This document shows positions 1-64,000 of a stretch of DNA of 64,000 nt, one piece after another (the first letter of the stretch is position 1; every line of letters begins with the position of its first letter). The stretch is from an uncultured Prevotellaceae bacterium (GTDB lineage Bacteria > Bacteroidota > Bacteroidia > Bacteroidales > Bacteroidaceae): contig CADADN010000006.1 in the NCBI GenBank assembly GCA_902786665.1, positions 62,001-126,000 of the forward strand, given 5' to 3'. The position numbers were made by a program, and so were the translations under genes. The notes below the pieces were generated by a model. It made no database searches, was not told the origin of the DNA, and worked only from the letters and a program-made list of their open reading frames with translations.

Positions 1-389
1 CCCTTCGCGACTGGGGGTACGCCCGTGACTACGTGGAGTGCATGTGGCTCATCCTGCAACAACCAGAACCCGACGATTTCGTCATCGCCACCGGAGAATA
101 CCACACCGTAAGGGAGTTTGCCACACTCGCCTTCGAGGCAGTGGGCATCCAACTGTCTTGGGAAGGCGAGGGAGTGGAGGAAAAAGGCATCGACGCCGCA
201 ACCGGTCGTGTCATCGTGGAGGTGGATCCCAAGTACTTCCGCCCGGCAGAGGTGGACCAATTGTTGGGCGACCCGTCAAAAGCCCGCGAACAACTTGGAT
301 GGAATCCTTGCAAGACACCCTTCCATAAATTGGTGAGAATCATGGTCGACCACGACATGGCATTTGTGAAAAAACTATACAAGAAATAA
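1..389 (+). CDS. gmd: GDP-mannose 4,6-dehydratase, C-terminal part (partial at window edge)
   Basis: The frame is open from base 3 and reads [20 protein letters not shown], the conserved RDWGYA(x)DYVE segment of GDP-mannose 4,6-dehydratases (short-chain dehydrogenase family). It then has the family's usual C-terminal signature with [17 protein letters not shown] and KAREQLGW. Only about 128 residues are present; the Rossmann fold and the catalytic Tyr/Lys lie upstream of the window. The enzyme converts GDP-D-mannose to GDP-4-keto-6-deoxymannose in the cytoplasm, the first step of GDP-L-fucose synthesis. The next gene, 15 bp downstream, encodes the second step, so the two form a pathway pair and probably one transcript. 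The in-frame ATG at 48 is internal, not a start. Confidence 0.95.
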
Positions 390-404
390 GAAAGGCTCAT
401 AGAC

Positions 405-1493
405 ATGGCACTTGGCAAGAACTCTAAAATCTATGTTGCAGGGCACAGGGGGCTCGTAGGCTCCGCCATCTGGTCCAACCTCCTCTCCCGCGGCTACACC
501 AACTTGGTTGGCAGGACCCACAAGGAACTCGACTTACTCGATGCAACGGCGGTGAAGCAATTCTTCGATGCAGAGCGCCCCGACGCCGTCGTACTGGCTG
601 CCGCCCATGTGGGAGGCATCATGGCCAACTTGAAATACCGCGCCGACTTCATCTACCAAAACCTCCAGATACAGCAAAACGTCATTGGAGAGAGTTTCCG
701 GCATGATGTCGGCAAATTGCTCTTCCTCGGCTCCACCTGCATCTATCCACGCATGGCTCCCCAACCTATTACAGAAGAGGCATTGCTCACTTCCGAGTTG
801 GAATACACCAACGAGCCATACGCCATAGCCAAGATTGCCGGTTTGAAGATGTGCGAGAGTTTCGCCATCCAATATGGTTGCAACTACGTTGCCGTCATGC
901 CCACCAACCTATACGGCCCCAACGACAATTTCCATCTGGAGAGGAGCCATGTGCTGCCGGCAATGATTCGCAAGGTGCACCTTGCAAAATGCCTCAACGA
1001 AGACGACTGGTCGGCCGTGAGGAAAGACCTTGACCAGCGCCCTGTGGAAGGTGTGGACGGCAGCTGCACAAAGGAAGAGGTGCTTGCCATCCTGGGCAAA
1101 TACGGCATCACCCCCGAAGCGGTCACGCTATGGGGGACAGGCTCTCCGCTTCGCGAATTCCTATGGAGCGAGGATATGGCAGATGCCAGTGCATATGTGC
1201 TGCTCAATGTCAATTTTTCCGACACTTACGACCCTCAGTCGACAGAGATTCGCAACTGTCACATCAACATTGGCTCAGGCAAGGAACTGACCATTCGCGA
1301 GTTGGCCACCAAGGTGGTGGAAGCCACGGGGTTCAAGGGAGAGCTGCGTTGGGATGCCACCAAACCCGATGGCACACCACGCAAACTCACCGATGTCAGC
1401 AAGATCCATCGCCTTGGCTGGCATCACAAGGTGGAAATAGACGAGGGGGTTCGCCGCTTGCGCCAATGGTACATCAACGACCAAAACCGCTGA
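405..1493 (+). CDS. fcl: GDP-L-fucose synthase
   Basis: This 362-residue NAD(P)-dependent epimerase/reductase has the N-terminal glycine-rich nucleotide motif GHRGLVGSAIW (residues ~13-23), the STCIYP segment with the catalytic Ser, and the Tyr-x3-Lys motif in NEPYAIAKIAGLK. It converts GDP-4-keto-6-deoxymannose to GDP-L-fucose by 3,5-epimerisation and 4-reduction. It is longer than the ~320-residue E. coli enzyme. The extra length looks like an insert after the NLYGPNDNF segment, at about residues 195-230 (DWSAVRKDL to GKYGITPEA), which I believe is common in Bacteroidetes versions. It sits directly behind gmd and ahead of a flippase, so fucose is expected in the surface glycan made here. 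Confidence 0.95.
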   Translation: MALGKNSKIYVAGHRGLVGSAIWSNLLSRGYTNLVGRTHKELDLLDATAVKQFFDAERPDAVVLAAAHVGGIMANLKYRADFIYQNLQIQQNVIGESFRHDVGKLLFLGSTCIYPRMAPQPITEEALLTSELEYTNEPYAIAKIAGLKMCESFAIQYGCNYVAVMPTNLYGPNDNFHLERSHVLPAMIRKVHLAKCLNEDDWSAVRKDLDQRPVEGVDGSCTKEEVLAILGKYGITPEAVTLWGTGSPLREFLWSEDMADASAYVLLNVNFSDTYDPQSTEIRNCHINIGSGKELTIRELATKVVEATGFKGELRWDATKPDGTPRKLTDVSKIHRLGWHHKVEIDEGVRRLRQWYINDQNR

Positions 1494-1666
1494 CTTCATG
1501 ACACTTATCATGGGGAAGAGGCCGCATAGAGACATCACGGCGTGAACTCATCCAAGCGGGAGGCAGCTGCCAAGCGGCATTTGTCCCCGTTTTTTTCTTT
1601 TTATCACCCCTTGGAAAAGGCACAAAGGAAGATTGGGGAAATAGAAGGAAAACCTCTCATTTCATC

Positions 1667-3268
1667 ATGCAAGTAAAAGAATATTCCAGGACAAAAAATT
1701 CCTTGCTCAACATGGCGACGGGCTTGTTTGGACAAGTCACTCTCACCTTGTTGCGCTTCGCCTCCCGCACGGTGTTCATCTATGTGCTGGGAGCCGAATA
1801 CCTGGGTATTGGCGGCTTGTTCAGCAACATACTCACCCTGCTCTCCCTTTCCGAATTGGGCGTAGGCTCTGCCATCATCTTCAAGCTATACAAGCCGATG
1901 GCGCTGAAAGACGAGCGGCGCGTCAAGATGTTGGTGAAATTTTTCAGACGAGCCTACGCAGCCATCGGGTGCATTTTCCTTTTGCTTGGCATCTTGATGA
2001 TACCACTACTTCCCGTGCTCATCAAGAACTACCACAAATTGGACGAATTGGGCATCAACGCTCCCTTGGTATTCTTCCTCTACTTGATGCAGAGCGTGAG
2101 CACTTACCTGTTCTCCGCCTATCGCACCGTCATCATCAAGACGGCCATGAAAAGATACATCCTCAACATGGTGGGGTTCATCTTCAACGTCATCACCGTG
2201 GGGACTCAAATAGCCATCCTGCTTTGTCCGTTAGGCTTCATTTCAAGCAAACCGGAAAAATTCATGCTTTATGTCGGCGTGGTCATCATCCTGGGAATCT
2301 TCCAAAACTGGACATGCGCCATCATCGCCACCAAGATGTATCCTTGGGCTTTCAAGAAAGAGAAGGAAAGCCTGCCACGCAAGGAGCAATGGGGCGTTGT
2401 GAAAGACTGCGCAGCACTGATGGTCTACAAGGTGAACGGCGTGGTGCTCAAGGCCACGGACAACCTAGTGATAAGCTATTTCCTTGGACTTCGATGGGTG
2501 GGCCTCTATTCCAACTACTTTCTCATATACCTGACCATCAACCAATTTGTCAAGCATTTCCACAGTGGTGTAAAAGAGAGCATGGGCAATGCATATGCCA
2601 AGGAAAGCATAGAGAAGAACTATTTCATCTTTGAAATGATGAACTATCTCACCATCTTGCTCAAAGGAACTGCCTGCGTGGGCATTGCCATCTGTTCAAA
2701 CGAGTTGATAGACCTATGGGTGGGCGAGGAATACATCATTCCACAGCCGCTGCCCCTCTTGTTGGGAATAGAGAGCCTCTTCTTTGGGCTGAAAGTCAAC
2801 CTTGGTCAGGCAAGAAACATCTCAGGCGCCTTCCGCCAAGCATGGTACCGGCCGCTCATGGGCATCGTCATCAACCTTGGAGTCTCCATCGTCCTCTGTA
2901 AATACATTGGCATCTGCGGCGTCATCATCGGCACCATCACAGCCGACGTCCTTACCAACTTCCTCATCGACCCCTTCATCATCCACAAATACAGTTACAA
3001 AGGATACAAACCTGCATCCTACTATTACAAGAAGAACCTCACCTACATGCTCTTGTTGGCCGTGGTGGGAATCGCCGACTACCTGCTCTGCAGGGTGATG
3101 GTCACGGGGCTGCCCATCGTCGACCTGGTATTGCATTCCCTTGTCTGCCTCGTCAGCGTGCCTGTCACCTTCTTGCTCATATACCAAAAGACGGATGTGT
3201 GCCAATACCTTTTTGAAAGGGCGAAGTCTTCGAAATTGATGCAGCGAATAAAACGGACACGTTCATGA
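1667..3268 (+). CDS. Wzx-like polysaccharide/oligosaccharide flippase (MATE/MVF superfamily)
   Basis: This 533-residue protein is strongly hydrophobic, with about 12-14 predicted membrane segments. Its N-terminus reads KNSLLNMATGLFGQV, followed by RTVFIYVLGAEYLGIGGLF, the pattern typical of polysaccharide-biosynthesis flippases in Bacteroidetes capsule loci. Such proteins move undecaprenyl-linked repeat units across the inner membrane. The C-terminal half keeps the usual pattern (LINQFVKHFHSGVKESMGN, then several long hydrophobic helices). The 174-bp gap upstream shows no convincing promoter. The stop overlaps the start of the next gene (ATGA), indicating translational coupling with the ATP-grasp protein. 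Substrate is unknown; the context suggests a fucose- and possibly galactofuranose-containing unit. Confidence 0.88.
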   Translation: MQVKEYSRTKNSLLNMATGLFGQVTLTLLRFASRTVFIYVLGAEYLGIGGLFSNILTLLSLSELGVGSAIIFKLYKPMALKDERRVKMLVKFFRRAYAAIGCIFLLLGILMIPLLPVLIKNYHKLDELGINAPLVFFLYLMQSVSTYLFSAYRTVIIKTAMKRYILNMVGFIFNVITVGTQIAILLCPLGFISSKPEKFMLYVGVVIILGIFQNWTCAIIATKMYPWAFKKEKESLPRKEQWGVVKDCAALMVYKVNGVVLKATDNLVISYFLGLRWVGLYSNYFLIYLTINQFVKHFHSGVKESMGNAYAKESIEKNYFIFEMMNYLTILLKGTACVGIAICSNELIDLWVGEEYIIPQPLPLLLGIESLFFGLKVNLGQARNISGAFRQAWYRPLMGIVINLGVSIVLCKYIGICGVIIGTITADVLTNFLIDPFIIHKYSYKGYKPASYYYKKNLTYMLLLAVVGIADYLLCRVMVTGLPIVDLVLHSLVCLVSVPVTFLLIYQKTDVCQYLFERAKSSKLMQRIKRTRS

Positions 3269-4455
3269 GACAGAAAGTCATCATTGTCGGTTGGGGCTAC
3301 ACCTCCCGCCTCTTTCTCATACGCTCGTTGGGAGAGATGGGATGCGAAATCGTCATCATTGTTCAAGAAAACAAGAAGACACCCATTTTCGACATCTACA
3401 GCAAATATGTCAGCAAGGTCATCAGATGCACCAAACAGAACGACATAGCGAGCATCTTGTTGAGCCAATGCAAGCCTTCGGAAGGGAAGGCACTCGTCAT
3501 CCCCAACAACGACTCAGCAGTATCCATGCTGGACAAGCATCACGACGAACTCGTCGACTATTTCCACATCCCCCATGTACACCACGAGCAAGGCGCCATC
3601 ACCGCATGGATGAACAAGGAGAGGCAAAAGGCACTTGCCCAGAAATTGGGACTGAACGTCGCCCGCTCACTAGGCACGATAAACATCGTGGAGCGACAAT
3701 ACGAGATTCCCTCCGACCTGACCTATCCGTGTTTCACCAAGACACGGGCATACGCCCCAGGCTACAAGCACACGCTCCATCACTGCGAAAACGAGGAGGA
3801 ATTGCGCCAAGGCCTTGAACACCTCACCACCATCGTCCCCAACGCCAACATCATGGTGGAGGAATACAAGGAAATAGAGAGGGAATATGCCGTCGTGGGG
3901 TTCTCCGACGGCGACCGCGTCATCATACCTGGCATCATTGAAATCCTCCAGATGTCGGAAGGCAGCGGGAAAGGGGTGGCCATCCAAGGGAAGGTCACTC
4001 CCATCGACGGGCACGAAGACCTAATCGACCGTTTCTCCCAATTTGTAAAGGAAGTGGGGCTGGTAGGTCTTTTCGACATCGACTATTACGTCAGCGGGGG
4101 GAAGGTGTATTTCGGAGAACTCAACCTGCGCATCGGAGGTTCCGCATCTGCCGTATGGAAATGCGGTGTCAACCTCCCCCTCATCATGCTGAAACATTTC
4201 AGAGGCGAGAGCATCGACGGCATGCAGACAAGCATCACACAAGCCGCCACCTTCGTCAACGAGCGCACTTGCATCGACAACTGGTATGTAGGATACTACA
4301 ACACGAGAAGATACCGGCAATTCCTGGACTCCGACATCAGCTTCATCAAAGACGACAAAGACCCCATGCCATGGAAAAGGTTCAAGCGCCTTGAAAGAAA
4401 GATGCACCTCAAACGAACCATCAAAAAACTCATGCCATGGAGGAAATCAGAATAA
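3265..4455 (+). CDS. ATP-grasp ligase-like protein (first of two paralogues)
   Basis: The 396-residue protein starts with a nucleotide-type beta strand and glycine (QKVIIVGWGYTSRLFLIRSL). It has ATP-grasp features: a central NANIMVEEYKEIEREYAVV segment and a metal-binding C-terminal stretch FDIDYYVSGGKVYFGELNLR, where the E and N are the usual Mg ligands. ATP-grasp enzymes join a carboxylate to an amine or thiol through an acyl-phosphate. The start overlaps the flippase stop by 4 bp and the stop overlaps the next start (TAATG), so flippase, this gene and the GNAT gene are tightly coupled. It is clearly paralogous to the protein at 5036-6265 (shared DIYSKYV, QGAI near residue 110, FDID and GELN/NELN blocks). 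The substrate cannot be read from sequence; amino-acid decoration of the glycan is an inference. Confidence 0.8.
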   Translation: MRQKVIIVGWGYTSRLFLIRSLGEMGCEIVIIVQENKKTPIFDIYSKYVSKVIRCTKQNDIASILLSQCKPSEGKALVIPNNDSAVSMLDKHHDELVDYFHIPHVHHEQGAITAWMNKERQKALAQKLGLNVARSLGTINIVERQYEIPSDLTYPCFTKTRAYAPGYKHTLHHCENEEELRQGLEHLTTIVPNANIMVEEYKEIEREYAVVGFSDGDRVIIPGIIEILQMSEGSGKGVAIQGKVTPIDGHEDLIDRFSQFVKEVGLVGLFDIDYYVSGGKVYFGELNLRIGGSASAVWKCGVNLPLIMLKHFRGESIDGMQTSITQAATFVNERTCIDNWYVGYYNTRRYRQFLDSDISFIKDDKDPMPWKRFKRLERKMHLKRTIKKLMPWRKSE

Positions 4456-5033
4456 TGGAAAAGCCCGACTACGTGTCGTGGGACGAAATCCACGACGTGT
4501 TGTGGGCTGCACACAAGGAAAACCGCGACGCAGGGATGCATATGAAATACCCTGGCCTGCCCGGTGACCAGCTGGAAGGCCTCTTGGGCGACAAAGGGCA
4601 TTGCTTCGTGGCACTTGAAGGACGGAAAGTGGTGGCAACCGCCTCTTACCGGGTGATCACATGCAAGCGATGGTACAACAAGACAAAGAAGAAAGTGGTT
4701 TCGCTGCTGCTCGATGGCATACTGCCTGAATACGGAGGAAAAGGCATATACTCCAAACTATACCATTTCCGTGAAGAGCACTTGAAAAGCTGCGGATTCA
4801 ACCTTATAGACATGGACACGGCGGAAAAGAACGTAAACATTCAGAAAGTGTTTATCAAGAATGGGTTCCGCCTTGTGGACTTCGAGGTTTACAAAAGCCC
4901 CCACTATTCCGTCGTGATGGCGAAATGGCTCAACGGCTGCCCTTACAGCAAATGGGAATGCTGGTGGAGATTCCATTGGCGGAAACTCAGGACAAAAGCC
5001 ATCTGGAAACCCGGACAAATCAGGAGATTCTGA
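4455..5033 (+). CDS. GNAT-family N-acetyltransferase
   Basis: This 192-residue protein carries the acetyl-CoA binding motif in LLLDGILPEYGGKGIYSKL and a following LIDMDTAEKNVNIQKVFIKN segment (Asn and alternate helix), typical of GCN5-related acyltransferases. I choose ATG 4455 rather than the in-frame ATG at 4437 because 4455 overlaps the preceding stop as TAATG and has GGAGG 11 bp upstream; the longer form would add only six residues and overlap more. It lies between two paralogous ATP-grasp genes, which suggests that the three act together on one substrate, for example acylating an amino sugar or an amino acid that is then ligated. Acyl donor and acceptor are unknown. Confidence 0.78.
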   Translation: MEKPDYVSWDEIHDVLWAAHKENRDAGMHMKYPGLPGDQLEGLLGDKGHCFVALEGRKVVATASYRVITCKRWYNKTKKKVVSLLLDGILPEYGGKGIYSKLYHFREEHLKSCGFNLIDMDTAEKNVNIQKVFIKNGFRLVDFEVYKSPHYSVVMAKWLNGCPYSKWECWWRFHWRKLRTKAIWKPGQIRRF

Positions 5034-5035
5034 AC

Positions 5036-6265
5036 ATGTCACAAACAACACCCAACAACACCCCCCAGCGACCCCTGGCCATCGTGATGGGCAAGAACTA
5101 CGCCTCCCGTCTTGGCATGGTGCGTGCAGCAGGCATGGCCGGCTGCGACGTGGTGGTGGTGCAGACACAGTTGAAATGGATGAAAGACACCCCCATCGAC
5201 ATCTACAGCAAATATGTCGTGGAAACCAAGGTGGCTCACCAACCCGATGGGCAACTCATCATGGATACCATCATGGGTTACAAGGGAAAGCGCAAGACCA
5301 TGTTCATCCTCCCCACCGACGACTGGACGGCATCCCTTATCGATACACACCTCGACATCCTCAGCCCGCATTTCATCACACCCCATGTCAATCACCAGCA
5401 AGGCGCCATACTCCGCATCATGGACAAGATGCACCAGAAAGAATTGGCTCGTGCCGCCGGTGCCATCGTGGCAGAAGGATGGCTTTGCCGATACGCAGAG
5501 GGAGGGCATTACATCCCCGAAGGAATAACCTACCCATGCTTCACCAAGCCAGTGGAATGCTACACGGGAGCCCTGAAACCCTTCCTCAAACGCTGCGACA
5601 ACAGGGAACAGTTGGAAGAGACATTGCGAGCCATAGCCAAATACAAGAAAGACATCCTCGTGGAAGAGTACCATCCCATCACCAAAGAGTATGCCGTGCT
5701 GGGGGTAGCATTCGGCAACAGCAGCATCATGCCAGCCTTCATACAATTGGACAGCGACAGGGAGGGAGTGGCTGCCACGGGAAGGGTGCGCCCCATCAGC
5801 CAGCTCCCCGGGATAGCCGATGTGCTGGGGCGCTTCATGGAAAAGACCCAATTCACAGGACTCTTCGACATCGACCTCTATGAAAGCGAGGGAAAGGTGT
5901 TCTTCAATGAACTCAACGCCCGCTTTGGTGCCAGCGGCTATGCCGTCACCAAAGGCGTCGTCAACCTGCCGGAAGTGTTCATCAGTTATTTCCTTAAAGA
6001 CCTTAAGGACCCTAAAGACCTTAAAGACCTTGACGCCTCTGACAACTTCCCCGTGCAATCCTTCGCCAACGAGAAGACATGCTTTGACATGCTCTACGCC
6101 GACATGCTCAACTATTGGCAATACAAACGCTCAATCAACAAGGCCGACATCCGTTTCATCATGGACGACGACGACCCTGGTCCGTCGCGCATGGCCTCCA
6201 AGGACGAGCGGCTGCTCTTCCTCAGGTCCATCGTGTGGAGCATCAGGAACAAGTCAAGGAAATAA
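5036..6265 (+). CDS. ATP-grasp ligase-like protein (second paralogue)
   Basis: The 409-residue protein starts at ATG 5036 (MSQTTPNN), two bases after the GNAT stop; an upstream in-frame ATG at 4925 would lie inside the GNAT gene and is unlikely. The N-terminus RPLAIVMGKNYASRLGMVRA precedes the DIYSKYV block shared with the upstream paralogue. Later come DILVEEYHPITKEYAVLGVA and the metal-binding FDIDLYESEGKVFFNELNAR. A low-complexity insertion, LKDLKDPKDLKDLD (bases ~5995-6035), is absent from the paralogue and arises from a short tandem DNA repeat. This is a second putative carboxylate-amine ligase in the polysaccharide locus. Two related ligases flanking an acetyltransferase suggest sequential additions to one acceptor (inference). 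Confidence 0.8.
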   Translation: MSQTTPNNTPQRPLAIVMGKNYASRLGMVRAAGMAGCDVVVVQTQLKWMKDTPIDIYSKYVVETKVAHQPDGQLIMDTIMGYKGKRKTMFILPTDDWTASLIDTHLDILSPHFITPHVNHQQGAILRIMDKMHQKELARAAGAIVAEGWLCRYAEGGHYIPEGITYPCFTKPVECYTGALKPFLKRCDNREQLEETLRAIAKYKKDILVEEYHPITKEYAVLGVAFGNSSIMPAFIQLDSDREGVAATGRVRPISQLPGIADVLGRFMEKTQFTGLFDIDLYESEGKVFFNELNARFGASGYAVTKGVVNLPEVFISYFLKDLKDPKDLKDLDASDNFPVQSFANEKTCFDMLYADMLNYWQYKRSINKADIRFIMDDDDPGPSRMASKDERLLFLRSIVWSIRNKSRK

Positions 6266-6330
6266 GCCTTGAAACAAGGCATACAACACACTCCACCTCC
6301 GTCACCATAACTCCAAAAACCATCAAATGT

Positions 6331-6502
6331 CCCTTTAACTCCCCTTTAACTCCGGAAAGAAGTGAACACATGTCCCTTTAACTCCTTTTTAACTCCCCTT
6401 TAACTCCTCTTTAACTCCTAAAAGATACTCCTTTTTAACTCCTCTTTAACTCCTAAAAGATACTCCCCTTTAACTCCTAAAAGATACTCCCCTTTAACTC
6501 CC
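6331..6502. repeat. Degenerate tandem repeat, core CCTTTAACTC
   Basis: The gap before glf is filled by repeats of CC(T/C)CTTTAACTC, alternating with TAAAAGATACTC blocks. About a dozen cores are visible, with spacing mostly 10-13 bp and longer where TAAAAGATA intervenes. No open frame of interest and no classical -33/-7 promoter is apparent. It may be a spacer subject to slippage. Confidence 0.85.
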
Positions 6503-6511
6503 AAGCAACCT

Positions 6512-7639
6512 ATGAAAAAATACGACTACCTCATCGTGGGCTCCGGCCTCTTCGGGGCCACTTTCGCCCACCTCGCCCACAAGAAAGGCAAACGATGCCT
6601 GGTGATTGACAAACGTCCACATTTGGGCGGCAACGTGTATTGCGAAAACGTGGAAGGAATCAATGTGCACGTTTATGGCGCACATATCTTCCACACCTCC
6701 AACAAGGAAGTATGGGACTTCGTCAACGCCATCACACCTTTCAACCGATACACCAACTCTCCCGTAGCCAACTACAACGGACGGCTCTACAACCTGCCCT
6801 TCAATATGAACACCTTCTACCAGATGTGGGGAGTCACCACCCCTGAGGCCGCCAAGGCAAAAATAGAGGAGCAGCGCCAAGAAACCTTGGAGGCAATGAA
6901 AGCGGCAGGCATCACCGAGCCACGCAACCTGGAGGAGCAGGCACTCACCCTCATCGGCCGCGACATCTACGAACGCCTCATCAAAGGCTACACAGAGAAA
7001 CAATGGGGACGGAAATGCACCGACCTGCCTGCCTTCATCATCAGGAGGCTTCCCGTCCGCCTTGTCTTCGACAACAACTATTTCAACGACTCTTACCAAG
7101 GCATTCCCATCGGTGGCTACAATCTGCTCATCGAAGGTTTGCTCGACGGTGTGGAATGCCGTGTGGGAACAGACTTTTTCGACGACCGCCAGCATTTCGA
7201 GGCATTGGCGGAAAAAGTGGTCTATACAGGCAAGATTGACGAATATTTCGACTATGAACTGGGGCAACTCAACTACCGCACGGTGAGATTCGAACAAGAA
7301 ACACTCGACAAGCCCAACTACCAAGGCAACGCCGTGGTGAACTACACCGATGCCGCCACCCCCTACACCCGCATCATCGAGCACAAGCATTTCGAGATGT
7401 TCGGCCAACAGGTTTACGACTGCCCCAAGACCGTCATCTCACGCGAATACTCCACTGAGTGGCAAGCAGGCATGGAGCCCTACTATCCCGTGAACGACGA
7501 GCGGAACAACACATTGGCCGACCAATACAGAGCCATGGCCGCCGCACGACAAGACGTCATCTTCGGAGGACGCCTGGCAGAATACAAATATTACGACATG
7601 GCTCCCATCATCGAAAAGGTGATGAGCCTCGACATCTAA
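6512..7639 (+). CDS. glf: UDP-galactopyranose mutase
   Basis: The 375-residue flavoprotein begins with the FAD-binding motif DYLIVGSGLFGATFAH and continues with RPHLGGNVYCENVEGINVHV and YGAHIFHTSN, hallmark blocks of bacterial Glf. Further family motifs are YTEKQWG, IPIGGYNLLIEGLLDGVECR and the C-terminal YPVND block. It isomerises UDP-galactopyranose to UDP-galactofuranose with reduced FAD in the cytoplasm. Length is standard (about 370-390). It lies 10 bp ahead of a gtrA-like gene and a GT2/GT-C pair, so the furanose donor may feed a lipid-linked side-branch system (inference). Confidence 0.96.
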   Translation: MKKYDYLIVGSGLFGATFAHLAHKKGKRCLVIDKRPHLGGNVYCENVEGINVHVYGAHIFHTSNKEVWDFVNAITPFNRYTNSPVANYNGRLYNLPFNMNTFYQMWGVTTPEAAKAKIEEQRQETLEAMKAAGITEPRNLEEQALTLIGRDIYERLIKGYTEKQWGRKCTDLPAFIIRRLPVRLVFDNNYFNDSYQGIPIGGYNLLIEGLLDGVECRVGTDFFDDRQHFEALAEKVVYTGKIDEYFDYELGQLNYRTVRFEQETLDKPNYQGNAVVNYTDAATPYTRIIEHKHFEMFGQQVYDCPKTVISREYSTEWQAGMEPYYPVNDERNNTLADQYRAMAAARQDVIFGGRLAEYKYYDMAPIIEKVMSLDI

Positions 7640-7649
7640 ACACCATCCC

Positions 7650-8078
7650 ATGGAATTGCTCAAGAGACTGTATGCCAAGTTCCGGCACCTGATACTTTAC
7701 GGCATCATCGGAAGTTTCACCGCTTCACTCGACTTCCTCGTATTCACCTTGCTCACCCGGGTGCTGGATATCAACTACCTGGTTGCCAACTGCATCTCCG
7801 TGCTAGTGGGCATCACCACCAGTTTCTACCTCAACCGCAACTACAATTTCAAGGTGAACGACAAGACGGCGCAGCGATTCAGCATCTTCCTTGCCGTGGG
7901 ACTCACCGGGCTGCTGATGAGCAACCTCATACTATGGGTGGGTGTCGAAAAGATGCATCTCAACGAATCCATCACCAAACTGGCAAGTATTGTCCTAGTG
8001 GTGTTCTTCCAGTTCCTCTTCAACAAGTTCATCACCTTCAGGGTGAAAGACGACACCTCCCTAAAACAGAATCACTAA
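7650..8078 (+). CDS. GtrA family membrane protein
   Basis: A small 142-residue protein with four hydrophobic segments: LILYGIIGSFTASLDFLVFT, YLVANCISVLVGITTSFYL, a third at ~75-95 and a fourth at ~108-130. It has the GtrA signature NRNYNFKV and a terminal FLFNKFITFRV. GtrA proteins are proposed flippases for undecaprenyl-phosphate-linked monosaccharides. The next two genes encode a GT2 enzyme and a large GT-C-like membrane protein, giving the A-B-C layout of O-antigen or teichoic-acid side-branch systems. It starts 10 bp after glf, so co-transcription is likely. Confidence 0.9.
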   Translation: MELLKRLYAKFRHLILYGIIGSFTASLDFLVFTLLTRVLDINYLVANCISVLVGITTSFYLNRNYNFKVNDKTAQRFSIFLAVGLTGLLMSNLILWVGVEKMHLNESITKLASIVLVVFFQFLFNKFITFRVKDDTSLKQNH

Positions 8079-8096
8079 CCAAAAAACATCTATCCT

Positions 8097-8843
8097 ATGG
8101 AAAAGTTTTATTTTGTCATGCCTGCTTACAACGAGTCGGCCAATATTGAAACCACCATCAAGCAGTGGTATCCCGTTGTGGAGCGCATCAACGGTATGGA
8201 AGACTGCGAGGCCGTGCTGGCCATCGCCAACGATGGCAGCAAGGACGACACCTACGAGGTGATGACCGCTTTGAAGGCCAAAGGCGGATACGACCATTTC
8301 GAGCCCCTCACGAAGAAGAATGGCGGCCATGGGCAGACAGTGCTTTACCTCTACCGCCATGCCATCTCCAATGGTGCCGATTATGTCTTCCAGACCGACT
8401 CCGACGGCCAAACCGACCCGGAAGAGTTCTGGCAGATGTTCGAACACCGCCACGACTATGATTTCCAAATCGGTTACCGCAAAGGTCGGCAGGACGGTTC
8501 CAGCCGCGTTTTCGTGACCAAGACGCTGCGCTTGGTGGTGTGGCTGATGTTCCACGAATGGGTGACCGACGCCAACACCCCCTTCCGCCTGATGCAGCGT
8601 GACAAGTTGCAAGCCATCATGGATGTCATACCTGAAGACTACGACCTGTGCAACGTGGCCATTGCCGCCATCGCCGTGAAATGGAAATATGCCATCAAGT
8701 TTTATGAAATCACCTTCAAACCCCGTCAGGGCGGCGTCAACTCCATCAATATGAAGCGCATCTTCAAAATTGGCTGGAAAGCCTTGGGCGACTTCCGCAA
8801 GATCAACGCCAACCTGAAGAACAAATCCCCCAAGCACGACTGA
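8097..8843 (+). CDS. Family 2 glycosyltransferase (polyprenyl-phosphate sugar transferase-like)
   Basis: A 248-residue GT-A fold enzyme. The N-terminus KFYFVMPAYNESANIETTI is followed by AIANDGSKDDTYEV and the metal-binding DxD-type block FQTDSDGQTDPEEFWQMFE. It resembles the catalytic domain of dolichol/undecaprenyl-phosphate sugar transferases (GtrB, DPM). No clear C-terminal membrane helices are visible, unlike most ~305-residue GtrB proteins, so it is probably peripheral. It sits between gtrA and a GT-C-like gene with almost no spacing (1 bp to the next start). Its expected role is to load a sugar on undecaprenyl phosphate; the sugar is unknown, and galactofuranose is a possibility given glf just upstream. 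Confidence 0.85.
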   Translation: MEKFYFVMPAYNESANIETTIKQWYPVVERINGMEDCEAVLAIANDGSKDDTYEVMTALKAKGGYDHFEPLTKKNGGHGQTVLYLYRHAISNGADYVFQTDSDGQTDPEEFWQMFEHRHDYDFQIGYRKGRQDGSSRVFVTKTLRLVVWLMFHEWVTDANTPFRLMQRDKLQAIMDVIPEDYDLCNVAIAAIAVKWKYAIKFYEITFKPRQGGVNSINMKRIFKIGWKALGDFRKINANLKNKSPKHD

Positions 8844-8844
8844 C

Positions 8845-10479
8845 ATGGAAAGCAGGAAGCCTATTACGCTCACCCCCACCACGGCATCCTATTATTGGTT
8901 GCTGGGAGTCTTTGTCTTGTGGACGCTCGCCGGACTGTTCCCCTTCGAACTCACCTTCGAAGGCGACTCCTTGCGCATCATCGCCGGCTGTTCCGTCATG
9001 TACAACCAAGGATGGGCGGTACCACCCGAAGTATCCTACCAATACGGGATGCAACCCGCCATCATCTACCTCATCGTGAGCGTGAAGCACCTGTTGCCTT
9101 TCCTCAGTTGCAACACCATCTACAGCCTGCTGTCCGCCATCGCGGCATTGGCTGCCATCCCCCTTGCCGTGGCTTTCGTTCATAGGGTGACAGGGATGAG
9201 CAAGACACTCATCCTTTTCGCACTCATCCTGCTACCCGAGACCTACGCGCTGAGCACCTACCCCAACTCCTCGTCGTTCTCCTACGCACTCGCACTATGG
9301 GCATTTCTTCTCATCATGAGGGAGGCGCCTTTCTGGCAACCACTTGCCATTATGTGCATCGCCACCGTCTTCCGCATCGACATCATCATCATCTATCCTG
9401 TCATCTTCCTTCTCTTCCTCCATCGGGGTGAGAGTCTCAAGAAAAGCATTGTCTTGTCGGTGGTGGCAGCTTTTGTTGTCGTCGTGTTCATGCTGGCGGC
9501 ATACACCCTACTCCAAGCCAACCCGTTCAAGACCCTTCAGGCAGCAAAGACAATGAACGACAATGGCAAGTTGCTGCAGATGGGGCTGATCGCCATCTTC
9601 TCCTATTACACCATTGTCAATTTCATCCTTGTACCCATCGGCATCGTCAGCGTGGCACGCAAGAAGCAATTCATCATGCTGCTCATCGCGTTGCTGCCCA
9701 TGGTGCTCATCCATTATTTCTACCGCCTCAACGGAGGAGCGGCAAAGCATTATCTCTACCTGCTACCCTTCATCGCCATCCTCACCAGCCATGCCATTCA
9801 CTACCTGACGGCATTGGGCAAGCGACACAAGGCGTTGGGGTATGCAATGGTGGTTGCCTTGGTGGCTTACTATGTCGTCTCATTAAGGTTTGACTTCCCC
9901 GACAAGCCTTGGCGCAACACCGAGGATTGCGTGTCCAAGTTAGGCCCCAACCTCAGCCTATACAAGGATGCCAGCAGCCCCCGCCATTGGCAGTTGGGCA
10001 TAGGCACCAGCCTGGGATTCTTCACCGAAGACGAGTTGATGGTCTATTCCGGGCATTTGTTCTATCCTTTCTACATCCACAAAGTGAAGAGCCGCCAGAA
10101 GGACCACATCCACGAGGTGAAAGCCTATCTCGACAAGAACGCCCCGAAGCAATACGCCGTCGTGGCTCTCACATGGAACGACCTTTCGTTATATCCCTCC
10201 GTGCTGCTTGAAGAGGGCTACAAATATAAAAAACTATCCAATCGGTCGTTTGAGATGAGCGACGGCAATCACGACGTGGTATTGTTGGCATCCGAGATGG
10301 AGAACGACGAGAGTGACATCAACAAGGTGCTCAGCAACATCAGGAGCAATATCCAAATGGATGGCGTGCCGGTGTATGTCATCACCCAGATGGAATCCTT
10401 CCACCATCCCCTCGACAGGCTATGCAAAAAGCAAAGATGCCGCAAGCTAATGCAAGGAGTCTACGAAGTGACACCTTAA
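8845..10479 (+). CDS. GT-C-like multi-spanning membrane glycosyltransferase
   Basis: The 544-residue protein has about 10-12 membrane segments in residues ~15-350, then a soluble C-terminal part. An acidic pair in the first outside loop (TFEGDSLRI, residues ~34-42) fits the catalytic Asp position of GT-C transferases that use polyprenyl-phosphate sugars. The family cannot be named more exactly by eye. It follows GtrA and GT2 without a gap, so I infer it is the periplasmic transferase that places the lipid-carried sugar on the growing glycan. A non-transferase membrane protein remains possible. Confidence 0.7.
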   Translation: MESRKPITLTPTTASYYWLLGVFVLWTLAGLFPFELTFEGDSLRIIAGCSVMYNQGWAVPPEVSYQYGMQPAIIYLIVSVKHLLPFLSCNTIYSLLSAIAALAAIPLAVAFVHRVTGMSKTLILFALILLPETYALSTYPNSSSFSYALALWAFLLIMREAPFWQPLAIMCIATVFRIDIIIIYPVIFLLFLHRGESLKKSIVLSVVAAFVVVVFMLAAYTLLQANPFKTLQAAKTMNDNGKLLQMGLIAIFSYYTIVNFILVPIGIVSVARKKQFIMLLIALLPMVLIHYFYRLNGGAAKHYLYLLPFIAILTSHAIHYLTALGKRHKALGYAMVVALVAYYVVSLRFDFPDKPWRNTEDCVSKLGPNLSLYKDASSPRHWQLGIGTSLGFFTEDELMVYSGHLFYPFYIHKVKSRQKDHIHEVKAYLDKNAPKQYAVVALTWNDLSLYPSVLLEEGYKYKKLSNRSFEMSDGNHDVVLLASEMENDESDINKVLSNIRSNIQMDGVPVYVITQMESFHHPLDRLCKKQRCRKLMQGVYEVTP

Positions 10480-10487
10480 TACAACAG

Positions 10488-10540
10488 ACCCACAAAACCC
10501 ATTAGCCCCATTAACCCCATAAGACCCATAAAAACCTAAA
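10488..10540. repeat. Short degenerate repeat, core CCCATTA/CCCATAA
   Basis: The gap between the GT-C gene and the next gene holds about six copies of a CCCATWA-like heptamer. No promoter is evident. Confidence 0.7.
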
Positions 10541-10544
10541 AACC

Positions 10545-12683
10545 ATGACCCGCCACATCCTCCTTTTTCTATTGTCATGCGTCATACTGCATACGTGGGC
10601 GCAACCCATCGACCGTGAGGCGGTGGTCAGGCGCAACAATCCCCATGTCACCACACTCGACACCCTGGCATCGCTTACCGTGGGCAACGGCGGCTTTGCC
10701 TTCACCGTGGATGCCACCGGCTTGCAGTCATTCCCTCTCACCTACTCCAACGGCGTGCCATTGGGCACGATGAGCGACTGGGGATGGCACAGTTTCCCCA
10801 ACCCCGAGCAATACCGTCCCGAAGAGGCGCTGAAAGCCTACGACTTCGGACGAGGCCACACAGAATTCTATTCCACGCAGTTCAAGGATGGCCGTCCCCA
10901 TGGCGCCTCAGAATGGTACAGGCAAAACCCTCATCGTCTCCACCTGGGTGCCATTGGCCTGAATCTTGAACCAGGTGAGGTGCGCGACATCGACCAGACG
11001 CTCGACCTGTGGACAGGCGTCATCGACAGCCGTTTCACCTACCGTGGCCACCACTACCACGTGACCACCGTCTGCCACCCGGAACGCGACCTGGTGGCCA
11101 CACGCATTGAAAGCGACGACCCCGACAAGCAAGTCACGTTCAAGTTCCCCTACCCCACTGGCAAGCACAGCGACGATGCCTGCGATTGGAACGAGTGGGA
11201 ACGAAACATCACCAGTTTCGAAGGGATGGGAAAGGCATGCACCGACACGCTCAAACGCATCCTCGATGGCAAGTCAAGGTTTGACAAGGCCGCCTACTAT
11301 GTCACCATCCATTGGAACCAGGGTCATCATAACTATGTCAAACGTGAAGGCGACCACCCTTTATGGAACGAGCAGTATTTCAGTTGTCCCGACCAGGTGA
11401 CATCCTTCACCTGTGAGTTCTATGAGCAAAAAGACCCCGACAGGCGGTTGCTCACCTTCGACGAGGTGAAGGAGGCTTCAATCCAATACTGGCAGCGTTA
11501 TTGGAAAGAAGGCGGCATCGTAGACTTCTCCGCCTGCACCGACGAGAGGGCTCGCGAGCTGGAACGCCGCGTGGTGCTGAGCCAATACATACTTGCCGTC
11601 AACGACGGTGGCGACACCCCACCCCAGGAAACGGGACTCACCTACAACTCTTGGTTTGGAAAATTCCACTTGGAGATGATCTGGTGGCATCAAGCACAAT
11701 TCGCACTATGGGGACACCCTGAGATACTCGAGCATTCGCTCGACTGGTACTTCACCGTCATTCCTGTGGCAAGGGAGATAGCCAAGCGCCAGGGGTTCAA
11801 GGGAGTAAGGTGGATGAAGATGACCGACCCTTCGGGGACGGAGGCTCCCTCCAAGGTGGGAAGTTTCCTCATCTGGCAGCAGCCCCATCCCATCTATCTT
11901 GCCGAACTGCTCTACCGTGCCTCCGATGACACCGGCAAGGCACGCATCCTCGCCAAATACAAGGACATCGTGGCAGAAACGGCCGACTTCATGGCCTCGT
12001 ATGCCACCTATGACAAGAAGGGCAATCGCTATGTGCTCAAAGGATGCATCCCTGCACAAGAGACCCTGCGCGCCGACGAGACGGTGAACCCACCCTTTGA
12101 GCTTTCCTATTGGCACTTCGCACTCGACCTGGCCCAGCAGTGGCGCGAGCGTAACGGCCAGTCCCGCTCAGAGGAATGGGACAGCATCATCAACCTGCTC
12201 TCACCACTTGCAGCGAAAGACAGCCTTTACCTCGCTGCAGAAACCGCCCCTCAAACCTATGAGGACGTGCGGTTCACCAGCGACCACATGGCTGTCCTGG
12301 GAGCCGTCGGCATACTGCCTGCCACGCCACAAGCCGACAACGACATCATGCGCAACACCCTGCACTGGGTGCTCAACAACTGGAACTGGGACAAGACCTG
12401 GGGATGGGACTTCCCCATGACGGCCATGAATGCAGCAAGGCTTGGGGAACCGGAAAACGCCATCAACGCGCTCCTCACCCCGCAGCGCACCAACACCTAC
12501 CTCCCCAACGGGCACAACTTCCAGGACAATCGGCTCAGGTGCTACCTCCCCGGCAACGGAGGATTGCTCACCGCCGTAGCGATGATGTGTGCCGGATGGG
12601 ATGGTGAGACACGCCACAATCCCGGTTTCCCCGACAACGGTGCCTGGGACGTGAAATGGGAGGGCTTGCTGCCCCTACCCTAA
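10545..12683 (+). CDS. Secreted glycoside hydrolase, GH65-like six-hairpin fold
   Basis: A 712-residue protein with a signal peptide (ILLFLLSCVILHTWAQ, cleavage near residue 20). The early block LASLTVGNGGFAFTVDATGLQ resembles the N-terminal domain of trehalose/maltose phosphorylase-type GH65 proteins. The later FGKFHLEMIWWHQAQFALWG and ETGLTYNSW are typical of the (alpha/alpha)6 barrel. The C-terminus has TWGWDFPMTAMNAARLGEP. I infer a periplasmic or surface alpha-glycosidase, possibly trimming or recycling the glycan made here. Exact substrate and catalytic acid are not assigned. It is unusual to find it inside a biosynthetic locus. Confidence 0.75.
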   Translation: MTRHILLFLLSCVILHTWAQPIDREAVVRRNNPHVTTLDTLASLTVGNGGFAFTVDATGLQSFPLTYSNGVPLGTMSDWGWHSFPNPEQYRPEEALKAYDFGRGHTEFYSTQFKDGRPHGASEWYRQNPHRLHLGAIGLNLEPGEVRDIDQTLDLWTGVIDSRFTYRGHHYHVTTVCHPERDLVATRIESDDPDKQVTFKFPYPTGKHSDDACDWNEWERNITSFEGMGKACTDTLKRILDGKSRFDKAAYYVTIHWNQGHHNYVKREGDHPLWNEQYFSCPDQVTSFTCEFYEQKDPDRRLLTFDEVKEASIQYWQRYWKEGGIVDFSACTDERARELERRVVLSQYILAVNDGGDTPPQETGLTYNSWFGKFHLEMIWWHQAQFALWGHPEILEHSLDWYFTVIPVAREIAKRQGFKGVRWMKMTDPSGTEAPSKVGSFLIWQQPHPIYLAELLYRASDDTGKARILAKYKDIVAETADFMASYATYDKKGNRYVLKGCIPAQETLRADETVNPPFELSYWHFALDLAQQWRERNGQSRSEEWDSIINLLSPLAAKDSLYLAAETAPQTYEDVRFTSDHMAVLGAVGILPATPQADNDIMRNTLHWVLNNWNWDKTWGWDFPMTAMNAARLGEPENAINALLTPQRTNTYLPNGHNFQDNRLRCYLPGNGGLLTAVAMMCAGWDGETRHNPGFPDNGAWDVKWEGLLPLP

Positions 12684-12684
12684 A

Positions 12685-12795
12685 GCCATAGGAAAACCAG
12701 AATCCCTAGGATTACCAGGAATACTAGAATCCCTAGGAATACTAGTAACACTAGGAAAACTAGAACCCCTAGGAAAACTAGAAACACCAGAAAAA
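12685..12795. repeat. Degenerate tandem repeat, core CCTAGGAAtACTAGaA
   Basis: About seven imperfect copies of CTAGGAAWACYAGAA separate the hydrolase gene and licD. CTAG tetranucleotides are frequent here. A shorter patch of the same family lies just after hutI at ~39065-39100. Confidence 0.85.
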
Positions 12796-12799
12796 ACAA

Positions 12800-13552
12800 A
12801 TGGATAGACTCATCAAAAAGGCCAAGGAGATGCTGGCCAACCAGCCCCTTCTCTACCGACTGGCGGGCATCGTCTTCGGCCCCATCACCCGTCACCGCGA
12901 GCGTGTGGAAAAAGCACAAAAGGCCAAATACTTCCACGCCCACGCCTTGGAAGCCCTCAAAGCCTTCGTCGACTGCATGGAGGCGGGAAGTTTCAAATAC
13001 ACGCTTGCCTTCGGTTCCATACTGGGAGCAATCCGCGAACACGGCTTCATCAAGCACGACATCGACATCGACACCTCCATGTGGATTGACGACTTCAGTC
13101 CGGAAGTGGTGACGGCACTCGAAAAGGCAGGGTTCACATGGCTCTTCAGCAACCTGGTGGACGAGGGGCGCCTTGGTCGCGAGGACACTTTTGAATACAA
13201 CGGCGTGAAAATAGACATCTTCTATTTCTACCCAGCCATCGACACCCTTCCCTATTGTTGCGACTTCCTATACATGAAGGAAAGCAAAGACCAATTCATG
13301 GCAAGAAGGATAGAAGTGCCCTACACACGTGGGAGGAAGAAGGCACGCTTCGAAGACATCGAGGTCTATATCCCCGAAAACGCCGAGGAAATCTGCACGT
13401 TCAGATACGGCCCCAACTATATGACCCCCGACCCAAGCTGGAACTGGGTCAGCGAACGCAAGCACCTCGTGGAATGGAAGGATAAACTGGATGTCACCAC
13501 ACACAAGAAATATCCCCACGGTCAGCCTGCCACACCACCGCAGAAGGAATGA
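12800..13552 (+). CDS. LicD family phosphotransferase (first of two)
   Basis: The 250-residue protein has the LicD/fukutin nucleotidyltransferase core: YTLAFGSILGAIREHGF followed by the acidic motif IKHDIDIDTSMW, in which the Asp residues coordinate metal. LicD proteins move a phosphorylated alcohol, classically phosphocholine from CDP-choline, to a glycan. Here it closes the polysaccharide locus, so a phospho-substituent on the glycan is likely. A second LicD protein at 23327 sits opposite a cytidylyltransferase fusion that could provide a CDP-linked donor. The stop overlaps the helicase start by 4 bp. Confidence 0.85.
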   Translation: MDRLIKKAKEMLANQPLLYRLAGIVFGPITRHRERVEKAQKAKYFHAHALEALKAFVDCMEAGSFKYTLAFGSILGAIREHGFIKHDIDIDTSMWIDDFSPEVVTALEKAGFTWLFSNLVDEGRLGREDTFEYNGVKIDIFYFYPAIDTLPYCCDFLYMKESKDQFMARRIEVPYTRGRKKARFEDIEVYIPENAEEICTFRYGPNYMTPDPSWNWVSERKHLVEWKDKLDVTTHKKYPHGQPATPPQKE

Positions 13553-15420
13553 ACACGCTCTTGTTGCTGCAACAGCAGCGGCTATTGCTTGAGATAGAAT
13601 ACCACACGGAGCGCGAGGCATATCGCCGACAAACCGAATCGATGGGTTTGATGCGCAAGGTGAAACGCGGCGATGCATGGTATCCCATCCGTGGCGGACG
13701 CTCCTATTACAACTCGCTCAACCAACTCGTGGTGGAAGTCCACCGCACACAGGACGACGATATCGAACACAATTTCGAATATGGTCGTCCTGTGTGCTTT
13801 TTCCGTGTCGCCAGTGATGGCAAAGGCGGGGAGAAAATCACCTATTTCAAGCAAACTTGCACGGTGAACTATGCCGATGGCGACCGCATGGTGGTCATCG
13901 TGCCAGACAACGGCACAGTGGCAGAGGTGCAAAACGGCGACCACCTTGGCGTCCAATTGTTTTTCGACGAAACCACCTACCGGCTGATGTTCGAGGCGCT
14001 CGACAGGGTGTCGAGGGCGAAAGGCAACCGCCTGGCCTACCTGCGCGACCTGTTCTACTCACATCAACCCGCCGCAAGGTATACCTTCTCACCCATGCGT
14101 TTCCCTTGGCTCAACCCCACCCAGGAGAAAGCCGTCAACGAAGTGCTGTGCGCCAAGGATGTGATGGTGGTCCACGGACCTCCCGGCACGGGGAAGACCA
14201 CCACGCTGGTGGAGGCCATCAACGAGACGCTTCGACGTGAGAGCCAAGTGTTGGTGTGTGCTCATAGCAACATGGCAGTAGACTGGATATCAGAACAACT
14301 CACCGACCGCGGCATCAACGTGCTGCGCATCGGAAACCCCACCCGTGTGAACGACAAGATGTTGTCGTTCACCTACGAGCGGCGCTTCGAGGCTCATCCC
14401 GACTACCCCCAATTATGGAGCATCCGCAAGGCTCTTCGCGAACTGCGCCAAGAACATCGGCGGAGCAACCAATACCACCAAAAACGCGACCGCTTGCAAT
14501 CACGCGCCACAGAACTGGAACTGCGCATCCAAAACGAGCTATTCGGCGAAGCCCGTGTCATCGCTTCCACCTTGGCAGGGTCGGCCAACCGACTGCTCGA
14601 CGGCCAAAAATACGGGACATTGTTCATCGACGAGGCAGCACAAGCTCTTGAAGCAGCCTGTTGGATTCCCATCCGAAAGGCTTCAAGGGTGGTGTTTGCC
14701 GGAGACCATTGCCAGTTGCCCCCTACGGTGAAAAGCCTCGCGGCACTGAAAGGAGGCCTTGACAAGACATTGATGGAACGCATCGTGGAAAACAAGCCGG
14801 AGGTGGTGACGCTGCTGCGTATGCAATACCGTATGAACGAAGCCATCATGCGCTTCTCATCCGACTATTTTTATGGAGGAAAGGTGGAAACCGCGCCCCT
14901 GGTCAAGCAACGAGGCATCCTCGATTACGACCACCCCATGATGTGGGTGGACACTACCGGCCTCGACTGCCGAGAGGAATTCGTGGGAGAGACTTTCGGC
15001 CGCATCAACAAGGCGGAGGCGGCACTCACGCTGGAAACCCTTGAAAACTATTTCAAGAAAATCGGCAAGGAACGCATCCTGGAGGAGCGCATCGACGTGG
15101 GAGTCATCTCACCCTACCGTGCACAAGTGCAACATCTCAGGCGAATGGTGGGAAAGAAGGCTTTTTTCAAACCTTTCCGACATCTCATCTCCATCAACAC
15201 CGTAGATGGTTTCCAAGGCCAGGAACGCGACATCATACTCATCTCGCTCGTCCGCGCAAACGACGAGGGCCAGATAGGTTTCCTGCGCGACCTTCGGCGA
15301 ATGAATGTCGCCATCACACGAGCACGTATGAAACTCATCATACTCGGCGACAGCGCAACATTGACAAGGCATCCTTTTTACAAAAAGCTATACCACCACA
15401 TACAAAGCCATTCACAATGA
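13549..15420 (+). CDS. Superfamily 1 helicase, DNA2/IGHMBP2-like
   Basis: A 623-residue P-loop helicase. Motif I is VHGPPGTGKTTTLVEA (~residue 206), motif II is LFIDEAAQALEAA, motif III is FAGDHCQLPPTVKS, motif IV is around LLRMQYRMNEAIM, motif V is NTVDGFQGQERDIILISLVR and motif VI is MNVAITRARMKLIILGD. This order marks the Upf1/IGHMBP2/DNA2 group of 5'-3' nucleic-acid helicases. The N-terminal ~190 residues hold the beta-barrel (1B) type region. The ATGA overlap with licD means its translation may be coupled to the end of the polysaccharide operon, although its role is presumably DNA or RNA maintenance. A hairpin terminator follows. Confidence 0.92.
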   Translation: MNTLLLLQQQRLLLEIEYHTEREAYRRQTESMGLMRKVKRGDAWYPIRGGRSYYNSLNQLVVEVHRTQDDDIEHNFEYGRPVCFFRVASDGKGGEKITYFKQTCTVNYADGDRMVVIVPDNGTVAEVQNGDHLGVQLFFDETTYRLMFEALDRVSRAKGNRLAYLRDLFYSHQPAARYTFSPMRFPWLNPTQEKAVNEVLCAKDVMVVHGPPGTGKTTTLVEAINETLRRESQVLVCAHSNMAVDWISEQLTDRGINVLRIGNPTRVNDKMLSFTYERRFEAHPDYPQLWSIRKALRELRQEHRRSNQYHQKRDRLQSRATELELRIQNELFGEARVIASTLAGSANRLLDGQKYGTLFIDEAAQALEAACWIPIRKASRVVFAGDHCQLPPTVKSLAALKGGLDKTLMERIVENKPEVVTLLRMQYRMNEAIMRFSSDYFYGGKVETAPLVKQRGILDYDHPMMWVDTTGLDCREEFVGETFGRINKAEAALTLETLENYFKKIGKERILEERIDVGVISPYRAQVQHLRRMVGKKAFFKPFRHLISINTVDGFQGQERDIILISLVRANDEGQIGFLRDLRRMNVAITRARMKLIILGDSATLTRHPFYKKLYHHIQSHSQ

Positions 15421-15438
15421 AAAGGCGAACAATAACCG

Positions 15439-15473
15439 ACAAGTGCCACCTCAAAAGGGTGGCACTTGTTGTT
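15439..15473 (+). terminator. Intrinsic terminator after the helicase gene
   Basis: A perfect 12-bp stem (15439-15450 with 15458-15469, ACAAGTGCCACC/GGTGGCACTTGT) with a 7-nt loop is followed by TGTTTT. It lies between converging genes and may serve both strands. Confidence 0.85.
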
Positions 15474-15479
15474 TTACGT

Positions 15480-16547
15480 CTATTCTTTCTTACTGCTGAA
15501 CACAGACCTTAACATGATGCATAGTCCGAAGGTGATTACAAGATAGTATGCTACAGCAGAGTAATTATATCCATCCAATTTCTCATTTCCCAAGACCACC
15601 TGCCTTACGGTGACATGCACGACGAACAGCACACCTGACAGGCCACCCAGCCAGCCAAAGGCTCCGTCAAGCAGCCTCACCCTGCTGATCAACTTGACTA
15701 TCGTCACAGCAGTACCGATGACAAAAACAGGAAGAAGGAGCCAGGCGAAGAAATTGAATTTGCACAAGGTGAGCAAGATGAAAGACAAGACAAACCATCC
15801 CAGGCAGACGACACCTTTGTGAACAGACAAGAATTGGGAATTCAGATGACGTGCAGCCAACACCCCCATGCAAAAAGGAAGAATGGCTATGCAAAAATTC
15901 ATTCGGAGATACAAGGTGGCATCACCTGCAGGACCGGCAAAAGCCATCGCAATCAAAGACAATACGATCAATGCCACGACGAGCGTGTCTTTCCTCTGAT
16001 AAATAAACAGGCGGAAGATGACATACATCTCCATGATCATGCCAAAGAACCAATATGGGCCGGGAGTGATTGACTGATAGGGATTGAGGTTGCCCACAAG
16101 AAATGTCTGAAGAATCAAGTGAACACCATTGTCCGAAATAGAGCCAAGACACAAGAATGTAAAGATATAGAATAAAGCCAATCCTTTCAACTGCATGACG
16201 AACAATTTGTTGTAGTGATTGACTATGAAATCCTTATTCGACACGCCCTGGCCATTTCCTTTCTCGTATTTCAATGTCAGTCCATAACCGCTGAGGAAGA
16301 TGAAAAGAAGGACGCCATAAGGGCAATAGAAAGACAATATATTGAACGGCAGCAAACCATCCGGATGCGACAAGTTGTTGAGGAATTTCTCTATTCGGTT
16401 CCAACCAAACATGTATTCATTATCCAATATCACACCACCCAGGCAGTGGGTGAAATTGTTGACAATGATGATGAGGATGGCAAAACCACGCATGAGGTTG
16501 CATTCTGCGCGACTGAGCAACAATTCTGTTTGATTTCCTTTTGGCAT
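15480..16547 (-). CDS. Acyltransferase family 3 membrane protein
   Basis: This 355-residue protein has about ten membrane helices. The N-terminus AECNLMRGFAILIIIVNNF resembles the acyltransferase-3 (OafA/NodX) start, where an R-x10-H motif is usual; here the expected His position holds Asn (IIVNNFTHC), with a His three residues later. These proteins O-acylate surface sugars using a cytoplasmic acyl donor. It is the downstream partner of the acyltransferase at 16589-17647, 41 bp apart on the same strand, probably one transcript. Its position beside the polysaccharide locus suggests glycan modification (inference). Confidence 0.8.
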   Translation of the reverse strand: MPKGNQTELLLSRAECNLMRGFAILIIIVNNFTHCLGGVILDNEYMFGWNRIEKFLNNLSHPDGLLPFNILSFYCPYGVLLFIFLSGYGLTLKYEKGNGQGVSNKDFIVNHYNKLFVMQLKGLALFYIFTFLCLGSISDNGVHLILQTFLVGNLNPYQSITPGPYWFFGMIMEMYVIFRLFIYQRKDTLVVALIVLSLIAMAFAGPAGDATLYLRMNFCIAILPFCMGVLAARHLNSQFLSVHKGVVCLGWFVLSFILLTLCKFNFFAWLLLPVFVIGTAVTIVKLISRVRLLDGAFGWLGGLSGVLFVVHVTVRQVVLGNEKLDGYNYSAVAYYLVITFGLCIMLRSVFSSKKE

Positions 16548-16588
16548 GAATATGATTTTAAAAATGATGATTTAGCGGTGAAATAGTA

Positions 16589-17647
16589 CTACAGTGAGGA
16601 GCGCAAGCCCGTCATCCAAGCCAGCCATTTGTTCTTTGGCAAAACATACAGGCATAGCGCAAGTGTGAGTGCGATGTTGACGGTGGTCATGAAGAAGAGG
16701 ATGACGATGGGATGCGTGATATGCAGCACGTTGATGAGCACGGTGCGGATGAGCACCATCCAGAAGGCGTCGAAAAGATAAATCTGCAGCGAATAATTGC
16801 TGCAAATGAAGAGCAAGTCTTGCGTCTTTCTGCAAACGGGATTCCCCTTCTCTGCCCAATCTTTCAAATAACAAGCAAAGATGAATATCACAACCGTCAT
16901 AGACATCATGCGGAACAAATAGAGGATGCCTAAAGGACGGAAATGCTCATAGTAATGGTTGGTTACAACCCACACAAGAGCCATGGCAGCTATGATGACA
17001 AGTGATTTCCAATAGCTGGAAGGTTTGAAGTCATCAACCCTCTTCATCGCATATTTGCCAATAATGAAGAAAGGAAGATACCGAACGACATAACTGAAAA
17101 GGAAAAGTCCCCATAGATTGAGATTCGTGAGAGCAAGCAACACCAGCAGCAGTACCACCTCTTTCCATGGCTCATTGAATATTTTCTCAAGAAGAGGGTA
17201 TGTCAGAAAAATCATGAAAAGTGTATAGAGGAACCAATAATCCCCACCATGGATGAAGAGATAAAGGGCAGACCGGCCCAAATCAGCATGTCCATGGACA
17301 AAGGAACCGCCAAAAGCACGAAAAAGCACCGATATCACATCAAACACAACATAAGGGACCAATAAGCGATGAATCTTCTTTTTGATGAAAGAATTGTAAT
17401 CCTTGCATTCGTACACAGCTCCCGCAACCAAGAACAACACTCCCATATGGAAAGTGTAAATCCACCTATTGACTTCATAATACCCGGATTGATGAAAGAA
17501 GTCTATGGGATAGATGAGGAAGGAGTGCCCCAACACCATCAGAATGATGGCGATTCCTCTCATGGTGTCAACCTCGACAACTCGCTTTCTGCCACTTTGA
17601 GCGGTAGGTTGTTGCAGGTCTGTGCCTATAGATGAATGACTATTCAT
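16589..17647 (-). CDS. Acyltransferase family 3 membrane protein
   Basis: A 352-residue multi-spanning protein with the canonical start VDTMRGIAIILMVLGHSFL, containing the R-x10-H motif of acyltransferase-3 enzymes (Arg and His about residues 30 and 41). About ten helices follow. The family transfers acetyl or other acyl groups to exopolysaccharides, O-antigens or peptidoglycan. A good -33/-7 promoter for the - strand lies 22-53 bp upstream of the start, back to back with the argS promoter. The acceptor is unknown. Confidence 0.88.
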   Translation of the reverse strand: MNSHSSIGTDLQQPTAQSGRKRVVEVDTMRGIAIILMVLGHSFLIYPIDFFHQSGYYEVNRWIYTFHMGVLFLVAGAVYECKDYNSFIKKKIHRLLVPYVVFDVISVLFRAFGGSFVHGHADLGRSALYLFIHGGDYWFLYTLFMIFLTYPLLEKIFNEPWKEVVLLLVLLALTNLNLWGLFLFSYVVRYLPFFIIGKYAMKRVDDFKPSSYWKSLVIIAAMALVWVVTNHYYEHFRPLGILYLFRMMSMTVVIFIFACYLKDWAEKGNPVCRKTQDLLFICSNYSLQIYLFDAFWMVLIRTVLINVLHITHPIVILFFMTTVNIALTLALCLYVLPKNKWLAWMTGLRSSL

Positions 17648-17668
17648 GACCTTTCATAAAAAACACGG

Positions 17669-17700
17669 CAAAGGTAACGTTTTTTTTCGTTTTCAGCAAA
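17669..17700 (-). promoter_or_regulatory. Bacteroidetes-type promoter for the acyltransferase pair
   Basis: Read on the - strand: TTTG (17700-17697), 20-bp spacer, TACCTTTG (17676-17669). This matches the TTTG-N19/20-TAnnTTTG consensus and lies just upstream of the 17647 start. Confidence 0.85.
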
Positions 17701-17704
17701 CTCC

Positions 17705-17736
17705 TTTGGCTTTTCATTCGTTTATTCGTACCTTTG
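17705..17736 (+). promoter_or_regulatory. Bacteroidetes-type promoter for argS
   Basis: TTTG (17705-17708), 20-bp spacer, TACCTTTG (17729-17736), 28 bp ahead of the argS ATG. It is divergent to, and only 4 bp from, the acyltransferase promoter, so the two may compete. Confidence 0.87.
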
Positions 17737-17764
17737 CAACCCTAACAAGTGAAAAGAGACAGAA

Positions 17765-19585
17765 ATGAATATTGAAACCGGCATCAGCACGACAGTGAAA
17801 GCCGCCATCAAGCAACTTTACGGGCAGGACGTGCCCGACAAGATGGTGCAACTGCAAAAGACAAGAAGCGAGTTTGAGGGCAACCTCACCCTCGTGGTGT
17901 TCCCCTTCCTCAAGATGTCGAGGAAAAAGCCCGAGGACACCGCCCGTGAGATAGGAGAATACTTGGTGGCAAACACCTCCAGCGTGGCGGGGTTCAACGT
18001 GGTCAAAGGATTCCTCAACCTCAACATCGCCTCCTCGGCATGGGTGGAACTGCTCAATAGCATCCACGCCGACCCACATTACGGCGAGCGTGCCGCCACC
18101 GACGACTCGCCACTGGTGATGATTGAATACTCTTCACCCAACACCAACAAGCCGCTCCACCTGGGACATGTGCGCAACAACCTCCTGGGATGGTCGCTCG
18201 CACAAATCATGGCTGCCAACGGCAACAAGGTGGTGAAGACCAACATCGTCAACGACCGTGGCATACACATCTGCAAGTCGATGCTCGCATGGCAGAAATG
18301 GGGCAACGGAGAGACGCCTGAGACAAGCGGAAAGAAAGGCGACCACCTCATCGGCGACTATTACGTGGCCTTCGACAAGCACTACCGCGAGCAGGTGGCG
18401 GCATTGGCCGACGAGCTGGTGGCAGAAGGCATCTCCCGCGAAGAGGCTGAAAAACGCGCCAAGGAAGAGGCGCCACTCATCCAGGAGGCTCACGAGATGC
18501 TTGTGAAATGGGAACAGGGCGACCCTGAGGTACGTGCCTTGTGGGAGAAGATGAACAGTTGGGTGTATGCCGGTTTCGACGAGACCTACCGCGCCCTCGG
18601 CGTCTCATTCGACAAGATCTACTATGAGTCGGAAACCTACCTTGAAGGCAAGGCGAAGGTGGAGGAAGGATTGGAGAAAGGCCTCTTCTTCCGCAAGGAA
18701 GACAACAGCGTCTGGGCCGACCTCACCAGCGACGGCCTCGACCAGAAACTGCTCCTCCGCTCCGACGGCACTTCGGTATACATGACCCAGGACATCGGCA
18801 CCGCCGACATGCGCTTCCGCGACTACCCCATCGACAAGATGATTTATGTGGTGGGCAACGAGCAGAACTACCATTTCCAAGTGCTCTCCATCCTCCTCGA
18901 CCGCCTGGGCTTCAAATGGGGCAAGGAACTGGTGCATTTCTCCTATGGCATGGTGGAACTGCCCAATGGAAAGATGAAGAGCCGTGAGGGCACCGTGGTG
19001 GATGCCGACGACCTGATTGCCACGATGATTGCCGATGCCACACGCTTGAGCGAGGACAAGGTGAACAAACTCCAAGACATCAGCGAGGAAGAGAAAGCCG
19101 AAATCGCCCGCATCGTGGGCATGGGGGCGTTGAAATACTTCATCCTCAAGGTAGATGCCAGGAAGAACATGCTCTTCAACCCTGAGGAGAGCATCGACTT
19201 CAACGGCAATACGGGACCGTTCATCCAATACACCCACGCACGCATCCGCAGCATCTTGCGCAAGGCGGAGGAGAAAGGCATCACATTGCCCGACACCCTG
19301 TCTGCAGACATGCCGGTGAATGCGAAGGAGACCGACCTCATCCAACTGCTCAGCGAATACGCCTCAGCCGTGGAACAGGCCGGCAAAGACTACTCTCCCA
19401 GCGGCATCGCCAACTACTGCTATGAACTGACGAAACAGTTCAACCAGTTCTACCACGACTTCAGCATCCTCGGTGCCGACAGCGAAAAGGAACGCCAGGT
19501 GCGCCTGGTGCTCGCCGCCAACGTGGCGAAAACCCTCAAGAATGGCATGCGACTCCTGGGCATTGACGTGCCGGAAAGGATGTAA
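17765..19585 (+). CDS. argS: Arginyl-tRNA synthetase
   Basis: A 606-residue class I synthetase. The N-terminal additional domain spans about residues 1-110. The HIGH-type motif is in SSPNTNKPLHLGHVRNNLLG and the KMSKS-equivalent appears as GKMKSREGTVV. The C-terminal DALR anticodon-binding domain ends in LGIDVPERM. It charges tRNA-Arg with arginine using ATP. Length agrees with Bacteroidetes ArgS. It has its own promoter (17705-17736) and is followed by a repeat-rich gap, so it is probably monocistronic or transcribed with the RNase H gene. Confidence 0.97.
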   Translation: MNIETGISTTVKAAIKQLYGQDVPDKMVQLQKTRSEFEGNLTLVVFPFLKMSRKKPEDTAREIGEYLVANTSSVAGFNVVKGFLNLNIASSAWVELLNSIHADPHYGERAATDDSPLVMIEYSSPNTNKPLHLGHVRNNLLGWSLAQIMAANGNKVVKTNIVNDRGIHICKSMLAWQKWGNGETPETSGKKGDHLIGDYYVAFDKHYREQVAALADELVAEGISREEAEKRAKEEAPLIQEAHEMLVKWEQGDPEVRALWEKMNSWVYAGFDETYRALGVSFDKIYYESETYLEGKAKVEEGLEKGLFFRKEDNSVWADLTSDGLDQKLLLRSDGTSVYMTQDIGTADMRFRDYPIDKMIYVVGNEQNYHFQVLSILLDRLGFKWGKELVHFSYGMVELPNGKMKSREGTVVDADDLIATMIADATRLSEDKVNKLQDISEEEKAEIARIVGMGALKYFILKVDARKNMLFNPEESIDFNGNTGPFIQYTHARIRSILRKAEEKGITLPDTLSADMPVNAKETDLIQLLSEYASAVEQAGKDYSPSGIANYCYELTKQFNQFYHDFSILGADSEKERQVRLVLAANVAKTLKNGMRLLGIDVPERM

Positions 19586-19586
19586 T

Positions 19587-19691
19587 AAAATTGAAAATTG
19601 AAGATTGAAAATTGAAAATTCGTGCGCTCAATTTTCAATCTTCAATCTTCAATTTTCAATCTTCAATCTTTAATCTTCAATCTTCAATTTT
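19587..19691. repeat. Heptamer-based inverted repeat (ATTGAAA/ATTGAAG units)
   Basis: Units of ATTGAAAATTGAAG run for about 30 bp, then CGTGCGCTC, then the reverse-complement units (TTTTCAATCTTCA) run for about 70 bp up to the RNase H start. Together they can form a long AT-rich hairpin. The same heptamer units recur at 25083-25107 and, in altered form, at 20154-20195. Confidence 0.88.
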
Positions 19692-19693
19692 TC

Positions 19694-20155
19694 ATGTTAC
19701 AAAACCCTCCCGACTACCGCAACGACACGGTGCTGCCACTTCCTCCCGAAGTGTCGGCAGACGCGTGGGCCGTGGACGCCGCCTGTTCGGGCAACCCCGG
19801 ACAGATGGAATATCAGTGCATCGACCTTGCCACAGGAGCCACTGTGTTTCATTTCGGACCAGTTTTCGGCACAAACAACATCGGGGAGTTCCTCGCCATC
19901 GTCCATGCACTGGCCTTGATGCAAAAACAAGGCATTCGCAAGACCATCTATTCCGACAGCTACAACGCCATACTCTGGGTGTCGAAGAAAAAGTGCAAGA
20001 CCACATTGGAACGCTCGCCACGCACCCTGCAACTCTACAACATCATCGCCCGTGCCGAGGCATGGCTGCGCACCCACCCTGTCCAGACGCCTATCATCAA
20101 GTGGGAAACCACAAAATGGGGCGAAATACCCGCCGACTTTGGAAGGAAGAAGTAA
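19694..20155 (+). CDS. Ribonuclease H-like protein (viroplasmin/RNase HI relative)
   Basis: A 153-residue protein starting at ATG 19694; the longer open frame upstream only translates the heptamer repeats (SIFNLQ), so that start is rejected. RNase H fold motifs are visible: AVDAACSGNPGQMEYQ (first Asp, strand 1), GTNNIGEFLAIVHAL (Glu) and TIYSDSYNAILWV (Asp). The C-terminal KWGEIPADFGRK is, from family memory, typical of Bacteroidetes RNase H proteins that often also carry an N-terminal viroplasmin domain, absent here. It degrades RNA in RNA-DNA hybrids. Confidence 0.85.
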   Translation: MLQNPPDYRNDTVLPLPPEVSADAWAVDAACSGNPGQMEYQCIDLATGATVFHFGPVFGTNNIGEFLAIVHALALMQKQGIRKTIYSDSYNAILWVSKKKCKTTLERSPRTLQLYNIIARAEAWLRTHPVQTPIIKWETTKWGEIPADFGRKK

Positions 20156-20195
20156 AGAAAGATGAAAAATGAAAGATGAATAGTGAAGATTGAAA
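20154..20195. repeat. Short repeat patch, GAAAGATGAAA-like
   Basis: Imperfect copies of AAAGATGAAAA and AGTGAAGATTGAA follow the RNase H gene. This looks like a degenerate relative of the ATTGAAG family. Confidence 0.6.
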
Positions 20196-20223
20196 CATCG
20201 GGACACCACACGGTCTTTTGGCT

Positions 20224-21150
20224 TCAATCTTCGTCTTTCAGCCTTATAAACCATTCCACCATACGGCCATCCCACCACTCCCTTGAGTGTGGGATGGCTT
20301 TTTCGGGAATAGAGGGCGCAGGAGTGCCTTCACCCACGACCATCCCGGCTGTCTCCACTCGAATCTCGTCCCACAAGCCAGCATCGATGAACGACAAGAG
20401 CGTCTGCCGGCCACCTTCCACAAGAAGCGACAGCCATTGACGGTCACGACATTCCGCAATGACTTCCTCGATGCCGTAGTCGCGGGAAAGCACCCTTTTC
20501 ACCGGGTCGCGCCCGCTCCATAGGCGCACGTTGAGCCTCGGCCGCTCTCGCTCCTCCGTCACACGCCCCACAAGAATGACATCGCACTCGGAACGCAGCC
20601 GGTGGACGAGTCTCTGCGTGAAAGGCGAGGAGATGGCCAACGCCTTGCCGTGGTCGTCAAGGAAGCCGTCGGCGGTCTGCGCCCATTTCAAGATGATGTA
20701 AGGTCGCCGGTGCTGGTGGAAGGTGAAGAAGCGGCGGTTGAGCCATCGGCACTCCTCTTCCAGCACTCCCACTGTCACGTCGATGCCTGCTTCGCGTAGA
20801 ATGGCGATGCCACGCCCTTGCACTTTGGCGAAAGGGTCTACGCATCCCACCACCACGCGCCGCACGCCCTTCCTTACGATGAGGTCGGCACAAGGCGGCG
20901 TCCGCCCTTGATGGGCGCAGGGTTCCAAGCTGACATAGATGGTGGCCTCTGCCAACAGGTGCTCATCGGCCGGCTTCACCGATGCGAATGCGTTGACCTC
21001 GGCATGGGCTTCGCCGCATCTGATATGATACCCTTCACCGATGATGCGCCCCCGTGCCACGATGACAGCCCCCACCATGGGGTTGGGTCTTGCCTCCTGC
21101 ATGCCACACGAAGCCAATTGGAGGCAGCGCCGCATATACATCTCATCCAT
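20224..21150 (-). CDS. ribD: Riboflavin biosynthesis deaminase/reductase
   Basis: A 308-residue bifunctional enzyme. The N-terminal cytidine-deaminase-like domain has HAEVNAFASV and the zinc ligands in SLEPCAHQGRTPPCADLIV. The C-terminal reductase domain includes RPYIILKWAQTADGFL and VEGGRQTLLSFIDAGLWDE. It deaminates and then reduces the pyrimidine made by GTP cyclohydrolase II in the riboflavin pathway. Length is a little short of the ~360 typical of E. coli. No other rib gene is in the window, as is common when rib genes are scattered in this phylum. Confidence 0.95.
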   Translation of the reverse strand: MDEMYMRRCLQLASCGMQEARPNPMVGAVIVARGRIIGEGYHIRCGEAHAEVNAFASVKPADEHLLAEATIYVSLEPCAHQGRTPPCADLIVRKGVRRVVVGCVDPFAKVQGRGIAILREAGIDVTVGVLEEECRWLNRRFFTFHQHRRPYIILKWAQTADGFLDDHGKALAISSPFTQRLVHRLRSECDVILVGRVTEERERPRLNVRLWSGRDPVKRVLSRDYGIEEVIAECRDRQWLSLLVEGGRQTLLSFIDAGLWDEIRVETAGMVVGEGTPAPSIPEKAIPHSREWWDGRMVEWFIRLKDED

Positions 21151-21174
21151 CCTCTCCAGAAGTTTTTATAAAGT

Positions 21175-21282
21175 GTGACGTGATAACGGAATAACGGGAT
21201 AACGTGATAACGGAATAACGGAATAACGGGATAACGGAATAACGGAATAACGGAATAACGAAATAACGGGATATCGAAAACC
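21175..21282. repeat. Tandem octamer repeat (GATAACGG / AATAACGG)
   Basis: About 12 copies of an 8-bp unit (A/G)ATAACG(G/T/A) lie between ribD and the following gene, both on the - strand. Read on the - strand the unit is CCGTTATT. No promoter or hairpin is recognisable. Confidence 0.9.
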
Positions 21283-21302
21283 ACGTGAAATGACGATTTT
21301 CC

Positions 21303-23120
21303 CTAATCTTGGTCCAGTTCCCTGAAGGCTGCAATCAGCCGTGCATTGTCCTCGTGGTTTCTGACGGCGATTCGCATATATTGCCTGCCATCGAAGCCCT
21401 GCTTGTCGGAACAGTCCCGTAGAAGGATGTTGTAACGTTTCAACATGGAAAGCACCAGTTGGTTGGCGTTCTTTGGAGGAAGTATTTCGCAGAGGAAGTA
21501 GTTGGCCTGTGATGGCATGACACGCAGGAATCCGATGCTTTTCAATTGGCGTTCGAAATCCTGCCGCTCGGCGATGAACTTGTCACAGGCCCTCTTGTAA
21601 TCTTTCTCATACTTGTTGAATATCTGCATGAAATACTCGGCGAAAGAGTTGATGTTCCAGATGCTCACCATCTTCTTCATCCTTTGGATGAGTTCGGTGT
21701 CGGCAGAGCAAAGGATGCCCAGTCGGATGCCGGGAACGCCATAGCTTTTCGAGATGCTCTTCATCACCACCATCTTCGGATAGGCTTCAAGGATGTTGTC
21801 ATGCAACAGCGTATTGTTTTCATAGCCATTGGTGAAGTCCACGAAACTCTCGTCCACAATCAAGCGTATGTCGTGCTCCTGGCACCAACCCGCCAAGGAG
21901 AGCACCTGGTCGATGGGAATGAAGTTGCCCGAAGGGTTGTCAGGGTTGATGAGCAGGATGTTGTCGGCATGGTGCTCGCCGAAGAAGTCCATCAAATCCT
22001 TCGCGTTGTATCTATAGTCGCCATTCTGCGGTATGAAGGTTACCAGCGAATCCTTGTCACGCCGGTTGGGATATTCCTCGAAAGTGGGGCGTGTGACGCC
22101 CAATGTGCCTGGGAGCATTTCCATCAAGGCCTTGATCAATTCCGCTGCGCCATTGCCCGGGATGACATACTCCTCCCTGATTCCCCAGCATTTGCTTGCA
22201 ATCAAACTGTTCACTTTCATGCCTGAAGGGTATTCGGAAAGGAGGATGCGGAATTGCGCCTCCATTTCGTCCACGATGCGGCTTTCATTGAAATATGGAT
22301 TCACCAGGTAACAGTAGTCCAGCATCTTGGGGAATCGCCAGAATCCGCCATAGCGCCCATAATATTTTCGCAGCAAATCCTTCTCGTCGGCAAACAGTGC
22401 CTCTGCGATGTCGAGGTCTTGCTTGTCGTCAATCTCATACCATTTCTCGTTGGTGATGGGCAGTGCTTTCAGGTCGTGGCTGTTGAGAAACGAGATGATG
22501 CGCAGCACGTTCTCATAATATTCGTTGTTGCCCACCGCCTTGGTATAGGCTTCAAGGAAAGGCACATATTTCTTTTTGGAGAATTCTCGCGAGAACTTGT
22601 AGATGTTCACCGTCTTGTAGTAATGCGAGGTGTCCTTGTACCGGAACGCTTCCTTTGGTACGAAATTCAGGATGTTGTAGTCTTCATCCACACACACCAT
22701 CGTGCCATCCATCCATGGCTCGTACTTGGCCACCAACGCGAGGTTGGGGTGTGGGTTGTCGAGCAGCAGATGAAACATCTTGTCGTCAAAGATGAGGTCG
22801 CTCTCTGTCAACAGCGTGTCATCTTCAAGCAGCTTCTCCTTGGCCAGCGCGAGGGAGTAGATGTTGTTGGTCTTGTCATAGACAGGGTTTTCCACATACT
22901 CTATCTTCATGCCATACTGCTCATCGCCGAGATGCTGCCTCACGTGCTCCCCTTGGTATCCTATGACCACGACGACGCGATTCAACGATAGTTGGGACAA
23001 TTGCCTCATCACACGGTCGATTAATGGCGTTCCATTGACGGGGACCATGCATTTGGTGTTGTTTTTGGTGTATTCGCCAAGCCGCTTGCCCATTCCGGCA
23101 GCAAGGATGATTGCTTGCAT
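21303..23120 (-). CDS. Fusion: sugar/choline-phosphate-type nucleotidyltransferase + class I aminotransferase (CobD/HisC-like)
   Basis: A 605-residue two-domain protein. I choose ATG 23120, since MQAIILAAGMGKRLGEYT is the classical nucleotidyltransferase start; the longer open frame reads through the promoter region. Domain 1 (~1-235) is LicC/RmlA-like, with LTESDLIFDD supplying the metal Asp. Domain 2 (~250-605) is a fold-type I PLP enzyme with EEYVIPGNGAAELIKALM, LLINPDNPSGNF, LIVDESFVDF and the PLP lysine in VVMKSISKSYGVPGIRLG. CobD-type decarboxylases make (1-amino-2-propanol or ethanolamine) phosphate from O-phospho-Thr/Ser; HisC-type ones transaminate. A CDP-ethanolamine-like product is therefore plausible. 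It faces licD at 23327. Confidence 0.85.
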   Translation of the reverse strand: MQAIILAAGMGKRLGEYTKNNTKCMVPVNGTPLIDRVMRQLSQLSLNRVVVVIGYQGEHVRQHLGDEQYGMKIEYVENPVYDKTNNIYSLALAKEKLLEDDTLLTESDLIFDDKMFHLLLDNPHPNLALVAKYEPWMDGTMVCVDEDYNILNFVPKEAFRYKDTSHYYKTVNIYKFSREFSKKKYVPFLEAYTKAVGNNEYYENVLRIISFLNSHDLKALPITNEKWYEIDDKQDLDIAEALFADEKDLLRKYYGRYGGFWRFPKMLDYCYLVNPYFNESRIVDEMEAQFRILLSEYPSGMKVNSLIASKCWGIREEYVIPGNGAAELIKALMEMLPGTLGVTRPTFEEYPNRRDKDSLVTFIPQNGDYRYNAKDLMDFFGEHHADNILLINPDNPSGNFIPIDQVLSLAGWCQEHDIRLIVDESFVDFTNGYENNTLLHDNILEAYPKMVVMKSISKSYGVPGIRLGILCSADTELIQRMKKMVSIWNINSFAEYFMQIFNKYEKDYKRACDKFIAERQDFERQLKSIGFLRVMPSQANYFLCEILPPKNANQLVLSMLKRYNILLRDCSDKQGFDGRQYMRIAVRNHEDNARLIAAFRELDQD

Positions 23121-23185
23121 ATCTCTATTGTCTTTGTTAAAAATGTATCCTATTGAGAAGCTTCCATACTTCACAAGTGAAGTTG

Positions 23186-23193
23186 CAAAGTTA
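23186..23193 (-). promoter_or_regulatory. -7 box for the nucleotidyltransferase-aminotransferase gene
   Basis: TAACTTTG on the - strand, 65 bp upstream of the chosen start. The -33 element is weak. Its position supports the shorter start at 23120. Confidence 0.6.
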
Positions 23194-23267
23194 ATGATAT
23201 TTTTCCAATACAAGGGAGTCCACCTCAAAAAAACACACCAAACCTTAGTCATTTCACAATTATTGCT

Positions 23268-23275
23268 TACTTTTG
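23268..23275 (+). promoter_or_regulatory. -7 box for the second licD gene
   Basis: TACTTTTG on the + strand, 51 bp ahead of ATG 23327, matching TAnnTTTG. The -33 element is not clear. Confidence 0.6.
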
Positions 23276-23326
23276 CATCGTTGTTCTACATCCACGTATC
23301 GCAAACAAGTTATCTGAAAAGGAAAG

Positions 23327-24157
23327 ATGGACGAGAAAAATAAACAAGTATTAGGGCGTGTTTGGAATCCCGAAGGTTCCATACTGCGTAGAGACCAGTT
23401 GGAATTGTTCCGCATACTGAAAGCTCTCGCCAAGATATGCGAGGAACACCATATCCCCTGGTGGCTGGGGTCTGGCTCCCTGCTTGGCGCCGCCCGGCAC
23501 AAAGGTTTCATCCCATGGGATGACGACATGGACATCGTGCTGCTCCGCAAGGACTGCAAGCGTCTGGAGAAAATCCTGTGCCAACTTGAAAACGACGAGT
23601 TCGTCTATCACAGCATGGACACGGATGTCGATTATGTCAACTATTACGGAAAGTTCAGGAAACGGCACGGTGTCATCAGGTCGAAGAGCAAGCGATATGA
23701 TTACTACAAATGGAAAGGCATAGGCATCGATGTGTTCTCCATAGAGAAAACCACCTTTTTCTCCGCTTACTGGGCTGCGAAAATCTATGGGAAACTGGAG
23801 CCTCTCACACTTGACATACATCGGTCATGGCTTCGCAAGACCATGATCAGGTGCATTGAAGGCACGTGCTCGTATGTCATCTTCCCATTCCTAAGATTGA
23901 TAAGTCTTTACAATCCGAAGAATGAATACCACTACACATTAGGCACAGGCTTTCCCAAGAGCAGGTTCTATTTGAAAGACATCTTCCCTCTCATCACCAC
24001 AGAGTTTGAAGGAGAGCAGATGCCGGTTCCCAAGGACATGGATGCCTGTCTGACAAGAATGTATGGCGATTGGCGCACCCTGCCGTCTGAGGACTCCATC
24101 AAGAAACGCATTCACTGCCAGGAATATGTCGAAGAGATTTTCGGCAAGGAGGATTGA
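23327..24157 (+). CDS. LicD family phosphotransferase (second)
   Basis: A 276-residue protein with a full LicD core: HHIPWWLGSGSLLGAARHKG followed by FIPWDDDMDIVLLRKD, the metal-binding DDDMD. It shares the LicD fold with the protein at 12800 but is a different branch and slightly longer. It would transfer a phospho-alcohol from a CDP donor to a glycan or lipid. The neighbouring divergent gene encodes a cytidylyltransferase domain, exactly the activity that supplies LicD in lic1-type systems. Its end is 80 bp from the chosen prmC start, so prmC may be read from this transcript. Confidence 0.88.
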   Translation: MDEKNKQVLGRVWNPEGSILRRDQLELFRILKALAKICEEHHIPWWLGSGSLLGAARHKGFIPWDDDMDIVLLRKDCKRLEKILCQLENDEFVYHSMDTDVDYVNYYGKFRKRHGVIRSKSKRYDYYKWKGIGIDVFSIEKTTFFSAYWAAKIYGKLEPLTLDIHRSWLRKTMIRCIEGTCSYVIFPFLRLISLYNPKNEYHYTLGTGFPKSRFYLKDIFPLITTEFEGEQMPVPKDMDACLTRMYGDWRTLPSEDSIKKRIHCQEYVEEIFGKED

Positions 24158-24237
24158 CCCCGCCATCATCTAGTCCACCTCTGCTTTTGCAGACAATCGA
24201 GAAATGCCATATGGAGTCCCAAGAGCATGAAGATGCC

Positions 24238-25089
24238 ATGAGCACCACCTACCAGCAATTGTGGCGGCGCTTGACACCCCTTTTCGACGACGGCGAGGCG
24301 AAAGCCATCGTCCGCACAATCTTGGAGGAGCGTTTCGGACTGTCCATGGCCGACATCCTCTGCTACGGGACGGAACGCTTGGAGGCCGACGAGCGAACAA
24401 TGCTCGAACAAATGATGCTTCGTCTGAGCAAGTCGGAACCTGTGCAATATGTACTGGGAGAGGCTCCTTTCATGGGCCGTCGCCTGCATGTGGAACCTGG
24501 AGTGCTCATCCCCCGTCCGGAGACGGAGACTCTCTGCCAATGGGTGGAAGAGACGTGGGAAAACGGCGCACCCGACATCCTCGACATCGGATGCGGCAGC
24601 GGATGCATCACCGTCACCCTCGCCCTCGACATCCCGGAAGCACGGGTGACGGCATTCGACATCTCACAAAAAGCGCTGGAGGTGACACGACGCAACGCCA
24701 CGGCACTTGGTGCCGTGGTGACAGTAGTGGAGAAAGACATTCTCAAGGCTGCGGAAGAGACAGACACGGAAGGGCGTTTTGACATCATTGTCTCCAACCC
24801 GCCCTACATTTGCCAGCATGAGGCACAGGAGATGCATCCCAATGTGCTGCAGCATGAACCCGGCATCGCCCTCTTCGTGCCCGACAACGACCCGCTGCTT
24901 TTCTACAAGGCCATCGCACGGTATGCCCGTAGGACATTGCGACAGGGAGGCTGTCTGTTCTTTGAATGCAACCCCGACCACCTTGCAGACACCGTCCTCA
25001 TGCTGAAGGATGCCAGATTCCGCGATGTGGAAACCCGCGACGACCCTTTTGGCAAACCCCGCTTCGCAAAGGCTTCGGTGAAAAATTGA
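24238..25089 (+). CDS. prmC: Peptide chain release factor N5-glutamine methyltransferase
   Basis: The protein is 283 residues from ATG 24238 (MSTTYQQLWRR); ATG 24211 and a TTG at 24154 are also in frame, but the 24238 start gives the usual PrmC length (~277-285). SAM-binding motif I is PDILDIGCGSGCITVTLAL and the diagnostic catalytic motif is NPPY in IIVSNPPYICQHEA. The upstream RPETETLCQW matches the IPRPETE signature. It methylates the GGQ glutamine of RF1/RF2. The C-terminus ends inside the ATTGAAA repeat patch. Confidence 0.93.
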   Translation: MSTTYQQLWRRLTPLFDDGEAKAIVRTILEERFGLSMADILCYGTERLEADERTMLEQMMLRLSKSEPVQYVLGEAPFMGRRLHVEPGVLIPRPETETLCQWVEETWENGAPDILDIGCGSGCITVTLALDIPEARVTAFDISQKALEVTRRNATALGAVVTVVEKDILKAAEETDTEGRFDIIVSNPPYICQHEAQEMHPNVLQHEPGIALFVPDNDPLLFYKAIARYARRTLRQGGCLFFECNPDHLADTVLMLKDARFRDVETRDDPFGKPRFAKASVKN

Positions 25090-25200
25090 AAATTGAAAAT
25101 TGAAGATTGGCCTGTAGCCGATAAGAGGTGTGCACATCTCCCCCGAAGTCGTAGGGGCGGGTCTTGTGCCCGCCCGAAACAGACCCGCCCGAAACAAATA
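25083..25200. repeat. Heptamer patch followed by a GC-rich palindromic element
   Basis: ATTGAAA units (25085-25107) are followed by a ~60-bp element with GTAGGGGCGGGTC TTGT GCCCGCCCGAAAC and then a second ACCCGCCCGAAAC. GGGCGGG and CCCGCCC arms can pair. It resembles REP-like dispersed palindromes often seen in this phylum. It fills the prmC-recX gap. Confidence 0.75.
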
Positions 25201-25226
25201 ATCCAAACCATCTCAAAATCCTGTCA

Positions 25227-25730
25227 ATGAAAGAGAAAAAGACACTGACCGAACAAGAGGCGCTGCTCCGCCTCACCACTCTATGCGCCAAAGGTGAACA
25301 CTGCTCTTGGGAGATGACGGAAAAGATGCGTCGATGGGGGCTCTCCGAGGAGGCGCAAGCCCGTGTCATGGAGCAGTTGGTGAAAGAGCATTATGTGGAC
25401 GACACCCGTTACTGCCGCTGTTTCGTCCATGACAAGATCAAGTACAACAAATGGGGACGGCGCAAGGTGGAGCAGGCATTGCTGGCCAAACGAATCGGCA
25501 GCGACATCTTCCGTCCCGTGCTCGACGAGGTGGACGATGGGGAGTATCTCCGCATACTTCGACCTATGTTGCAAGCCAAGCGCCGTCAATTGAAGGTAGC
25601 CAACGAATACGAAGCCAACGGCCGGTTGATTCGCTTCGCCCTGGGAAGGGGATTCACCATGGACATCATCCGCCAGTGCCTCGACACCGATGGTTATGAC
25701 ACGGAGGAAGAAGACGATGGCGACTATTAG
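25227..25730 (+). CDS. recX: Regulatory protein RecX
   Basis: The protein is 167 residues from ATG 25227 (MKEKKTLTEQEALLRLTTLC); the upstream open frame (25164) translates the palindromic element and is rejected. RecX three-helix repeats are recognisable: HCSWEMTEKMRRWGLSEEAQ, then a tandem block YVDDTRYCRCFVHDKIKYNK and WGRRKVEQALLAKRI. RecX binds RecA filaments and limits recombination. The acidic tail DTEEEDDGDY overlaps the comF start by 14 bp. Confidence 0.87.
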   Translation: MKEKKTLTEQEALLRLTTLCAKGEHCSWEMTEKMRRWGLSEEAQARVMEQLVKEHYVDDTRYCRCFVHDKIKYNKWGRRKVEQALLAKRIGSDIFRPVLDEVDDGEYLRILRPMLQAKRRQLKVANEYEANGRLIRFALGRGFTMDIIRQCLDTDGYDTEEEDDGDY

Positions 25731-26415
25731 TTTCTGGAGCCGACTTATCGACCTTGTATCGCCACGTCCCTGCATGGTATGCGGCGCACGCCTGGCCATC
25801 GAGGAGGAAGTGGTCTGTGCATCGTGCAACCTGCACCTGCCACGCACGGGATTCGCCGCCAACGCCTATGACAACCCTATGGCGCAACGCTTCTGGGCAA
25901 GGATTCCCGTGGAGCGTGCCGCCGGACTGTTCTACTACGAGGCGGGGTCGGAGGTGAGCCACATCATCCACGCCATCAAATACAACAACCACCCCGAGGC
26001 GGGCACCGCCATGGGAAGGATGGCGGCGGAGGAGTTTGCTGCTTTCGGCTTCTTCGAGGGTATTGATGCCATCATCCCCGTCCCACTCACGAAGAAACGT
26101 CAACGGCAGAGGAGCTACAACCAAAGTATGGAAATCGCCCGCGGCGTGTCGGCAGTCACCGGCCTGCCCATCATCACCGATGCCGTGGAGCGTGTCTCTT
26201 TCAGCGAGAGCCAGACGAGGAAGAGCCTTCGTGAGAGGATGGAGAATGTGGAGGACGCCTTCCGTGCGACGGGAAAGGGCGACCTCGACGGCAAGCACCT
26301 GCTGATGGTGGACGACATCGTCACTTCCGGAGCCACCGTCTGCGCCTGTGTCGACGCCTTGAAAAAAACGGCACACATCAAGGTGAGCATCTTCTCACTG
26401 GGCGTGGTGAAATGA
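25717..26415 (+). CDS. comF: ComF family phosphoribosyltransferase-like protein
   Basis: A 232-residue protein. ATG 25717 has GGAGGAAG just upstream and overlaps recX. The N-terminal zinc-ribbon-like segment CMVCGARLAIEEEVVCASC precedes a conserved HAIKYNNHPEAGTAMGR, then IIPVPLTKKRQRQRSYNQS. The PRPP-binding motif is LLMVDDIVTSGATVCACV. ComF-type proteins are linked to DNA uptake in competent bacteria, but in Bacteroidetes the role is not established. It probably shares a transcript with recX. Confidence 0.92.
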   Translation: MATISFWSRLIDLVSPRPCMVCGARLAIEEEVVCASCNLHLPRTGFAANAYDNPMAQRFWARIPVERAAGLFYYEAGSEVSHIIHAIKYNNHPEAGTAMGRMAAEEFAAFGFFEGIDAIIPVPLTKKRQRQRSYNQSMEIARGVSAVTGLPIITDAVERVSFSESQTRKSLRERMENVEDAFRATGKGDLDGKHLLMVDDIVTSGATVCACVDALKKTAHIKVSIFSLGVVK

Positions 26416-26453
26416 TTTTCTCTCGTTTTTTTAATGATGGCTTGAAAAATTCC

Positions 26454-26481
26454 TTGTTTTAAGACATTTTTTGTATTTTTG
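26454..26481 (+). promoter_or_regulatory. Promoter for the opine dehydrogenase-like gene
   Basis: TTG (26454-26456) and TATTTTTG (26474-26481) with a 17-bp gap, slightly short for the consensus, in an AT-rich gap. The leader to ATG 26585 is about 100 bp. Confidence 0.6.
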
Positions 26482-26584
26482 CATGTGTTTTGCATGATAA
26501 ATCCTCATATATGAAAGTTGAGAGGATTTACAAAAACATCACGTCTTGATGCTGAGACAATTAAACAACAAAAACAATCCTATC

Positions 26585-27703
26585 ATGAACATTTGCATTG
26601 TAGGTGGAGGCCACATAGGCACGACCCTGACTTGTTACATCAAACATACCCATCCCGAGTTTCATGTGTCATTGTTTACTCGCAGGCCTGAGAAATTTGC
26701 GAGTCAAATCACATGCAACGACATAGAGCAGCAAATCTCATATACGGTCTCTCCTGATATCATCAGCAGCCAGGCCGACATTGCCGCCCATGACGCAGAC
26801 ATCGTTTTCATTGCATTGCCCCATTTTGCCGTTGAGAAAGCCTTCAAGGACATTGCACCACATGTAGGAAAGAATTGCCTGGTTGGAGTCTTGCCTGGCG
26901 GAGGTGGCTGTGAATTCTTTTTCCGTCATTATTTCGATGATGACAAGACGCTGTTTGGATTCCAGAGGGTGCCATTCACGGCAAAACTGAAAGAGTATGG
27001 GAAAGAGACGAATCTCAAGAGTTGGAAACCATTCAGTGTCGTCGGCACCTTGCAAAGCAAAAGAATCAATGACGTTTGTCGAAGAATCGAGGAATGTGGA
27101 TTGAAGACTAAAGTGGCAACCAACTATCTGGAAGTGGCACTGACACCCACCAACCCCATCCTTCATACTTCAAGGACGTATGAATTGTTTAGGAATCACG
27201 ACAGGCAGCATCCTTTCCCCACCCGCTTCAAATTCTATGTGGGATGGACCGACTTCACATCCGAAGTCATGACTTCAATGGACAAGGAACTTCATTCCTT
27301 GCTTGACGCCATCACCGAAATGGATACCTCCGCCATTCGTCCGCTCTCGGAACATTACGAATCACCGACCATCGAGGCCATGACCAAGAAAATCAACAGC
27401 ATCGCCACTTTCCAATCCGTATACGCCCCGTTGAAAGAAATGGATGGCGCTTGGTATGCAGACACCACAACCAGGATGTTCACGGAAGATTTCCCATGGG
27501 GATTGGCCGTCATCCGCTCATATTTCGACTATTTCGACATCGAGGCTCCCACCATGGACATGGTGCTTTCCTGGTATGCTGATTACATGGGACTGGATTG
27601 GTTTGAGGATGGGAAGTTCGTCGGAAAGGGATTGAAAGGTACCGGCGCCATACAGAATTATGGCATCAAGAACAAGGAGGAACTGCTTGCGGTTTATCAG
27701 TAG
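26585..27703 (+). CDS. NAD/NADP octopine/nopaline dehydrogenase family protein
   Basis: The protein is 372 residues from ATG 26585 (MNICIVGGGHIGTTLTCYIK); the longer frame adds 13 poorly coding residues. The N-terminal Rossmann fold has GGGHIG; a middle segment is DIVFIALPHFAVEKAF. The C-terminal domain contains LTPTNPILHTSRTYELF, where the His in the NPxxH block corresponds to the catalytic His of opine dehydrogenases. Such enzymes reductively condense an amino acid with a 2-oxo acid, or reduce 2-dehydropantoate-like acids. Substrate here is unknown. It is isolated between a promoter and converging genes, so it is probably monocistronic. Confidence 0.85.
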   Translation: MNICIVGGGHIGTTLTCYIKHTHPEFHVSLFTRRPEKFASQITCNDIEQQISYTVSPDIISSQADIAAHDADIVFIALPHFAVEKAFKDIAPHVGKNCLVGVLPGGGGCEFFFRHYFDDDKTLFGFQRVPFTAKLKEYGKETNLKSWKPFSVVGTLQSKRINDVCRRIEECGLKTKVATNYLEVALTPTNPILHTSRTYELFRNHDRQHPFPTRFKFYVGWTDFTSEVMTSMDKELHSLLDAITEMDTSAIRPLSEHYESPTIEAMTKKINSIATFQSVYAPLKEMDGAWYADTTTRMFTEDFPWGLAVIRSYFDYFDIEAPTMDMVLSWYADYMGLDWFEDGKFVGKGLKGTGAIQNYGIKNKEELLAVYQ

Positions 27704-27824
27704 CAAAGCGGAAGTGTTTTTCCGTGCTGTGGCCACCCTTTTGAATACACCTCCCGAGGTACACTTTTTAGACAAATCACTATCGCTCGGCAAAGTACAA
27801 ACGATACGCCATAAGCATTAGGTA

Positions 27825-27851
27825 GAAAAAAGGAGCGGTGTTGCCGCTCCT
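27825..27851 (-). terminator. Intrinsic terminator of the Rpn-type nuclease gene
   Basis: Read on the - strand: stem AGGAGCGG/CCGCTCCT (27851-27844 with 27838-27831), 5-nt loop, then a run of T. It lies 27 bp past the stop codon. Confidence 0.88.
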
Positions 27852-27877
27852 AATTTATGCTGTTGTGAATGGAAGAA

Positions 27878-28774
27878 TCAACAGAGTTTGCTGATTTCTT
27901 CGAGAGAGAGTCCTGTGACTTGGTGCACGATGTTGATGTCGGTGCCCAAAGCGAGAAGATTTTTGGCAACTTCAACTTTTTCTTCTTCCCTTCCTTCTGC
28001 TTTTCCCTTTGCAATGCCTTCTTCAAGCCCTTCTGCCCTTCCTTCTGCTTTTCCCTTTGCAATGCCTTCTTCAAGCCCTTCTGCCCTTCCTTCTGCTTTT
28101 CCTTTGACGAAGCCTTTTCGAATACCTTTTTGTTCCGCCGAGTTGACCACGTTGAAGAGGTCGCGATATACCTTGAGGCTCTCTTCGTAGTCGAAAAGTT
28201 CGTTTTTGGAGAACCTTGCTATCTCTGCCTGTTCGAAAAGCCGTGTAAACACCCGTTCCTGGAGGGCGGCGGGACGCTCCATCAGCTTTGACAGGTTGCG
28301 GAGCACATAGAGCCATTTGTCCATCATGGTCTCAAGCTGGTCCTCTGTCTTGTTGAACTTCGGCATTTCGAGATAGACGAAGGTGAGCTTGTCGTAGAAC
28401 ACGTGCTTGTCCTCCACGTCCATCAGCTTCACCTCGTGGTGCATGCAGTCGGGGGCGTATTCGTCATCGGGGAATACGAAGTCGAGGATGCCCACGGTAA
28501 CGCTTCTGTCCTTGAAATAGTCCTGCTCGGCCTTCTGCATCTCGACGATGAAGTACTCTCCTGCGGTGTTCTGGCAGTACACGTCGAAGACGGCTTTCCT
28601 GTCCATAATGCCGCTTCCCAGTTGTTCGGTGTTGCGGTATCTGATGTCAGTGATTTCCTCTTGGTTGTGCAAGAGTGAATTGAGGAAGCTGATGAGCAGC
28701 TCCTTGTTCATCTCAGTGCCGAAGAGTCTTTTGAACCCGAAGTCGGTGAAGGGGTTGATGTATCTTCCTCCCAT
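27878..28774 (-). CDS. Rpn family recombination-promoting nuclease / PD-(D/E)XK nuclease transposase-like
   Basis: The protein is 298 residues from ATG 28774; a TTG six codons upstream lies inside the -7 box and is rejected. The start MGGRYINPFTDFGFKRLFG is the family hallmark, followed by NKELLISFLNSLL. The PD-(D/E)XK nuclease core continues with KAVFDVYCQNTAGEYFIVEM and QKAEQDYFKDRSV (Asp, Glu-x-Gln/Lys). The C-terminal ~65 residues are low complexity: KGKAEGRAEGLEEGIA repeats, encoded by a 48-bp tandem repeat. In E. coli, RpnA-type proteins promote RecA-independent recombination. Single copy here with its own promoter and terminator; no inverted ends were seen, so mobility is doubtful. Confidence 0.88.
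   Translation of the reverse strand: MGGRYINPFTDFGFKRLFGTEMNKELLISFLNSLLHNQEEITDIRYRNTEQLGSGIMDRKAVFDVYCQNTAGEYFIVEMQKAEQDYFKDRSVTVGILDFVFPDDEYAPDCMHHEVKLMDVEDKHVFYDKLTFVYLEMPKFNKTEDQLETMMDKWLYVLRNLSKLMERPAALQERVFTRLFEQAEIARFSKNELFDYEESLKVYRDLFNVVNSAEQKGIRKGFVKGKAEGRAEGLEEGIAKGKAEGRAEGLEEGIAKGKAEGREEEKVEVAKNLLALGTDINIVHQVTGLSLEEISKLC
27988..28102. repeat. 48-bp in-frame tandem repeat inside the nuclease gene
   Basis: Two exact or near-exact 48-bp copies start at 27988 and 28036, and a partial third starts at 28084. Each adds 16 residues (KGKAEGRAEGLEEGIA) to the C-terminal tail, so copy-number change keeps the frame. Confidence 0.92.
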
Positions 28775-28792
28775 GGTCTTTCTTATTTTCTG

Positions 28793-28824
28793 CAAAGTTA
28801 ATGAAAAGGATTGGCAATTGCAAA
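28793..28824 (-). promoter_or_regulatory. Promoter of the Rpn-type nuclease gene
   Basis: Read on the - strand: TTTG (28824-28821), 20-bp spacer, TAACTTTG (28800-28793), 18 bp before ATG 28774, giving a very short leader. The remaining ~290 bp up to the divergent promoter at 29114 are AT-rich and hold nothing I can identify. Confidence 0.85.
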
Positions 28825-29113
28825 TTTTGCGAGGAATGTTTTAGTTTGGTTTTTGATATGTAGGATTCTCCACCTTTTCACATATTGTTCATTTGCTTCT
28901 TTTATTTCACCGAACCTCCAAGCAAATCAAGTTTTCTTTTCATATCAAAGTGTCTAATGGTTACAAACATAATAGATTGTTTTTGGTAAAACTTCAACTC
29001 CGCAAAGATCAACAAAGAAATCGAATAAATGTTCTTTCACCATTATGATTATCGCATGTATCCGTAGGGCGGCCTATCCCGGTGAATACCGAAAAAGTAT
29101 TTTTCGGCCATTA

Positions 29114-29145
29114 TTTGGAAGTTTGAAAACTATTCCATATCTTTG
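29114..29145 (+). promoter_or_regulatory. Promoter of the FISUMP-domain protein gene
   Basis: TTTG (29114-29117), 20-bp spacer, TATCTTTG (29138-29145), 27 bp ahead of ATG 29173. Confidence 0.87.
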
Positions 29146-29172
29146 CAAAATGTAAACCAAACAGATGCACTT

Positions 29173-30795
29173 ATGAAAAAACTCGTAACATTTATCGCAT
29201 TCGCGCTCGTGATATTCACGGCCAATGCACAGTCCAACTTGAGTGGCGATATGAACCAAGATGGAGACAAAAACATCACCGACGTGGTGTTGTTAGTAGA
29301 TGAAATCCTACATGGAGCGAACCCCCACGCCTACCTCACCTGCCCCGACAATCGCCACCCGCATATGATCGACCTCGGACTGCCCTCTGGCACGAAGTGG
29401 GCGTGCTGCAACGTGGGAGCCAGTTCACCAGGGGGCTTCGGCAGCTACTATGCCTGGGGCGAGACCAAAGAGAAAGATGTTTATAACGAAGCCACATATC
29501 AATATTGCTCCGGGACAGATAGCAACGGAGATGGTCGATATGATTATGAAGATATAGCAGAAGCTGTGTATCAGTTTTTAGGCAGTGACATTGCCGGCAC
29601 TTATTACGACGTAGCCCATATGAAGTGGGGCGGCTGCTGGGTGATGCCGACGAATGACCAGATCAAAGAGTTGATTAACAACTGCACCAGCCAATGGACA
29701 ACGATGAATGGAATCAACGGATTGCTTTTCACCAGTCCGAATGGCGGGGCCATTTTCTTACCTGCAGCTGGCGGCTATTTCGACGAGGGCGTCTCCGAGA
29801 TTGGCACCTGGGGATATTATTATTCGTCAACTCAGCATACTTCCTTCCCGGAATCTGTTTACGCCCTCAGTTTCAACTCTTTCAATGTGCTATCAGACCT
29901 AAACGGATCGGCATGGGGCAAGATGGGTGGCTTTAACATACGCCCGGTTTATGTGGAAAGCACCCAAAAAAGTCTTTCATTATCGACGAATAGTGTGGAG
30001 ATATACGCAGGTGAGACAGCAACCGTGGATATCACATCGGGCAGCGGCACCTATGTCGTCGGCAGTACCGACAACGATGTGGCCAAGGCATCGTTGTCGG
30101 GTTCCACCATTACCATCCGTGGCTTCTCTGCCGGGTCGGTAGTGGTAACTGTGGTTGACCCGGCCTTTGGCAGTCCGCAACTCATCAGTGTAACCGTGAA
30201 AGGACCGAAAGTTTACCTTTCCTGCCCCGATGACAACCACCCGCACATGATCGACCTCGGGTTGCCCTCCGGCACGAAGTGGGCGTGCTGCAACGTGGGT
30301 GCAGACATCCCGGAGGCATCTGGAGGATATTACGCCTGGGGTGAGACAGAAGAAAAGTCCACTTACAACTGGAGCACCTACACCCTTTGCAATGGTACGT
30401 GGCGCACCTGTCAGGACATCGGTAGCGATATTGCCGGCACGCAATATGATGTGGCACATGTGAAATGGGGTGAATCCTGGGCTATTCCCAGTTATGAACA
30501 ATTACATGAATTGTTTGACAATTGTCACTTCACAAAATTTGTAATGTATGGTGTCGTAGGTATTCAATTCACCGGACCGAACGGCAACACCGTGTACATG
30601 CCAGCGACGGGCTACCGAGTAGGCGAAGAACTCAAAGAAGCTGACAGCGAAGGGGATTATTGGACCTCTACACGGCATCAATCGTCGGTATCCCAGGCCT
30701 GCTACTACAGAATACATTCCTACTCCAGTGTCGGAAGTGGCAATACTGGCGATCGCTGCGACGGACTAATGATTCGCCCGGTATGGGTACCATAA
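29173..30795 (+). CDS. Secreted protein with N-terminal dockerin-like motif, two FISUMP-type modules and an Ig-like domain
   Basis: The protein is 540 residues from ATG 29173. The signal peptide is KKLVTFIAFALVIFTANAQ. Directly after it is a dockerin-type calcium motif, GDMNQDGDKNITDVVLLVDE. Module 1 starts HPHMIDLGLPSGTKWACCNV (~res 50) and runs to NIRPVYVES. A Big_2-like Ig domain follows (LSLSTNSVEIYAGETATVDI to VTVKGP). Module 2 repeats HPHMIDLGLPSGTKWACCNV (~res 355) and ends MIRPVWVP. The modules match the Fibrobacter succinogenes major paralogous (FISUMP) domain. The two modules are near identical at their first 20 residues but diverge later. Function is unknown; surface or cell-wall exposure is inferred. 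Confidence 0.82.
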   Translation: MKKLVTFIAFALVIFTANAQSNLSGDMNQDGDKNITDVVLLVDEILHGANPHAYLTCPDNRHPHMIDLGLPSGTKWACCNVGASSPGGFGSYYAWGETKEKDVYNEATYQYCSGTDSNGDGRYDYEDIAEAVYQFLGSDIAGTYYDVAHMKWGGCWVMPTNDQIKELINNCTSQWTTMNGINGLLFTSPNGGAIFLPAAGGYFDEGVSEIGTWGYYYSSTQHTSFPESVYALSFNSFNVLSDLNGSAWGKMGGFNIRPVYVESTQKSLSLSTNSVEIYAGETATVDITSGSGTYVVGSTDNDVAKASLSGSTITIRGFSAGSVVVTVVDPAFGSPQLISVTVKGPKVYLSCPDDNHPHMIDLGLPSGTKWACCNVGADIPEASGGYYAWGETEEKSTYNWSTYTLCNGTWRTCQDIGSDIAGTQYDVAHVKWGESWAIPSYEQLHELFDNCHFTKFVMYGVVGIQFTGPNGNTVYMPATGYRVGEELKEADSEGDYWTSTRHQSSVSQACYYRIHSYSSVGSGNTGDRCDGLMIRPVWVP

Positions 30796-30832
30796 ATACC
30801 GCACAACACCGCACAACACCGCACATGCATAC

Positions 30833-30858
30833 AGCCCACCTCACCAGGTGGGCTTTTC
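30833..30858 (+). terminator. Intrinsic terminator after the FISUMP gene
   Basis: Stem AGCCCACCT/AGGTGGGCT (30833-30841 with 30846-30854) with a CACC loop is followed by TTT. It is preceded by three ACCGCACAAC decamers (~30799-30825). Confidence 0.85.
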
Positions 30859-31036
30859 ATTGCCCCATCCCGCAACCCAAGCAATGATGTTGACAAACTC
30901 ATTCCAACCATACCAACCTCTCATAAGCGACAAAGAAAATGGAACCCTGTTTCTGAAGTGTCGTTTTACTCATACAAATAAAAAGGCAACTCATACATTC
31001 ATCGGGAAAAGTCGATGGTTTTAAAAAACAGAATGG

Positions 31037-31044
31037 TATCTTTG
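31037..31044 (+). promoter_or_regulatory. -7 box before the M23 peptidase gene
   Basis: TATCTTTG lies only 7 bp ahead of ATG 31052, implying an almost leaderless mRNA if the start is right. The -33 region (TGGTTTT) is weak. Confidence 0.6.
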
Positions 31045-31051
31045 CATTGTT

Positions 31052-31564
31052 ATGAGAAAGAATCGTAGAAAATGGATGAAAAGAATCGTTGGGGGGATTG
31101 TTGTTCTTATTGCTTTGAACATGTTGCTGCCCTCCAATATTCAAAACCCGGTGGAGGGATGTGGAAAGACGAGTTATAATCCTCAGTCGTTCTGGCATCC
31201 GTGGGGCGACCACAACCATCGCGGTGTTGACATCTTCGCACCAAAAGGAACAGCAGTCCATCCTTCCGTTGGTGGGATTGTAGTGGCCGCCATGCACACC
31301 AATGGAGCTGGTGGCAACATCGTCTTGGTGTTCAGTTCCAAGATGCGCTTCCACTATTACGCCCACATGAATGAGATTGACACCCATGTGGGTGCCATCG
31401 TCACAAAAAAGTCCGTCATCGGCAAGGTCGGTGACACAGGCAATGCTGCAGGAAAGTCCCCTCACTTGCATTACAGCATCCCCTCCATCATCCCGCAAGG
31501 TGACTGGCGATGGGACTCGAAGTACTGCCTCTTCTTTATCAATCCGATTAAGGAATTGGAATAA
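31052..31564 (+). CDS. M23 family (LytM-type) peptidase
   Basis: A 170-residue protein with an N-terminal membrane anchor (RIVGGIVVLIALNMLLPS). The zinc site is complete: the first motif is NHRGVDIFAPKGT (H-x3-D), then FHYYAHMNEI, and the third motif is SPHLHYSI (H-x-H). The fold runs to the C-terminus, so it is a minimal LytM domain without coiled coil or LysM. It is expected to cut peptidoglycan cross-links or act as an endopeptidase in the periplasm. A duplicated ATG (31052 and 31076, MKRIVGG) leaves the exact start open. Likely monocistronic. Confidence 0.9.
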   Translation: MRKNRRKWMKRIVGGIVVLIALNMLLPSNIQNPVEGCGKTSYNPQSFWHPWGDHNHRGVDIFAPKGTAVHPSVGGIVVAAMHTNGAGGNIVLVFSSKMRFHYYAHMNEIDTHVGAIVTKKSVIGKVGDTGNAAGKSPHLHYSIPSIIPQGDWRWDSKYCLFFINPIKELE

Positions 31565-31688
31565 CCAGGCACTGTGGGGGGCTCGACCAAGAAGCCATGG
31601 CTCCAGTGAACATTTGGCGACATGCTAAAATGACATCACTCTTGCCACAAGATGACATTATCTTTGCAGTGTGAAAACAGCATATGAT

Positions 31689-31829
31689 ATGAAAATCATA
31701 AACAAGGCCGAACCTACCTACTGTGACAGAAAATGTGACGCTCGATGTGACGCTCGGTGTGACGCTTGGTGTGACGCTTGGTGTGACGCTTGGTGTGACG
31801 TTTTCTTATATCCAAAAAAACCACTTTAA
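31689..31829 (+). CDS. Possible small Cys-Asp-Ala-Trp repeat peptide (46 aa)
   Basis: ATG 31689 opens a 46-codon frame. The N-terminus MKIINKAEPTY is followed by seven tetrads: CDRK, CDAR, CDAR, CDAW, CDAW, CDAW, CDVF, then LYPKKPL and TAA. A -7-like TATCTTTG sits at 31659-31666, about 23 bp upstream, with a poor -33. The tetrads come from a 12-bp DNA repeat, so any frame would be repetitive; that argues caution. In favour are the unique N-terminus, the promoter-like box and a natural stop. It resembles no family I know. Metal binding through seven regularly spaced Cys is a guess. Confidence 0.35.
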   Translation: MKIINKAEPTYCDRKCDARCDARCDAWCDAWCDAWCDVFLYPKKPL

Positions 31830-31932
31830 CATTTTGTTATTCAGACAGATGCAAGTTTTGCAATTTGAAGGGTGTGACGGCTTGTGTGACGCTTGGTGTG
31901 ACGCTTGGTGTGACGCTTGGTGTGACAAGGAA
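31727..31932. repeat. Two clusters of the 12-bp repeat TGTGACGCTTGG
   Basis: Cluster 1 (31733-31800) has about six units, degenerate at its 5' end. Cluster 2 (~31875-31926) has about four units. They are separated by ~75 AT-rich bases including an ATG at 31849. Cluster 2 spells CDGL-CDAW-CDAW-CDAW-CDKE in the frame of that ATG and then runs into Lys/Asn-rich sequence. The gap from 31565 to 32279 holds this, a purine-rich A/G tract (31927-32010) and the hut promoter. Confidence 0.9.
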
Positions 31933-32076
31933 AAGAAGAAAAACAAAAGAAAGAAGAAAAACCCCCTGCACCCCCTAAAGAAGAAAAAAAACAAAAAAAA
32001 GAAAATAACACTCACACAACGTGCATGCATGCGAGAAAAATCACCCGTGTTTCGACAAAAAAACACCTCGAATTAT

Positions 32077-32107
32077 TTTGCACTTCGCTCGGTTTACACT
32101 AAATTTG
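32077..32107 (+). promoter_or_regulatory. Promoter of the histidine-utilisation operon
   Basis: TTTG (32077-32080), 19-bp spacer, TAAATTTG (32100-32107). The leader to ftcD ATG 32279 is about 165 bp and contains no obvious operator palindrome. Confidence 0.82.
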
Positions 32108-32278
32108 CAACCGAAAGACACCACAGGAAGAGGGTTGGTGCAGAAACTGCAACAGACAGCCGCTTCCACAACCATTTGATTAAGCGAGTGCAGAAGAGCT
32201 TGCTCATTATGCCGAGCATGAAAATAGTCGGATGAAATCCAACCATTTGACATGAAATCCAACCTTAAAAGACGATAT

Positions 32279-33976
32279 ATGGAAAGACGAATCGTAGAGT
32301 GCGTCCCCAATTTCAGCGAAGGACGCAACGAAGAGACCATCAAACAGATTGCTGCCGAGATATCTGGCACGCCCGGTGTCACATTGCTCAACGTCGACCC
32401 CGGCGAGGCCACCAACCGCACGGTTATCACCTTCGTCGGTGAGCCGGAAGCCGTGGTGGAGGCCGCCTTCAGGGCGGTAAGGAAGGCAGGAGAGTTGATT
32501 GACATGCGGCAGCACCATGGCGCACATCCACGTATTGGAGCCACCGACGTGCTACCATTGATTCCCGTCAGTGGCATCACCCTCGAAGAGTGTGCGGCTT
32601 TGTCACGCGACCTGGCACGGCGCATCGCCGACGAACTACGCATCCCCTGCTACTGCTACGAGGCAGCCGCCTTCACAGAGCGACGCCGCAACCTCGCCGT
32701 CTGCCGCGCAGGAGAATACGAAGGCATACCCAAGAAACTGTCCACGCCGGGTGAAGAGCCCGACTTCGGCAGCCGTCCGATGGACGACGACATCGCACGC
32801 ACCGGATGCACCGTCGTTGGAGCACGTGACTTCCTCATCGCTGTCAATTTCAACCTCAACACCACGTCCACCCGCCGCGCCAACGCCATCGCCTTCGACG
32901 TGAGGGAGAAAGGGCGTCCTCGCCGAGAAGGCAACCCCATCACCGGCACGCCGATGAAGGATGCCGACGGCAACACCATCATGATTCCCGGCACGTTGAA
33001 GAAGACGAAGGCCATCGGGTGGTTCATCGACGAATACGGAATCGCTCAAGTGTCGATGAACATCACCGACATCAACACCACGCCGCTCCACAAAGCCTTC
33101 GACGAAGTGTGCCGCTGCGCACAACTGCGTGGCATACGCGTCACTGGCACCGAGATTGTAGGACTGGTGCCCAAGCGAGCCCTTGTCGAAGCAGGCAAGT
33201 ATTTCCTGGAGAAGCAGCACCGCTCCACCGGCATCCCCGAACGCGACATCATCGACATCGCCATCCATTCCATGGGACTGTCAGACCTGCGTCCTTTCAA
33301 CCCCCGCGAGAAGGTCATAGAATACCTGTTGGAGGATGAGGACAAGAAAAAACGCCTGGCAGACCTCTCCGTCACCGCATTCGCCGAGGAGACATCCCGT
33401 GAGTCGCCAGCCCCGGGAGGGGGCACCATCTCCGCCTACATGGGTGCGTTGGGCGCCGCACTGGGCACGATGGTCGCCAACCTGTCCTCCCACAAGGCCG
33501 GATGGGACGAGCGTTGGGAGGAATTCAGTCGCCAAGCCGACGAAGGGCAGCAACTGATGGCCGAACTGCTCCATCTCGTCGACGAAGACACCGACGCCTT
33601 CAACCAGATCATGGCTGCCTTCGGAATGCCCAAGGGTACGGAGGAGGAACGCACCGCCCGTTCGGCTGCCATCCAAGCCGCCACGCTCCATGCCGCAGAG
33701 GTGCCCCTCCGCACGATGAAGGCTGCCTTGCGCGTCCTTCCCCTCTGCGAACGGATGGCTCGCGACGGCAACCCCAACAGCATCTCCGATGCCGGCGTAG
33801 GTGCCTTGGCAGCCCGTTCCGCCGTCCTGGGAGCGGGACTTAACGTATGCATCAACGCCTCCTCGCTGAAAGACCGCACCAAGGCCGACATGTTGAAGGC
33901 CGAGGCAGAGCGACTCATGGCAGAAGCCGAGAAGCAGGAGAAAGCCATCCTCGAACTGGTCAAGAATGGCATGTAG
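32279..33976 (+). CDS. ftcD: Bifunctional glutamate formimidoyltransferase / formimidotetrahydrofolate cyclodeaminase
   Basis: The protein is 565 residues from ATG 32279 (MERRIVECVPNFSEGR), the standard N-terminus; a nine-codon-longer start at 32252 is less likely. Formiminotransferase domain ~1-325: VECVPNFSEG, DMRQHHGAHPRIGATDVLPL (catalytic His region) and ITGTPMKDADGN. Cyclodeaminase domain ~345-565: SPAPGGGTISAYMGALGAAL and ISDAGVGALAARSAVLGAGL. It transfers the formimino group of N-formiminoglutamate to tetrahydrofolate and deaminates the product to methenyl-THF. This fused arrangement replaces separate ftcD and fchA genes. It is first in the hut operon. Confidence 0.96.
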   Translation: MERRIVECVPNFSEGRNEETIKQIAAEISGTPGVTLLNVDPGEATNRTVITFVGEPEAVVEAAFRAVRKAGELIDMRQHHGAHPRIGATDVLPLIPVSGITLEECAALSRDLARRIADELRIPCYCYEAAAFTERRRNLAVCRAGEYEGIPKKLSTPGEEPDFGSRPMDDDIARTGCTVVGARDFLIAVNFNLNTTSTRRANAIAFDVREKGRPRREGNPITGTPMKDADGNTIMIPGTLKKTKAIGWFIDEYGIAQVSMNITDINTTPLHKAFDEVCRCAQLRGIRVTGTEIVGLVPKRALVEAGKYFLEKQHRSTGIPERDIIDIAIHSMGLSDLRPFNPREKVIEYLLEDEDKKKRLADLSVTAFAEETSRESPAPGGGTISAYMGALGAALGTMVANLSSHKAGWDERWEEFSRQADEGQQLMAELLHLVDEDTDAFNQIMAAFGMPKGTEEERTARSAAIQAATLHAAEVPLRTMKAALRVLPLCERMARDGNPNSISDAGVGALAARSAVLGAGLNVCINASSLKDRTKADMLKAEAERLMAEAEKQEKAILELVKNGM

Positions 33977-33987
33977 AATCATATATT

Positions 33988-34260
33988 CCGAATTAGAGAA
34001 TTGAAGAATTATTCGTTCAAGACTCGTTGGATGGCAATTCTCTAATTCTCTAATTCGTGATAAAGAAAAACTTGAAAACTTGACAGAAAAATCTAATCAT
34101 ACGCAAATACACGACTATGACGACAAATCCCGAATTAGAGAATTGAAGAATCATTCGTTCAAGACTCGTTGGATGGCAATTCTCTAATTCGTGATAAAGA
34201 AAAACTTGAAAACTTGACAGAAAAATCTAATCATACGCAAATACACGACTATGACAACAA
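33988..34260. repeat. Tandem duplication (~130 bp) of the hutU leader including its start codon
   Basis: Copy 1 is 33988-34126 and copy 2 is 34129-34256. Both run from CCGAATTAGAGAATTGAAG through TTCGTTCAAGACTCGTTGG and AAAAACTTGAAAACTTGAC to ACACGACTATGAC(G/A)ACAA. Copy 1 carries an extra ATTCTCTA. Each copy has an inverted repeat GAATTAGAGAATTG / CAATTCTCTAATTC that can form a stem. The ATG of copy 1 (34116) opens a short frame that ends quickly (MTTNPELEN), so only copy 2's ATG (34251) leads into hutU. Confidence 0.93.
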
Positions 34261-36278
34261 CTGAATTCCAACAAGCCATCAGGGCGGGCATCCCCGACAC
34301 GCTCCCTCCAGCCAAGGCATACGACCCCAGCATCAACCACGCCCCCAAGCGCAAGGACATCCTCAGCGACGAGGAGAAGCGCCTCGCCTTGCGCAACGCA
34401 CTGCGCTACATCCCCGAACACCTCCACGCCACCCTGGCAGGGGAGTTCGCCGCCGAGTTACACCAATACGGGCGCATCTACATGTACCGCTATCGTCCCG
34501 AATACGACATCCACGCCCGTCCGATCGACGAATATCCCTGTCGCTCACGACAGGCTGCCGCCATCATGCTGATGATACAAAACAACCTCGACCCGAAAGT
34601 GGCACAGCACCCTCACGAACTCATCATCTACGGCGGCAACGGTGCCATTTTCCAAAACTGGGCGCAATACCGTCTGACGATGCGATACCTGAGCGAGATG
34701 ACCGACGACCAGACGCTGGTGATGTATTCCGGGCATCCCCTAGGACTGTTCCCCTCGCATCCCGATGCCCCACGCGTGGTGGTGACCAACGGCATGGTGA
34801 TTCCAAACTACTCGAAGCCCGACGACTGGGAGCGCCTGAACGCACTCGGCGTGAGCCAGTACGGACAGATGACCGCGGGTTCATACATGTACATCGGACC
34901 GCAAGGCATCGTCCACGGCACCACCATCACCGTGCTCAATGCCGCACGCCGCCGCTTCCGTCCCGGACAGACCGACACCCACGGGATGTTGTTCGTCTCG
35001 GCGGGACTTGGTGGAATGTCGGGCGCCCAACCCAAGGCCGGAAACATCGCCGGCGTGGTCAGCGTGGTGGCGGAAATCAATCCAAAGGCCGCTATGAAAC
35101 GCTATGAACAAGGATGGGTGGACGAAGTGCACGACAACCTCGACGAACTCATCCCCGCCATCCGCGAGGCCGTCGCCAGGAAAAAGACCGTGTCGATGGC
35201 TTACCTGGGCAACGTGGTGGACCTGTGGGAGCGTCTTGCCAAGGAAGATGTCGATGTGGACCTCGGCAGCGACCAGACCTCCCTCCACAACCCATGGGCC
35301 GGAGGATACTATCCCGTCGGCCTGACGATGGAGGAGTCGAAACGGATGATGGCGGAAGAGCCTGAGCGATTCAAGGAACATGTGCGAGCCTCCCTCCGCA
35401 GGCAAGTGGCCGCCATCAACCAACTCGCCACACGAGGCATGTATTTCTTCGACTACGGCAACGCCTTCCTGCTTGAGGCCAGTCGTGCCGGGGCCGACGT
35501 GGTGCTTCCCGACGGGCGCTTCCGCTATCCGTCCTATGTGCAGGACATCATGGGACCCTTGTTCTTCGACTACGGCTTCGGACCCTTCCGATGGGTATGC
35601 ACCTCCTGTTCGCCCGACGACCTCGCCCTCACCGACCAACTCGCCGGCGACGCCTTGGAGGCGTTGCGCGCCACCGCACCCGAAGACATCAGGGGACAAC
35701 TCGACGACAACATACACTGGATACGCGAGGCAGGACGCAACCACCTCGTGGTGGGGTCGCAAGCCCGCATCCTCTATGCCGACGCACAAGGACGCACGGC
35801 CATCGCCTTGGCCTTCAACGATGCCATCCGCGACGGCAGGCTCACCGCACCCGTCGTCCTGGGGCGCGACCACCACGACGTGTCGGGCACCGACTCCCCC
35901 TATCGGGAGACGAGCAACATCTACGACGGTTCGCAACACTGTGCCGACATGGCTGTGCAAAACGTCATCGGCGACGCCTTCCGAGGCGCCACGTGGGTGT
36001 CGTTGCACAACGGCGGCGGCGTGGGCTGGGGAGAAGTCATCAACGGCGGCTTCGGCATGGTCATCGACGGCAGCGAGGAGAGCGAGCGACACATCAAGGA
36101 GATGCTCCTCTGGGATGTGAACAACGGCATAGCACGACGCAGTTGGGCTCGCAACCAAGGCAGCATGGACGCCATCCGCCGAGAGATGGAACGCACGCCC
36201 GGGTTGACCGTCACCCTTCCTCATCTGGCCGACGACCAACTCATCGCATCCGCCCTTTGTCCCACACAAAAACCTTGA
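34251..36278 (+). CDS. hutU: Urocanate hydratase (urocanase)
   Basis: A 675-residue NAD-dependent urocanase with ELIIYGGNGAIFQNWAQYRL, LVMYSGHPLGLFPSH, the nucleotide-binding stretch LFVSAGLGGMSGAQPKAG and the conserved QTSLHNPWAGGYYPVG. A conserved Cys block, FRWVCTSCSPDDL, lies near residue 450. It converts urocanate to imidazolone propionate. Length fits the longer ~670-residue class found in Bacteroidetes. It is second in the hut operon; the start was chosen at ATG 34251, where the duplicated leader joins a long homologous frame. Confidence 0.96.
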   Translation: MTTTEFQQAIRAGIPDTLPPAKAYDPSINHAPKRKDILSDEEKRLALRNALRYIPEHLHATLAGEFAAELHQYGRIYMYRYRPEYDIHARPIDEYPCRSRQAAAIMLMIQNNLDPKVAQHPHELIIYGGNGAIFQNWAQYRLTMRYLSEMTDDQTLVMYSGHPLGLFPSHPDAPRVVVTNGMVIPNYSKPDDWERLNALGVSQYGQMTAGSYMYIGPQGIVHGTTITVLNAARRRFRPGQTDTHGMLFVSAGLGGMSGAQPKAGNIAGVVSVVAEINPKAAMKRYEQGWVDEVHDNLDELIPAIREAVARKKTVSMAYLGNVVDLWERLAKEDVDVDLGSDQTSLHNPWAGGYYPVGLTMEESKRMMAEEPERFKEHVRASLRRQVAAINQLATRGMYFFDYGNAFLLEASRAGADVVLPDGRFRYPSYVQDIMGPLFFDYGFGPFRWVCTSCSPDDLALTDQLAGDALEALRATAPEDIRGQLDDNIHWIREAGRNHLVVGSQARILYADAQGRTAIALAFNDAIRDGRLTAPVVLGRDHHDVSGTDSPYRETSNIYDGSQHCADMAVQNVIGDAFRGATWVSLHNGGGVGWGEVINGGFGMVIDGSEESERHIKEMLLWDVNNGIARRSWARNQGSMDAIRREMERTPGLTVTLPHLADDQLIASALCPTQKP

Positions 36279-36282
36279 GAAG

Positions 36283-37770
36283 ATGATACACAAGATAAGT
36301 GCCGAACATCTGAGCCAGGACCTCATCGACGAGATCATCACCAAAGGCTACAAGTTGGAACTGAGTGACGACTCCCGTGCACGCATCCTGCGTTGCCGGG
36401 AGTACCTCGAGAAGAAGATAGCGGAAGCCGACACCCCCATCTACGGTGTCACCACCGGCTTCGGGTCGTTGTGCGACATCAACATCGACGCCGACCAGAT
36501 GGCGGAGTTGCAGGTCAACCTCATCATGTCGCACGCCTGCGGCATCGGCAACCGACTGCCCAATGAAGTGGTGAAAATCATGCTGCTGCTCAAGGTGCAA
36601 TCGCTGAGTTACGGACATTCCGGCTGCAAACTCGACACGGTGGAGCGCCTCGTGGATTTCTTCAACAACGACATCTACCCCATCGTCTACGAGCAAGGGT
36701 CGGTGGGGGCATCCGGCGACCTTGTCCCTCTCGCACACCTCAGCCTTCCCCTGCTGGGCCTCGGCGAAGTGGAATACAAGGGCGAGCGTATGAGTGGTGA
36801 GGATTTGCTCAACAGGATGGGGTGGCAACCCATCCACCTCGGGTCGAAAGAAGGGTTGGCCCTGCTCAACGGCACGCAGAACATGAGTGCGTTGGCCGTA
36901 TGGTCGCTCATCAAGGCCAAGCGAATCGTCGCCTGGGCCGACACGATAGCCGCGATGTCATTGGAAGCTTTCGACGGAAGGACAGAACCTTTCAACGTCG
37001 CCGTACACTGGGTGCGCGCCCATAGGGGACAGTTGGCCACTGCCGTCAAGATGAACGAGTTGTTGCGCAATAGCGAGATGGCCTCTCAGCCAAAAACCAA
37101 CGTTCAAGACCCCTATTCCTTCCGTTGCATACCCCAGGTGCATGGAGCGGTGAAGGACACCCTCTCCTACGTGAAAGGCATCATCTACATCGAAATCAAC
37201 GCCGCCACCGACAATCCCACCATCTGTCCGGAGGAAGACCTCATCATCTCCGCAGGCAACTTCCACGGCGAACCCATCGCATTGCCCATGGACTTCCTGT
37301 GCATCGCCATGAGCGAGTTGGGCAACATCTCCGAGCGACGCACCTACAAACTGGTGTCGGGCAAGCGCGGACTGCCCAGTTTCCTCGTGGCGGAACCAGG
37401 GCTGAACAGCGGTTTCATGATTGCCCAATACACGGCAGCATCCATCGTCAGTCAAAGCAAGACCCTCTGCATGCCTTCGTCGGCAGACAGCATACCCACT
37501 TCGCAGGGACAGGAAGACCACGTGAGCATGGGTGCAAACGCAGGAACAAAACTCCTCCGCATCACCGACAACACCGAGCGCGTGCTCGCCATCGAACTGT
37601 TCACTGCCGCACAGGCACTCGACTTCCGACGCCCCCTGCGCACCTCACCCATCCTGGAGCGAATACACTCCGCCTATCGCGAAAGGGTGCCGTTCATCAC
37701 CCACGACGTGGTGATGTATCCCTATATCGCCGAGACCGTCCGCTTCATGAGGGAGTATGGGGAGGAGTGA
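36283..37770 (+). CDS. hutH: Histidine ammonia-lyase
   Basis: A 495-residue enzyme. The MIO prosthetic group is formed from the Ala143-Ser144-Gly145 triad in YEQGSVGASGDLVPLAHLSL. The N-terminus has YGVTTGFGSLCDI and the later blocks KTNVQDPYSFRCIPQVHGAV, NAATDNPTI and the QEDHVSMGANA region are typical. It deaminates L-histidine to urocanate. The start follows the hutU stop by 4 bp, indicating co-translation. Length is within the usual ~500. Confidence 0.97.
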   Translation: MIHKISAEHLSQDLIDEIITKGYKLELSDDSRARILRCREYLEKKIAEADTPIYGVTTGFGSLCDINIDADQMAELQVNLIMSHACGIGNRLPNEVVKIMLLLKVQSLSYGHSGCKLDTVERLVDFFNNDIYPIVYEQGSVGASGDLVPLAHLSLPLLGLGEVEYKGERMSGEDLLNRMGWQPIHLGSKEGLALLNGTQNMSALAVWSLIKAKRIVAWADTIAAMSLEAFDGRTEPFNVAVHWVRAHRGQLATAVKMNELLRNSEMASQPKTNVQDPYSFRCIPQVHGAVKDTLSYVKGIIYIEINAATDNPTICPEEDLIISAGNFHGEPIALPMDFLCIAMSELGNISERRTYKLVSGKRGLPSFLVAEPGLNSGFMIAQYTAASIVSQSKTLCMPSSADSIPTSQGQEDHVSMGANAGTKLLRITDNTERVLAIELFTAAQALDFRRPLRTSPILERIHSAYRERVPFITHDVVMYPYIAETVRFMREYGEE

Positions 37771-37815
37771 TCGGAGTAATCGGAGTTATCGGAGTGATCG
37801 GAGTAATCGGAAAAA
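37768..37815. repeat. Nonamer repeat, core ATCGGAGTA
   Basis: About five GATCGGAGTAATCGGAG units separate hutH and hutI. The same core returns, greatly expanded, at 58314-58430. Confidence 0.88.
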
Positions 37816-37825
37816 CCATCTTGCA

Positions 37826-39067
37826 ATGAAAACCTTGATTTATAATATCGGGATGCTGGCTGGCATCCACCCCGTCGAGACACGTCGCCTTCAAGGCGGC
37901 GAGTTGGGAGAGATGGGTGTCATCGATGATGCCTGGCTGCTCATCGACGACGACCGCATCGCCTCCTTCGGGAAAATGAAAGACCTCGACAAACTGGTCT
38001 TGGGAGAGGACACCGCCATCGATGCCGAAGGCGGCGCGGTGCTGCCTTGCTGGTGCGACCCTCACACGCATCTTGTTTATCCCGGCAGCCGCGAGGGGGA
38101 GTTTGTAGATAAGATACGCGGCCTCTCCTATGCAGAGATTGCCCGTCGCGGAGGGGGCATCCTCAACTCTGCCGACCGCCTCCACGCCATGAGCGAGGAC
38201 GAATTGTTTTCCGACACAATGCAACGTCTCGAGGAATTGATTGCCACCGGCACGGGGTGCGTGGAAATCAAGAGCGGCTACGGGCTCAACACCGCCGACG
38301 AACTGAAGATGCTGCGTGTGGTGAAGCGCTTGCAGCAGAGTTCACCACTGAAAATTGTCAGCACCTTTCTCGGAGCGCATGCGGTAGGGAGGAACTATGC
38401 CGGGAGGCAAAGCGACTATGTGGCCCTGGTCATCGACGAGATGATTCCCGCCGTAGCAAAAGAGGGGCTGGCAGATTATGTCGACGTGTTCTGCGACGAC
38501 GGTTTCTTCACCCCAGAAGAAACGGAACGCATCCTGCAAACCGGCGCCAGCCATGGCATGCGTCCCAAAATCCATGCTTGCGAACTGGCTTCTTCCGGCG
38601 GCGTCAGAGTCGGAGTGGAGCACCAGGCGCTCTCCATCGACCATTTGGAGAACGCCAGCGACGAGGACCTGCAAATGTTGGCAGGCACCGGCACCATGCC
38701 CACCCTGTTGCCCGGCACCTCCTTCTTCCTCAACATGCCTTACGCCAAAGGCCGCCATATGATAGACAGTGGATTGGGCATTGCACTCGCATCTGACTGC
38801 AACCCGGGCAGCACGCCCTCGTCGGATATGAAGTTCGTGGTTTCCCTGGCCTGCATAAAAATGCGGCTCACGCCAGTAGAGGCCATCAACGCCGCCACAC
38901 TAAACGCCGCCTACGCCATGGGGGTGGAAAAAGACTACGGCTCCATCACCGTGGGCAAGAAAGCCAACTTGCAAATCCTGCACCCCATCCCCTCCCTCGA
39001 CTACATCCCCTACGCCTACACCCGCCGTCTGGTCAAGAGGATGGTGCTGGAAGGAAGGATGGTCTAG
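37826..39067 (+). CDS. hutI: Imidazolonepropionase
   Basis: The protein is 413 residues from ATG 37826 (MKTLIYNIGMLAG); the longer frame merely translates the nonamer repeat (SDRSNRSYRSD). This amidohydrolase has metal-binding CDPHTHLVYPGSRE, KIHACELASSGG and LASDCNPGSTPS. It hydrolyses imidazolone propionate to N-formiminoglutamate, the substrate of FtcD, closing the pathway encoded by the operon. Note that the order ftcD-hutU-hutH-hutI is not the order of the reactions. Confidence 0.95.
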   Translation: MKTLIYNIGMLAGIHPVETRRLQGGELGEMGVIDDAWLLIDDDRIASFGKMKDLDKLVLGEDTAIDAEGGAVLPCWCDPHTHLVYPGSREGEFVDKIRGLSYAEIARRGGGILNSADRLHAMSEDELFSDTMQRLEELIATGTGCVEIKSGYGLNTADELKMLRVVKRLQQSSPLKIVSTFLGAHAVGRNYAGRQSDYVALVIDEMIPAVAKEGLADYVDVFCDDGFFTPEETERILQTGASHGMRPKIHACELASSGGVRVGVEHQALSIDHLENASDEDLQMLAGTGTMPTLLPGTSFFLNMPYAKGRHMIDSGLGIALASDCNPGSTPSSDMKFVVSLACIKMRLTPVEAINAATLNAAYAMGVEKDYGSITVGKKANLQILHPIPSLDYIPYAYTRRLVKRMVLEGRMV

Positions 39068-39101
39068 TATCCCTAGGAAGACTAGACCCTCTAAGACTAC
39101 C

Positions 39102-39250
39102 AGCAAAGCAAAAACTTCGGCTTTTGCTTTGCATTGTATTCGGCTTTCACTACCTTTGCCAAAAGGCGAAGGTAGGATGCGCCTCAACAATGAAAGCAAA
39201 AACTTCGGCTTTTGCTTTGCATTGTATTCGGCTTTCACTACCTTTGCACC
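39102..39250 (+). promoter_or_regulatory. Duplicated promoter-hairpin cassette upstream of pyrE
   Basis: Two copies, 88 bp apart, of AAAGCAAAA-ACTTCGGC-TTTTGCTTT hairpin + GCATTGTATTCGGCTTTCAC + -7 box. Copy 1: TTTG 39128-39131, N19, TACCTTTG 39151-39158. Copy 2: TTTG 39216-39219, N19, TACCTTTG 39239-39246, 23 bp before ATG 39269. In both, the 3' arm of the hairpin contains the -33 element. Each is a consensus promoter. Confidence 0.9.
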
Positions 39251-39268
39251 CATAAAACATCAAGCGAT

Positions 39269-39907
39269 ATGGAAATGGACAACCTCAAGAAAGACTTCGC
39301 CCGGCGACTACTGGGCATCAAAGCCATCAAACTCCAACCCAACAACCCCTTCACATGGGCATCGGGATGGAAGTCACCCTTCTACTGCGACAACCGCAAG
39401 ACACTCTCTTACCCTGAGTTGCGCAACTATGTGAAGTTGGAACTCACCCACGCCATCCTGGAACATTTCCCCGAAGTGGAAGCCATCGCCGGGGTGGCAA
39501 CCGGAGCCATCCCTCAAGGCGCACTCGTGGCCGACGCGCTCTGCCTGCCCTTCGTATATATCCGCAACAAACCCAAGGACCACGGACTGGAGAACCTCAT
39601 CGAAGGTGAGCTGCGCCCCAACACCAAGGTGGTGGTGGTGGAAGACCTGGTGTCCACGGGCGGCAGCAGCCTCAAAGCCGTGGAAGCCATCCGAAAGAAC
39701 GCCTGCGAGGTCATCGGCATGGTGGCTTCCTACACCTATGGCTTCCCCGTGGCCGAGGAGGCCTTCCGTGCTGCCAACGTGCAACTGGTCACCCTCACCG
39801 ACTATGACCATGTGGTGGCCACGGCTCTCGAGACAGGCTACATCGCCGAAACCGACATCCAACTCCTCAACGAGTGGAGGAAAGACCCTGCCTCCTGGAT
39901 GAAATGA
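39269..39907 (+). CDS. pyrE: Orotate phosphoribosyltransferase
   Basis: The protein is 212 residues from ATG 39269 (MEMDNLKKDFARRLL); a second ATG two codons later is possible. PRPP-binding motif VVVVEDLVSTGGSSLKAVEA. Earlier blocks FTWASGWKSPFYCDNRKTL and AGVATGAIPQGALVADALCL are typical of PyrE. It makes orotidine 5'-phosphate from orotate and PRPP. It is driven by the duplicated promoter cassette and followed by an SRPBCC gene and argH, a gene order I recognise from other Bacteroidales. Confidence 0.97.
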   Translation: MEMDNLKKDFARRLLGIKAIKLQPNNPFTWASGWKSPFYCDNRKTLSYPELRNYVKLELTHAILEHFPEVEAIAGVATGAIPQGALVADALCLPFVYIRNKPKDHGLENLIEGELRPNTKVVVVEDLVSTGGSSLKAVEAIRKNACEVIGMVASYTYGFPVAEEAFRAANVQLVTLTDYDHVVATALETGYIAETDIQLLNEWRKDPASWMK

Positions 39908-39988
39908 CCTGAGACACGGGGCCCTTGTCACTAATCACCAGTCACGAGTCCCCTGCCCGAGTCCCCTGTCCTAGTCCCTGTCCCCTTT

Positions 39989-40007
39989 GCCGCGACAGTG
40001 TCGCGGC
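39989..40007. other. Perfect palindromic hairpin GCCGCGAC-AGT-GTCGCGGC
   Basis: An 8-bp GC stem with a 3-nt loop lies in the pyrE-SRPBCC gap, without a T-run. Upstream are repeats of AGTCCCCTG (39948-39985). It could be a processing or attenuation hairpin; no firm role. Confidence 0.55.
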
Positions 40008-40047
40008 CTCATCATCAACATCACAGCAACCACATCCCTACACCGAC

Positions 40048-40464
40048 ATGGAATCAAAATTTGAAAGCAGCATACGGGAGATACCCTACTCGCAAGAAGC
40101 CGTCTATCGCCGCTTGAGCGACCTCGCATTGAGCGAGGAGGTGCGCAACCAACTCCCAGAAGACAAGCGTGAGGACATCATCTTTGAGAATGACACCATC
40201 ACGATGAACGTACCCCCCGTGGGAAAAATCTCCATTGCCATCTGCGAGCGCGAGGAGCCCAAGACCATCAAATACAAGACGGTGACCTCGCCGCTACCCT
40301 TCAACCTTTGGGTGCAACTGCTCCCCACCTCCGACACCTCGTGCAAGATGCGCCTCACCATCAAGGCTGACCTCAACCCCTTCGTCAAGGGTATGATTTC
40401 CAAGCCTCTGAATATAGGATTGGAGAAACTGGCCGACGCCATCGCCGCAGGCACTTACGAATAA
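40048..40464 (+). CDS. SRPBCC family (START-like) protein
   Basis: The protein is 138 residues from ATG 40048 (MESKFESSIREIPYSQEAVY); the longer frame reads through the gap repeats. It alternates beta strands with a C-terminal helix ending GLEKLADAIAAGTYE, the helix-grip pattern of polyketide cyclase/SRPBCC proteins. It is cytoplasmic, with no signal. No catalytic residues can be assigned. The position between pyrE and argH is a recurring synteny, but its role in either pathway is unknown. Confidence 0.75.
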   Translation: MESKFESSIREIPYSQEAVYRRLSDLALSEEVRNQLPEDKREDIIFENDTITMNVPPVGKISIAICEREEPKTIKYKTVTSPLPFNLWVQLLPTSDTSCKMRLTIKADLNPFVKGMISKPLNIGLEKLADAIAAGTYE

Positions 40465-40488
40465 CCCACCAAAAACATCACACCTGAC

Positions 40489-41826
40489 ATGGCAAGCAAA
40501 CTTTGGGAGAAAGACTTCGAGGTGAACAGCGAGATTGAACGTTTCACCGTGGGACGCGACCGTGAGATGGACCTCTTCCTCGCACGCTATGACGTGTTGG
40601 GCTCGATGGCTCACATCACCATGCTGGAGTCCATCGGCCTGCTCACTGCCGACGAACTGGCAGTGCTGCTGCGTGAGTTGAAAGACATTTACAAACTCTG
40701 CGAGCGCGGGGAGTTTGTCATCGAGGATGGCGTGGAGGACGTCCACTCGCAAGTGGAACTGATGCTCACACGCCGCCTGGGCGACATGGGAAAGAAAATC
40801 CACAGCGGACGGTCGCGCAACGACCAGGTGCTCGTCGACCTGAAACTCTTCACCCGCCAGCAACTCAAGGACGTCGCTGAAGAGGTGAAAGTCCTTTTCG
40901 ACGAACTGATTGCCAAGAGCAACCATTACAAGGACGTGCTGATGCCGGGCTACACCCACCTCCAAGTGGCCATGCCCAGCAGTTTCGGACTATGGTACGG
41001 CGCCTATGCAGAGAGCCTGACCGACGACATGCTCTTCCTCCAAGCCGCCTACCGCATGACCAACCGCAACCCCTTGGGCAGCGCGGCAGGATATGGCAGT
41101 TCGTTCCCCCTCGACCGTTCGATGACCACGCGTCTGCTGGGTTTCGACTCGATGGACTACAACGTGGTCTATGCACAGATGGGACGTGGGAAGATGGAGC
41201 GCAACGTGGCTTTCGCCATCGCCACCATCGCCGGCACGCTGGCCAAACTGGCCTTCGATGCATGCCTCTTCAACAGCCAGAACTTCTCTTTCGTACACCT
41301 GCCCAAGGAATGCACCACGGGAAGCAGCATCATGCCCCATAAGAAGAACCCCGACGTGTTTGAACTCATCCGTGCCAAGAGCAACAAGTTGCAAGGACTG
41401 CCCACACAGGTGACTCTCATCATGAACAACCTGCCGTGCGGTTACTTCCGCGACTTGCAAATCATCAAGGAGGTGTTCCTCCCCGCCTTCGACGAACTGA
41501 AGGATTGCCTCCGCATGACGGCATACATCATCAACCGCATGGAGGTGGACGAGCACATCCTCGATAACCCGCTCTACGACCCCATCTTCTCCGTCGAGGA
41601 GGTCAACCGCCTCGCCGCCAATGGGATGCCGTTCCGCGACGCCTACAAGAAAGTGGGACTCGACATCGAGGCGGGACGCTTCGTGGCCGACAAGGACATC
41701 CACCACACCCACGAGGGCAGCATCGGCAACCTGTGCAACGACCGCATCGAGCAACTGATGAAGGAGACACTCGACGGATTCCACTTCGAGCGCATGGTCG
41801 AGGCAGAAAAGGCATTGCTCGCATGA
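40489..41826 (+). CDS. argH: Argininosuccinate lyase
   Basis: A 445-residue fumarase/aspartase superfamily enzyme. The signature loop is GSSIMPHKKNPDVFELIRAK. The active-site blocks KIHSGRSRNDQVLVDLKLF and PGYTHLQVAMPSSFG are complete. It splits argininosuccinate into arginine and fumarate. The stop overlaps the downstream lipoprotein start (ATGA). No other arg biosynthetic genes are in the window. Confidence 0.97.
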   Translation: MASKLWEKDFEVNSEIERFTVGRDREMDLFLARYDVLGSMAHITMLESIGLLTADELAVLLRELKDIYKLCERGEFVIEDGVEDVHSQVELMLTRRLGDMGKKIHSGRSRNDQVLVDLKLFTRQQLKDVAEEVKVLFDELIAKSNHYKDVLMPGYTHLQVAMPSSFGLWYGAYAESLTDDMLFLQAAYRMTNRNPLGSAAGYGSSFPLDRSMTTRLLGFDSMDYNVVYAQMGRGKMERNVAFAIATIAGTLAKLAFDACLFNSQNFSFVHLPKECTTGSSIMPHKKNPDVFELIRAKSNKLQGLPTQVTLIMNNLPCGYFRDLQIIKEVFLPAFDELKDCLRMTAYIINRMEVDEHILDNPLYDPIFSVEEVNRLAANGMPFRDAYKKVGLDIEAGRFVADKDIHHTHEGSIGNLCNDRIEQLMKETLDGFHFERMVEAEKALLA

Positions 41827-42410
41827 GAAACATACTCCACTACTGCCGTCCCTGGGTCTTGGCGGCCTTCACCGCCTTGGCTGTCCTCACTTCCTGTGGG
41901 GACTCCGAGAATGAGTATACCACGAAGACTTGCTATTTCATTTTCGACAATTCGGTGCATAACGACGCCACCCTGGCCAGTGCGATGAACCCTTCAGCAC
42001 CGGGCATTTTCTGTCAGGTGACGATGGCGATGCGCAGCGGAGCCACCTATTACGACTTCACCAACAACGCGGGGACGAGCAGCAGCACGATACAGAACGC
42101 CGTGGATACGAAGCGCACGCTCATCCTCGGATACAACAACGGCATCATCGTGGGTTATGGTGCTCTCGACATCCCCGCCTCCTTCTACGCCTATGACAGG
42201 GAATGTCCCAACTGCTTCAACCCGAATGCCATTCCCATGAGGAGCGCTCCGCTTGCCATGACCTCCAACGGCATCGCCACCTGCACCAAATGCCATCGCA
42301 AATATGACATGAACAACAACGGATTCATCACCGACGGCGAAAAGGGCAAGCGACTCACAAGATACCGCGCCACCACCACCGGACCATTCGGCGTGCTGGT
42401 GGTGAATTGA
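41823..42410 (+). CDS. Predicted lipoprotein with two CxxC pairs
   Basis: The protein is 195 residues from ATG 41823, overlapping argH by 4 bp. A lipoprotein signal ends in the lipobox AVLTSC (Cys about residue 24). Near the C-terminus are RECPNCFNPNAIPM and ATCTKCHRKYDMNNNGFI, two CxxC knuckles spaced like a zinc ribbon or a Rieske-like fold, but without the Cys-x-His pattern of a true Rieske cluster. A similar lipoprotein after argH is, from memory, common in this order. Function is unknown; probably outer-membrane or periplasmic. Confidence 0.72.
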   Translation: MRNILHYCRPWVLAAFTALAVLTSCGDSENEYTTKTCYFIFDNSVHNDATLASAMNPSAPGIFCQVTMAMRSGATYYDFTNNAGTSSSTIQNAVDTKRTLILGYNNGIIVGYGALDIPASFYAYDRECPNCFNPNAIPMRSAPLAMTSNGIATCTKCHRKYDMNNNGFITDGEKGKRLTRYRATTTGPFGVLVVN

Positions 42411-42420
42411 CCGCATAGTA

Positions 42421-42450
42421 GAGACGGGATTTTTCCCGTCTCTTTTCTTT
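42421..42450 (+). terminator. Intrinsic terminator after the argH-lipoprotein unit
   Basis: Stem GAGACGGGA/TCCCGTCTC with a TTTT loop (42421-42442) is followed by a T-rich tract. Confidence 0.92.
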
Positions 42451-42564
42451 ACTTTTTTTTGCTGAATAAACACGATTTTCCCATATTTGACCACGTATAA
42501 AGTGCCTTTAATCATATTCACCATTTTCAGCGTTTTCATATTTGGCATATTATTGCTAACTTTG
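42451..42564 (+). promoter_or_regulatory. Conserved upstream module, copy A (C10 protease gene)
   Basis: From ACTTTTTTTTGCTGAATAAACA to the -7 box TAACTTTG (42557-42564), this region aligns with 45983-46096 upstream of the next exported gene. Shared blocks are CACGTA(TA)AAG, CCTTT(T)AATCA, CATTTTC and TTTTCATAT. The -33 element is not clear. Confidence 0.82.
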
Positions 42565-42659
42565 CGTCTGAAACTACGAGGATTTTTTGATTCAAAACCA
42601 ATTAGCGACCTCACCAAAACAAACAAGACCGTCGACGACAACACCAAAACATCAATTAT

Positions 42660-45600
42660 ATGAAACACCTCACTACTTTGTTGCTGCCATTTCTCATGGC
42701 ATTTGCAATGACCACCATCGTCTGGGCCAACCCCATCGACGAGGCCACCGCCCAGCAGAACGCCCGGCAATTCATCAGCCAAGGCACGATGCGTCGTGCG
42801 AAAGGCGACATGCCCATCCACACCGCATTCACCATCAACCGCTCCGTCAAGGGTGCCTTGAACAAGCCGATGGTCTATGCCTTCAACATCGGCGACGACG
42901 GAGGCTTCATCATCGCCTCTGGCGACAACGCCGCAGAGCCCATCCTCGGCTACGGCGAGGGTCACCTCGACATCGACGACCTCCCCTGCAACATGCTTGC
43001 CTTCCTCGAAGGATATGCCGATGAAATAGCATGGGCGCAGGAGCATGGTTTGGGCAAACCCGCCAGCAAGGCGCAAAGGGCCATGGCAAAGACAGACATT
43101 GCGAACATGGTGACGTGCAAATGGGCACAAGACGCTCCCTACTACAACAATTGTCCCAAATACAATAGCAAAAGGTGCCTCACTGGATGCGTGGCCACCG
43201 CCATGGCACAAGTGATGTATTATTGGGGGAAGACAGGGCGCAATGGTGAGACATTCCGACACGGCTGCACCGCTCTCGATGCATACACCACCGAAAGCCA
43301 TTCCATATCGCTCGCAGCATTGAATAGCATCGATGCATTCGACTGGGACAACCTTGTCAACAGTTATTCCGGCAGTCCATCTACGGCACAAAAGAATGCC
43401 GTGGCACAATTGATGCGCTACTGTGGACAGTCCGTGGAGATGGATTACGACCCTAGTGGCTCGGGAGCCATGACTTCCATCATACCCGAAGTGCTCGTAG
43501 GCAATTTCGGTTATGACAAGAGCGCCCATTACATCGAGCGAAGCCACAAGACATACGCGGAATGGGAGGACATCATCTACGCCGAGTTGGCAGAGGGAAG
43601 GCCGGTCATCATCGACGGCACCAACAGCAAGGGCACTAGCGGCCACGCCTTCATCTGCACGGGATATCAGGCAAGCACCAACAAATTCTACATCAATTGG
43701 GGATGGGCCGGGAAATCCAATGCCTATTATGCCCTCACGTCACTGGTCGACACCGAGTACAAAGGCAACTACACTTATCGGAGCGGAGCTGTGATAGGCA
43801 TACAGCCCCCAACGGATGAACCTGTCATCCACGACTACGACATGCCTGAAATAGAATACCTTTACCTTCATAGCTCACGAACGCTGGACCGCACGACACG
43901 CGCCAGCGACAGTGAGACCTTCGTCGAGATGGAGAGCATCGTCTTTGGCAGCGAAGATGATGCCGCCTGGGACTATGGCATTGGGGTCATCGATGCTGAA
44001 GGCCAAGTCGTCGAGGTGAAAGACCAAAGGGAGGATGTAGAGCTGTATGCCAATTTCATCAATTACAAATTCAACCTTGGCGGCGAACTTCCCTATGGCA
44101 CTTACAAACTAACCCCCGTCTGCCGAAGACACGGAGAGGAAGAATGGCGGCCGATGTACAACAGCAACTCCTTTTTCGTGAAAGCCGAGGTGGAGGAGAC
44201 CAAGATCACACTCACGCCGTCTGTCGACATCCGGGTGACGAAAGTAGCCAGCAGCGGTTCGAAAAAACCCTATACAAACAAGGTCACCATCGCCAACGAC
44301 GGATGCCTGGAAACGTTCGGACTCTTTCATTTCAAGGCAAACACCACCGACATTCCTTTCGAAGCGCGCATCGCCCCTGGTGCCTCTTCAACAATCACAC
44401 TGCCCTATACGACCAAGAAAGTCTCTTCGATGACGCAAGCGCTTACCATCAACGATTTTGGCTTCACTCGGCTCTACACCAATGTCGCCGAGGCCAACTA
44501 CGGAGAGGTTGACCATGAAATCTATCTGGACAATTACGTCGACGAAAGCAACAATCTTTACGGTGACACCTTCAAGGTGCGCCTGCATCTGACCAACAAG
44601 GCGAACAAGACATACAATCAGACGGTGAAGGCGATCATCAAAGAATCATATGGGTCGGAGGTTGCCTCACAGTCCAAGCAGGTTCAGATACCCTCACATG
44701 GGGCGGAGACGCTGGAGTTTGACTTCACAGGTCTGAATGACGGCACAAGCTATACGGTGACGCTTCAATTCAAGCACTTGGACCATTGGGGAGAAGAAAT
44801 GCTGACAGAAGAGGAGTTGTACATCGGCTATTCCTCTCGCATCACGCTGGCCAAAGGCATCGTCGTGGTGACACCCGATGGCCAGGAATGCCAAAAGGAC
44901 AATCGAATCACCTCGCTCACACCTCCCTCCGACGCCCTCTACGTCGATGCACGCTATTCCAACAAACATGCCCAACTGCGGGCGGGCGGCAACGCCAACA
45001 CCATATACCTCCTTCCGGAAGCCGCCACCATTCCCGACGCGCTCCAAGGTTGCAACGTGGTGGTGGGCGACCATGCCTCGAAAGTCACCCTGGAGCACGG
45101 CCATAGCTTCTGCTCACCCATCGACTTCACCGCCGACGAAATCAGCTACACCAGGACATTCGACACCGGACATAACAACAAGACAAACGAGGGGTGGAGC
45201 ACCATCGCACTGCCCTTTGCCGTGGAGAGCGACAATGTGAGCGTCGACGGGGAGAGCACGACATGGTTCAAGGCGGACGAGGACCACGGCAGGAAGTTCT
45301 GGCTCCACGACTTCGCCTCAGAGGAAGACCAGGTGGTGACCTTCGGCTACCCCTCACAGATGGAGGCCTACAAGCCCTACCTCATCGCCGTGCCGGATGG
45401 CACCTGGGGGACAGCCTACGACCTTCGCAACAAGGCCATCACCTTCACCGGTTACAATGCCTTGGTACGCGGTGGAGAGCAGAAGGCCGTGACCGACAAT
45501 GGCGGCAAATACGACTTCATCGGCCGCCCGAGTGGCGCCACACGCTCCTACATCTATGACCTGAACGAGGCAGGCAACACCTTTGCTTTTGTGAACGCCG

Positions 45601-45902
45601 GCGTGGAGATAGAGCCTTTTACCGCTTACTTCGTAGGCTACTACGACAACGGGGATGCCATCAACTTCCGCTTCAACGAGGGTCTCGCCACACCCCGTCC
45701 ACCAATTACCCATTTGATTGGAGATGCCAATGGCGACGGAGAGGTGACTGTCGCTGATGTCACGGTGACTGTCGACTACATCCTTGGACGCGAGGCGGGG
45801 GGATTCTGTTTCGAGAATGCCGACGCTTATGAAGACGGTGTCATCAATGTCACAGACGTCACGGCCATCGTCTCCATCATCCTGGGCACATACACCCCAT
45901 AA
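42660..45902 (+). CDS. Secreted C10 (streptopain-like) cysteine protease with C-terminal dockerin
   Basis: A 1080-residue protein. Signal peptide at 1-23. Spi-type propeptide ~24-140 (GGFIIASGDNAAEPILGY). C10 catalytic domain ~145-375: catalytic Cys177 in CLTGCVATAMAQVMYYW, His329 in TSGHAFICTGY and the NWGW segment (346-349) as in streptopain. Then ~600 residues of beta-rich domains, and a C-terminal two-part dockerin, GDANGDGEVTVADVTVTVDY and VINVTDVTAIVSIILG. It should be exported and self-activate by propeptide cleavage; host protein digestion is typical of such enzymes. Expression is under the upstream module shared with the next gene. Confidence 0.9.
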   Translation: MKHLTTLLLPFLMAFAMTTIVWANPIDEATAQQNARQFISQGTMRRAKGDMPIHTAFTINRSVKGALNKPMVYAFNIGDDGGFIIASGDNAAEPILGYGEGHLDIDDLPCNMLAFLEGYADEIAWAQEHGLGKPASKAQRAMAKTDIANMVTCKWAQDAPYYNNCPKYNSKRCLTGCVATAMAQVMYYWGKTGRNGETFRHGCTALDAYTTESHSISLAALNSIDAFDWDNLVNSYSGSPSTAQKNAVAQLMRYCGQSVEMDYDPSGSGAMTSIIPEVLVGNFGYDKSAHYIERSHKTYAEWEDIIYAELAEGRPVIIDGTNSKGTSGHAFICTGYQASTNKFYINWGWAGKSNAYYALTSLVDTEYKGNYTYRSGAVIGIQPPTDEPVIHDYDMPEIEYLYLHSSRTLDRTTRASDSETFVEMESIVFGSEDDAAWDYGIGVIDAEGQVVEVKDQREDVELYANFINYKFNLGGELPYGTYKLTPVCRRHGEEEWRPMYNSNSFFVKAEVEETKITLTPSVDIRVTKVASSGSKKPYTNKVTIANDGCLETFGLFHFKANTTDIPFEARIAPGASSTITLPYTTKKVSSMTQALTINDFGFTRLYTNVAEANYGEVDHEIYLDNYVDESNNLYGDTFKVRLHLTNKANKTYNQTVKAIIKESYGSEVASQSKQVQIPSHGAETLEFDFTGLNDGTSYTVTLQFKHLDHWGEEMLTEEELYIGYSSRITLAKGIVVVTPDGQECQKDNRITSLTPPSDALYVDARYSNKHAQLRAGGNANTIYLLPEAATIPDALQGCNVVVGDHASKVTLEHGHSFCSPIDFTADEISYTRTFDTGHNNKTNEGWSTIALPFAVESDNVSVDGESTTWFKADEDHGRKFWLHDFASEEDQVVTFGYPSQMEAYKPYLIAVPDGTWGTAYDLRNKAITFTGYNALVRGGEQKAVTDNGGKYDFIGRPSGATRSYIYDLNEAGNTFAFVNAGVEIEPFTAYFVGYYDNGDAINFRFNEGLATPRPPITHLIGDANGDGEVTVADVTVTVDYILGREAGGFCFENADAYEDGVINVTDVTAIVSIILGTYTP

Positions 45903-45982
45903 ACGGTCACAAAATCCACAGGTTGGGCGTTCCTACCGCACGATGAGCTCCTTTCAATGCTCACTTCCGGCAGGAACGTCCA

Positions 45983-46096
45983 ACTTTTTTTTGCTGAATA
46001 AACATAAATAATGGGGATATGATCACGTAAAGCGGCCTTTTAATCACATATGCTCATTTTCGCATTTTTTCATATCTTTTTTTTATGTTAATTTTG
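45983..46096 (+). promoter_or_regulatory. Conserved upstream module, copy B
   Basis: Same order as copy A (42451-42564): ACTTTTTTTTGCTGAATAAACA, ATATGATCACGTAAAG, GGCCTTTTAATCA, CATTTTC, TTTTTTCATATCT and -7 box TAATTTTG (46089-46096). About 110 bp, followed by a 53-bp leader to ATG 46150. Confidence 0.82.
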
Positions 46097-46149
46097 CCTA
46101 TGAAAAATATCTTTAGAATCATATGTATCATTAATAAAAAAGCAACATT

Positions 46150-47193
46150 ATGAAGAAAATCCTTATCGCGCTGATGGCCGCCATGATGGTGGCAGGCGCA
46201 CAAGCCAAGAGTTGGAAAATCGGCCCGTCGTCTGTGGCCGGTATGAATTTCGCCAGCATCAATGCTGCCATGAGCTCCTCGAGCGTCACCGCAGGTGACA
46301 CCCTTTACCTCGACCAATACTATAATGAAAGTGCCGAACAAACCGTCACAAAAAAGGTGGTCATCATCGGAACGGGATATGACACCTCACTCACCGACGA
46401 ACAAGTGGTGGCCACTCTGACCAATACACTCAATCTCAAGGCAAGCAATATTGAAGTGAAGAGCGTGAAACTATCTACTGTGTATTTCTATAATGACCAT
46501 TGCATCCTTGACCGTTGTTATGCGACAGGAATATCCACCCAATCCACAACAGCGGAGATGAACCATATTTACTCATGCTACATCCTTAATAATTCCGCAC
46601 CTCTCATTGCTGGCTATGCTAGTAATTCATTATCTCAATACGATATACAGAATTGCGTGATTGATTATACAAGCAACTATTCCGGAACTGTCATTCAATA
46701 CTTGACATCCTCAATAATCAACAATAATATAATAAGGAGTCGTTGCTATAGTAGTTCTTATTGCTTAGCAAATATAAAGAATTCACAAATCACAAACAAT
46801 ATCATACAGAACTATTATAATGGTTACTATGCGTATGACCTTTCAAGTGAAGTTATCGCCTCTGGCTCCGGCAACACCATCGAGCACAACATTCTTAGTC
46901 GCACATCAGTTTTGACCAATTACCCCACCAATAAGATTGGCTTTGGCGGCAAGGAGAGTGAGCTCTTCACCCAGACAGGCAATTTCTCCGACTACTACAA
47001 GTTGTCCGACAAGAGTGCAGCCAAAGGTTATGCCACCGACGGTGGCGACGTAGGCTGCCATGGCGGCATGTTCGGTTGCCCCTCTGGCGGACGTCCCCAG
47101 TTCATTCCTTATTTCACAAAGGTCACGGTAGGTTCCCGCAGCGAGGAAGGCAAGTTGCCCGTGAGCATCACCGTGAAGATACAAGACGAGTAA
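46150..47193 (+). CDS. Secreted beta-helix-like surface protein
   Basis: A 347-residue protein with a signal peptide (MKKILIALMAAMMVAGAQA). Residues ~20-110 are a conserved-looking start (WKIGPSSVAGMNFASINAAM). The middle (~130-235) has short repeating beta-helix turns rich in Asn, Ile, Ser and Tyr (QNCVIDYTSN, NNNIIRSRCY, TNNIIQNYYN). The C-terminus has DGGDVGCHGGMFGCPSGGRP, a tail I recognise from exported Bacteroidetes proteins. The middle is much more AT-rich than either end. Adhesin-like or carbohydrate-binding roles are possible. It shares its control region with the C10 protease gene. Confidence 0.7.
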   Translation: MKKILIALMAAMMVAGAQAKSWKIGPSSVAGMNFASINAAMSSSSVTAGDTLYLDQYYNESAEQTVTKKVVIIGTGYDTSLTDEQVVATLTNTLNLKASNIEVKSVKLSTVYFYNDHCILDRCYATGISTQSTTAEMNHIYSCYILNNSAPLIAGYASNSLSQYDIQNCVIDYTSNYSGTVIQYLTSSIINNNIIRSRCYSSSYCLANIKNSQITNNIIQNYYNGYYAYDLSSEVIASGSGNTIEHNILSRTSVLTNYPTNKIGFGGKESELFTQTGNFSDYYKLSDKSAAKGYATDGGDVGCHGGMFGCPSGGRPQFIPYFTKVTVGSRSEEGKLPVSITVKIQDE

Positions 47194-47300
47194 AACAATT
47201 AATAATTAACAATTTACAATTCATAATTGAACCACATTCGAAGTTGCACCTATTCGGCAGACTTCAAGCAAGTTTGGTCTGTTGAATCTCAACCTTGAAG

Positions 47301-47347
47301 ATTATCAATCACCAATTATCAATTATCAATTATTAATTATCAATTAT
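47301..47347. repeat. Octamer repeat, core AATTATCA
   Basis: About five copies of AATTATCA lie directly in front of ATG 47348. A related patch (AATAATTAACAATTTACAATT) follows the preceding stop at 47196-47228. No promoter can be distinguished. Confidence 0.8.
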
Positions 47348-49030
47348 ATGAAACCTTTTACCCATATACTATCGGGCGTGGTTTTGGCAATGCTTGCCGC
47401 TCTCCCCATGATGGGTCAGAGCCGTGTGGAGTATTTCTGGGACACCGACCCCGGCGTGGGTGCCGGGCAGGTGCTGCAGACCTTCACCGGCAACGAGGCT
47501 ACTGCGAGCGTGGAGCTTGACGTGAGTGGCCTCACCACGGGCATCCATCACCTCGGCCTGCGCGCGCTGAACGAAGACCATTTCTCCGCAACTTACTATC
47601 GATCCATATATGTGCTGCCCGAGAGCGAGCGCGTCACACGCATCGAGTACTCCTGGGACGTCGCCGCCGCTCCCGGCAAGGGCAAAGCCCTCAGCTTCAC
47701 CTCCGGCAGAGACATCGACATCACCACGAGACTCTCCGTGAGCCAGCTCACCCCCGGCATGCACACCCTTTATCTCCGCGCCCTCACCGAGGGCCATCAG
47801 TCATCCACCTACTCCCGTGCTTTCTACGTCACACCCAAGTCGCACAAGGTGGAGGCAGTGGAATACTTCTTCGACACCGACCCTGGCGTGGGACGTGCCA
47901 CCCGGCTCGACGCCTCCATCACTGGAGACTCCCTCAACATGGCCTTCGATGTGGAAACGGAAGGGCTGACCGACGGCATCCACCACATCGGCATACGTAC
48001 GCTCACCGACGCCACCTGGTCCTCAACCTACTATAGGCAGTTCCTCGTGCGCAGCCAGGTGGACAACTTCATCACCCGTGTGGAATACTATTGGGATGAA
48101 GACCCCGGAGAGGGCAAGGCATACACCGTGGACATCACCCCCGGCGAGGAGGTGAACGTCGATTTCGATGCCGACCTCTACATGCTGACCGAAGGCACCC
48201 ACACCCTCGCCATCAGGGCCTTCACCGGGTCGAAAGGCTCCGCCACCACACTAGTGAAAGACATCGACTTCGAAGGATGGAACGCCTTGCAGGATTACCT
48301 CAACTCACTTGTCGACACCGAGGACATCTACGACGGGGCGACCTACACGCGTCATTACGGCAACAAGCATTGGATGGCGCTCTACGTACCCTTCTCCATG
48401 AGTTACAGCGACTGGTCCGCCCACTTCGACGTGGCACGCATCAACGCCTTCTACCAGTATGACGACGACGAGGACGGCGTGGTCGACCGACAAGTGCTTG
48501 AGGCCATCCTCGTGAAACCAGGCAACGGCGAGCTGATGCCCAACCACCCCTACCTCATCCGCGCCAAGACGACAGGCACACACACCTTCCAAGTCAATCC
48601 CTCCAAGCGAGTGGCACCGGAGATCAACTCCATCAGCTGTTCCACCACGGAGGCACGATACACCTTCACCGGCAACTACGACGACAAGACGGGCTTGAAC
48701 AGTGCAGGTTACTACCGCCTGCGCGGAGGAACGCTCACCATCCCCGGGAGCGACAACGAAGTGCTGCCACCCTATCGCTGGTATCTCACCATAGAAGACT
48801 TGGGCAACCAGTTGGAAGCCTCAGCCAACCAAGTCAAGCTGCGCATCGTGGGCGATGAAGACGCCACCGGCATCGACGACACATTCCTGGCCGACGACGA
48901 CGAATGCGTGGGAGCACGCAAAGTCTACGACCTGCAAGGGCGTCGTGTGCAGACAAGCCCCGACACTCCTCTCAATGCACTGCCACACGGCATTTACATC
49001 ATCGACGGCAAGAAGTGGGTGGTGAAATGA
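47348..49030 (+). CDS. Secreted repeat protein with Prevotella-type C-terminal sorting-like tail
   Basis: The protein is 560 residues from ATG 47348 with a signal peptide to about residue 25. Four repeats of ~80 residues each begin with VEYFWDTDPGVG, IEYSWDVAAAPGKG, VEYFFDTDPGVG and VEYYWDEDPGEG, each ending with a GIHHLGLRAL-type strand. After ~310 comes an all-beta region. The C-terminus is YDLQGRRVQTSPDTPL then LPHGIYIIDGKKWVVK, close to the T9SS-like sorting tail common in Prevotella. The repeats look like a bacterial surface scaffold; no catalytic motif is seen. The longer upstream start is rejected because it translates the AATTATCA repeat. Confidence 0.78.
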   Translation: MKPFTHILSGVVLAMLAALPMMGQSRVEYFWDTDPGVGAGQVLQTFTGNEATASVELDVSGLTTGIHHLGLRALNEDHFSATYYRSIYVLPESERVTRIEYSWDVAAAPGKGKALSFTSGRDIDITTRLSVSQLTPGMHTLYLRALTEGHQSSTYSRAFYVTPKSHKVEAVEYFFDTDPGVGRATRLDASITGDSLNMAFDVETEGLTDGIHHIGIRTLTDATWSSTYYRQFLVRSQVDNFITRVEYYWDEDPGEGKAYTVDITPGEEVNVDFDADLYMLTEGTHTLAIRAFTGSKGSATTLVKDIDFEGWNALQDYLNSLVDTEDIYDGATYTRHYGNKHWMALYVPFSMSYSDWSAHFDVARINAFYQYDDDEDGVVDRQVLEAILVKPGNGELMPNHPYLIRAKTTGTHTFQVNPSKRVAPEINSISCSTTEARYTFTGNYDDKTGLNSAGYYRLRGGTLTIPGSDNEVLPPYRWYLTIEDLGNQLEASANQVKLRIVGDEDATGIDDTFLADDDECVGARKVYDLQGRRVQTSPDTPLNALPHGIYIIDGKKWVVK

Positions 49031-49061
49031 AAAAAGAAACATAACCAACAAACAAAACGAT

Positions 49062-52000
49062 ATGAATATGACATCTGAAAACAAATGGATGACGGCACTG
49101 CTGTTCCTCCTCGCTTGCCTGCTTGCCATGCCGGCCGGGGCGCAAGACGAGATGGAGCTTCAAGCCCTTCTCGACCAAATGGCAGAGAAAAGCATCCATA
49201 GCCAAGGGACCACGCTGCCTGGGATGAGGAAAGGCTCCATCAACATACCGCAGGTGGTGGATTCCCTCGACCTCGAAGGCAGGACATACAACCTGTCAAT
49301 GGGACTCGACGTGAAATCATCCGTCAGAATCAAGAACGGTGTCATCAAGGCCAAAGCCAACTTCAGCGGAGGCAACTGCCTCGTCAACATCGTGGACCAC
49401 GAGAACTGGGTGGGAAGCACCGTCAATGTCATCCTGGAACCTACGGCCACCATCGACGCCAGCCTCGCCAGCAGCAGCAAATGCTTCGGCGCCGTGGGCA
49501 TCTACAGATGCAACGACCCCACATTCTTCCATGAGCAGGGCGACATCACCGCACCCGACTCCGGCACAGGCATCGCCATCTACTTAGGATGCGCCAACAG
49601 CACGTTCAACTATGTTTCCGGAACACTCACCGGCACCATCTACAACCCATACGGCGGCAAAGTGGTGGGCATCGGCGACGACACCTTCACCAAGGAACAA
49701 TTGCTGGACAAGCTCAGCGACATCCAGGCCGACATCAGCACCGCAGAGGCCATCTGGAACAATGCCAACAGCCTCTACTCCCAACTTGCCGACCGTCTTC
49801 CCGCCGCCGACTACGCCAAGGTGACGTCAAAGATGAACGAACTCAAGGCTGCCATCGAAGCACTCAAGACGAGAAGAACCAACCTCGTCAACCAGGTGAA
49901 CAGCGCAGACCCCTCGGCATATGGACAGCTGAACACCCTCATCGAGCAATTAGGTGCTGACGTGGTGGCTTTCATCACCTCCATCAGCGCACAAATCACC
50001 ACACTCGACGAGCAGGTGAAGGGATGGGCGGCCACAGACTTAGGCAACAGACTCTCCACAGCCGGTTCCACACTCACCGGCATAGGGAGCACCCTAGACT
50101 CCTACGCCGCAGCCATCGCTGCCATGACAGGAGCATCAGGCAGCTACTACTTCGAGAAACTCATCTCCACAGCGTTCAACAACGCCGCCATCAGCGTCAA
50201 CGCCGACGTGGTGGCCAACAACAACACGCTCAACTCGCTCATCAGCGAATACAACACACTGCTGAGGAACAACAGCATCAACAGTGTGCAGGAGGCCATC
50301 AACTTCTACAAGAAGCTGGAGACGCTCAATGGCAAAATCACCAGCCTGCAAGCCGCCATCGCAACCACGCAAGGCGAGATGGAAACCCTGAGAGGACAGT
50401 ATGACACACTAGAAGTGAACTTCCCCGACGAGACGGAGAACTACAGCATCAGACCATCGGGACTGAATGCGGAAAGGCAGGTGGGATACAAGTCCAACCG
50501 CGGATACGTCATCACCTCCGGCGGACTGCTGATGTTCGAGCAGAAGGAAGGCGCCGACTTCTACTTCATCGACCAGGAGGGAGGTTACGTCCAAGCCAAG
50601 AAGGGTGTGGCGACACTCTTCTCCGTCGAGGACAAGGAGCAAGCCACCGTGTGGACAGGACAGAGCCTCGGCAACGGAAGCTATACCTTCTATAGCAAGA
50701 CCGCATCCCGCTATCTCGCATTCACTGCTGGCACCACCGTCAACGCACCCGTGACGACAAACACCTCTGCATACGCATGGAAAATCGTGGAGCCGGGACT
50801 TAATGAATTGCAAGCCTTCCTGAACATCCTCGCAGAGGAGGACCATGAAGGACAAGAAACCCCAGTGGAGGAGATGCCCACCGACACCCTCGTGCTGAAC
50901 CCGCCTGTCTATTGCTTCGGATGCAACTACCCGACAACGCCGACACCGTATGTCTTCCCAAGGGTGCCCTACGTCATACACCTCGTGGGCGACGGTGGCG
51001 AACTGCCCATTCCACGCCCCGCAACCGGCAACCCGGGCAGCAACTACCATCCCATCGAGATTCCGTATGGCAGCCACGTAGTCATCGACAACATCACCCT
51101 GCGCGACCTCACCGGAGGACACCATGTCATCTACGTGGACGGCGTGCTTGAGATCACCGTCACCGTCAACATCTACATCCAGAACTGGCAGTGGTTCATC
51201 CATGTCGGACCCCACGGACGCGTCATCTGGCGCAACCAGGGCGACACGCCGCTGCCCATCATCAACTACGGAACATTCGACATGGCTGACGGACAACTCG
51301 GCCAACTCGACAACAACGGTACGGTGAACCATTACGGCGGCACCGTCATCGACATCATCAACCGCAACAACTACTACTTCACCGGAGGACTGGCACACCA
51401 CGCACTCAACTACGGCACCTTCCGCCACAGCGGAGGACAGGCCATCACCGCACGCAACTACGAGGGAGCCACCTATGAGATGAGCGGAGGCTCCATCTAC
51501 AACACGGTGAACAACCAGACGGACACCGTCTTCGTCAACCGAGGCACCTTCCGCTTCACCGGCGGCATCATCAGGGGCTATGGCAAATGGCTCATCTGGC
51601 ACGGGCCGAATGCCTACATGCGCATCGACGGTGGCACGTTCGACTTCACCTACATCACCCACTACTTCATAGAGGCGCACAGCGACTTCTACATCCGGGG
51701 CAACTACAACTACGGAGCCACCAAGCCCATCTACCTCGCACCGGAGGTCGTCATCAGACTACTCTACAACTGGACGTACAAGTTCAACATCGTCTTCATC
51801 GACGGAAGACCCGTGCCGCGCCGGCCGCTCTTCTGGGGCGAGGGCTTCACCCTGACAAGGAACCATTACCAGTATATCGGATGGGACCTGCCCAACCACC
51901 GTTGGCGCTGGCATGTCAACGAGACGGACAATACCATAGAGCCTCGCGACGAAAAAGTCTATGACGAGGACGACCTGCAGGCCTACCTCGACTGGCTGGC

Positions 52001-52859
52001 AGAAAACCCCGGCGGAGAGGCCACCAGCACGGAGAGCAACCCGCAGGTGCTCGACCTTGAAGGACGGGAAATCCAACTCACCAAGCCTGTCACCATCCCC
52101 ACCGGCTGCCACGTGTTCATCAAAAACGGGGTCTTCAAACCCATCGTAGCACCATGGGGGTACGACAAACTCTTCATCGTGCCGGCTGGATGCTCGCTCC
52201 GCATGGACTACGTCACCGTCAACATGTTCAGCGACACCTATTATCTCGTCAACGGCAAGCCCGTGCAACGCTGTCTCTTCGACATCGCGGGACACGCCTG
52301 GTTCGGCAAAGGCTTCGTCGTCAACGGCTACTACAACAAGCGCTATACTGCCACCGACACCTACATCCCCGGTGCCATGGTGAACATCGCAGCCAACGGA
52401 CGCGTGGTCATAGACGGAGGAGTGTTCAACAACGTGGTACTGCGCCTAAGCAACGCCCTGGGACTTTACTTCAGGAGTGCAGCAGCCGGATACTTCCATG
52501 TCTATGTGCCGTCGGCATACCGTTACAACGGCTTCCGCATCTTCGGCCCGTGGGGTGGATACATTCCTCAGGATGGCGATGGAAACTTGTTCAACGTCAT
52601 CAACTCCGGCGACGCGGATGGCGACACAGCCATGGCAGTCGATGTGGATGAGGAAGGATATGGCGAACTCACCGACGATTTCCTCATCGGCGACGTCAAC
52701 TGCGACGGCATCGTCTCCGTTACCGATGTGGCATGCATCACACAGTACATCATGGGCACCAAGCCTCCCGTGTTCCGACTTGCAGCAGCAGACGTGAACG
52801 GCGACGGCGACATCACCATCTCCGATGTCACAGCCTTGTTGAACAAGGTCCTCAACTAA
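49062..52859 (+). CDS. Very large secreted protein: coiled coil, beta-helix repeats and C-terminal dockerin
   Basis: A 1265-residue protein with a signal peptide (LLFLLACLLAMPAGAQ). Region ~20-210: beta-helix-like. Region ~215-450: helical, coiled-coil-prone (LLDKLSDIQADISTAEAIW, LKAAIEALKTRRTNLV). Region ~640-900: many short beta-helix turns with GTFRHSGG, YEMSGGSIYN and RFTGGIIRGY. Region ~985-1180: second beta-solenoid that repeats the N-terminal IP(T)GCHVFIKNGV pattern. The C-terminal dockerin is GDVNCDGIVSVTDVACITQY and AADVNGDGDITISDVTALLN. A scaffold or adhesin is likely. It follows the previous gene by 31 bp and ends before a bidirectional terminator. Confidence 0.8.
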   Translation: MNMTSENKWMTALLFLLACLLAMPAGAQDEMELQALLDQMAEKSIHSQGTTLPGMRKGSINIPQVVDSLDLEGRTYNLSMGLDVKSSVRIKNGVIKAKANFSGGNCLVNIVDHENWVGSTVNVILEPTATIDASLASSSKCFGAVGIYRCNDPTFFHEQGDITAPDSGTGIAIYLGCANSTFNYVSGTLTGTIYNPYGGKVVGIGDDTFTKEQLLDKLSDIQADISTAEAIWNNANSLYSQLADRLPAADYAKVTSKMNELKAAIEALKTRRTNLVNQVNSADPSAYGQLNTLIEQLGADVVAFITSISAQITTLDEQVKGWAATDLGNRLSTAGSTLTGIGSTLDSYAAAIAAMTGASGSYYFEKLISTAFNNAAISVNADVVANNNTLNSLISEYNTLLRNNSINSVQEAINFYKKLETLNGKITSLQAAIATTQGEMETLRGQYDTLEVNFPDETENYSIRPSGLNAERQVGYKSNRGYVITSGGLLMFEQKEGADFYFIDQEGGYVQAKKGVATLFSVEDKEQATVWTGQSLGNGSYTFYSKTASRYLAFTAGTTVNAPVTTNTSAYAWKIVEPGLNELQAFLNILAEEDHEGQETPVEEMPTDTLVLNPPVYCFGCNYPTTPTPYVFPRVPYVIHLVGDGGELPIPRPATGNPGSNYHPIEIPYGSHVVIDNITLRDLTGGHHVIYVDGVLEITVTVNIYIQNWQWFIHVGPHGRVIWRNQGDTPLPIINYGTFDMADGQLGQLDNNGTVNHYGGTVIDIINRNNYYFTGGLAHHALNYGTFRHSGGQAITARNYEGATYEMSGGSIYNTVNNQTDTVFVNRGTFRFTGGIIRGYGKWLIWHGPNAYMRIDGGTFDFTYITHYFIEAHSDFYIRGNYNYGATKPIYLAPEVVIRLLYNWTYKFNIVFIDGRPVPRRPLFWGEGFTLTRNHYQYIGWDLPNHRWRWHVNETDNTIEPRDEKVYDEDDLQAYLDWLAENPGGEATSTESNPQVLDLEGREIQLTKPVTIPTGCHVFIKNGVFKPIVAPWGYDKLFIVPAGCSLRMDYVTVNMFSDTYYLVNGKPVQRCLFDIAGHAWFGKGFVVNGYYNKRYTATDTYIPGAMVNIAANGRVVIDGGVFNNVVLRLSNALGLYFRSAAAGYFHVYVPSAYRYNGFRIFGPWGGYIPQDGDGNLFNVINSGDADGDTAMAVDVDEEGYGELTDDFLIGDVNCDGIVSVTDVACITQYIMGTKPPVFRLAAADVNGDGDITISDVTALLNKVLN

Positions 52860-52992
52860 CACACTCACAACATCCTGTCAACTTTTGTCCCTCCATCGGG
52901 TTGCATCTGCAACCTGGTGGGGGGGTGAATGACAAGGATAAGAAAAACGACATGACTCCTTGTCAAAATGATGTCTTGTGCATCCATAACGC

Positions 52993-53042
52993 AATATTGA
53001 CCAAAGAGGGGCGTTGATGAACGCCCCTCTTTGGTCAATATT
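52993..53042. terminator. Bidirectional terminator, perfect 23-bp stem
   Basis: Arms 52993-53015 and 53020-53042 are perfect reverse complements with a 4-nt GATG loop. It separates the converging ends of the giant secreted gene and the LytTR regulator. A T-run follows on the + strand, and the stem ends 2 bp from the regulator's stop. Just upstream, TGACAAGGA / TCCTTGTCA (52930-52970) is a second inverted repeat. Confidence 0.92.
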
Positions 53043-53043
53043 T

Positions 53044-53805
53044 TCAAATGCACAGGAACCGGTCGAGAAGTTGACGGCGGAACGAGGCTCCCACCTTGAC
53101 GTAGGAGATTTCCTGGAAAGGTGGATAGAACATGCAGAGGTTGTCGGTCACCTGGAACAGGTAATTGATGTTGACGATGTATTTCTGGTTGACCTGAACA
53201 AACTGTGTTCCCAAGGACAGCAGCATCTTGTTGGTGACGGTGCGCTTGAGCCGCACCGGCTTGATGGCGCTGGCGATGACGGCCTCCCAGATGCGCAGGT
53301 CGCTGTTGTACTGGAAAATGCCGATGTCACGCAGCCGCACAAGACGGAAGTCGGTGGTGTTGATGAACATCAGCAGGTTCTCCTCCGCCTTATAGACCTT
53401 CCCGTCGTTCTTGGGTTGCTGTGGGAAGGCGGCGGAGAACCATCTCCTGATGATCTCGTCCAAGTCGTCTGTGTTGATGGGCTTGAGAAGGAAGTCGAAG
53501 GCATGGTTGCGGAAGGACTCCAGCATGTAATCCACGTAGGCGGTGTAGGCGATGAAATGGCAGCGTGACAGCGTGGAGGCATCAAGGTGCTCGATGAGTT
53601 CAAGACCTGTCATGTCAGACAGTTCGATGTCGAGAAAAACCAAGTCGGGCTGCAACGAACGGATGGCGTTCAAGCCTTCCTTTCCCGTGGTGCATGTTCC
53701 TATGATCTCTATGGACGAGTAGGGCTTGAGGGCTTCCACGAGCATCTCCGCATCGGAGGGAGTGTCATCAATGATGAGCGTTCTTGTAGATTGAATGTTG
53801 GACAT
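53044..53805 (-). CDS. LytTR-family response regulator
   Basis: A 253-residue protein. Receiver domain ~8-125: acidic pair in TLIIDDTPSDAEM, phospho-acceptor Asp59 in LVFLDIELSDMTG, and the LLKPIN lysine. LytTR DNA-binding domain ~150-253: VRLRDIGIFQYNSDLRIWEA, LGTQFVQVNQKYIVNINYLF. It is transcribed away from the sensor kinase at 54109, a typical divergent two-component arrangement. The promoter is TTTG/TATATTTG on the - strand (53865-53834). It probably recognises paired sites upstream of its targets; none was identified. Confidence 0.93.
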   Translation of the reverse strand: MSNIQSTRTLIIDDTPSDAEMLVEALKPYSSIEIIGTCTTGKEGLNAIRSLQPDLVFLDIELSDMTGLELIEHLDASTLSRCHFIAYTAYVDYMLESFRNHAFDFLLKPINTDDLDEIIRRWFSAAFPQQPKNDGKVYKAEENLLMFINTTDFRLVRLRDIGIFQYNSDLRIWEAVIASAIKPVRLKRTVTNKMLLSLGTQFVQVNQKYIVNINYLFQVTDNLCMFYPPFQEISYVKVGASFRRQLLDRFLCI

Positions 53806-53833
53806 CAGTGTTGCATTTTTCTATTTACAAGTG

Positions 53834-53865
53834 CAAATATACTACATTTGCCTCATTTTCACAAA
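53834..53865 (-). promoter_or_regulatory. Promoter of the LytTR regulator
   Basis: Read on the - strand: TTTG (53865-53862), 20-bp spacer, TATATTTG (53841-53834), 29 bp from the start. Confidence 0.85.
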
Positions 53866-54034
53866 TGAACATGTCACACGAAAATGATTATTTGCCCCTA
53901 TCGTGGTTTATCTATCAAAATATCGTGTTTATTCGTATCAAAATTTTTCCAACTCCATACATGGATTCACCTGGAAAAATCGTATGGAAACACATCCACC
54001 TCACCTTACACCTCAAAAGAAATGTCCCATGCTG

Positions 54035-54065
54035 TTGGGGCTTTTCCTTTTTTTTCCTATCTTTG
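54035..54065 (+). promoter_or_regulatory. Promoter of the sensor kinase
   Basis: TTG (54035-54037), 20-bp spacer, TATCTTTG (54058-54065), 43 bp ahead of ATG 54109. The rest of the 300-bp divergent gap holds no recognisable gene. Confidence 0.82.
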
Positions 54066-54108
54066 CATGTGAAAACACCCCATCAACCCACCATAAGCCG
54101 TCATTGAA

Positions 54109-56115
54109 ATGAATGCACGCCACCACATCACTTTTCTGCTTATGTCCGCAGTACTGTTCATCCTCTCATGCCACAACGAAGAGATGCCCGGCGGACGAAC
54201 CAAGGAAGCTTACAACCGACTGAAAGCAGTGGCCGACTCCGTGGATGCACTATCGCCACGAGCACGAGCACTGGTGGACTCTGCTCTCGACAACTCCAGC
54301 GACAGCCTCACCTACTACGACTACTATGTGGAACTGGGAAGACTATACCTCATGACACAGCCGGAGTCGGTACTGCAATGCACCGAACGCATCACCGCCT
54401 TCGTCAAGTCGCAAGAAACAACGCCACGTGTCAACGGACTGATGGCCGAGGCGAAACTCCTCCGGGCCAACTTCGACTACCTCTACCACCAGAATTACAA
54501 GGAAGCGGTGGACAACAACCTGGAAGCATACCACTTGTTTCTCAAAAGCGACATGCAAGACAACGCTTCAGGCATCTGCGCCAACATCGGCGACGTGTAC
54601 ATGCAGCAGAGCCTCCTGCCCGAGGCGGCTGCGTGGTACCGACGCGCCCTCGTTATCACCGACTCCTTGCAACTGCCTGAGGAAGACAGCTATACCTTCT
54701 ACATGGGACTGGGGCACATCTACTGCGTCCTGCAAGACTACAAGATGTCGGAGGACTATTTCTCCAAGGCAAGAAGGGGCTACGGCAAGATGCACAGCAA
54801 CATGCAAATCAACTTCCTCAACAACTACGGCAACCTGAAATACTACAGCAAGGACTACGCCGGGGCATTGGCCACCTTCAACAGTCTCGACAGCCTCATC
54901 ACCGCACTTGGCTTGAAAGGCGGCTTCGAAGACCATCTCTGCCATCTCAACATGGCCGACGTCCTGGTGAACCTCGGACGCAACAAGGAGTCGATGGAAA
55001 AGCTGGAGCCGGCCGACAGCTTCTTCCGCGCCAACAACGTGGGCGACGCCATCTACTACGCCAACACCATTCGCATAGCCAACTCGTTGGAAAAGAACGA
55101 CATCGCCATGGTAAGGAAAATCATCGATGACGAGCCTCAAGGACTGACCACCGACGAGGACATGATCGGCATACGCGAACGATACCTACACGACTACTAT
55201 GTGAAGACCGGAAACGAACTGATGGCCGTCAAGATGGAACGGGCCTACAACCACCGAAAGGATTCCATCGACCAAAGCCGGGAACACATGCGCTCGACCG
55301 ACATCATGACGCGCCTGGCACTCGACACGCTGACACTACACAACCAACTGAGAATCAAGGAGAAGAACGAGGAAATCAGCCACAACCGACTGATTTGGGC
55401 TCTTGTGGCGGGAGGGATGCTCCTTGTTGCCCTTGGCCTGTTGGCCTGGACTCTTTACCTGCGCAAACGAAATGCCGACAAGCAGTTGGAAATCATCAAC
55501 CTGAAGATTTCAAACAACCGCAACGTGATTGCGCCACACTTCATCTTCAACGTCCTCAAACAAGCTTCCATCCAACAGGGGAAAGAGGCTGACAACAGCA
55601 TCGAAGGAATCATCAAACTGATGCGCTCACAAATTGCTGTCTCGCGGAAAGTCTTCGTCACACTGGGGGAGGAACTGGAATTCACCAAGAACTATGTCAA
55701 CCTGGCCAAGGACAGCCTGGAAGGCGACTTCATCTTCACCATCAACAAAAGCGACGATCCCTCGACAGACCGGCGACTTGTGCCGTCAACCTTCGTGCAA
55801 ATCCTCGCGGAGAACGCCATCAAGCACGCGCTGAGGGAAGTGGAGGGTGAAAAACGCCTCACCATCGACATAGAGGACACACCCTCGCAGACAAGCATCT
55901 CCATCAGCGACAACGGCCACGGTTTCGACATCAGAAGCAGGGCGGCTGGTACAGGAACTGGTCTCAGCGTGATACGACGAACACTGGCCCTGTACAATGA
56001 GAGCCACCGCCACAAGATTACATTCAACATAGAGAACAGGACCGATGACGATGGACGCATCACAGGATGCACCGTCCACATGGTGGTTCCCACCGACGTG
56101 GAGCAACCTTCCTGA
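54109..56115 (+). CDS. LytS-type sensor histidine kinase with TPR-like extracytoplasmic domain
   Basis: A 668-residue protein. A lipobox-like LFILSC (Cys21) suggests a lipoprotein signal. Residues ~30-410 are helical TPR-like repeats (GICANIGDVYMQQSLLPEAA, YTFYMGLGHIYCVLQDYKMS). One membrane helix, ~428-449 (LIWALVAGGMLLVALGLLAW), is followed by a short linker. The kinase core has His477 in VIAPHFIFNVLKQAS (His_kinase family) and an HATPase with AENAIKHAL, SISDNGHGF and GTGLSVIRRT. Architecture and the divergent LytTR regulator identify a two-component pair. The signal sensed is unknown. Stop is 18 bp before the phosphoesterase gene. Confidence 0.93.
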   Translation: MNARHHITFLLMSAVLFILSCHNEEMPGGRTKEAYNRLKAVADSVDALSPRARALVDSALDNSSDSLTYYDYYVELGRLYLMTQPESVLQCTERITAFVKSQETTPRVNGLMAEAKLLRANFDYLYHQNYKEAVDNNLEAYHLFLKSDMQDNASGICANIGDVYMQQSLLPEAAAWYRRALVITDSLQLPEEDSYTFYMGLGHIYCVLQDYKMSEDYFSKARRGYGKMHSNMQINFLNNYGNLKYYSKDYAGALATFNSLDSLITALGLKGGFEDHLCHLNMADVLVNLGRNKESMEKLEPADSFFRANNVGDAIYYANTIRIANSLEKNDIAMVRKIIDDEPQGLTTDEDMIGIRERYLHDYYVKTGNELMAVKMERAYNHRKDSIDQSREHMRSTDIMTRLALDTLTLHNQLRIKEKNEEISHNRLIWALVAGGMLLVALGLLAWTLYLRKRNADKQLEIINLKISNNRNVIAPHFIFNVLKQASIQQGKEADNSIEGIIKLMRSQIAVSRKVFVTLGEELEFTKNYVNLAKDSLEGDFIFTINKSDDPSTDRRLVPSTFVQILAENAIKHALREVEGEKRLTIDIEDTPSQTSISISDNGHGFDIRSRAAGTGTGLSVIRRTLALYNESHRHKITFNIENRTDDDGRITGCTVHMVVPTDVEQPS

Positions 56116-56133
56116 CATTAACGCCCCTGCCCC

Positions 56134-57222
56134 ATGGCCCATAGGTTCTCCTTCTTCGTCATGCTCATCGTGGTGGTCACCTTGCTGCCCGAGGTGGTGG
56201 TCTACTGTGGCTATCTCCCTGACTGGCCCGCCTGGGCGCAATGGGCCTATGCTTTCACCATCGCATGGGAGGTGTTTGCCGTCGTCGTGATGCAGACATG
56301 GGTGCTTGGCCATGTGAGGTCGATACGCTTCTTCTTCGCCACCTTCCTCCTGCTCACCATTCCGAAACTGCTGTTCGCCATCCTCGCTCCGCCACTGGGA
56401 GCCCATATCGGCCTTGCAGCAGGAGCGCTGTTCTTCCTGGCTGCCCTATATGGCTTCCTCTGGGGTTGGCGCCGACTCGTGACAACCCACGTGGAATGTG
56501 TGCCACCAACACTTCCTGCTGCCTTCGACGGCTACCGCATCGTGCAGCTGTCCGACCTGCACCTTGGGTCGCTGACCAAGCATCCCGACTTCATCAAACG
56601 AATCGTGGAAACCGCCAATGCACAACACCCCGACCTCATCGTCTTCACAGGCGACCTGGTGAACCACTTTGCAAGCGAGGCAACACCTTTCGCCGACTCG
56701 CTGTCACGCTTGTCGGCTCCCGACGGCGTGCTCTCCATCCTCGGCAACCACGACGAGTTGGATCCTGCATATGCCGACGTCATGCGGTCGATGCATGGGA
56801 GGATGGGGTGGCACTTGCTGATGAACGAGCATGTGATGATAACCAGAGGAGATGACAGCATCGCCGTCGTGGGCGTGGAGACTACCAGTCCGCAACCTTT
56901 CAAGTCCACCGGCGACCTGGGAAAGGCCATGCAAGGAATTCCCTCCGGCATGTGGAAACTGTTGCTGACCCACGACCCCTCGCATTGGCGCAAGGAGGTG
57001 CTTCCCACCACAGACATCCCGCTGACACTCTCCGGTCACACCCACGGCGCCCATCTCCGATTGTTGGGATGGTCGCCAGCCCGACTGATGTATCATGAAT
57101 GGGGCGGCACCTACCATGAGGGCGGCCGCATGCTCCACGTGTCATCAGGCATCTGCGGCACCGTGGTTTTCCGACTGGGTGCCTGGCCCGAAGTAAACGT
57201 CATCACCCTGAAAAAATCATAG
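56134..57222 (+). CDS. Membrane metallophosphoesterase
   Basis: A 362-residue protein. Four N-terminal membrane helices (~1-110) precede a calcineurin-like phosphoesterase domain with RIVQLSDLHLGSLTK (D-x-H), IVFTGDLVNHF (GD), SILGNHDELDP (GNHD), LLLTHDP and SGHTHGAHL. The full metal-binding set is present. This family includes UDP-diacylglucosamine hydrolase-like and YkuE-like enzymes; the substrate is not known. It follows the sensor kinase gene by 18 bp, so it may be co-expressed. Confidence 0.92.
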   Translation: MAHRFSFFVMLIVVVTLLPEVVVYCGYLPDWPAWAQWAYAFTIAWEVFAVVVMQTWVLGHVRSIRFFFATFLLLTIPKLLFAILAPPLGAHIGLAAGALFFLAALYGFLWGWRRLVTTHVECVPPTLPAAFDGYRIVQLSDLHLGSLTKHPDFIKRIVETANAQHPDLIVFTGDLVNHFASEATPFADSLSRLSAPDGVLSILGNHDELDPAYADVMRSMHGRMGWHLLMNEHVMITRGDDSIAVVGVETTSPQPFKSTGDLGKAMQGIPSGMWKLLLTHDPSHWRKEVLPTTDIPLTLSGHTHGAHLRLLGWSPARLMYHEWGGTYHEGGRMLHVSSGICGTVVFRLGAWPEVNVITLKKS

Positions 57223-57268
57223 AAGGAAACAGGAAGCCCTAGAACCTCCTATTCCCTCCTATCAAAAA

Positions 57269-58297
57269 TCAAAAAGACACTTTGGCTCCGTCGGCAGTGA
57301 CCTCGATGGTGACAGGTGCACCCATGACGAGCGGCATGTTGGGCAATTCGTGCCCGGCGGGGAAGCCGCAAGCCACTGGGATGTTGTATTTGGAGAAATA
57401 GGTGGAAAACATCTGTTCCACACTGTCGTAGGCGATATCGCGCTTGCAGTCGCTGAAGTATCCGAGGATGACGCCCTTGCACCGGTCGATGACGCCGTTG
57501 AGGACGAGCATGTTCATAAGACGGTCAAGATTATGGAAACTCTCACCCACCTCTTCAATGAAGAGGATGAAGTCTTCTTCGCCCTGGAAGTAATCCACCT
57601 TGGACCCCATCAGCGGGAAGAACGTGCAGAAATTGCCACCCACGAGTTTTCCCGTGGCCTTGCCTTGCTGGTTGCAGGGATGAGCAGGCAATGTGTATTG
57701 CGGCATTTTGCCAAAAAGCAAGTCCCTGAGGGTAAGTGAAGACTCATCCATCCCCTCTCCATCGGCGATGTAGCGGCTCATATTGCCATGGATGCTCATC
57801 ACGCCGGCAGAGACCTCCATGGCGTGGAGGGTGGTGATGTCGCTGAAACCAATCAACCATTTGGGGTTCGCCGCCAACTCCTCCTTGGTGATGAATGGGA
57901 CCATCTGTATGGTGCTGTATCCTCCACGGTTGCAGAGGATGGCTTTCACCTCGGGGTCGTGGAGCGCCCATCTGAGGTCGGAGAGACGTTCCTCGAAGGT
58001 TCCCGCGTAGTTGAGGCCCGACTTCTTCCCCACATTGGGGCCTATGACGGGAACGAGCCCCCATCCCCTAAGGATGTCGGCGGTCCTATATGCATATTCC
58101 GTGTCGAGGAAGTAGGAGGGTGAGATGATGGCCACCTTGTCGCCCTTTTTCAGAAAGGCAGGTGCCTTGCAAGAGGTCTTTTTCGATGGTTGTCCTTGTA
58201 CTAGCATGTCGTTGTCGTTTCCTGGCATTGCCGCATTCGTAATTGTCGCATGACAGCATAACATGGCGGCCATCAGCCATAAGATTGCTTTTTTCAT
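57269..58297 (-). CDS. Exported LD-carboxypeptidase (peptidase S66)
   Basis: A 342-residue protein with a signal peptide (LWLMAAMLCCHATITNA). S66 motifs: DKVAIISPSYFLD at the N-terminus of the mature protein, KAILCNRGGYSTIQM and the nucleophile Ser in LIGFSDITTLHA. The acid and His residues are in the C-terminal half (FIEEVGESFHNLDR, MPLVMGAPV). It cleaves the terminal D-alanine of muramoyl-tetrapeptides during peptidoglycan recycling or processing. An export signal is unusual, since E. coli LdcA is cytoplasmic; a periplasmic location is inferred. Confidence 0.9.
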   Translation of the reverse strand: MKKAILWLMAAMLCCHATITNAAMPGNDNDMLVQGQPSKKTSCKAPAFLKKGDKVAIISPSYFLDTEYAYRTADILRGWGLVPVIGPNVGKKSGLNYAGTFEERLSDLRWALHDPEVKAILCNRGGYSTIQMVPFITKEELAANPKWLIGFSDITTLHAMEVSAGVMSIHGNMSRYIADGEGMDESSLTLRDLLFGKMPQYTLPAHPCNQQGKATGKLVGGNFCTFFPLMGSKVDYFQGEEDFILFIEEVGESFHNLDRLMNMLVLNGVIDRCKGVILGYFSDCKRDIAYDSVEQMFSTYFSKYNIPVACGFPAGHELPNMPLVMGAPVTIEVTADGAKVSF

Positions 58298-58313
58298 TTT
58301 TGTTGTTTTTTAT

Positions 58314-58430
58314 AATCGGAGTAATCGGAATTTTTCGGAATAATCGGAGGAATCGGAGTTGTCGGAATAATCGGAGGAATCGGAGGAATCGGAGGAATCG
58401 GAGGAATCGGAGTTGTCGGAGGAATCGACA
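58314..58430. repeat. Nonamer repeat array, core ATCGGAGGA
   Basis: About 11 units of (A/G)ATCGGAG(G/T)(A/T) lie upstream (5') of the LD-carboxypeptidase start. Related to the hutH-hutI gap repeat. Confidence 0.9.
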
Positions 58431-58470
58431 TTTGTTTTGTCATTGGCATCGTCGCCTACGGTAGTATTGT

Positions 58471-58562
58471 CTTTAACTTCTCTAACTTCTCTAACTTCTC
58501 TAACTTCTCTAACTTCTTCTACATCTTCTACTTCTCTAACTTCTCTAACTTCTTCTACTTCA
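58471..58562. repeat. Nonamer repeat array, core TTCTCTAAC
   Basis: About nine units of TTCTCTAAC and variants (TTCTTCTAC) run right up to the stop of the next gene on the - strand. This is a second, unrelated unit in the same 260-bp gap; no terminator could be distinguished. Confidence 0.9.
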
Positions 58563-60095
58563 TTCCAAATGAATGTCAGGGCCGGGATTGTTGAATCCGA
58601 TATCTTCTTTTCCTATCAGCCCATGACCTTCCACGTAGTTGCCCTTGAGGGTGTAACCGTCGGTGGCGGCATCAAGGTAGACGGGGAAGCACCTGTCGTT
58701 GGTGGCATATGGTGCCGGCGTATGAGGTGAGATGATGTTTCCTTCCATCACCGACCCTGGTTGGCAGGAGAGGGTGTAGATGGCTCCGACATCGTAGAGT
58801 TGGCGGGCGTAGTTTCTCACCGTGTTGCCTCTGATGACATTGCCTTCCATCCCCGTTTTTTCGGGGGTCCATCCCCATCCCACGCAGATTCCGGAGTAAT
58901 TGACTCCGTCCACCACGTTGCGCTCGATGCTCACATTGCTCACATATCCGCATCCGATGGCCACGGCCCCCCAGTCCTCCTTGGTGGCGTTCTCTATCCT
59001 GTTGTTGGTGATTTCCAGATGGCGGCAGTGCCGGGCCAGTTGGGTATAAGGGCGATGCACCTCCCTCGGACTCTCTGCGAAGGACCCTGCGAGGATGGCC
59101 GTCCCTCCGATGTCGCGGAACGTGCAGTTGTCCACCCTGCATTGGTCGATGCCGTATGTGAAGTCGAGGGCGGTGGAGGCGAGGTTGCTGAAGAAACAGT
59201 TCTCCACGTTCACCTGCCGTGCCCATGAGATGCTCACGGCCGCCACCGGTCGTTCTATCCACGCCTGGTTCTCGAGCGTGGGTGCCCAGGGCAGGCCTTC
59301 TTGCTTGAGTTTGTAGGCATCGATGATGGGGAATCCACCTTGCAGGGTGACATGTCCTTGATGGAGGGGCCGGTTCCAACAAGTGTTCTCAAAAGTGAGG
59401 TTTCTCAATGTCAGATGTGTCACAGGTTGCTCTTCCGTTCCGGCTACGACAATGAGTTGCTCTATGCCGTCCCTCTGTTCGGTGGTGCGTAGCAAGAAGG
59501 CGCTGTTGCCTTTCTCACCTCCCACCACGGGTTGGGGCCAAGGGTGCTCGAACTCCAATTTGCTTTCCGGCTCGAGGAAGGATACTTCCGTCACCGCTCC
59601 CTTGACCTTCATCTCTCGCACCCGGAGGATGGCGATGGCCCACCGTTGCTGCAGCAACATCTCCACTCCCTTCGTCTCCAACACCTCCTGCGGCGGCGTG
59701 GGGATGGTGACGACTCGCCGCTCCTTGTCGAAGTCTACAATTCTCTCCATACCCTCCTTGGGGAAGAGTTGGGTGTGGCGTTGCGGAATGTCGCCACAAA
59801 GCACGGCACCTTCCTCGCCGACGATGAGGGTGGGAGCTTCCTCTGTGCCACTGTCCTCGGGTCTTATGAACAGCGGTTGCACCATACGGTGCCTGCCGGC
59901 CTTGACGACGATGCGGATGCCGTCTTTGCACCGCGGGTCTCCTGTCCGCCGCCATTCCCTGGCTTGTCGCAATGCGTCATGCAAGTTGTCTTCCGGGCCG
60001 ACAAGGATGTCTCCCGCCGACTGTGCCCTGCAGCAAAGGTTGGCAACGGATAAAAGAAACAATATGAAAGCGACTTTCAAGTGTTTTCTCATCAT
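58560..60095 (-). CDS. Secreted right-handed parallel beta-helix protein
   Basis: A 511-residue protein with a signal peptide (VAFILFLLSVANLCC). The N-terminal part has DNLHDALRQAREWRRTG and IRIVVKAGRHRMVQPLFIRP, the usual start of beta-helix carbohydrate-active proteins. Later turns: ITNNRIENATKEDWGAVAIG, IERNVVDGVNYSGI, VIRGNTVRNYARQLYDVG. Some GH141- or GH120-like enzymes look similar, but I cannot place the family. A lyase, hydrolase or binding protein is possible. It is not linked to any SusCD pair in the window. Confidence 0.78.
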   Translation of the reverse strand: MMRKHLKVAFILFLLSVANLCCRAQSAGDILVGPEDNLHDALRQAREWRRTGDPRCKDGIRIVVKAGRHRMVQPLFIRPEDSGTEEAPTLIVGEEGAVLCGDIPQRHTQLFPKEGMERIVDFDKERRVVTIPTPPQEVLETKGVEMLLQQRWAIAILRVREMKVKGAVTEVSFLEPESKLEFEHPWPQPVVGGEKGNSAFLLRTTEQRDGIEQLIVVAGTEEQPVTHLTLRNLTFENTCWNRPLHQGHVTLQGGFPIIDAYKLKQEGLPWAPTLENQAWIERPVAAVSISWARQVNVENCFFSNLASTALDFTYGIDQCRVDNCTFRDIGGTAILAGSFAESPREVHRPYTQLARHCRHLEITNNRIENATKEDWGAVAIGCGYVSNVSIERNVVDGVNYSGICVGWGWTPEKTGMEGNVIRGNTVRNYARQLYDVGAIYTLSCQPGSVMEGNIISPHTPAPYATNDRCFPVYLDAATDGYTLKGNYVEGHGLIGKEDIGFNNPGPDIHLE

Positions 60096-60111
60096 CTATA
60101 AAAAGTGTTGT

Positions 60112-60969
60112 TCATACAGTCAAGTCTAAAGGCAGGTCACTAATATCTTTTAGACGTTTGCCATCAATGAGTATGTTTAGCATCTCCAATGCATCTTCTG
60201 CTTCTATCTCCTTAATGGCTTGCACTAATTCATAAAGTGCAAAATGATAAACACAGTCGATGTCACCTGTACCCAAAGCCAACGATGCTATCCGGGCTGG
60301 CATAGGCTCTCCTGTCACTACAACAATATGAGGTAAATGACCCTTTCGGTTACGGATAAGCCCAAGTGCTTCTGTCCGACTATTTTGAGCACGGTCGCTT
60401 CGCATCGTCCATTTGGCTGATATCGAAGCATGTAAAATGGGAAGCCCACCATTCTGCTTACGTATGTCAGAAAGATGGCAGATGGATTCATCTACTATGA
60501 TTTGCTGCTCGTTGATGACGACATCTGGTTCCGTCTCACGATAGATCACCACATCTGGAGCCACCATGTAATCATTCCCCATACTGGCTGCAAGTCGCGC
60601 ATCTTCTTTTGTCAGACGGTTAAGATAATCAAGATGCTCGTATTGGGAAAAGCTGCTGGTTTTAATGGCGTTGCGATTTCCCAGCTTGGCAATATGCCAT
60701 TTGCCAGGTCGAAAGTTTTGCAGGTAAGGGAAAGTCTCTTTGAGAAACTCCATATTCATCTGTTCAAACTTGGCACCGGCAGTTTGTCCTACGGCTTTTT
60801 CCTGAACGTCAGCCATCAGTCTTTTGGCGACACCCTTTGCAATGGCGATGGACAGTTTCGATGAACTATCAGCGTTGCTTGGAATGCCTTTTGCATCAAT
60901 CGTCAAAACTGCATTAGCCAACAGCCCAAAGTGGTACCTCCTTCGTGCTTTTACTATCAATGCTTGCAT
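60112..60969 (-). CDS. NgoMIV-family type II restriction endonuclease (GCCGGC)
   Basis: A 285-residue protein that matches NgoMIV (286 residues) along its length from memory: VGQTAGAKFE, VAPDVVIYRE, ISAKWTMRSDRAQNSRTEAL, LIRNRKGHLPHIVVVTGEP and the C-terminal DGKRLKDISDLPLDLTV. Catalytic positions align with NgoMIV: Glu69, Asp139, Ser184, Lys186 and Glu200 (one less than E70/D140/S185/K187/E201). The RSDR at 190-193 corresponds to the base-contacting R-S-D-R of NgoMIV. It therefore should cut G^CCGGC as a tetramer. The start overlaps the methyltransferase gene by 56 bp. The region is AT-richer than its neighbours, consistent with transfer. Confidence 0.93.
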   Translation of the reverse strand: MQALIVKARRRYHFGLLANAVLTIDAKGIPSNADSSSKLSIAIAKGVAKRLMADVQEKAVGQTAGAKFEQMNMEFLKETFPYLQNFRPGKWHIAKLGNRNAIKTSSFSQYEHLDYLNRLTKEDARLAASMGNDYMVAPDVVIYRETEPDVVINEQQIIVDESICHLSDIRKQNGGLPILHASISAKWTMRSDRAQNSRTEALGLIRNRKGHLPHIVVVTGEPMPARIASLALGTGDIDCVYHFALYELVQAIKEIEAEDALEMLNILIDGKRLKDISDLPLDLTV

Positions 60970-61900
60970 AATCCAACACTTGTTTTATCATACGTCCAAC
61001 TTCTCGTGCCACTGGAGGTGGGAATGCATTGCCAATCATCCTACAAGCAATGGTTTTCCGTTTTCCGAAATCCCAATCATCAGGAAACCCTTGAAGCCTT
61101 GCCATCATCCGTGGAGTAAGCCTGGGCATACCCTCGAAATCTTCATCAGGAGCTTCATTGGCAACTCCCCTGCCATCAATTCCCATTACTTCCCAAGCTT
61201 TCCGAGCCCGCGTCGGCCCCAAGTCAGGACCACCATGTTTCTTGCTTCCGCCGACAAGAGTAGGAGCAATTTGGTTTGCTTGTCGACACCAAGCATCAAC
61301 ATTTTTCCATCCTTTGGCAGACATTAAATCATACAAAGCACTACCAACATCCAAGTTAGCCTTTGGAATAGGCTGAGGGAAGGAAAACGTATCAAAAATG
61401 TCAGTTCTGACACCTATCACTATGGCTCGTGGCCGAAGTTGAGGAACACCAAAATCAGAGGCGTTAAGAAGTTGCATATGGACATTGTAACCCAGACGTA
61501 CAAGCCTGCTGATAATTGAATGACGGTAGGATTCAAACTTCTTTCCTAGAAAACCACGGACATTCTCTATCATCACCACTTTTGGCTCTATTTCCTCCAC
61601 CAAACGAAGCATTTGCGGAAACAAATCTCGTTCATCATCCGCTCCTAATTGTTTGCCCGCCACACTAAAGGGAGGACATGGAACTCCGCCTGACAACAAA
61701 TCAATCTTTCCCTTGAATGGCAAGCCACAAAACTGATGCACATCCATACATTCCACATTCCAAAAAGGACGATTGCGTCTAAGACAGTCGCAGTAATCCT
61801 TCTCATATTCCACCAACATCACATGGTCGAACCCAGCCATCTCCAAGCCAAGAGCTTGGCCACCAGCACCAGCACAGATTTCTATAGACTTGTATGACAT
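60914..61900 (-). CDS. DNA (cytosine-5) methyltransferase, companion of the NgoMIV-like enzyme
   Basis: The protein is 328 residues from ATG 61900 (MSYKSIEICAGAGGQALGLE); the frame is open a few codons further to a TTG but ATG is preferred. Motif I is the start itself. Motif IV is GGVPCPPFSVAGKQ with nucleophile Cys75, motif VI is ENVRGFLGKK, motif VIII is QLRPRAIVIGV and motif X is MIGNAFPPPVAREV. The target-recognition region lies ~180-275. It methylates the same site as the endonuclease partner to protect the host. It is upstream of the nuclease gene, so protection is made first. Confidence 0.94.
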   Translation of the reverse strand: MSYKSIEICAGAGGQALGLEMAGFDHVMLVEYEKDYCDCLRRNRPFWNVECMDVHQFCGLPFKGKIDLLSGGVPCPPFSVAGKQLGADDERDLFPQMLRLVEEIEPKVVMIENVRGFLGKKFESYRHSIISRLVRLGYNVHMQLLNASDFGVPQLRPRAIVIGVRTDIFDTFSFPQPIPKANLDVGSALYDLMSAKGWKNVDAWCRQANQIAPTLVGGSKKHGGPDLGPTRARKAWEVMGIDGRGVANEAPDEDFEGMPRLTPRMMARLQGFPDDWDFGKRKTIACRMIGNAFPPPVAREVGRMIKQVLDYASIDSKSTKEVPLWAVG

Positions 61901-61923
61901 AATTTTCTTTTTCAATGATTTTG

Positions 61924-61931
61924 CAAAGATA
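61924..61931 (-). promoter_or_regulatory. -7 box of the restriction-modification operon
   Basis: TATCTTTG on the - strand, 23 bp ahead of ATG 61900. A consensus TTTG at the right spacing is not clear. Confidence 0.6.
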
Positions 61932-62002
61932 GCATTTTTCCGCCAAACCTAAAATTTTTTTCTGCAAAAGTAAAGTGTCGATAATTTGAAAAGACAAACG
62001 TT

Positions 62003-62761
62003 CTACCACTCGTCCATCCATCGGCAGATGTCGTCGGCCAAGATTTGGTAGGCGTCTTCGTTGCAATGCAACCAGTCCACACCGGCCACCCCATACTTCC
62101 TCACCCCCTCCTTGGTGTCGAGCCTCACAGCCGACTCCCGCTGGTCGAGGAAAGGCACACCATACTCCTCGCACACGCTACGCATCATGTCGCCATATCT
62201 GTGCATATCCTCCACATACCTGCCCGTGTAATAGGGAATGATGAACCCCACCTTGGATTTGGTGCCTTTCAGTGTGGCGCAGATTTCGCGCAGGGCCTGG
62301 ATGGAAGAGGTGTTGTCGTCACCCATCCAATGGTTGTATTTCAAGTCGTTGATGCCCCCGCTGACGATGATGTAGTCGAAGTCCTTGAGATGGGCGAGTT
62401 CCTTCACTCGCTTGACAATGGCGTTGCTTTGCCCATTGTCGGCGAGTGTGGCACCACCACTACCCGCGTTGTACCAGTTGAACCCTTTCCGCTCACCCAC
62501 CAGGCGGCACCATCCGCCATGCGCATACAAGGCCTCATGGTAGAAAGGCAACTTCCACGCATAGCAATACCTGTAGAGGGAATAGGGCTTCCACAGCTTG
62601 TATTCTATCTTGGCGTCCGTCACGCTGTCACCAACGAAAAGGATGGTGGGTTTTCCCATATCCTGCACGTAGGTCCACACATTCACCAAGACATAGGCCG
62701 CCACCAACCATGCGGCAATCCTCTTGCATCTCTTTCCCAGAGAAGTTTTTCTTGACATCAT
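62003..62761 (-). CDS. SGNH/GDSL-type hydrolase with N-terminal membrane anchor
   Basis: A 252-residue protein. A membrane helix (IAAWLVAAYVLVNVW) is followed by the catalytic block ILFVGDSVTDAKI (Ser), YNAGSGGATLADN (Gly), IIVSGGINDLKYN (Asn) and the DWLHCNEDAYQI block (Asp-x2-His). All four SGNH blocks are in place. These hydrolases often remove or transfer O-acyl groups on surface glycans. It follows the acyltransferase gene at 62774 by 12 bp, forming a likely operon, much as the two functions are fused in OatA/OafB-type proteins. Confidence 0.88.
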   Translation of the reverse strand: MMSRKTSLGKRCKRIAAWLVAAYVLVNVWTYVQDMGKPTILFVGDSVTDAKIEYKLWKPYSLYRYCYAWKLPFYHEALYAHGGWCRLVGERKGFNWYNAGSGGATLADNGQSNAIVKRVKELAHLKDFDYIIVSGGINDLKYNHWMGDDNTSSIQALREICATLKGTKSKVGFIIPYYTGRYVEDMHRYGDMMRSVCEEYGVPFLDQRESAVRLDTKEGVRKYGVAGVDWLHCNEDAYQILADDICRWMDEW

Positions 62762-62773
62762 ACTCGTTTGGTA

Positions 62774-63805
62774 TTAAAACTTACCCAACATCACCCTCGC
62801 CGTGTACCTGTTGCGCATGAGGAGCCATACGACAACAAGGGATATGGCAAGAGCCGACACGAACAGCACCAATGCGAACAACCAGTCGGGCCACGAACGC
62901 CAACCTGCCTTCAACACAAGCAACAAAGAAGTCTGTTTCAACAAGGTGAGATACGACAAATGGGCGGTATAGATGCCTAAAGACCATTGCCCCAATGTGA
63001 CGACGTGGCGGTTGGGGAAACGGTTGCCATCGAGCACCAAGGGGGCGGCATTGAGGAGGAAAAAGGCGGCGGCCAATGCCGTGAGCGTGCGATAAACATA
63101 CACCAACAAGGTCTCCGGCATACCGGGAAAGGAGGGCATCCACGACGGAAGGTCATGCATCCTCCACCACCATGCCAGCACCAGCCAAAGGATGGCGCAA
63201 GGTAGCAACACCGCCCAACGCCGCGTCTGCAAGACCGGGTAACGATGGATGAGATAACCGAAGGAAAAGAATATGAAATGATAGGCGATGTATTGGTATC
63301 CAAACAGACGGAACTCCGTGACCACCATGACGGCGACGAGCAACAATGCCGTGGCCATGATGGCTGCCGCCAGATTAAGATGGAGCCGGTTGGAGGCGCT
63401 TTTTACAAAGGTGAAAATGAGATGGATGAAGAACAACACCCATAGGAACCAGAAATAATTGTCGGGGCACAACACGAAGTTGAGCAGATTGGAGACAAGA
63501 CTGTCTTTGGAAAAAAACAAAAGGACCACCGACCAACAGAAATATGGCACCAGCAACTGACCGGCGCGATGGAGGATGAGACGTCCTGCTGGTTTCGCCT
63601 TACCCTCCGGCCTGTACGCCAGCCAACCGCTGACAGCCATGAATGCCGACATGTGGAAGGAATAAATCCAATTCCAAAGATGGTTGTGGTCTATGCCGAC
63701 ATCGCCAAAAGTCCATTGGAGAGAATGTCCCAACACCACAAGGAGTATCAGCCAACCCTTCAACGAGTCGGCCCAAAGCAACCGTGTGTGTGTGTGATAG
63801 GCCAT
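62774..63805 (-). CDS. Acyltransferase family 3 membrane protein
   Basis: The protein is 343 residues from ATG 63805 (MAYHTHTRLLWADSLKGWLI); the frame extends upstream to 63865, but the preceding gene ends at 63813, so the shorter start fits the operon. The SLKGWLILLVVLGHSLQ block resembles the acyltransferase-3 start: here Lys stands at the usual Arg position, ten residues before the His of the R-x10-H motif. About ten helices follow. It probably moves acetyl groups across the membrane for the adjacent SGNH hydrolase. It belongs to the same family as the genes at 15480 and 16589. Confidence 0.85.
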   Translation of the reverse strand: MAYHTHTRLLWADSLKGWLILLVVLGHSLQWTFGDVGIDHNHLWNWIYSFHMSAFMAVSGWLAYRPEGKAKPAGRLILHRAGQLLVPYFCWSVVLLFFSKDSLVSNLLNFVLCPDNYFWFLWVLFFIHLIFTFVKSASNRLHLNLAAAIMATALLLVAVMVVTEFRLFGYQYIAYHFIFFSFGYLIHRYPVLQTRRWAVLLPCAILWLVLAWWWRMHDLPSWMPSFPGMPETLLVYVYRTLTALAAAFFLLNAAPLVLDGNRFPNRHVVTLGQWSLGIYTAHLSYLTLLKQTSLLLVLKAGWRSWPDWLFALVLFVSALAISLVVVWLLMRNRYTARVMLGKF

Positions 63806-63812
63806 CCTGTCG

Positions 63813-64000
63813 TCAACGTAGGATTTTAAGATTATGCTGCCGGGGTTCATATTCAAGGTTCCCATCGGGCACCTTGAATCTCCTCAAAAACTCTTGATTT
63901 TGTGGAAGCGGTTTTTGCAGCAGTCGGAGTGGCAGTGCAAACACCTCTTCTGGATTATCAGGAGTTCCTCCCACTCCGAAAACCACAATCACATCGAAGC
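63813..64000 (-). CDS. Unidentified protein, C-terminal 61 residues only (partial at window edge)
   Basis: On the - strand one frame stays open from the window edge (codon at 63998) to TGA 63815-63813. It reads FDVIVVFGVGGTPDNPEEVF, then ALPLRLLQKPLPQNQEFLRR and FKVPDGNLEYEPRQHNLKILR. It is too short to name. The 7-bp gap to the acyltransferase start supports it as the preceding gene of the same operon. Confidence 0.6.
   Translation of the reverse strand, partial: FDVIVVFGVGGTPDNPEEVFALPLRLLQKPLPQNQEFLRRFKVPDGNLEYEPRQHNLKILR

Follow-up and report, generated by a model that had tools for sequence, protein, structure and literature searches.

The window, a 64,000-nucleotide stretch of DNA from an uncultured Prevotellaceae bacterium, encodes a 605-residue protein (positions 21303..23120, minus strand) in which a nucleotidyltransferase (NTase) domain is fused to a PLP domain. 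Pfam and NCBIfam models, an alignment, profile searches and a tree indicate that it is probably an L-serine-O-phosphate decarboxylase / CTP:phosphoethanolamine-type cytidylyltransferase. The commonest and most conserved partner of this fusion family is an imine reductase. The fusion would act as a two-step enzyme, whose PLP half would decarboxylate O-phospho-L-serine to phosphoethanolamine and whose NTase half would then join the amine phosphate so formed to CTP. An NAD(P)H reductase of the ODH (PF02317) or OCD (PF02423) family, encoded directly downstream in most relatives, would condense the amine with an alpha-keto acid, for which pyruvate is the simplest guess. This would give an N-(1-carboxyalkyl)ethanolamine phosphate, in a step that could precede or follow the activation by CTP. 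LicD would move the phospho-amine from the CDP carrier to a surface glycan. The substrates, reaction order, keto acid and glycan acceptor are those that we infer. The window probably carries the full set, since the fusion and a LicD gene are adjacent and an ODH gene of a type that follows a fusion elsewhere lies 3.4 kb away.

The longest open reading frame at the fusion locus has 649 codons for amino acids (21303-23252). The 605-residue form starts at 23120 with the conserved MQAIILAAGMG, in which M1-Q2-A3 is invariant among 41 aligned sequences, the window's included. Residues 1-245 (22386..23120, minus strand) form the NTase domain, with a Pfam NTP_transf_3 match of 55 bits over residues 3-134. 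Residues 246-605 (21303..22385, minus strand) form a PLP domain resembling serine-O-phosphate decarboxylase, which has the PLP lysine K458, a W488-N-x-N491 motif and an Aminotran_1_2 match of 109 bits over residues 315-598. A LicD-family phosphotransferase is encoded divergently at 23327..24157 on the plus strand (PF04991, 121.7 bits; cut-off 22.6). Open reading frames, coordinates and Pfam thus confirm the 605-residue fusion and divergent LicD described in an earlier note on this DNA, the spacing between the two starts being 206 bp (23121-23326) rather than the 207 bp given there. The divergent LicD neighbour is kept in two related loci, L009 (96%) and L010 (81%). The second LicD of that note, at 12800..13552 on the plus strand, does exceed the PF04991 cut-off (30.7 against 22.6 bits), but its match is weak and spans only 36 residues. 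It carries little weight, as the whole genome holds nine PF04991 matches.

When the profile of the NTase half was compared with solved structures, LicC and PntC, both CTP enzymes, were the only matches at E<=1e-8. By alignment, D108, E229 and D231 correspond to the metal-binding acids of the LicC/PntC type; together with E106 and E203 they are conserved in all 144 sequences that cover the region, out of 147 aligned (L033, L037 and L038 are gaps there). We take D107 and D218 of LicC to be metal-binding acids as well. Glu216 is named as a LicC metal-binding residue in an excerpt of PMC6697681, where PntC Glu104 and Glu196 are described as sitting at the amine of 2-aminoethylphosphonate (AEP), a place occupied by Asp in LicC. 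The E106/E203 pair of the fusion aligns with these two glutamates. CTP is thus the likely nucleotide, judging from the relatives of the domain. The earlier proposal of CTP use agrees with the structural matches; the matching NCBIfam models, in contrast, are mostly of sugar-phosphate enzymes (Arch_glmU 84.9 bits, AglF 73.4 bits), all far under their cut-offs.

The best match of the PLP half among solved structures is 6oux (190 bits), followed by 3ftb (133), CobD 1lc5 (120), HisC 8bj1 (96) and HisC 1fg3 (66 bits). The 6oux segment shares 100% identity, over 345 residues, with a Sulfurospirillum protein annotated as norcobamide biosynthesis serine-O-phosphate decarboxylase. In a tree rooted on HisC types, from which the standalone relative G895 (L197) is absent, the fusion PLP domains and those resembling serine-O-phosphate decarboxylase form one clade of 31 sequences with an ultrafast bootstrap (UFB) of 100, apart from CobD; within it the fusions and the named decarboxylase fall into two separate subclades that are sisters. 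The grouping with histidinol-phosphate transaminases that would have spoken against the earlier proposal is not what the tree shows. The PLP lysine, K458 in the window protein, is present in 142 of 147 aligned sequences; three (L083, L171 and L174) have S or E in its place and two are fragments without the region.

The CobD model TIGR01140 is the top NCBIfam model for the fusion, although its 180.5 bits fall under the curated cut-off of 290.55. It scores nearly equally on the fusion (181), the genome's own HisC (178) and the Sulfurospirillum decarboxylase (174), all below the cut-off. Since the model cannot separate these paralogues, the choice between decarboxylase and transaminase rests on clade membership. 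The HisC model TIGR01141 gives the fusion 137.1 bits, under its cut-off of 276.55. A separate HisC beside HisG in the same genome (a bin with 9.67% contamination) reaches 338.1 bits; on this ground, and for the sub-cut-off score of the fusion, a HisC identity was rejected. The genome also has a separate CobD-like gene, itself under the cut-off with 243 bits, adjoining CbiK and TonB receptors, and a cobalamin CobD identity of the fusion was rejected on that account. These sequence comparisons place the PLP half outside both HisC and cobalamin CobD. A PLP protein of R. indigoferae beside aepX groups with HisC and not with the fusions. Among the standalone decarboxylases a HAD phosphatase neighbour was clear in two of six neighbours tested.

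Relatives of the fusion were found in 154 stretches, the best 80 loci of these being 64-96% identical. Of 301 genomes sampled from its family, 72 have such a protein, counting the window's own. The arrangement recurs across many loci and genomes and hence is not due to chance. LicD lies in the fetched flanks of 42 of 70 sampled fusion loci and the linkage extends to other phyla; the other 28 loci have no LicD in the fetched flanks, some of their contigs ending early. In the cultured Prevotella ruminicola KHT3 the fusion, ODH, LicD and a flippase-type gene are consecutive. Of the more distant relatives, that of Gloeothece adjoins LicD with a methyltransferase, and those of Erwinia, Rahnella, Agrobacterium vitis and Rhizobium adjoin a CDP-alcohol phosphatidyltransferase, neighbours fitting a CDP-amino-alcohol product. 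No ODH, and no clear LicD, lies near the fusions of Priestia and Pseudonocardia.

The gene directly downstream of the fusion encodes an imine reductase in 52 of the 70 loci: an octopine-dehydrogenase-family protein (ODH) in 41 and a member of the ornithine cyclodeaminase/mu-crystallin family (OCD) in 11. The two were never found together in one locus (0/70). Being unrelated families, they might give opposite (R/S) stereochemistry. A reductase is present somewhere in the fetched flanks of 56 loci and absent from those of 14, where some contigs end early. Given this conserved partner, the final tag may be something other than plain phosphoethanolamine. The route from phosphoserine through phosphoethanolamine and a CDP derivative to LicD, as first put forward, is well supported by sequence comparison; it left out the reductase. 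ODH occurs in 47 of 72 genomes with the fusion against 11 of 229 without it (Fisher P 4e-26, kinship ignored). In two of these 11 (L217 and L218) the ODH gene closes an AEP operon, that of L218 having PepM, Ppd and AEP transaminase above NCBIfam cut-offs, and both proteins nest inside the main clade of fusion-linked ODHs. One reductase lineage would thus stand behind two 2-aminoethyl donors, a phosphate and a phosphonate. The remaining nine showed no fusion or AEP genes in the stretch read. An HMM search of those regions detected an ODH-type gene in seven, that of L225 being a 103-residue piece at a contig end, and none in L222 and L227.

The window ODH is encoded at 26585..27703 on the plus strand (PF02317, 82.2 bits; cut-off 30), in a frame open from 26546 with a likely start, MNICIVGG, at 26585. 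Its proposed role, from sequence, is the N-carboxyalkylation of an amine. The gene is not adjacent to the fusion, but its product is 72% identical to an ODH that follows a fusion within 15 bp in L123. Identity to the main fusion-linked ODHs is just 28-34%, and in a wider tree the ODHs of Rhizobium and of fusion-less L215, the latter of another ODH type, fall between the window type and the main ODHs with weak support. N190, P191, H194, R297, E301 and D302 are invariant in 47 aligned sequences and presumably have a catalytic role. A second ODH of the same genome (L091:9654-10739), with 15-22% identity to the others and an outgroup position in the tree, was set aside.

A plain phosphoethanolamine route, in which this species would decarboxylate phosphoserine, activate the product with CTP and transfer it by LicD without any part for the reductase, seems unlikely to us. 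It would explain why the immediate neighbour of the window fusion is LicD and not ODH, and it agrees with L141 and L171, where LicD immediately follows the fusion, no reductase having been found, with the distant relative L175 (32%), where the fusion and LicD genes overlap, and with a Glu pair suited to a small primary amine. However, it leaves aside the nearby ODH, of a type that follows a fusion elsewhere, and the reductases that flank most of the sampled loci, as well as five loci in which ODH and LicD are joined in one open reading frame, linking reductase to transferase. The full pathway of decarboxylation, CTP activation, reductive N-carboxyalkylation and LicD transfer is the reading that we favour, with moderate confidence.

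Two further alternatives concern the PLP half. Were it a transaminase, a different amino phosphate (for example serinol phosphate, phosphoserine or phosphonoalanine) would be activated by CTP. The fold is common to HisC, a Bradyrhizobium protein of the fusion/decarboxylase clade adjoins PEP mutase, and the C. jejuni capsule pathway, as described in an excerpt of PMC12409886, has Cj1437 leading to serinol phosphate beside Cj1436, which decarboxylates serine phosphate. Membership of the UFB 100 clade with the serine-O-phosphate decarboxylase makes a transaminase quite improbable, and the main-clade ODHs that also close AEP operons point to a 2-aminoethyl amine. True CobD chemistry on O-phosphothreonine, with 1-amino-2-propanol phosphate or its N-carboxyalkyl form as the tag, might be read from the top rank of TIGR01140. 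It is very improbable, as the PLP half is closer to 6oux, annotated as a serine-phosphate enzyme, than to CobD, and a separate CobD-like gene is present in the genome.

An AEP/PntC pathway is likewise improbable in this genome: a search for PEP mutase (PF13714) gave no match in it, whereas 11 of 14 control genomes gave matches. Of 69 fusion genomes searched, only 12 have a strong full-length PEP mutase; 51 have matches at E<=0.001, mostly weak and partial. Phosphoethanolamine supply for membrane lipid was also set aside, as a phosphatidylserine decarboxylase match of 131 bits in the genome indicates that PE can be made separately from the fusion; lipid supply is a possible extra role.

The proposed pathway resembles the LicA-LicC-LicD route to phosphocholine in having the same PF12804 cytidylyltransferase and PF04991 LicD and in passing a CDP-activated amine phosphate to a glycan. 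Unlike that route, it would need no choline, the amine phosphate coming from phosphoserine within one polypeptide; the fusion has a Glu pair in place of the LicC Asp pair, and its family's commonest partner is an imine reductase. The Pnt pathway has a similar union of NTase and PLP enzyme and a similar amine pocket, of the Glu104/Glu196 type, but the PLP enzyme in the Treponema PntC chain (PDB 6pd1) is a class V aminotransferase, whereas the PLP half here is of class I/II, and the Pnt pathway calls for the PEP mutase that this genome lacks a match to. The SMUL_1544-type decarboxylase (6oux, norcobamide synthesis) is the closest PDB relative of the PLP half, with 29% identity; it is a standalone enzyme of a cobamide operon, whereas the window's has a cytidylyltransferase as its fusion partner and LicD and ODH as linked genes. 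In C. jejuni, phosphoserine is likewise the source of a capsule amine through Cj1436, going by the description in PMC12409886; in the excerpted text, an amide bond joins ethanolamine phosphate to glucuronate and a CDP step is not described, whereas the fusion route would have one.

If the keto acid is pyruvate, the product of the proposed pathway would be N-[(R)-1-carboxyethyl]ethanolamine phosphate. This residue belongs to P. mirabilis. An abbreviation for it is given in PMC9630907, in the glossary and in the legend of a figure on P. mirabilis O-polysaccharide and K. pneumoniae capsule. The genes described here would then be candidates for making a residue already known in bacterial surface glycans, and would provide self-sufficient phospho-amine tags for such glycans from phosphoserine. 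Many capsule-type loci of gut and rumen Bacteroidales would become chemically predictable. There is about an even chance that gut bacteria have a so far unrecognised opine branch of glycan decoration, in which 2-aminoethyl phosphate (made by the fusion) or phosphonate (made by an AEP operon) is N-carboxyalkylated by a reductase of either family, CTP-activated and attached by LicD; that phosphate and phosphonate modules can replace each other ahead of one reductase lineage is directly testable. A literature search of partial coverage, mostly outside subscription journals, found no paper joining LicD to opine dehydrogenase or serine-phosphate decarboxylase, which is weak evidence of novelty.

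In L010 an ODH gene separates the fusion from ribD. No ODH occupies that place in the window or in L009, both of which have a different ODH next to comF. At this spot, between fusion and ribD, the window has an 8-bp tandem repeat of 11.4 copies, ATAACGGA, at 21183..21273 (no strand).

The fusion is encoded on the reverse strand at 21303-23120 and the divergent LicD gene on the forward strand at 23327-24157. ORF and Pfam analysis of the window confirmed both genes, with the coordinates of the earlier note. Starting with MQAIILAAGMG at position 23120, the fusion is 605 residues long, and the two start codons are 206 bp apart. For all alignments, residues 1-245 were taken as the nucleotidyltransferase and residues 246-605 as the PLP enzyme. 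The earlier note had proposed that phosphoserine is decarboxylated to phosphoethanolamine, which is activated with CTP and transferred to a glycan by LicD. Judged from sequence comparison, this route is the best-supported reading of the fusion, resting on a PLP clade with an ultrafast bootstrap (UFB) of 100 and on the structural matches of the nucleotidyltransferase.

The profile of the nucleotidyltransferase half matches only LicC (1jyk) and Treponema PntC (6pd1) among solved structures at E<=1e-8. Sugar nucleotidyltransferases appear lower in the list of a single-sequence structure search, and the NCBIfam matches of this half, mainly sugar enzymes, are under cut-off. Residues D108, E229 and D231 align with the metal-binding acids and are kept in 144 of 144 sequences covering the region, out of 147 aligned (two sample sets with overlapping genomes). 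According to a section of PMC6697681, PntC Glu104 and Glu196 are positioned for the primary amine of 2-aminoethylphosphonate (AEP), the LicC equivalents being Asp105 and Asp192. The fusion has Glu at both positions (E106 and E203), again in 144 of 144 sequences covering the region; E203 was placed via LicC D192, and an HMM alignment made directly with PntC is one residue off there. Because this pair matches the Glu residues of PntC and not the Asp residues of LicC, it favors a small amine such as phosphoethanolamine rather than phosphocholine.

With NCBIfam models, the fusion scores higher as CobD (180.5 bits) than as HisC (137.1 bits), both under their own cut-offs. The CobD model cannot decide the identity of the PLP half, because it scores the HisC of the same genome (178 bits) and a Sulfurospirillum decarboxylase (174 bits) alike. 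Among solved structures, a PLP profile of 12 family members has serine-O-phosphate decarboxylase 6oux at the top (190 bits), followed by 3ftb (133 bits), CobD 1lc5 (120 bits) and HisC 8bj1 (96 bits). Over 345 residues, the 6oux segment in this alignment has 100% identity to a Sulfurospirillum sp. 'SP' protein annotated 'norcobamide biosynthesis serine-O-phosphate decarboxylase', the gene of which lies between cbiB and cobU; part of PMC4585668 treats SMUL_1544. A maximum-likelihood tree was built from 31 PLP domains with HisC-type sequences as the root. In it, the fusions, most rhizobial nucleotidyltransferase-linked PLP enzymes and the serine-O-phosphate-decarboxylase-like enzymes form one clade (UFB 100), while CobD and 3ftb form a separate one (UFB 86). 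The earlier note had set a decarboxylase against a histidinol-phosphate transaminase, and the tree places the domain with the former. Within the clade, the fusions form one subclade (87) and the decarboxylases its sister (96), and the function of the PLP half is thus extrapolated across a split.

The housekeeping roles of HisC and CobD are both already filled, because the genome has separate genes for them: a HisC gene next to HisG on contig C18, scoring over its cut-off, and a CobD-like gene (243 bits, under cut-off) on contig C30, downstream of CbiK and TonB-receptor genes. The PLP lysine is replaced by Ser or Glu in 3 of 147 aligned proteins (loci L083, L171 and L174); their nucleotidyltransferase residues are intact. 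A precedent for a serine-phosphate decarboxylase in capsule synthesis is C. jejuni Cj1436, as described in a portion of PMC12409886. Standalone serine-O-phosphate-decarboxylase-like genes occur in other Bacteroidota (loci L194-L196, L198, L199 and L177). A clear HAD hydrolase is their neighbor in L194 and L177; that in L196 and L198 is weakly phosphatase-like, and that in L195 and L199 has no Pfam match. By analogy with the C. jejuni capsule, these genes perhaps make free ethanolamine.

Relatives of the fusion are encoded in 154 stretches, the best 80 of which, at 64-96% identity, belong to Prevotella, Bacteroidaceae, other Bacteroidales and six Fibrobacter-labeled MAGs. The fusions of these MAGs (L019, L020, L021, L023, L024 and L029) are 77-78% identical to that of the window, reflecting either inter-phylum transfer or mis-binned contigs. 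The window's own bin has 9.67% contamination, although every gene of the window from ribD to beyond ODH has its match in Prevotella locus L009. Counting its own genome, the fusion is present in 72 of 301 sampled genomes of the family and matched at E<=1e-40 in 3 of 395 genomes of a phylum sample; in that sample the match of genome G143 is full-length (32% identity) and that of G192 is restricted to the PLP domain. Loci L172 and L173 have the fusion broken into two adjoining ORFs.

Besides the window's own, 71 genomes of the family sample have a fusion match. Neighborhoods were taken from 70 of them, omitting the partial match of G646, and were searched with HMMs made from the first 80 loci. 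LicD is found in the fetched flanks of 42 of the 70 loci, so the pairing noticed earlier recurs in the family; what had been missed is a reductase partner. Directly downstream of the fusion, on the same strand, is a member of the octopine dehydrogenase family (ODH, PF02317) in 41 loci and of the ornithine cyclodeaminase/mu-crystallin family (OCD, PF02423) in 11. The two occur together in none of the 70. ODH lies elsewhere in the fetched flanks of four further loci, and neither reductase is found in those of 14. Both families include NAD(P)H enzymes reducing the imine of an amine and a keto acid, and their alternation therefore suggests one role filled twice. Of the 72 genomes with a fusion, 47 also have an ODH, against 11 of the 229 fusion-less genomes (Fisher P = 4e-26, uncorrected for kinship, the 301 genomes of both counts being taken as an identical set from matching handles). 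ODH and LicD are a single ORF in five loci (L133, L134, L135, L138 and L165); Pfam finds both domains in L134, and also in L079 of the first set. Genome G612 has a fusion locus without reductase and an ODH on another contig (L106, L216). In L108 (2745-5992), the genes behind the fusion are an amino-acid permease, another small nucleotidyltransferase and ODH; the permease possibly provides amine uptake as an alternative source.

Of the 11 genomes with ODH but no fusion, two have operons consisting of a PF12804 nucleotidyltransferase, PEP mutase, phosphonopyruvate decarboxylase and AEP transaminase, and then ODH, which overlaps the last AEP gene (L217, 1307-6542; L218, 1227-6601). Three AEP enzymes of L218 are over NCBIfam equivalog cut-offs (419, 513 and 469 bits); those of L217 are 86-92% identical to them, with the transaminase in two frames. 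The operons suggest N-carboxyalkyl AEP decoration. Because their ODHs nest inside the main fusion-linked ODH clade, beside that of L108, one reductase lineage stands behind both the AEP pathway and the fusion. A 2-aminoethyl group, as on decarboxylated phosphoserine, is the simplest substrate that both could share. Counting against a uniform substrate across the family, a PEP mutase adjoins a PLP enzyme of the UFB-100 clade in Bradyrhizobium. PEP mutase directly follows fusion and ODH in L150. Among the 69 fusion genomes searched, which do not include G603 and G646, 12 have a strong, full-length match to it, and matches at E<=0.001, mainly weak and partial, occur in 51.

The reductase linkage would extend the phosphoethanolamine route to an N-carboxyalkyl phosphoethanolamine tag. 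One such group, N-[(R)-1-carboxyethyl]ethanolamine phosphate, is presumably a residue of P. mirabilis. The compound stands in the glossary of the review PMC9630907 and in a figure legend there covering P. mirabilis O-polysaccharides and K. pneumoniae capsules. The proposed pathway would belong with Lic and Pnt, as a variant of CDP-activated phospho-amine decoration.

A tblastn search of plasmid records matched 89, 12 of them reaching 80% coverage or more at a single place. Among the 60 matches listed, Fusobacterium has a full-length fusion (48% identity) with LicD 2.2 kb upstream. A Gloeothece plasmid (L206, 4977-8439) has a full-length fusion, SAM methyltransferase and LicD consecutively, making phosphocholine or methylated phosphoethanolamine from phosphoserine a possible product. 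In Erwinia and Rahnella, a full-length fusion is followed by a CDP-alcohol phosphatidyltransferase, and the plasmid neighborhoods of the full-length Priestia and Pseudonocardia fusions show no clear LicD or ODH. The Rhizobium sp. 007 plasmid (L204, 754-9015) carries separate PLP and phosphocholine cytidylyltransferase genes, CDP-alcohol phosphatidyltransferase, octopine dehydrogenase and methyltransferase, possibly for an opine-type phospholipid. One pattern that recurs is a CDP-amino alcohol, in some cases N-modified, passed to a transferase.

The ODH of the window (26585-27703) is 98% identical to that of Prevotella locus L009, a gene-for-gene match from ribD through to beyond ODH, and 72% identical to that of L123, situated at most 15 bp behind the fusion. 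Its identity to the main fusion-linked ODHs is only 28-34%. In a wider tree, the ODHs of L215 (a fusion-less genome) and Rhizobium L204 separate the window pair from the main clade, with weak support, so that the two types linked to fusions are perhaps not sisters. In the close relative L010 (fusion identity 94%), a main-clade ODH separates the fusion from ribD. No ODH stands at that place in L009 or in the window, which has the 8-bp tandem repeat of 21183-21273 there. Their ODH instead neighbors comF, at a position taken in L010 by a gene of the arginine-deiminase family. Because L010 synteny stops at comF, the exchange is not a clean one. Each of the three stretches has one ODH per neighborhood. 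The difference is read as relocation or replacement, and the window set is therefore probably complete, with fusion, LicD and ODH within 6.4 kb.

Short intergenic tandem repeats with 7-8 bp units lie near ribD and the fusion at 19587-19688 and 21183-21273, the latter, of 8-bp units, between the two genes. On contig C78 of the same genome (10788-12401), as in locus L093 (5134-6914), a HisC-like PLP gene directly precedes one for a LicC-like nucleotidyltransferase, and two LicD matches lie some 8 kb off. This pair may belong to a second phospho-amine system of the bin.
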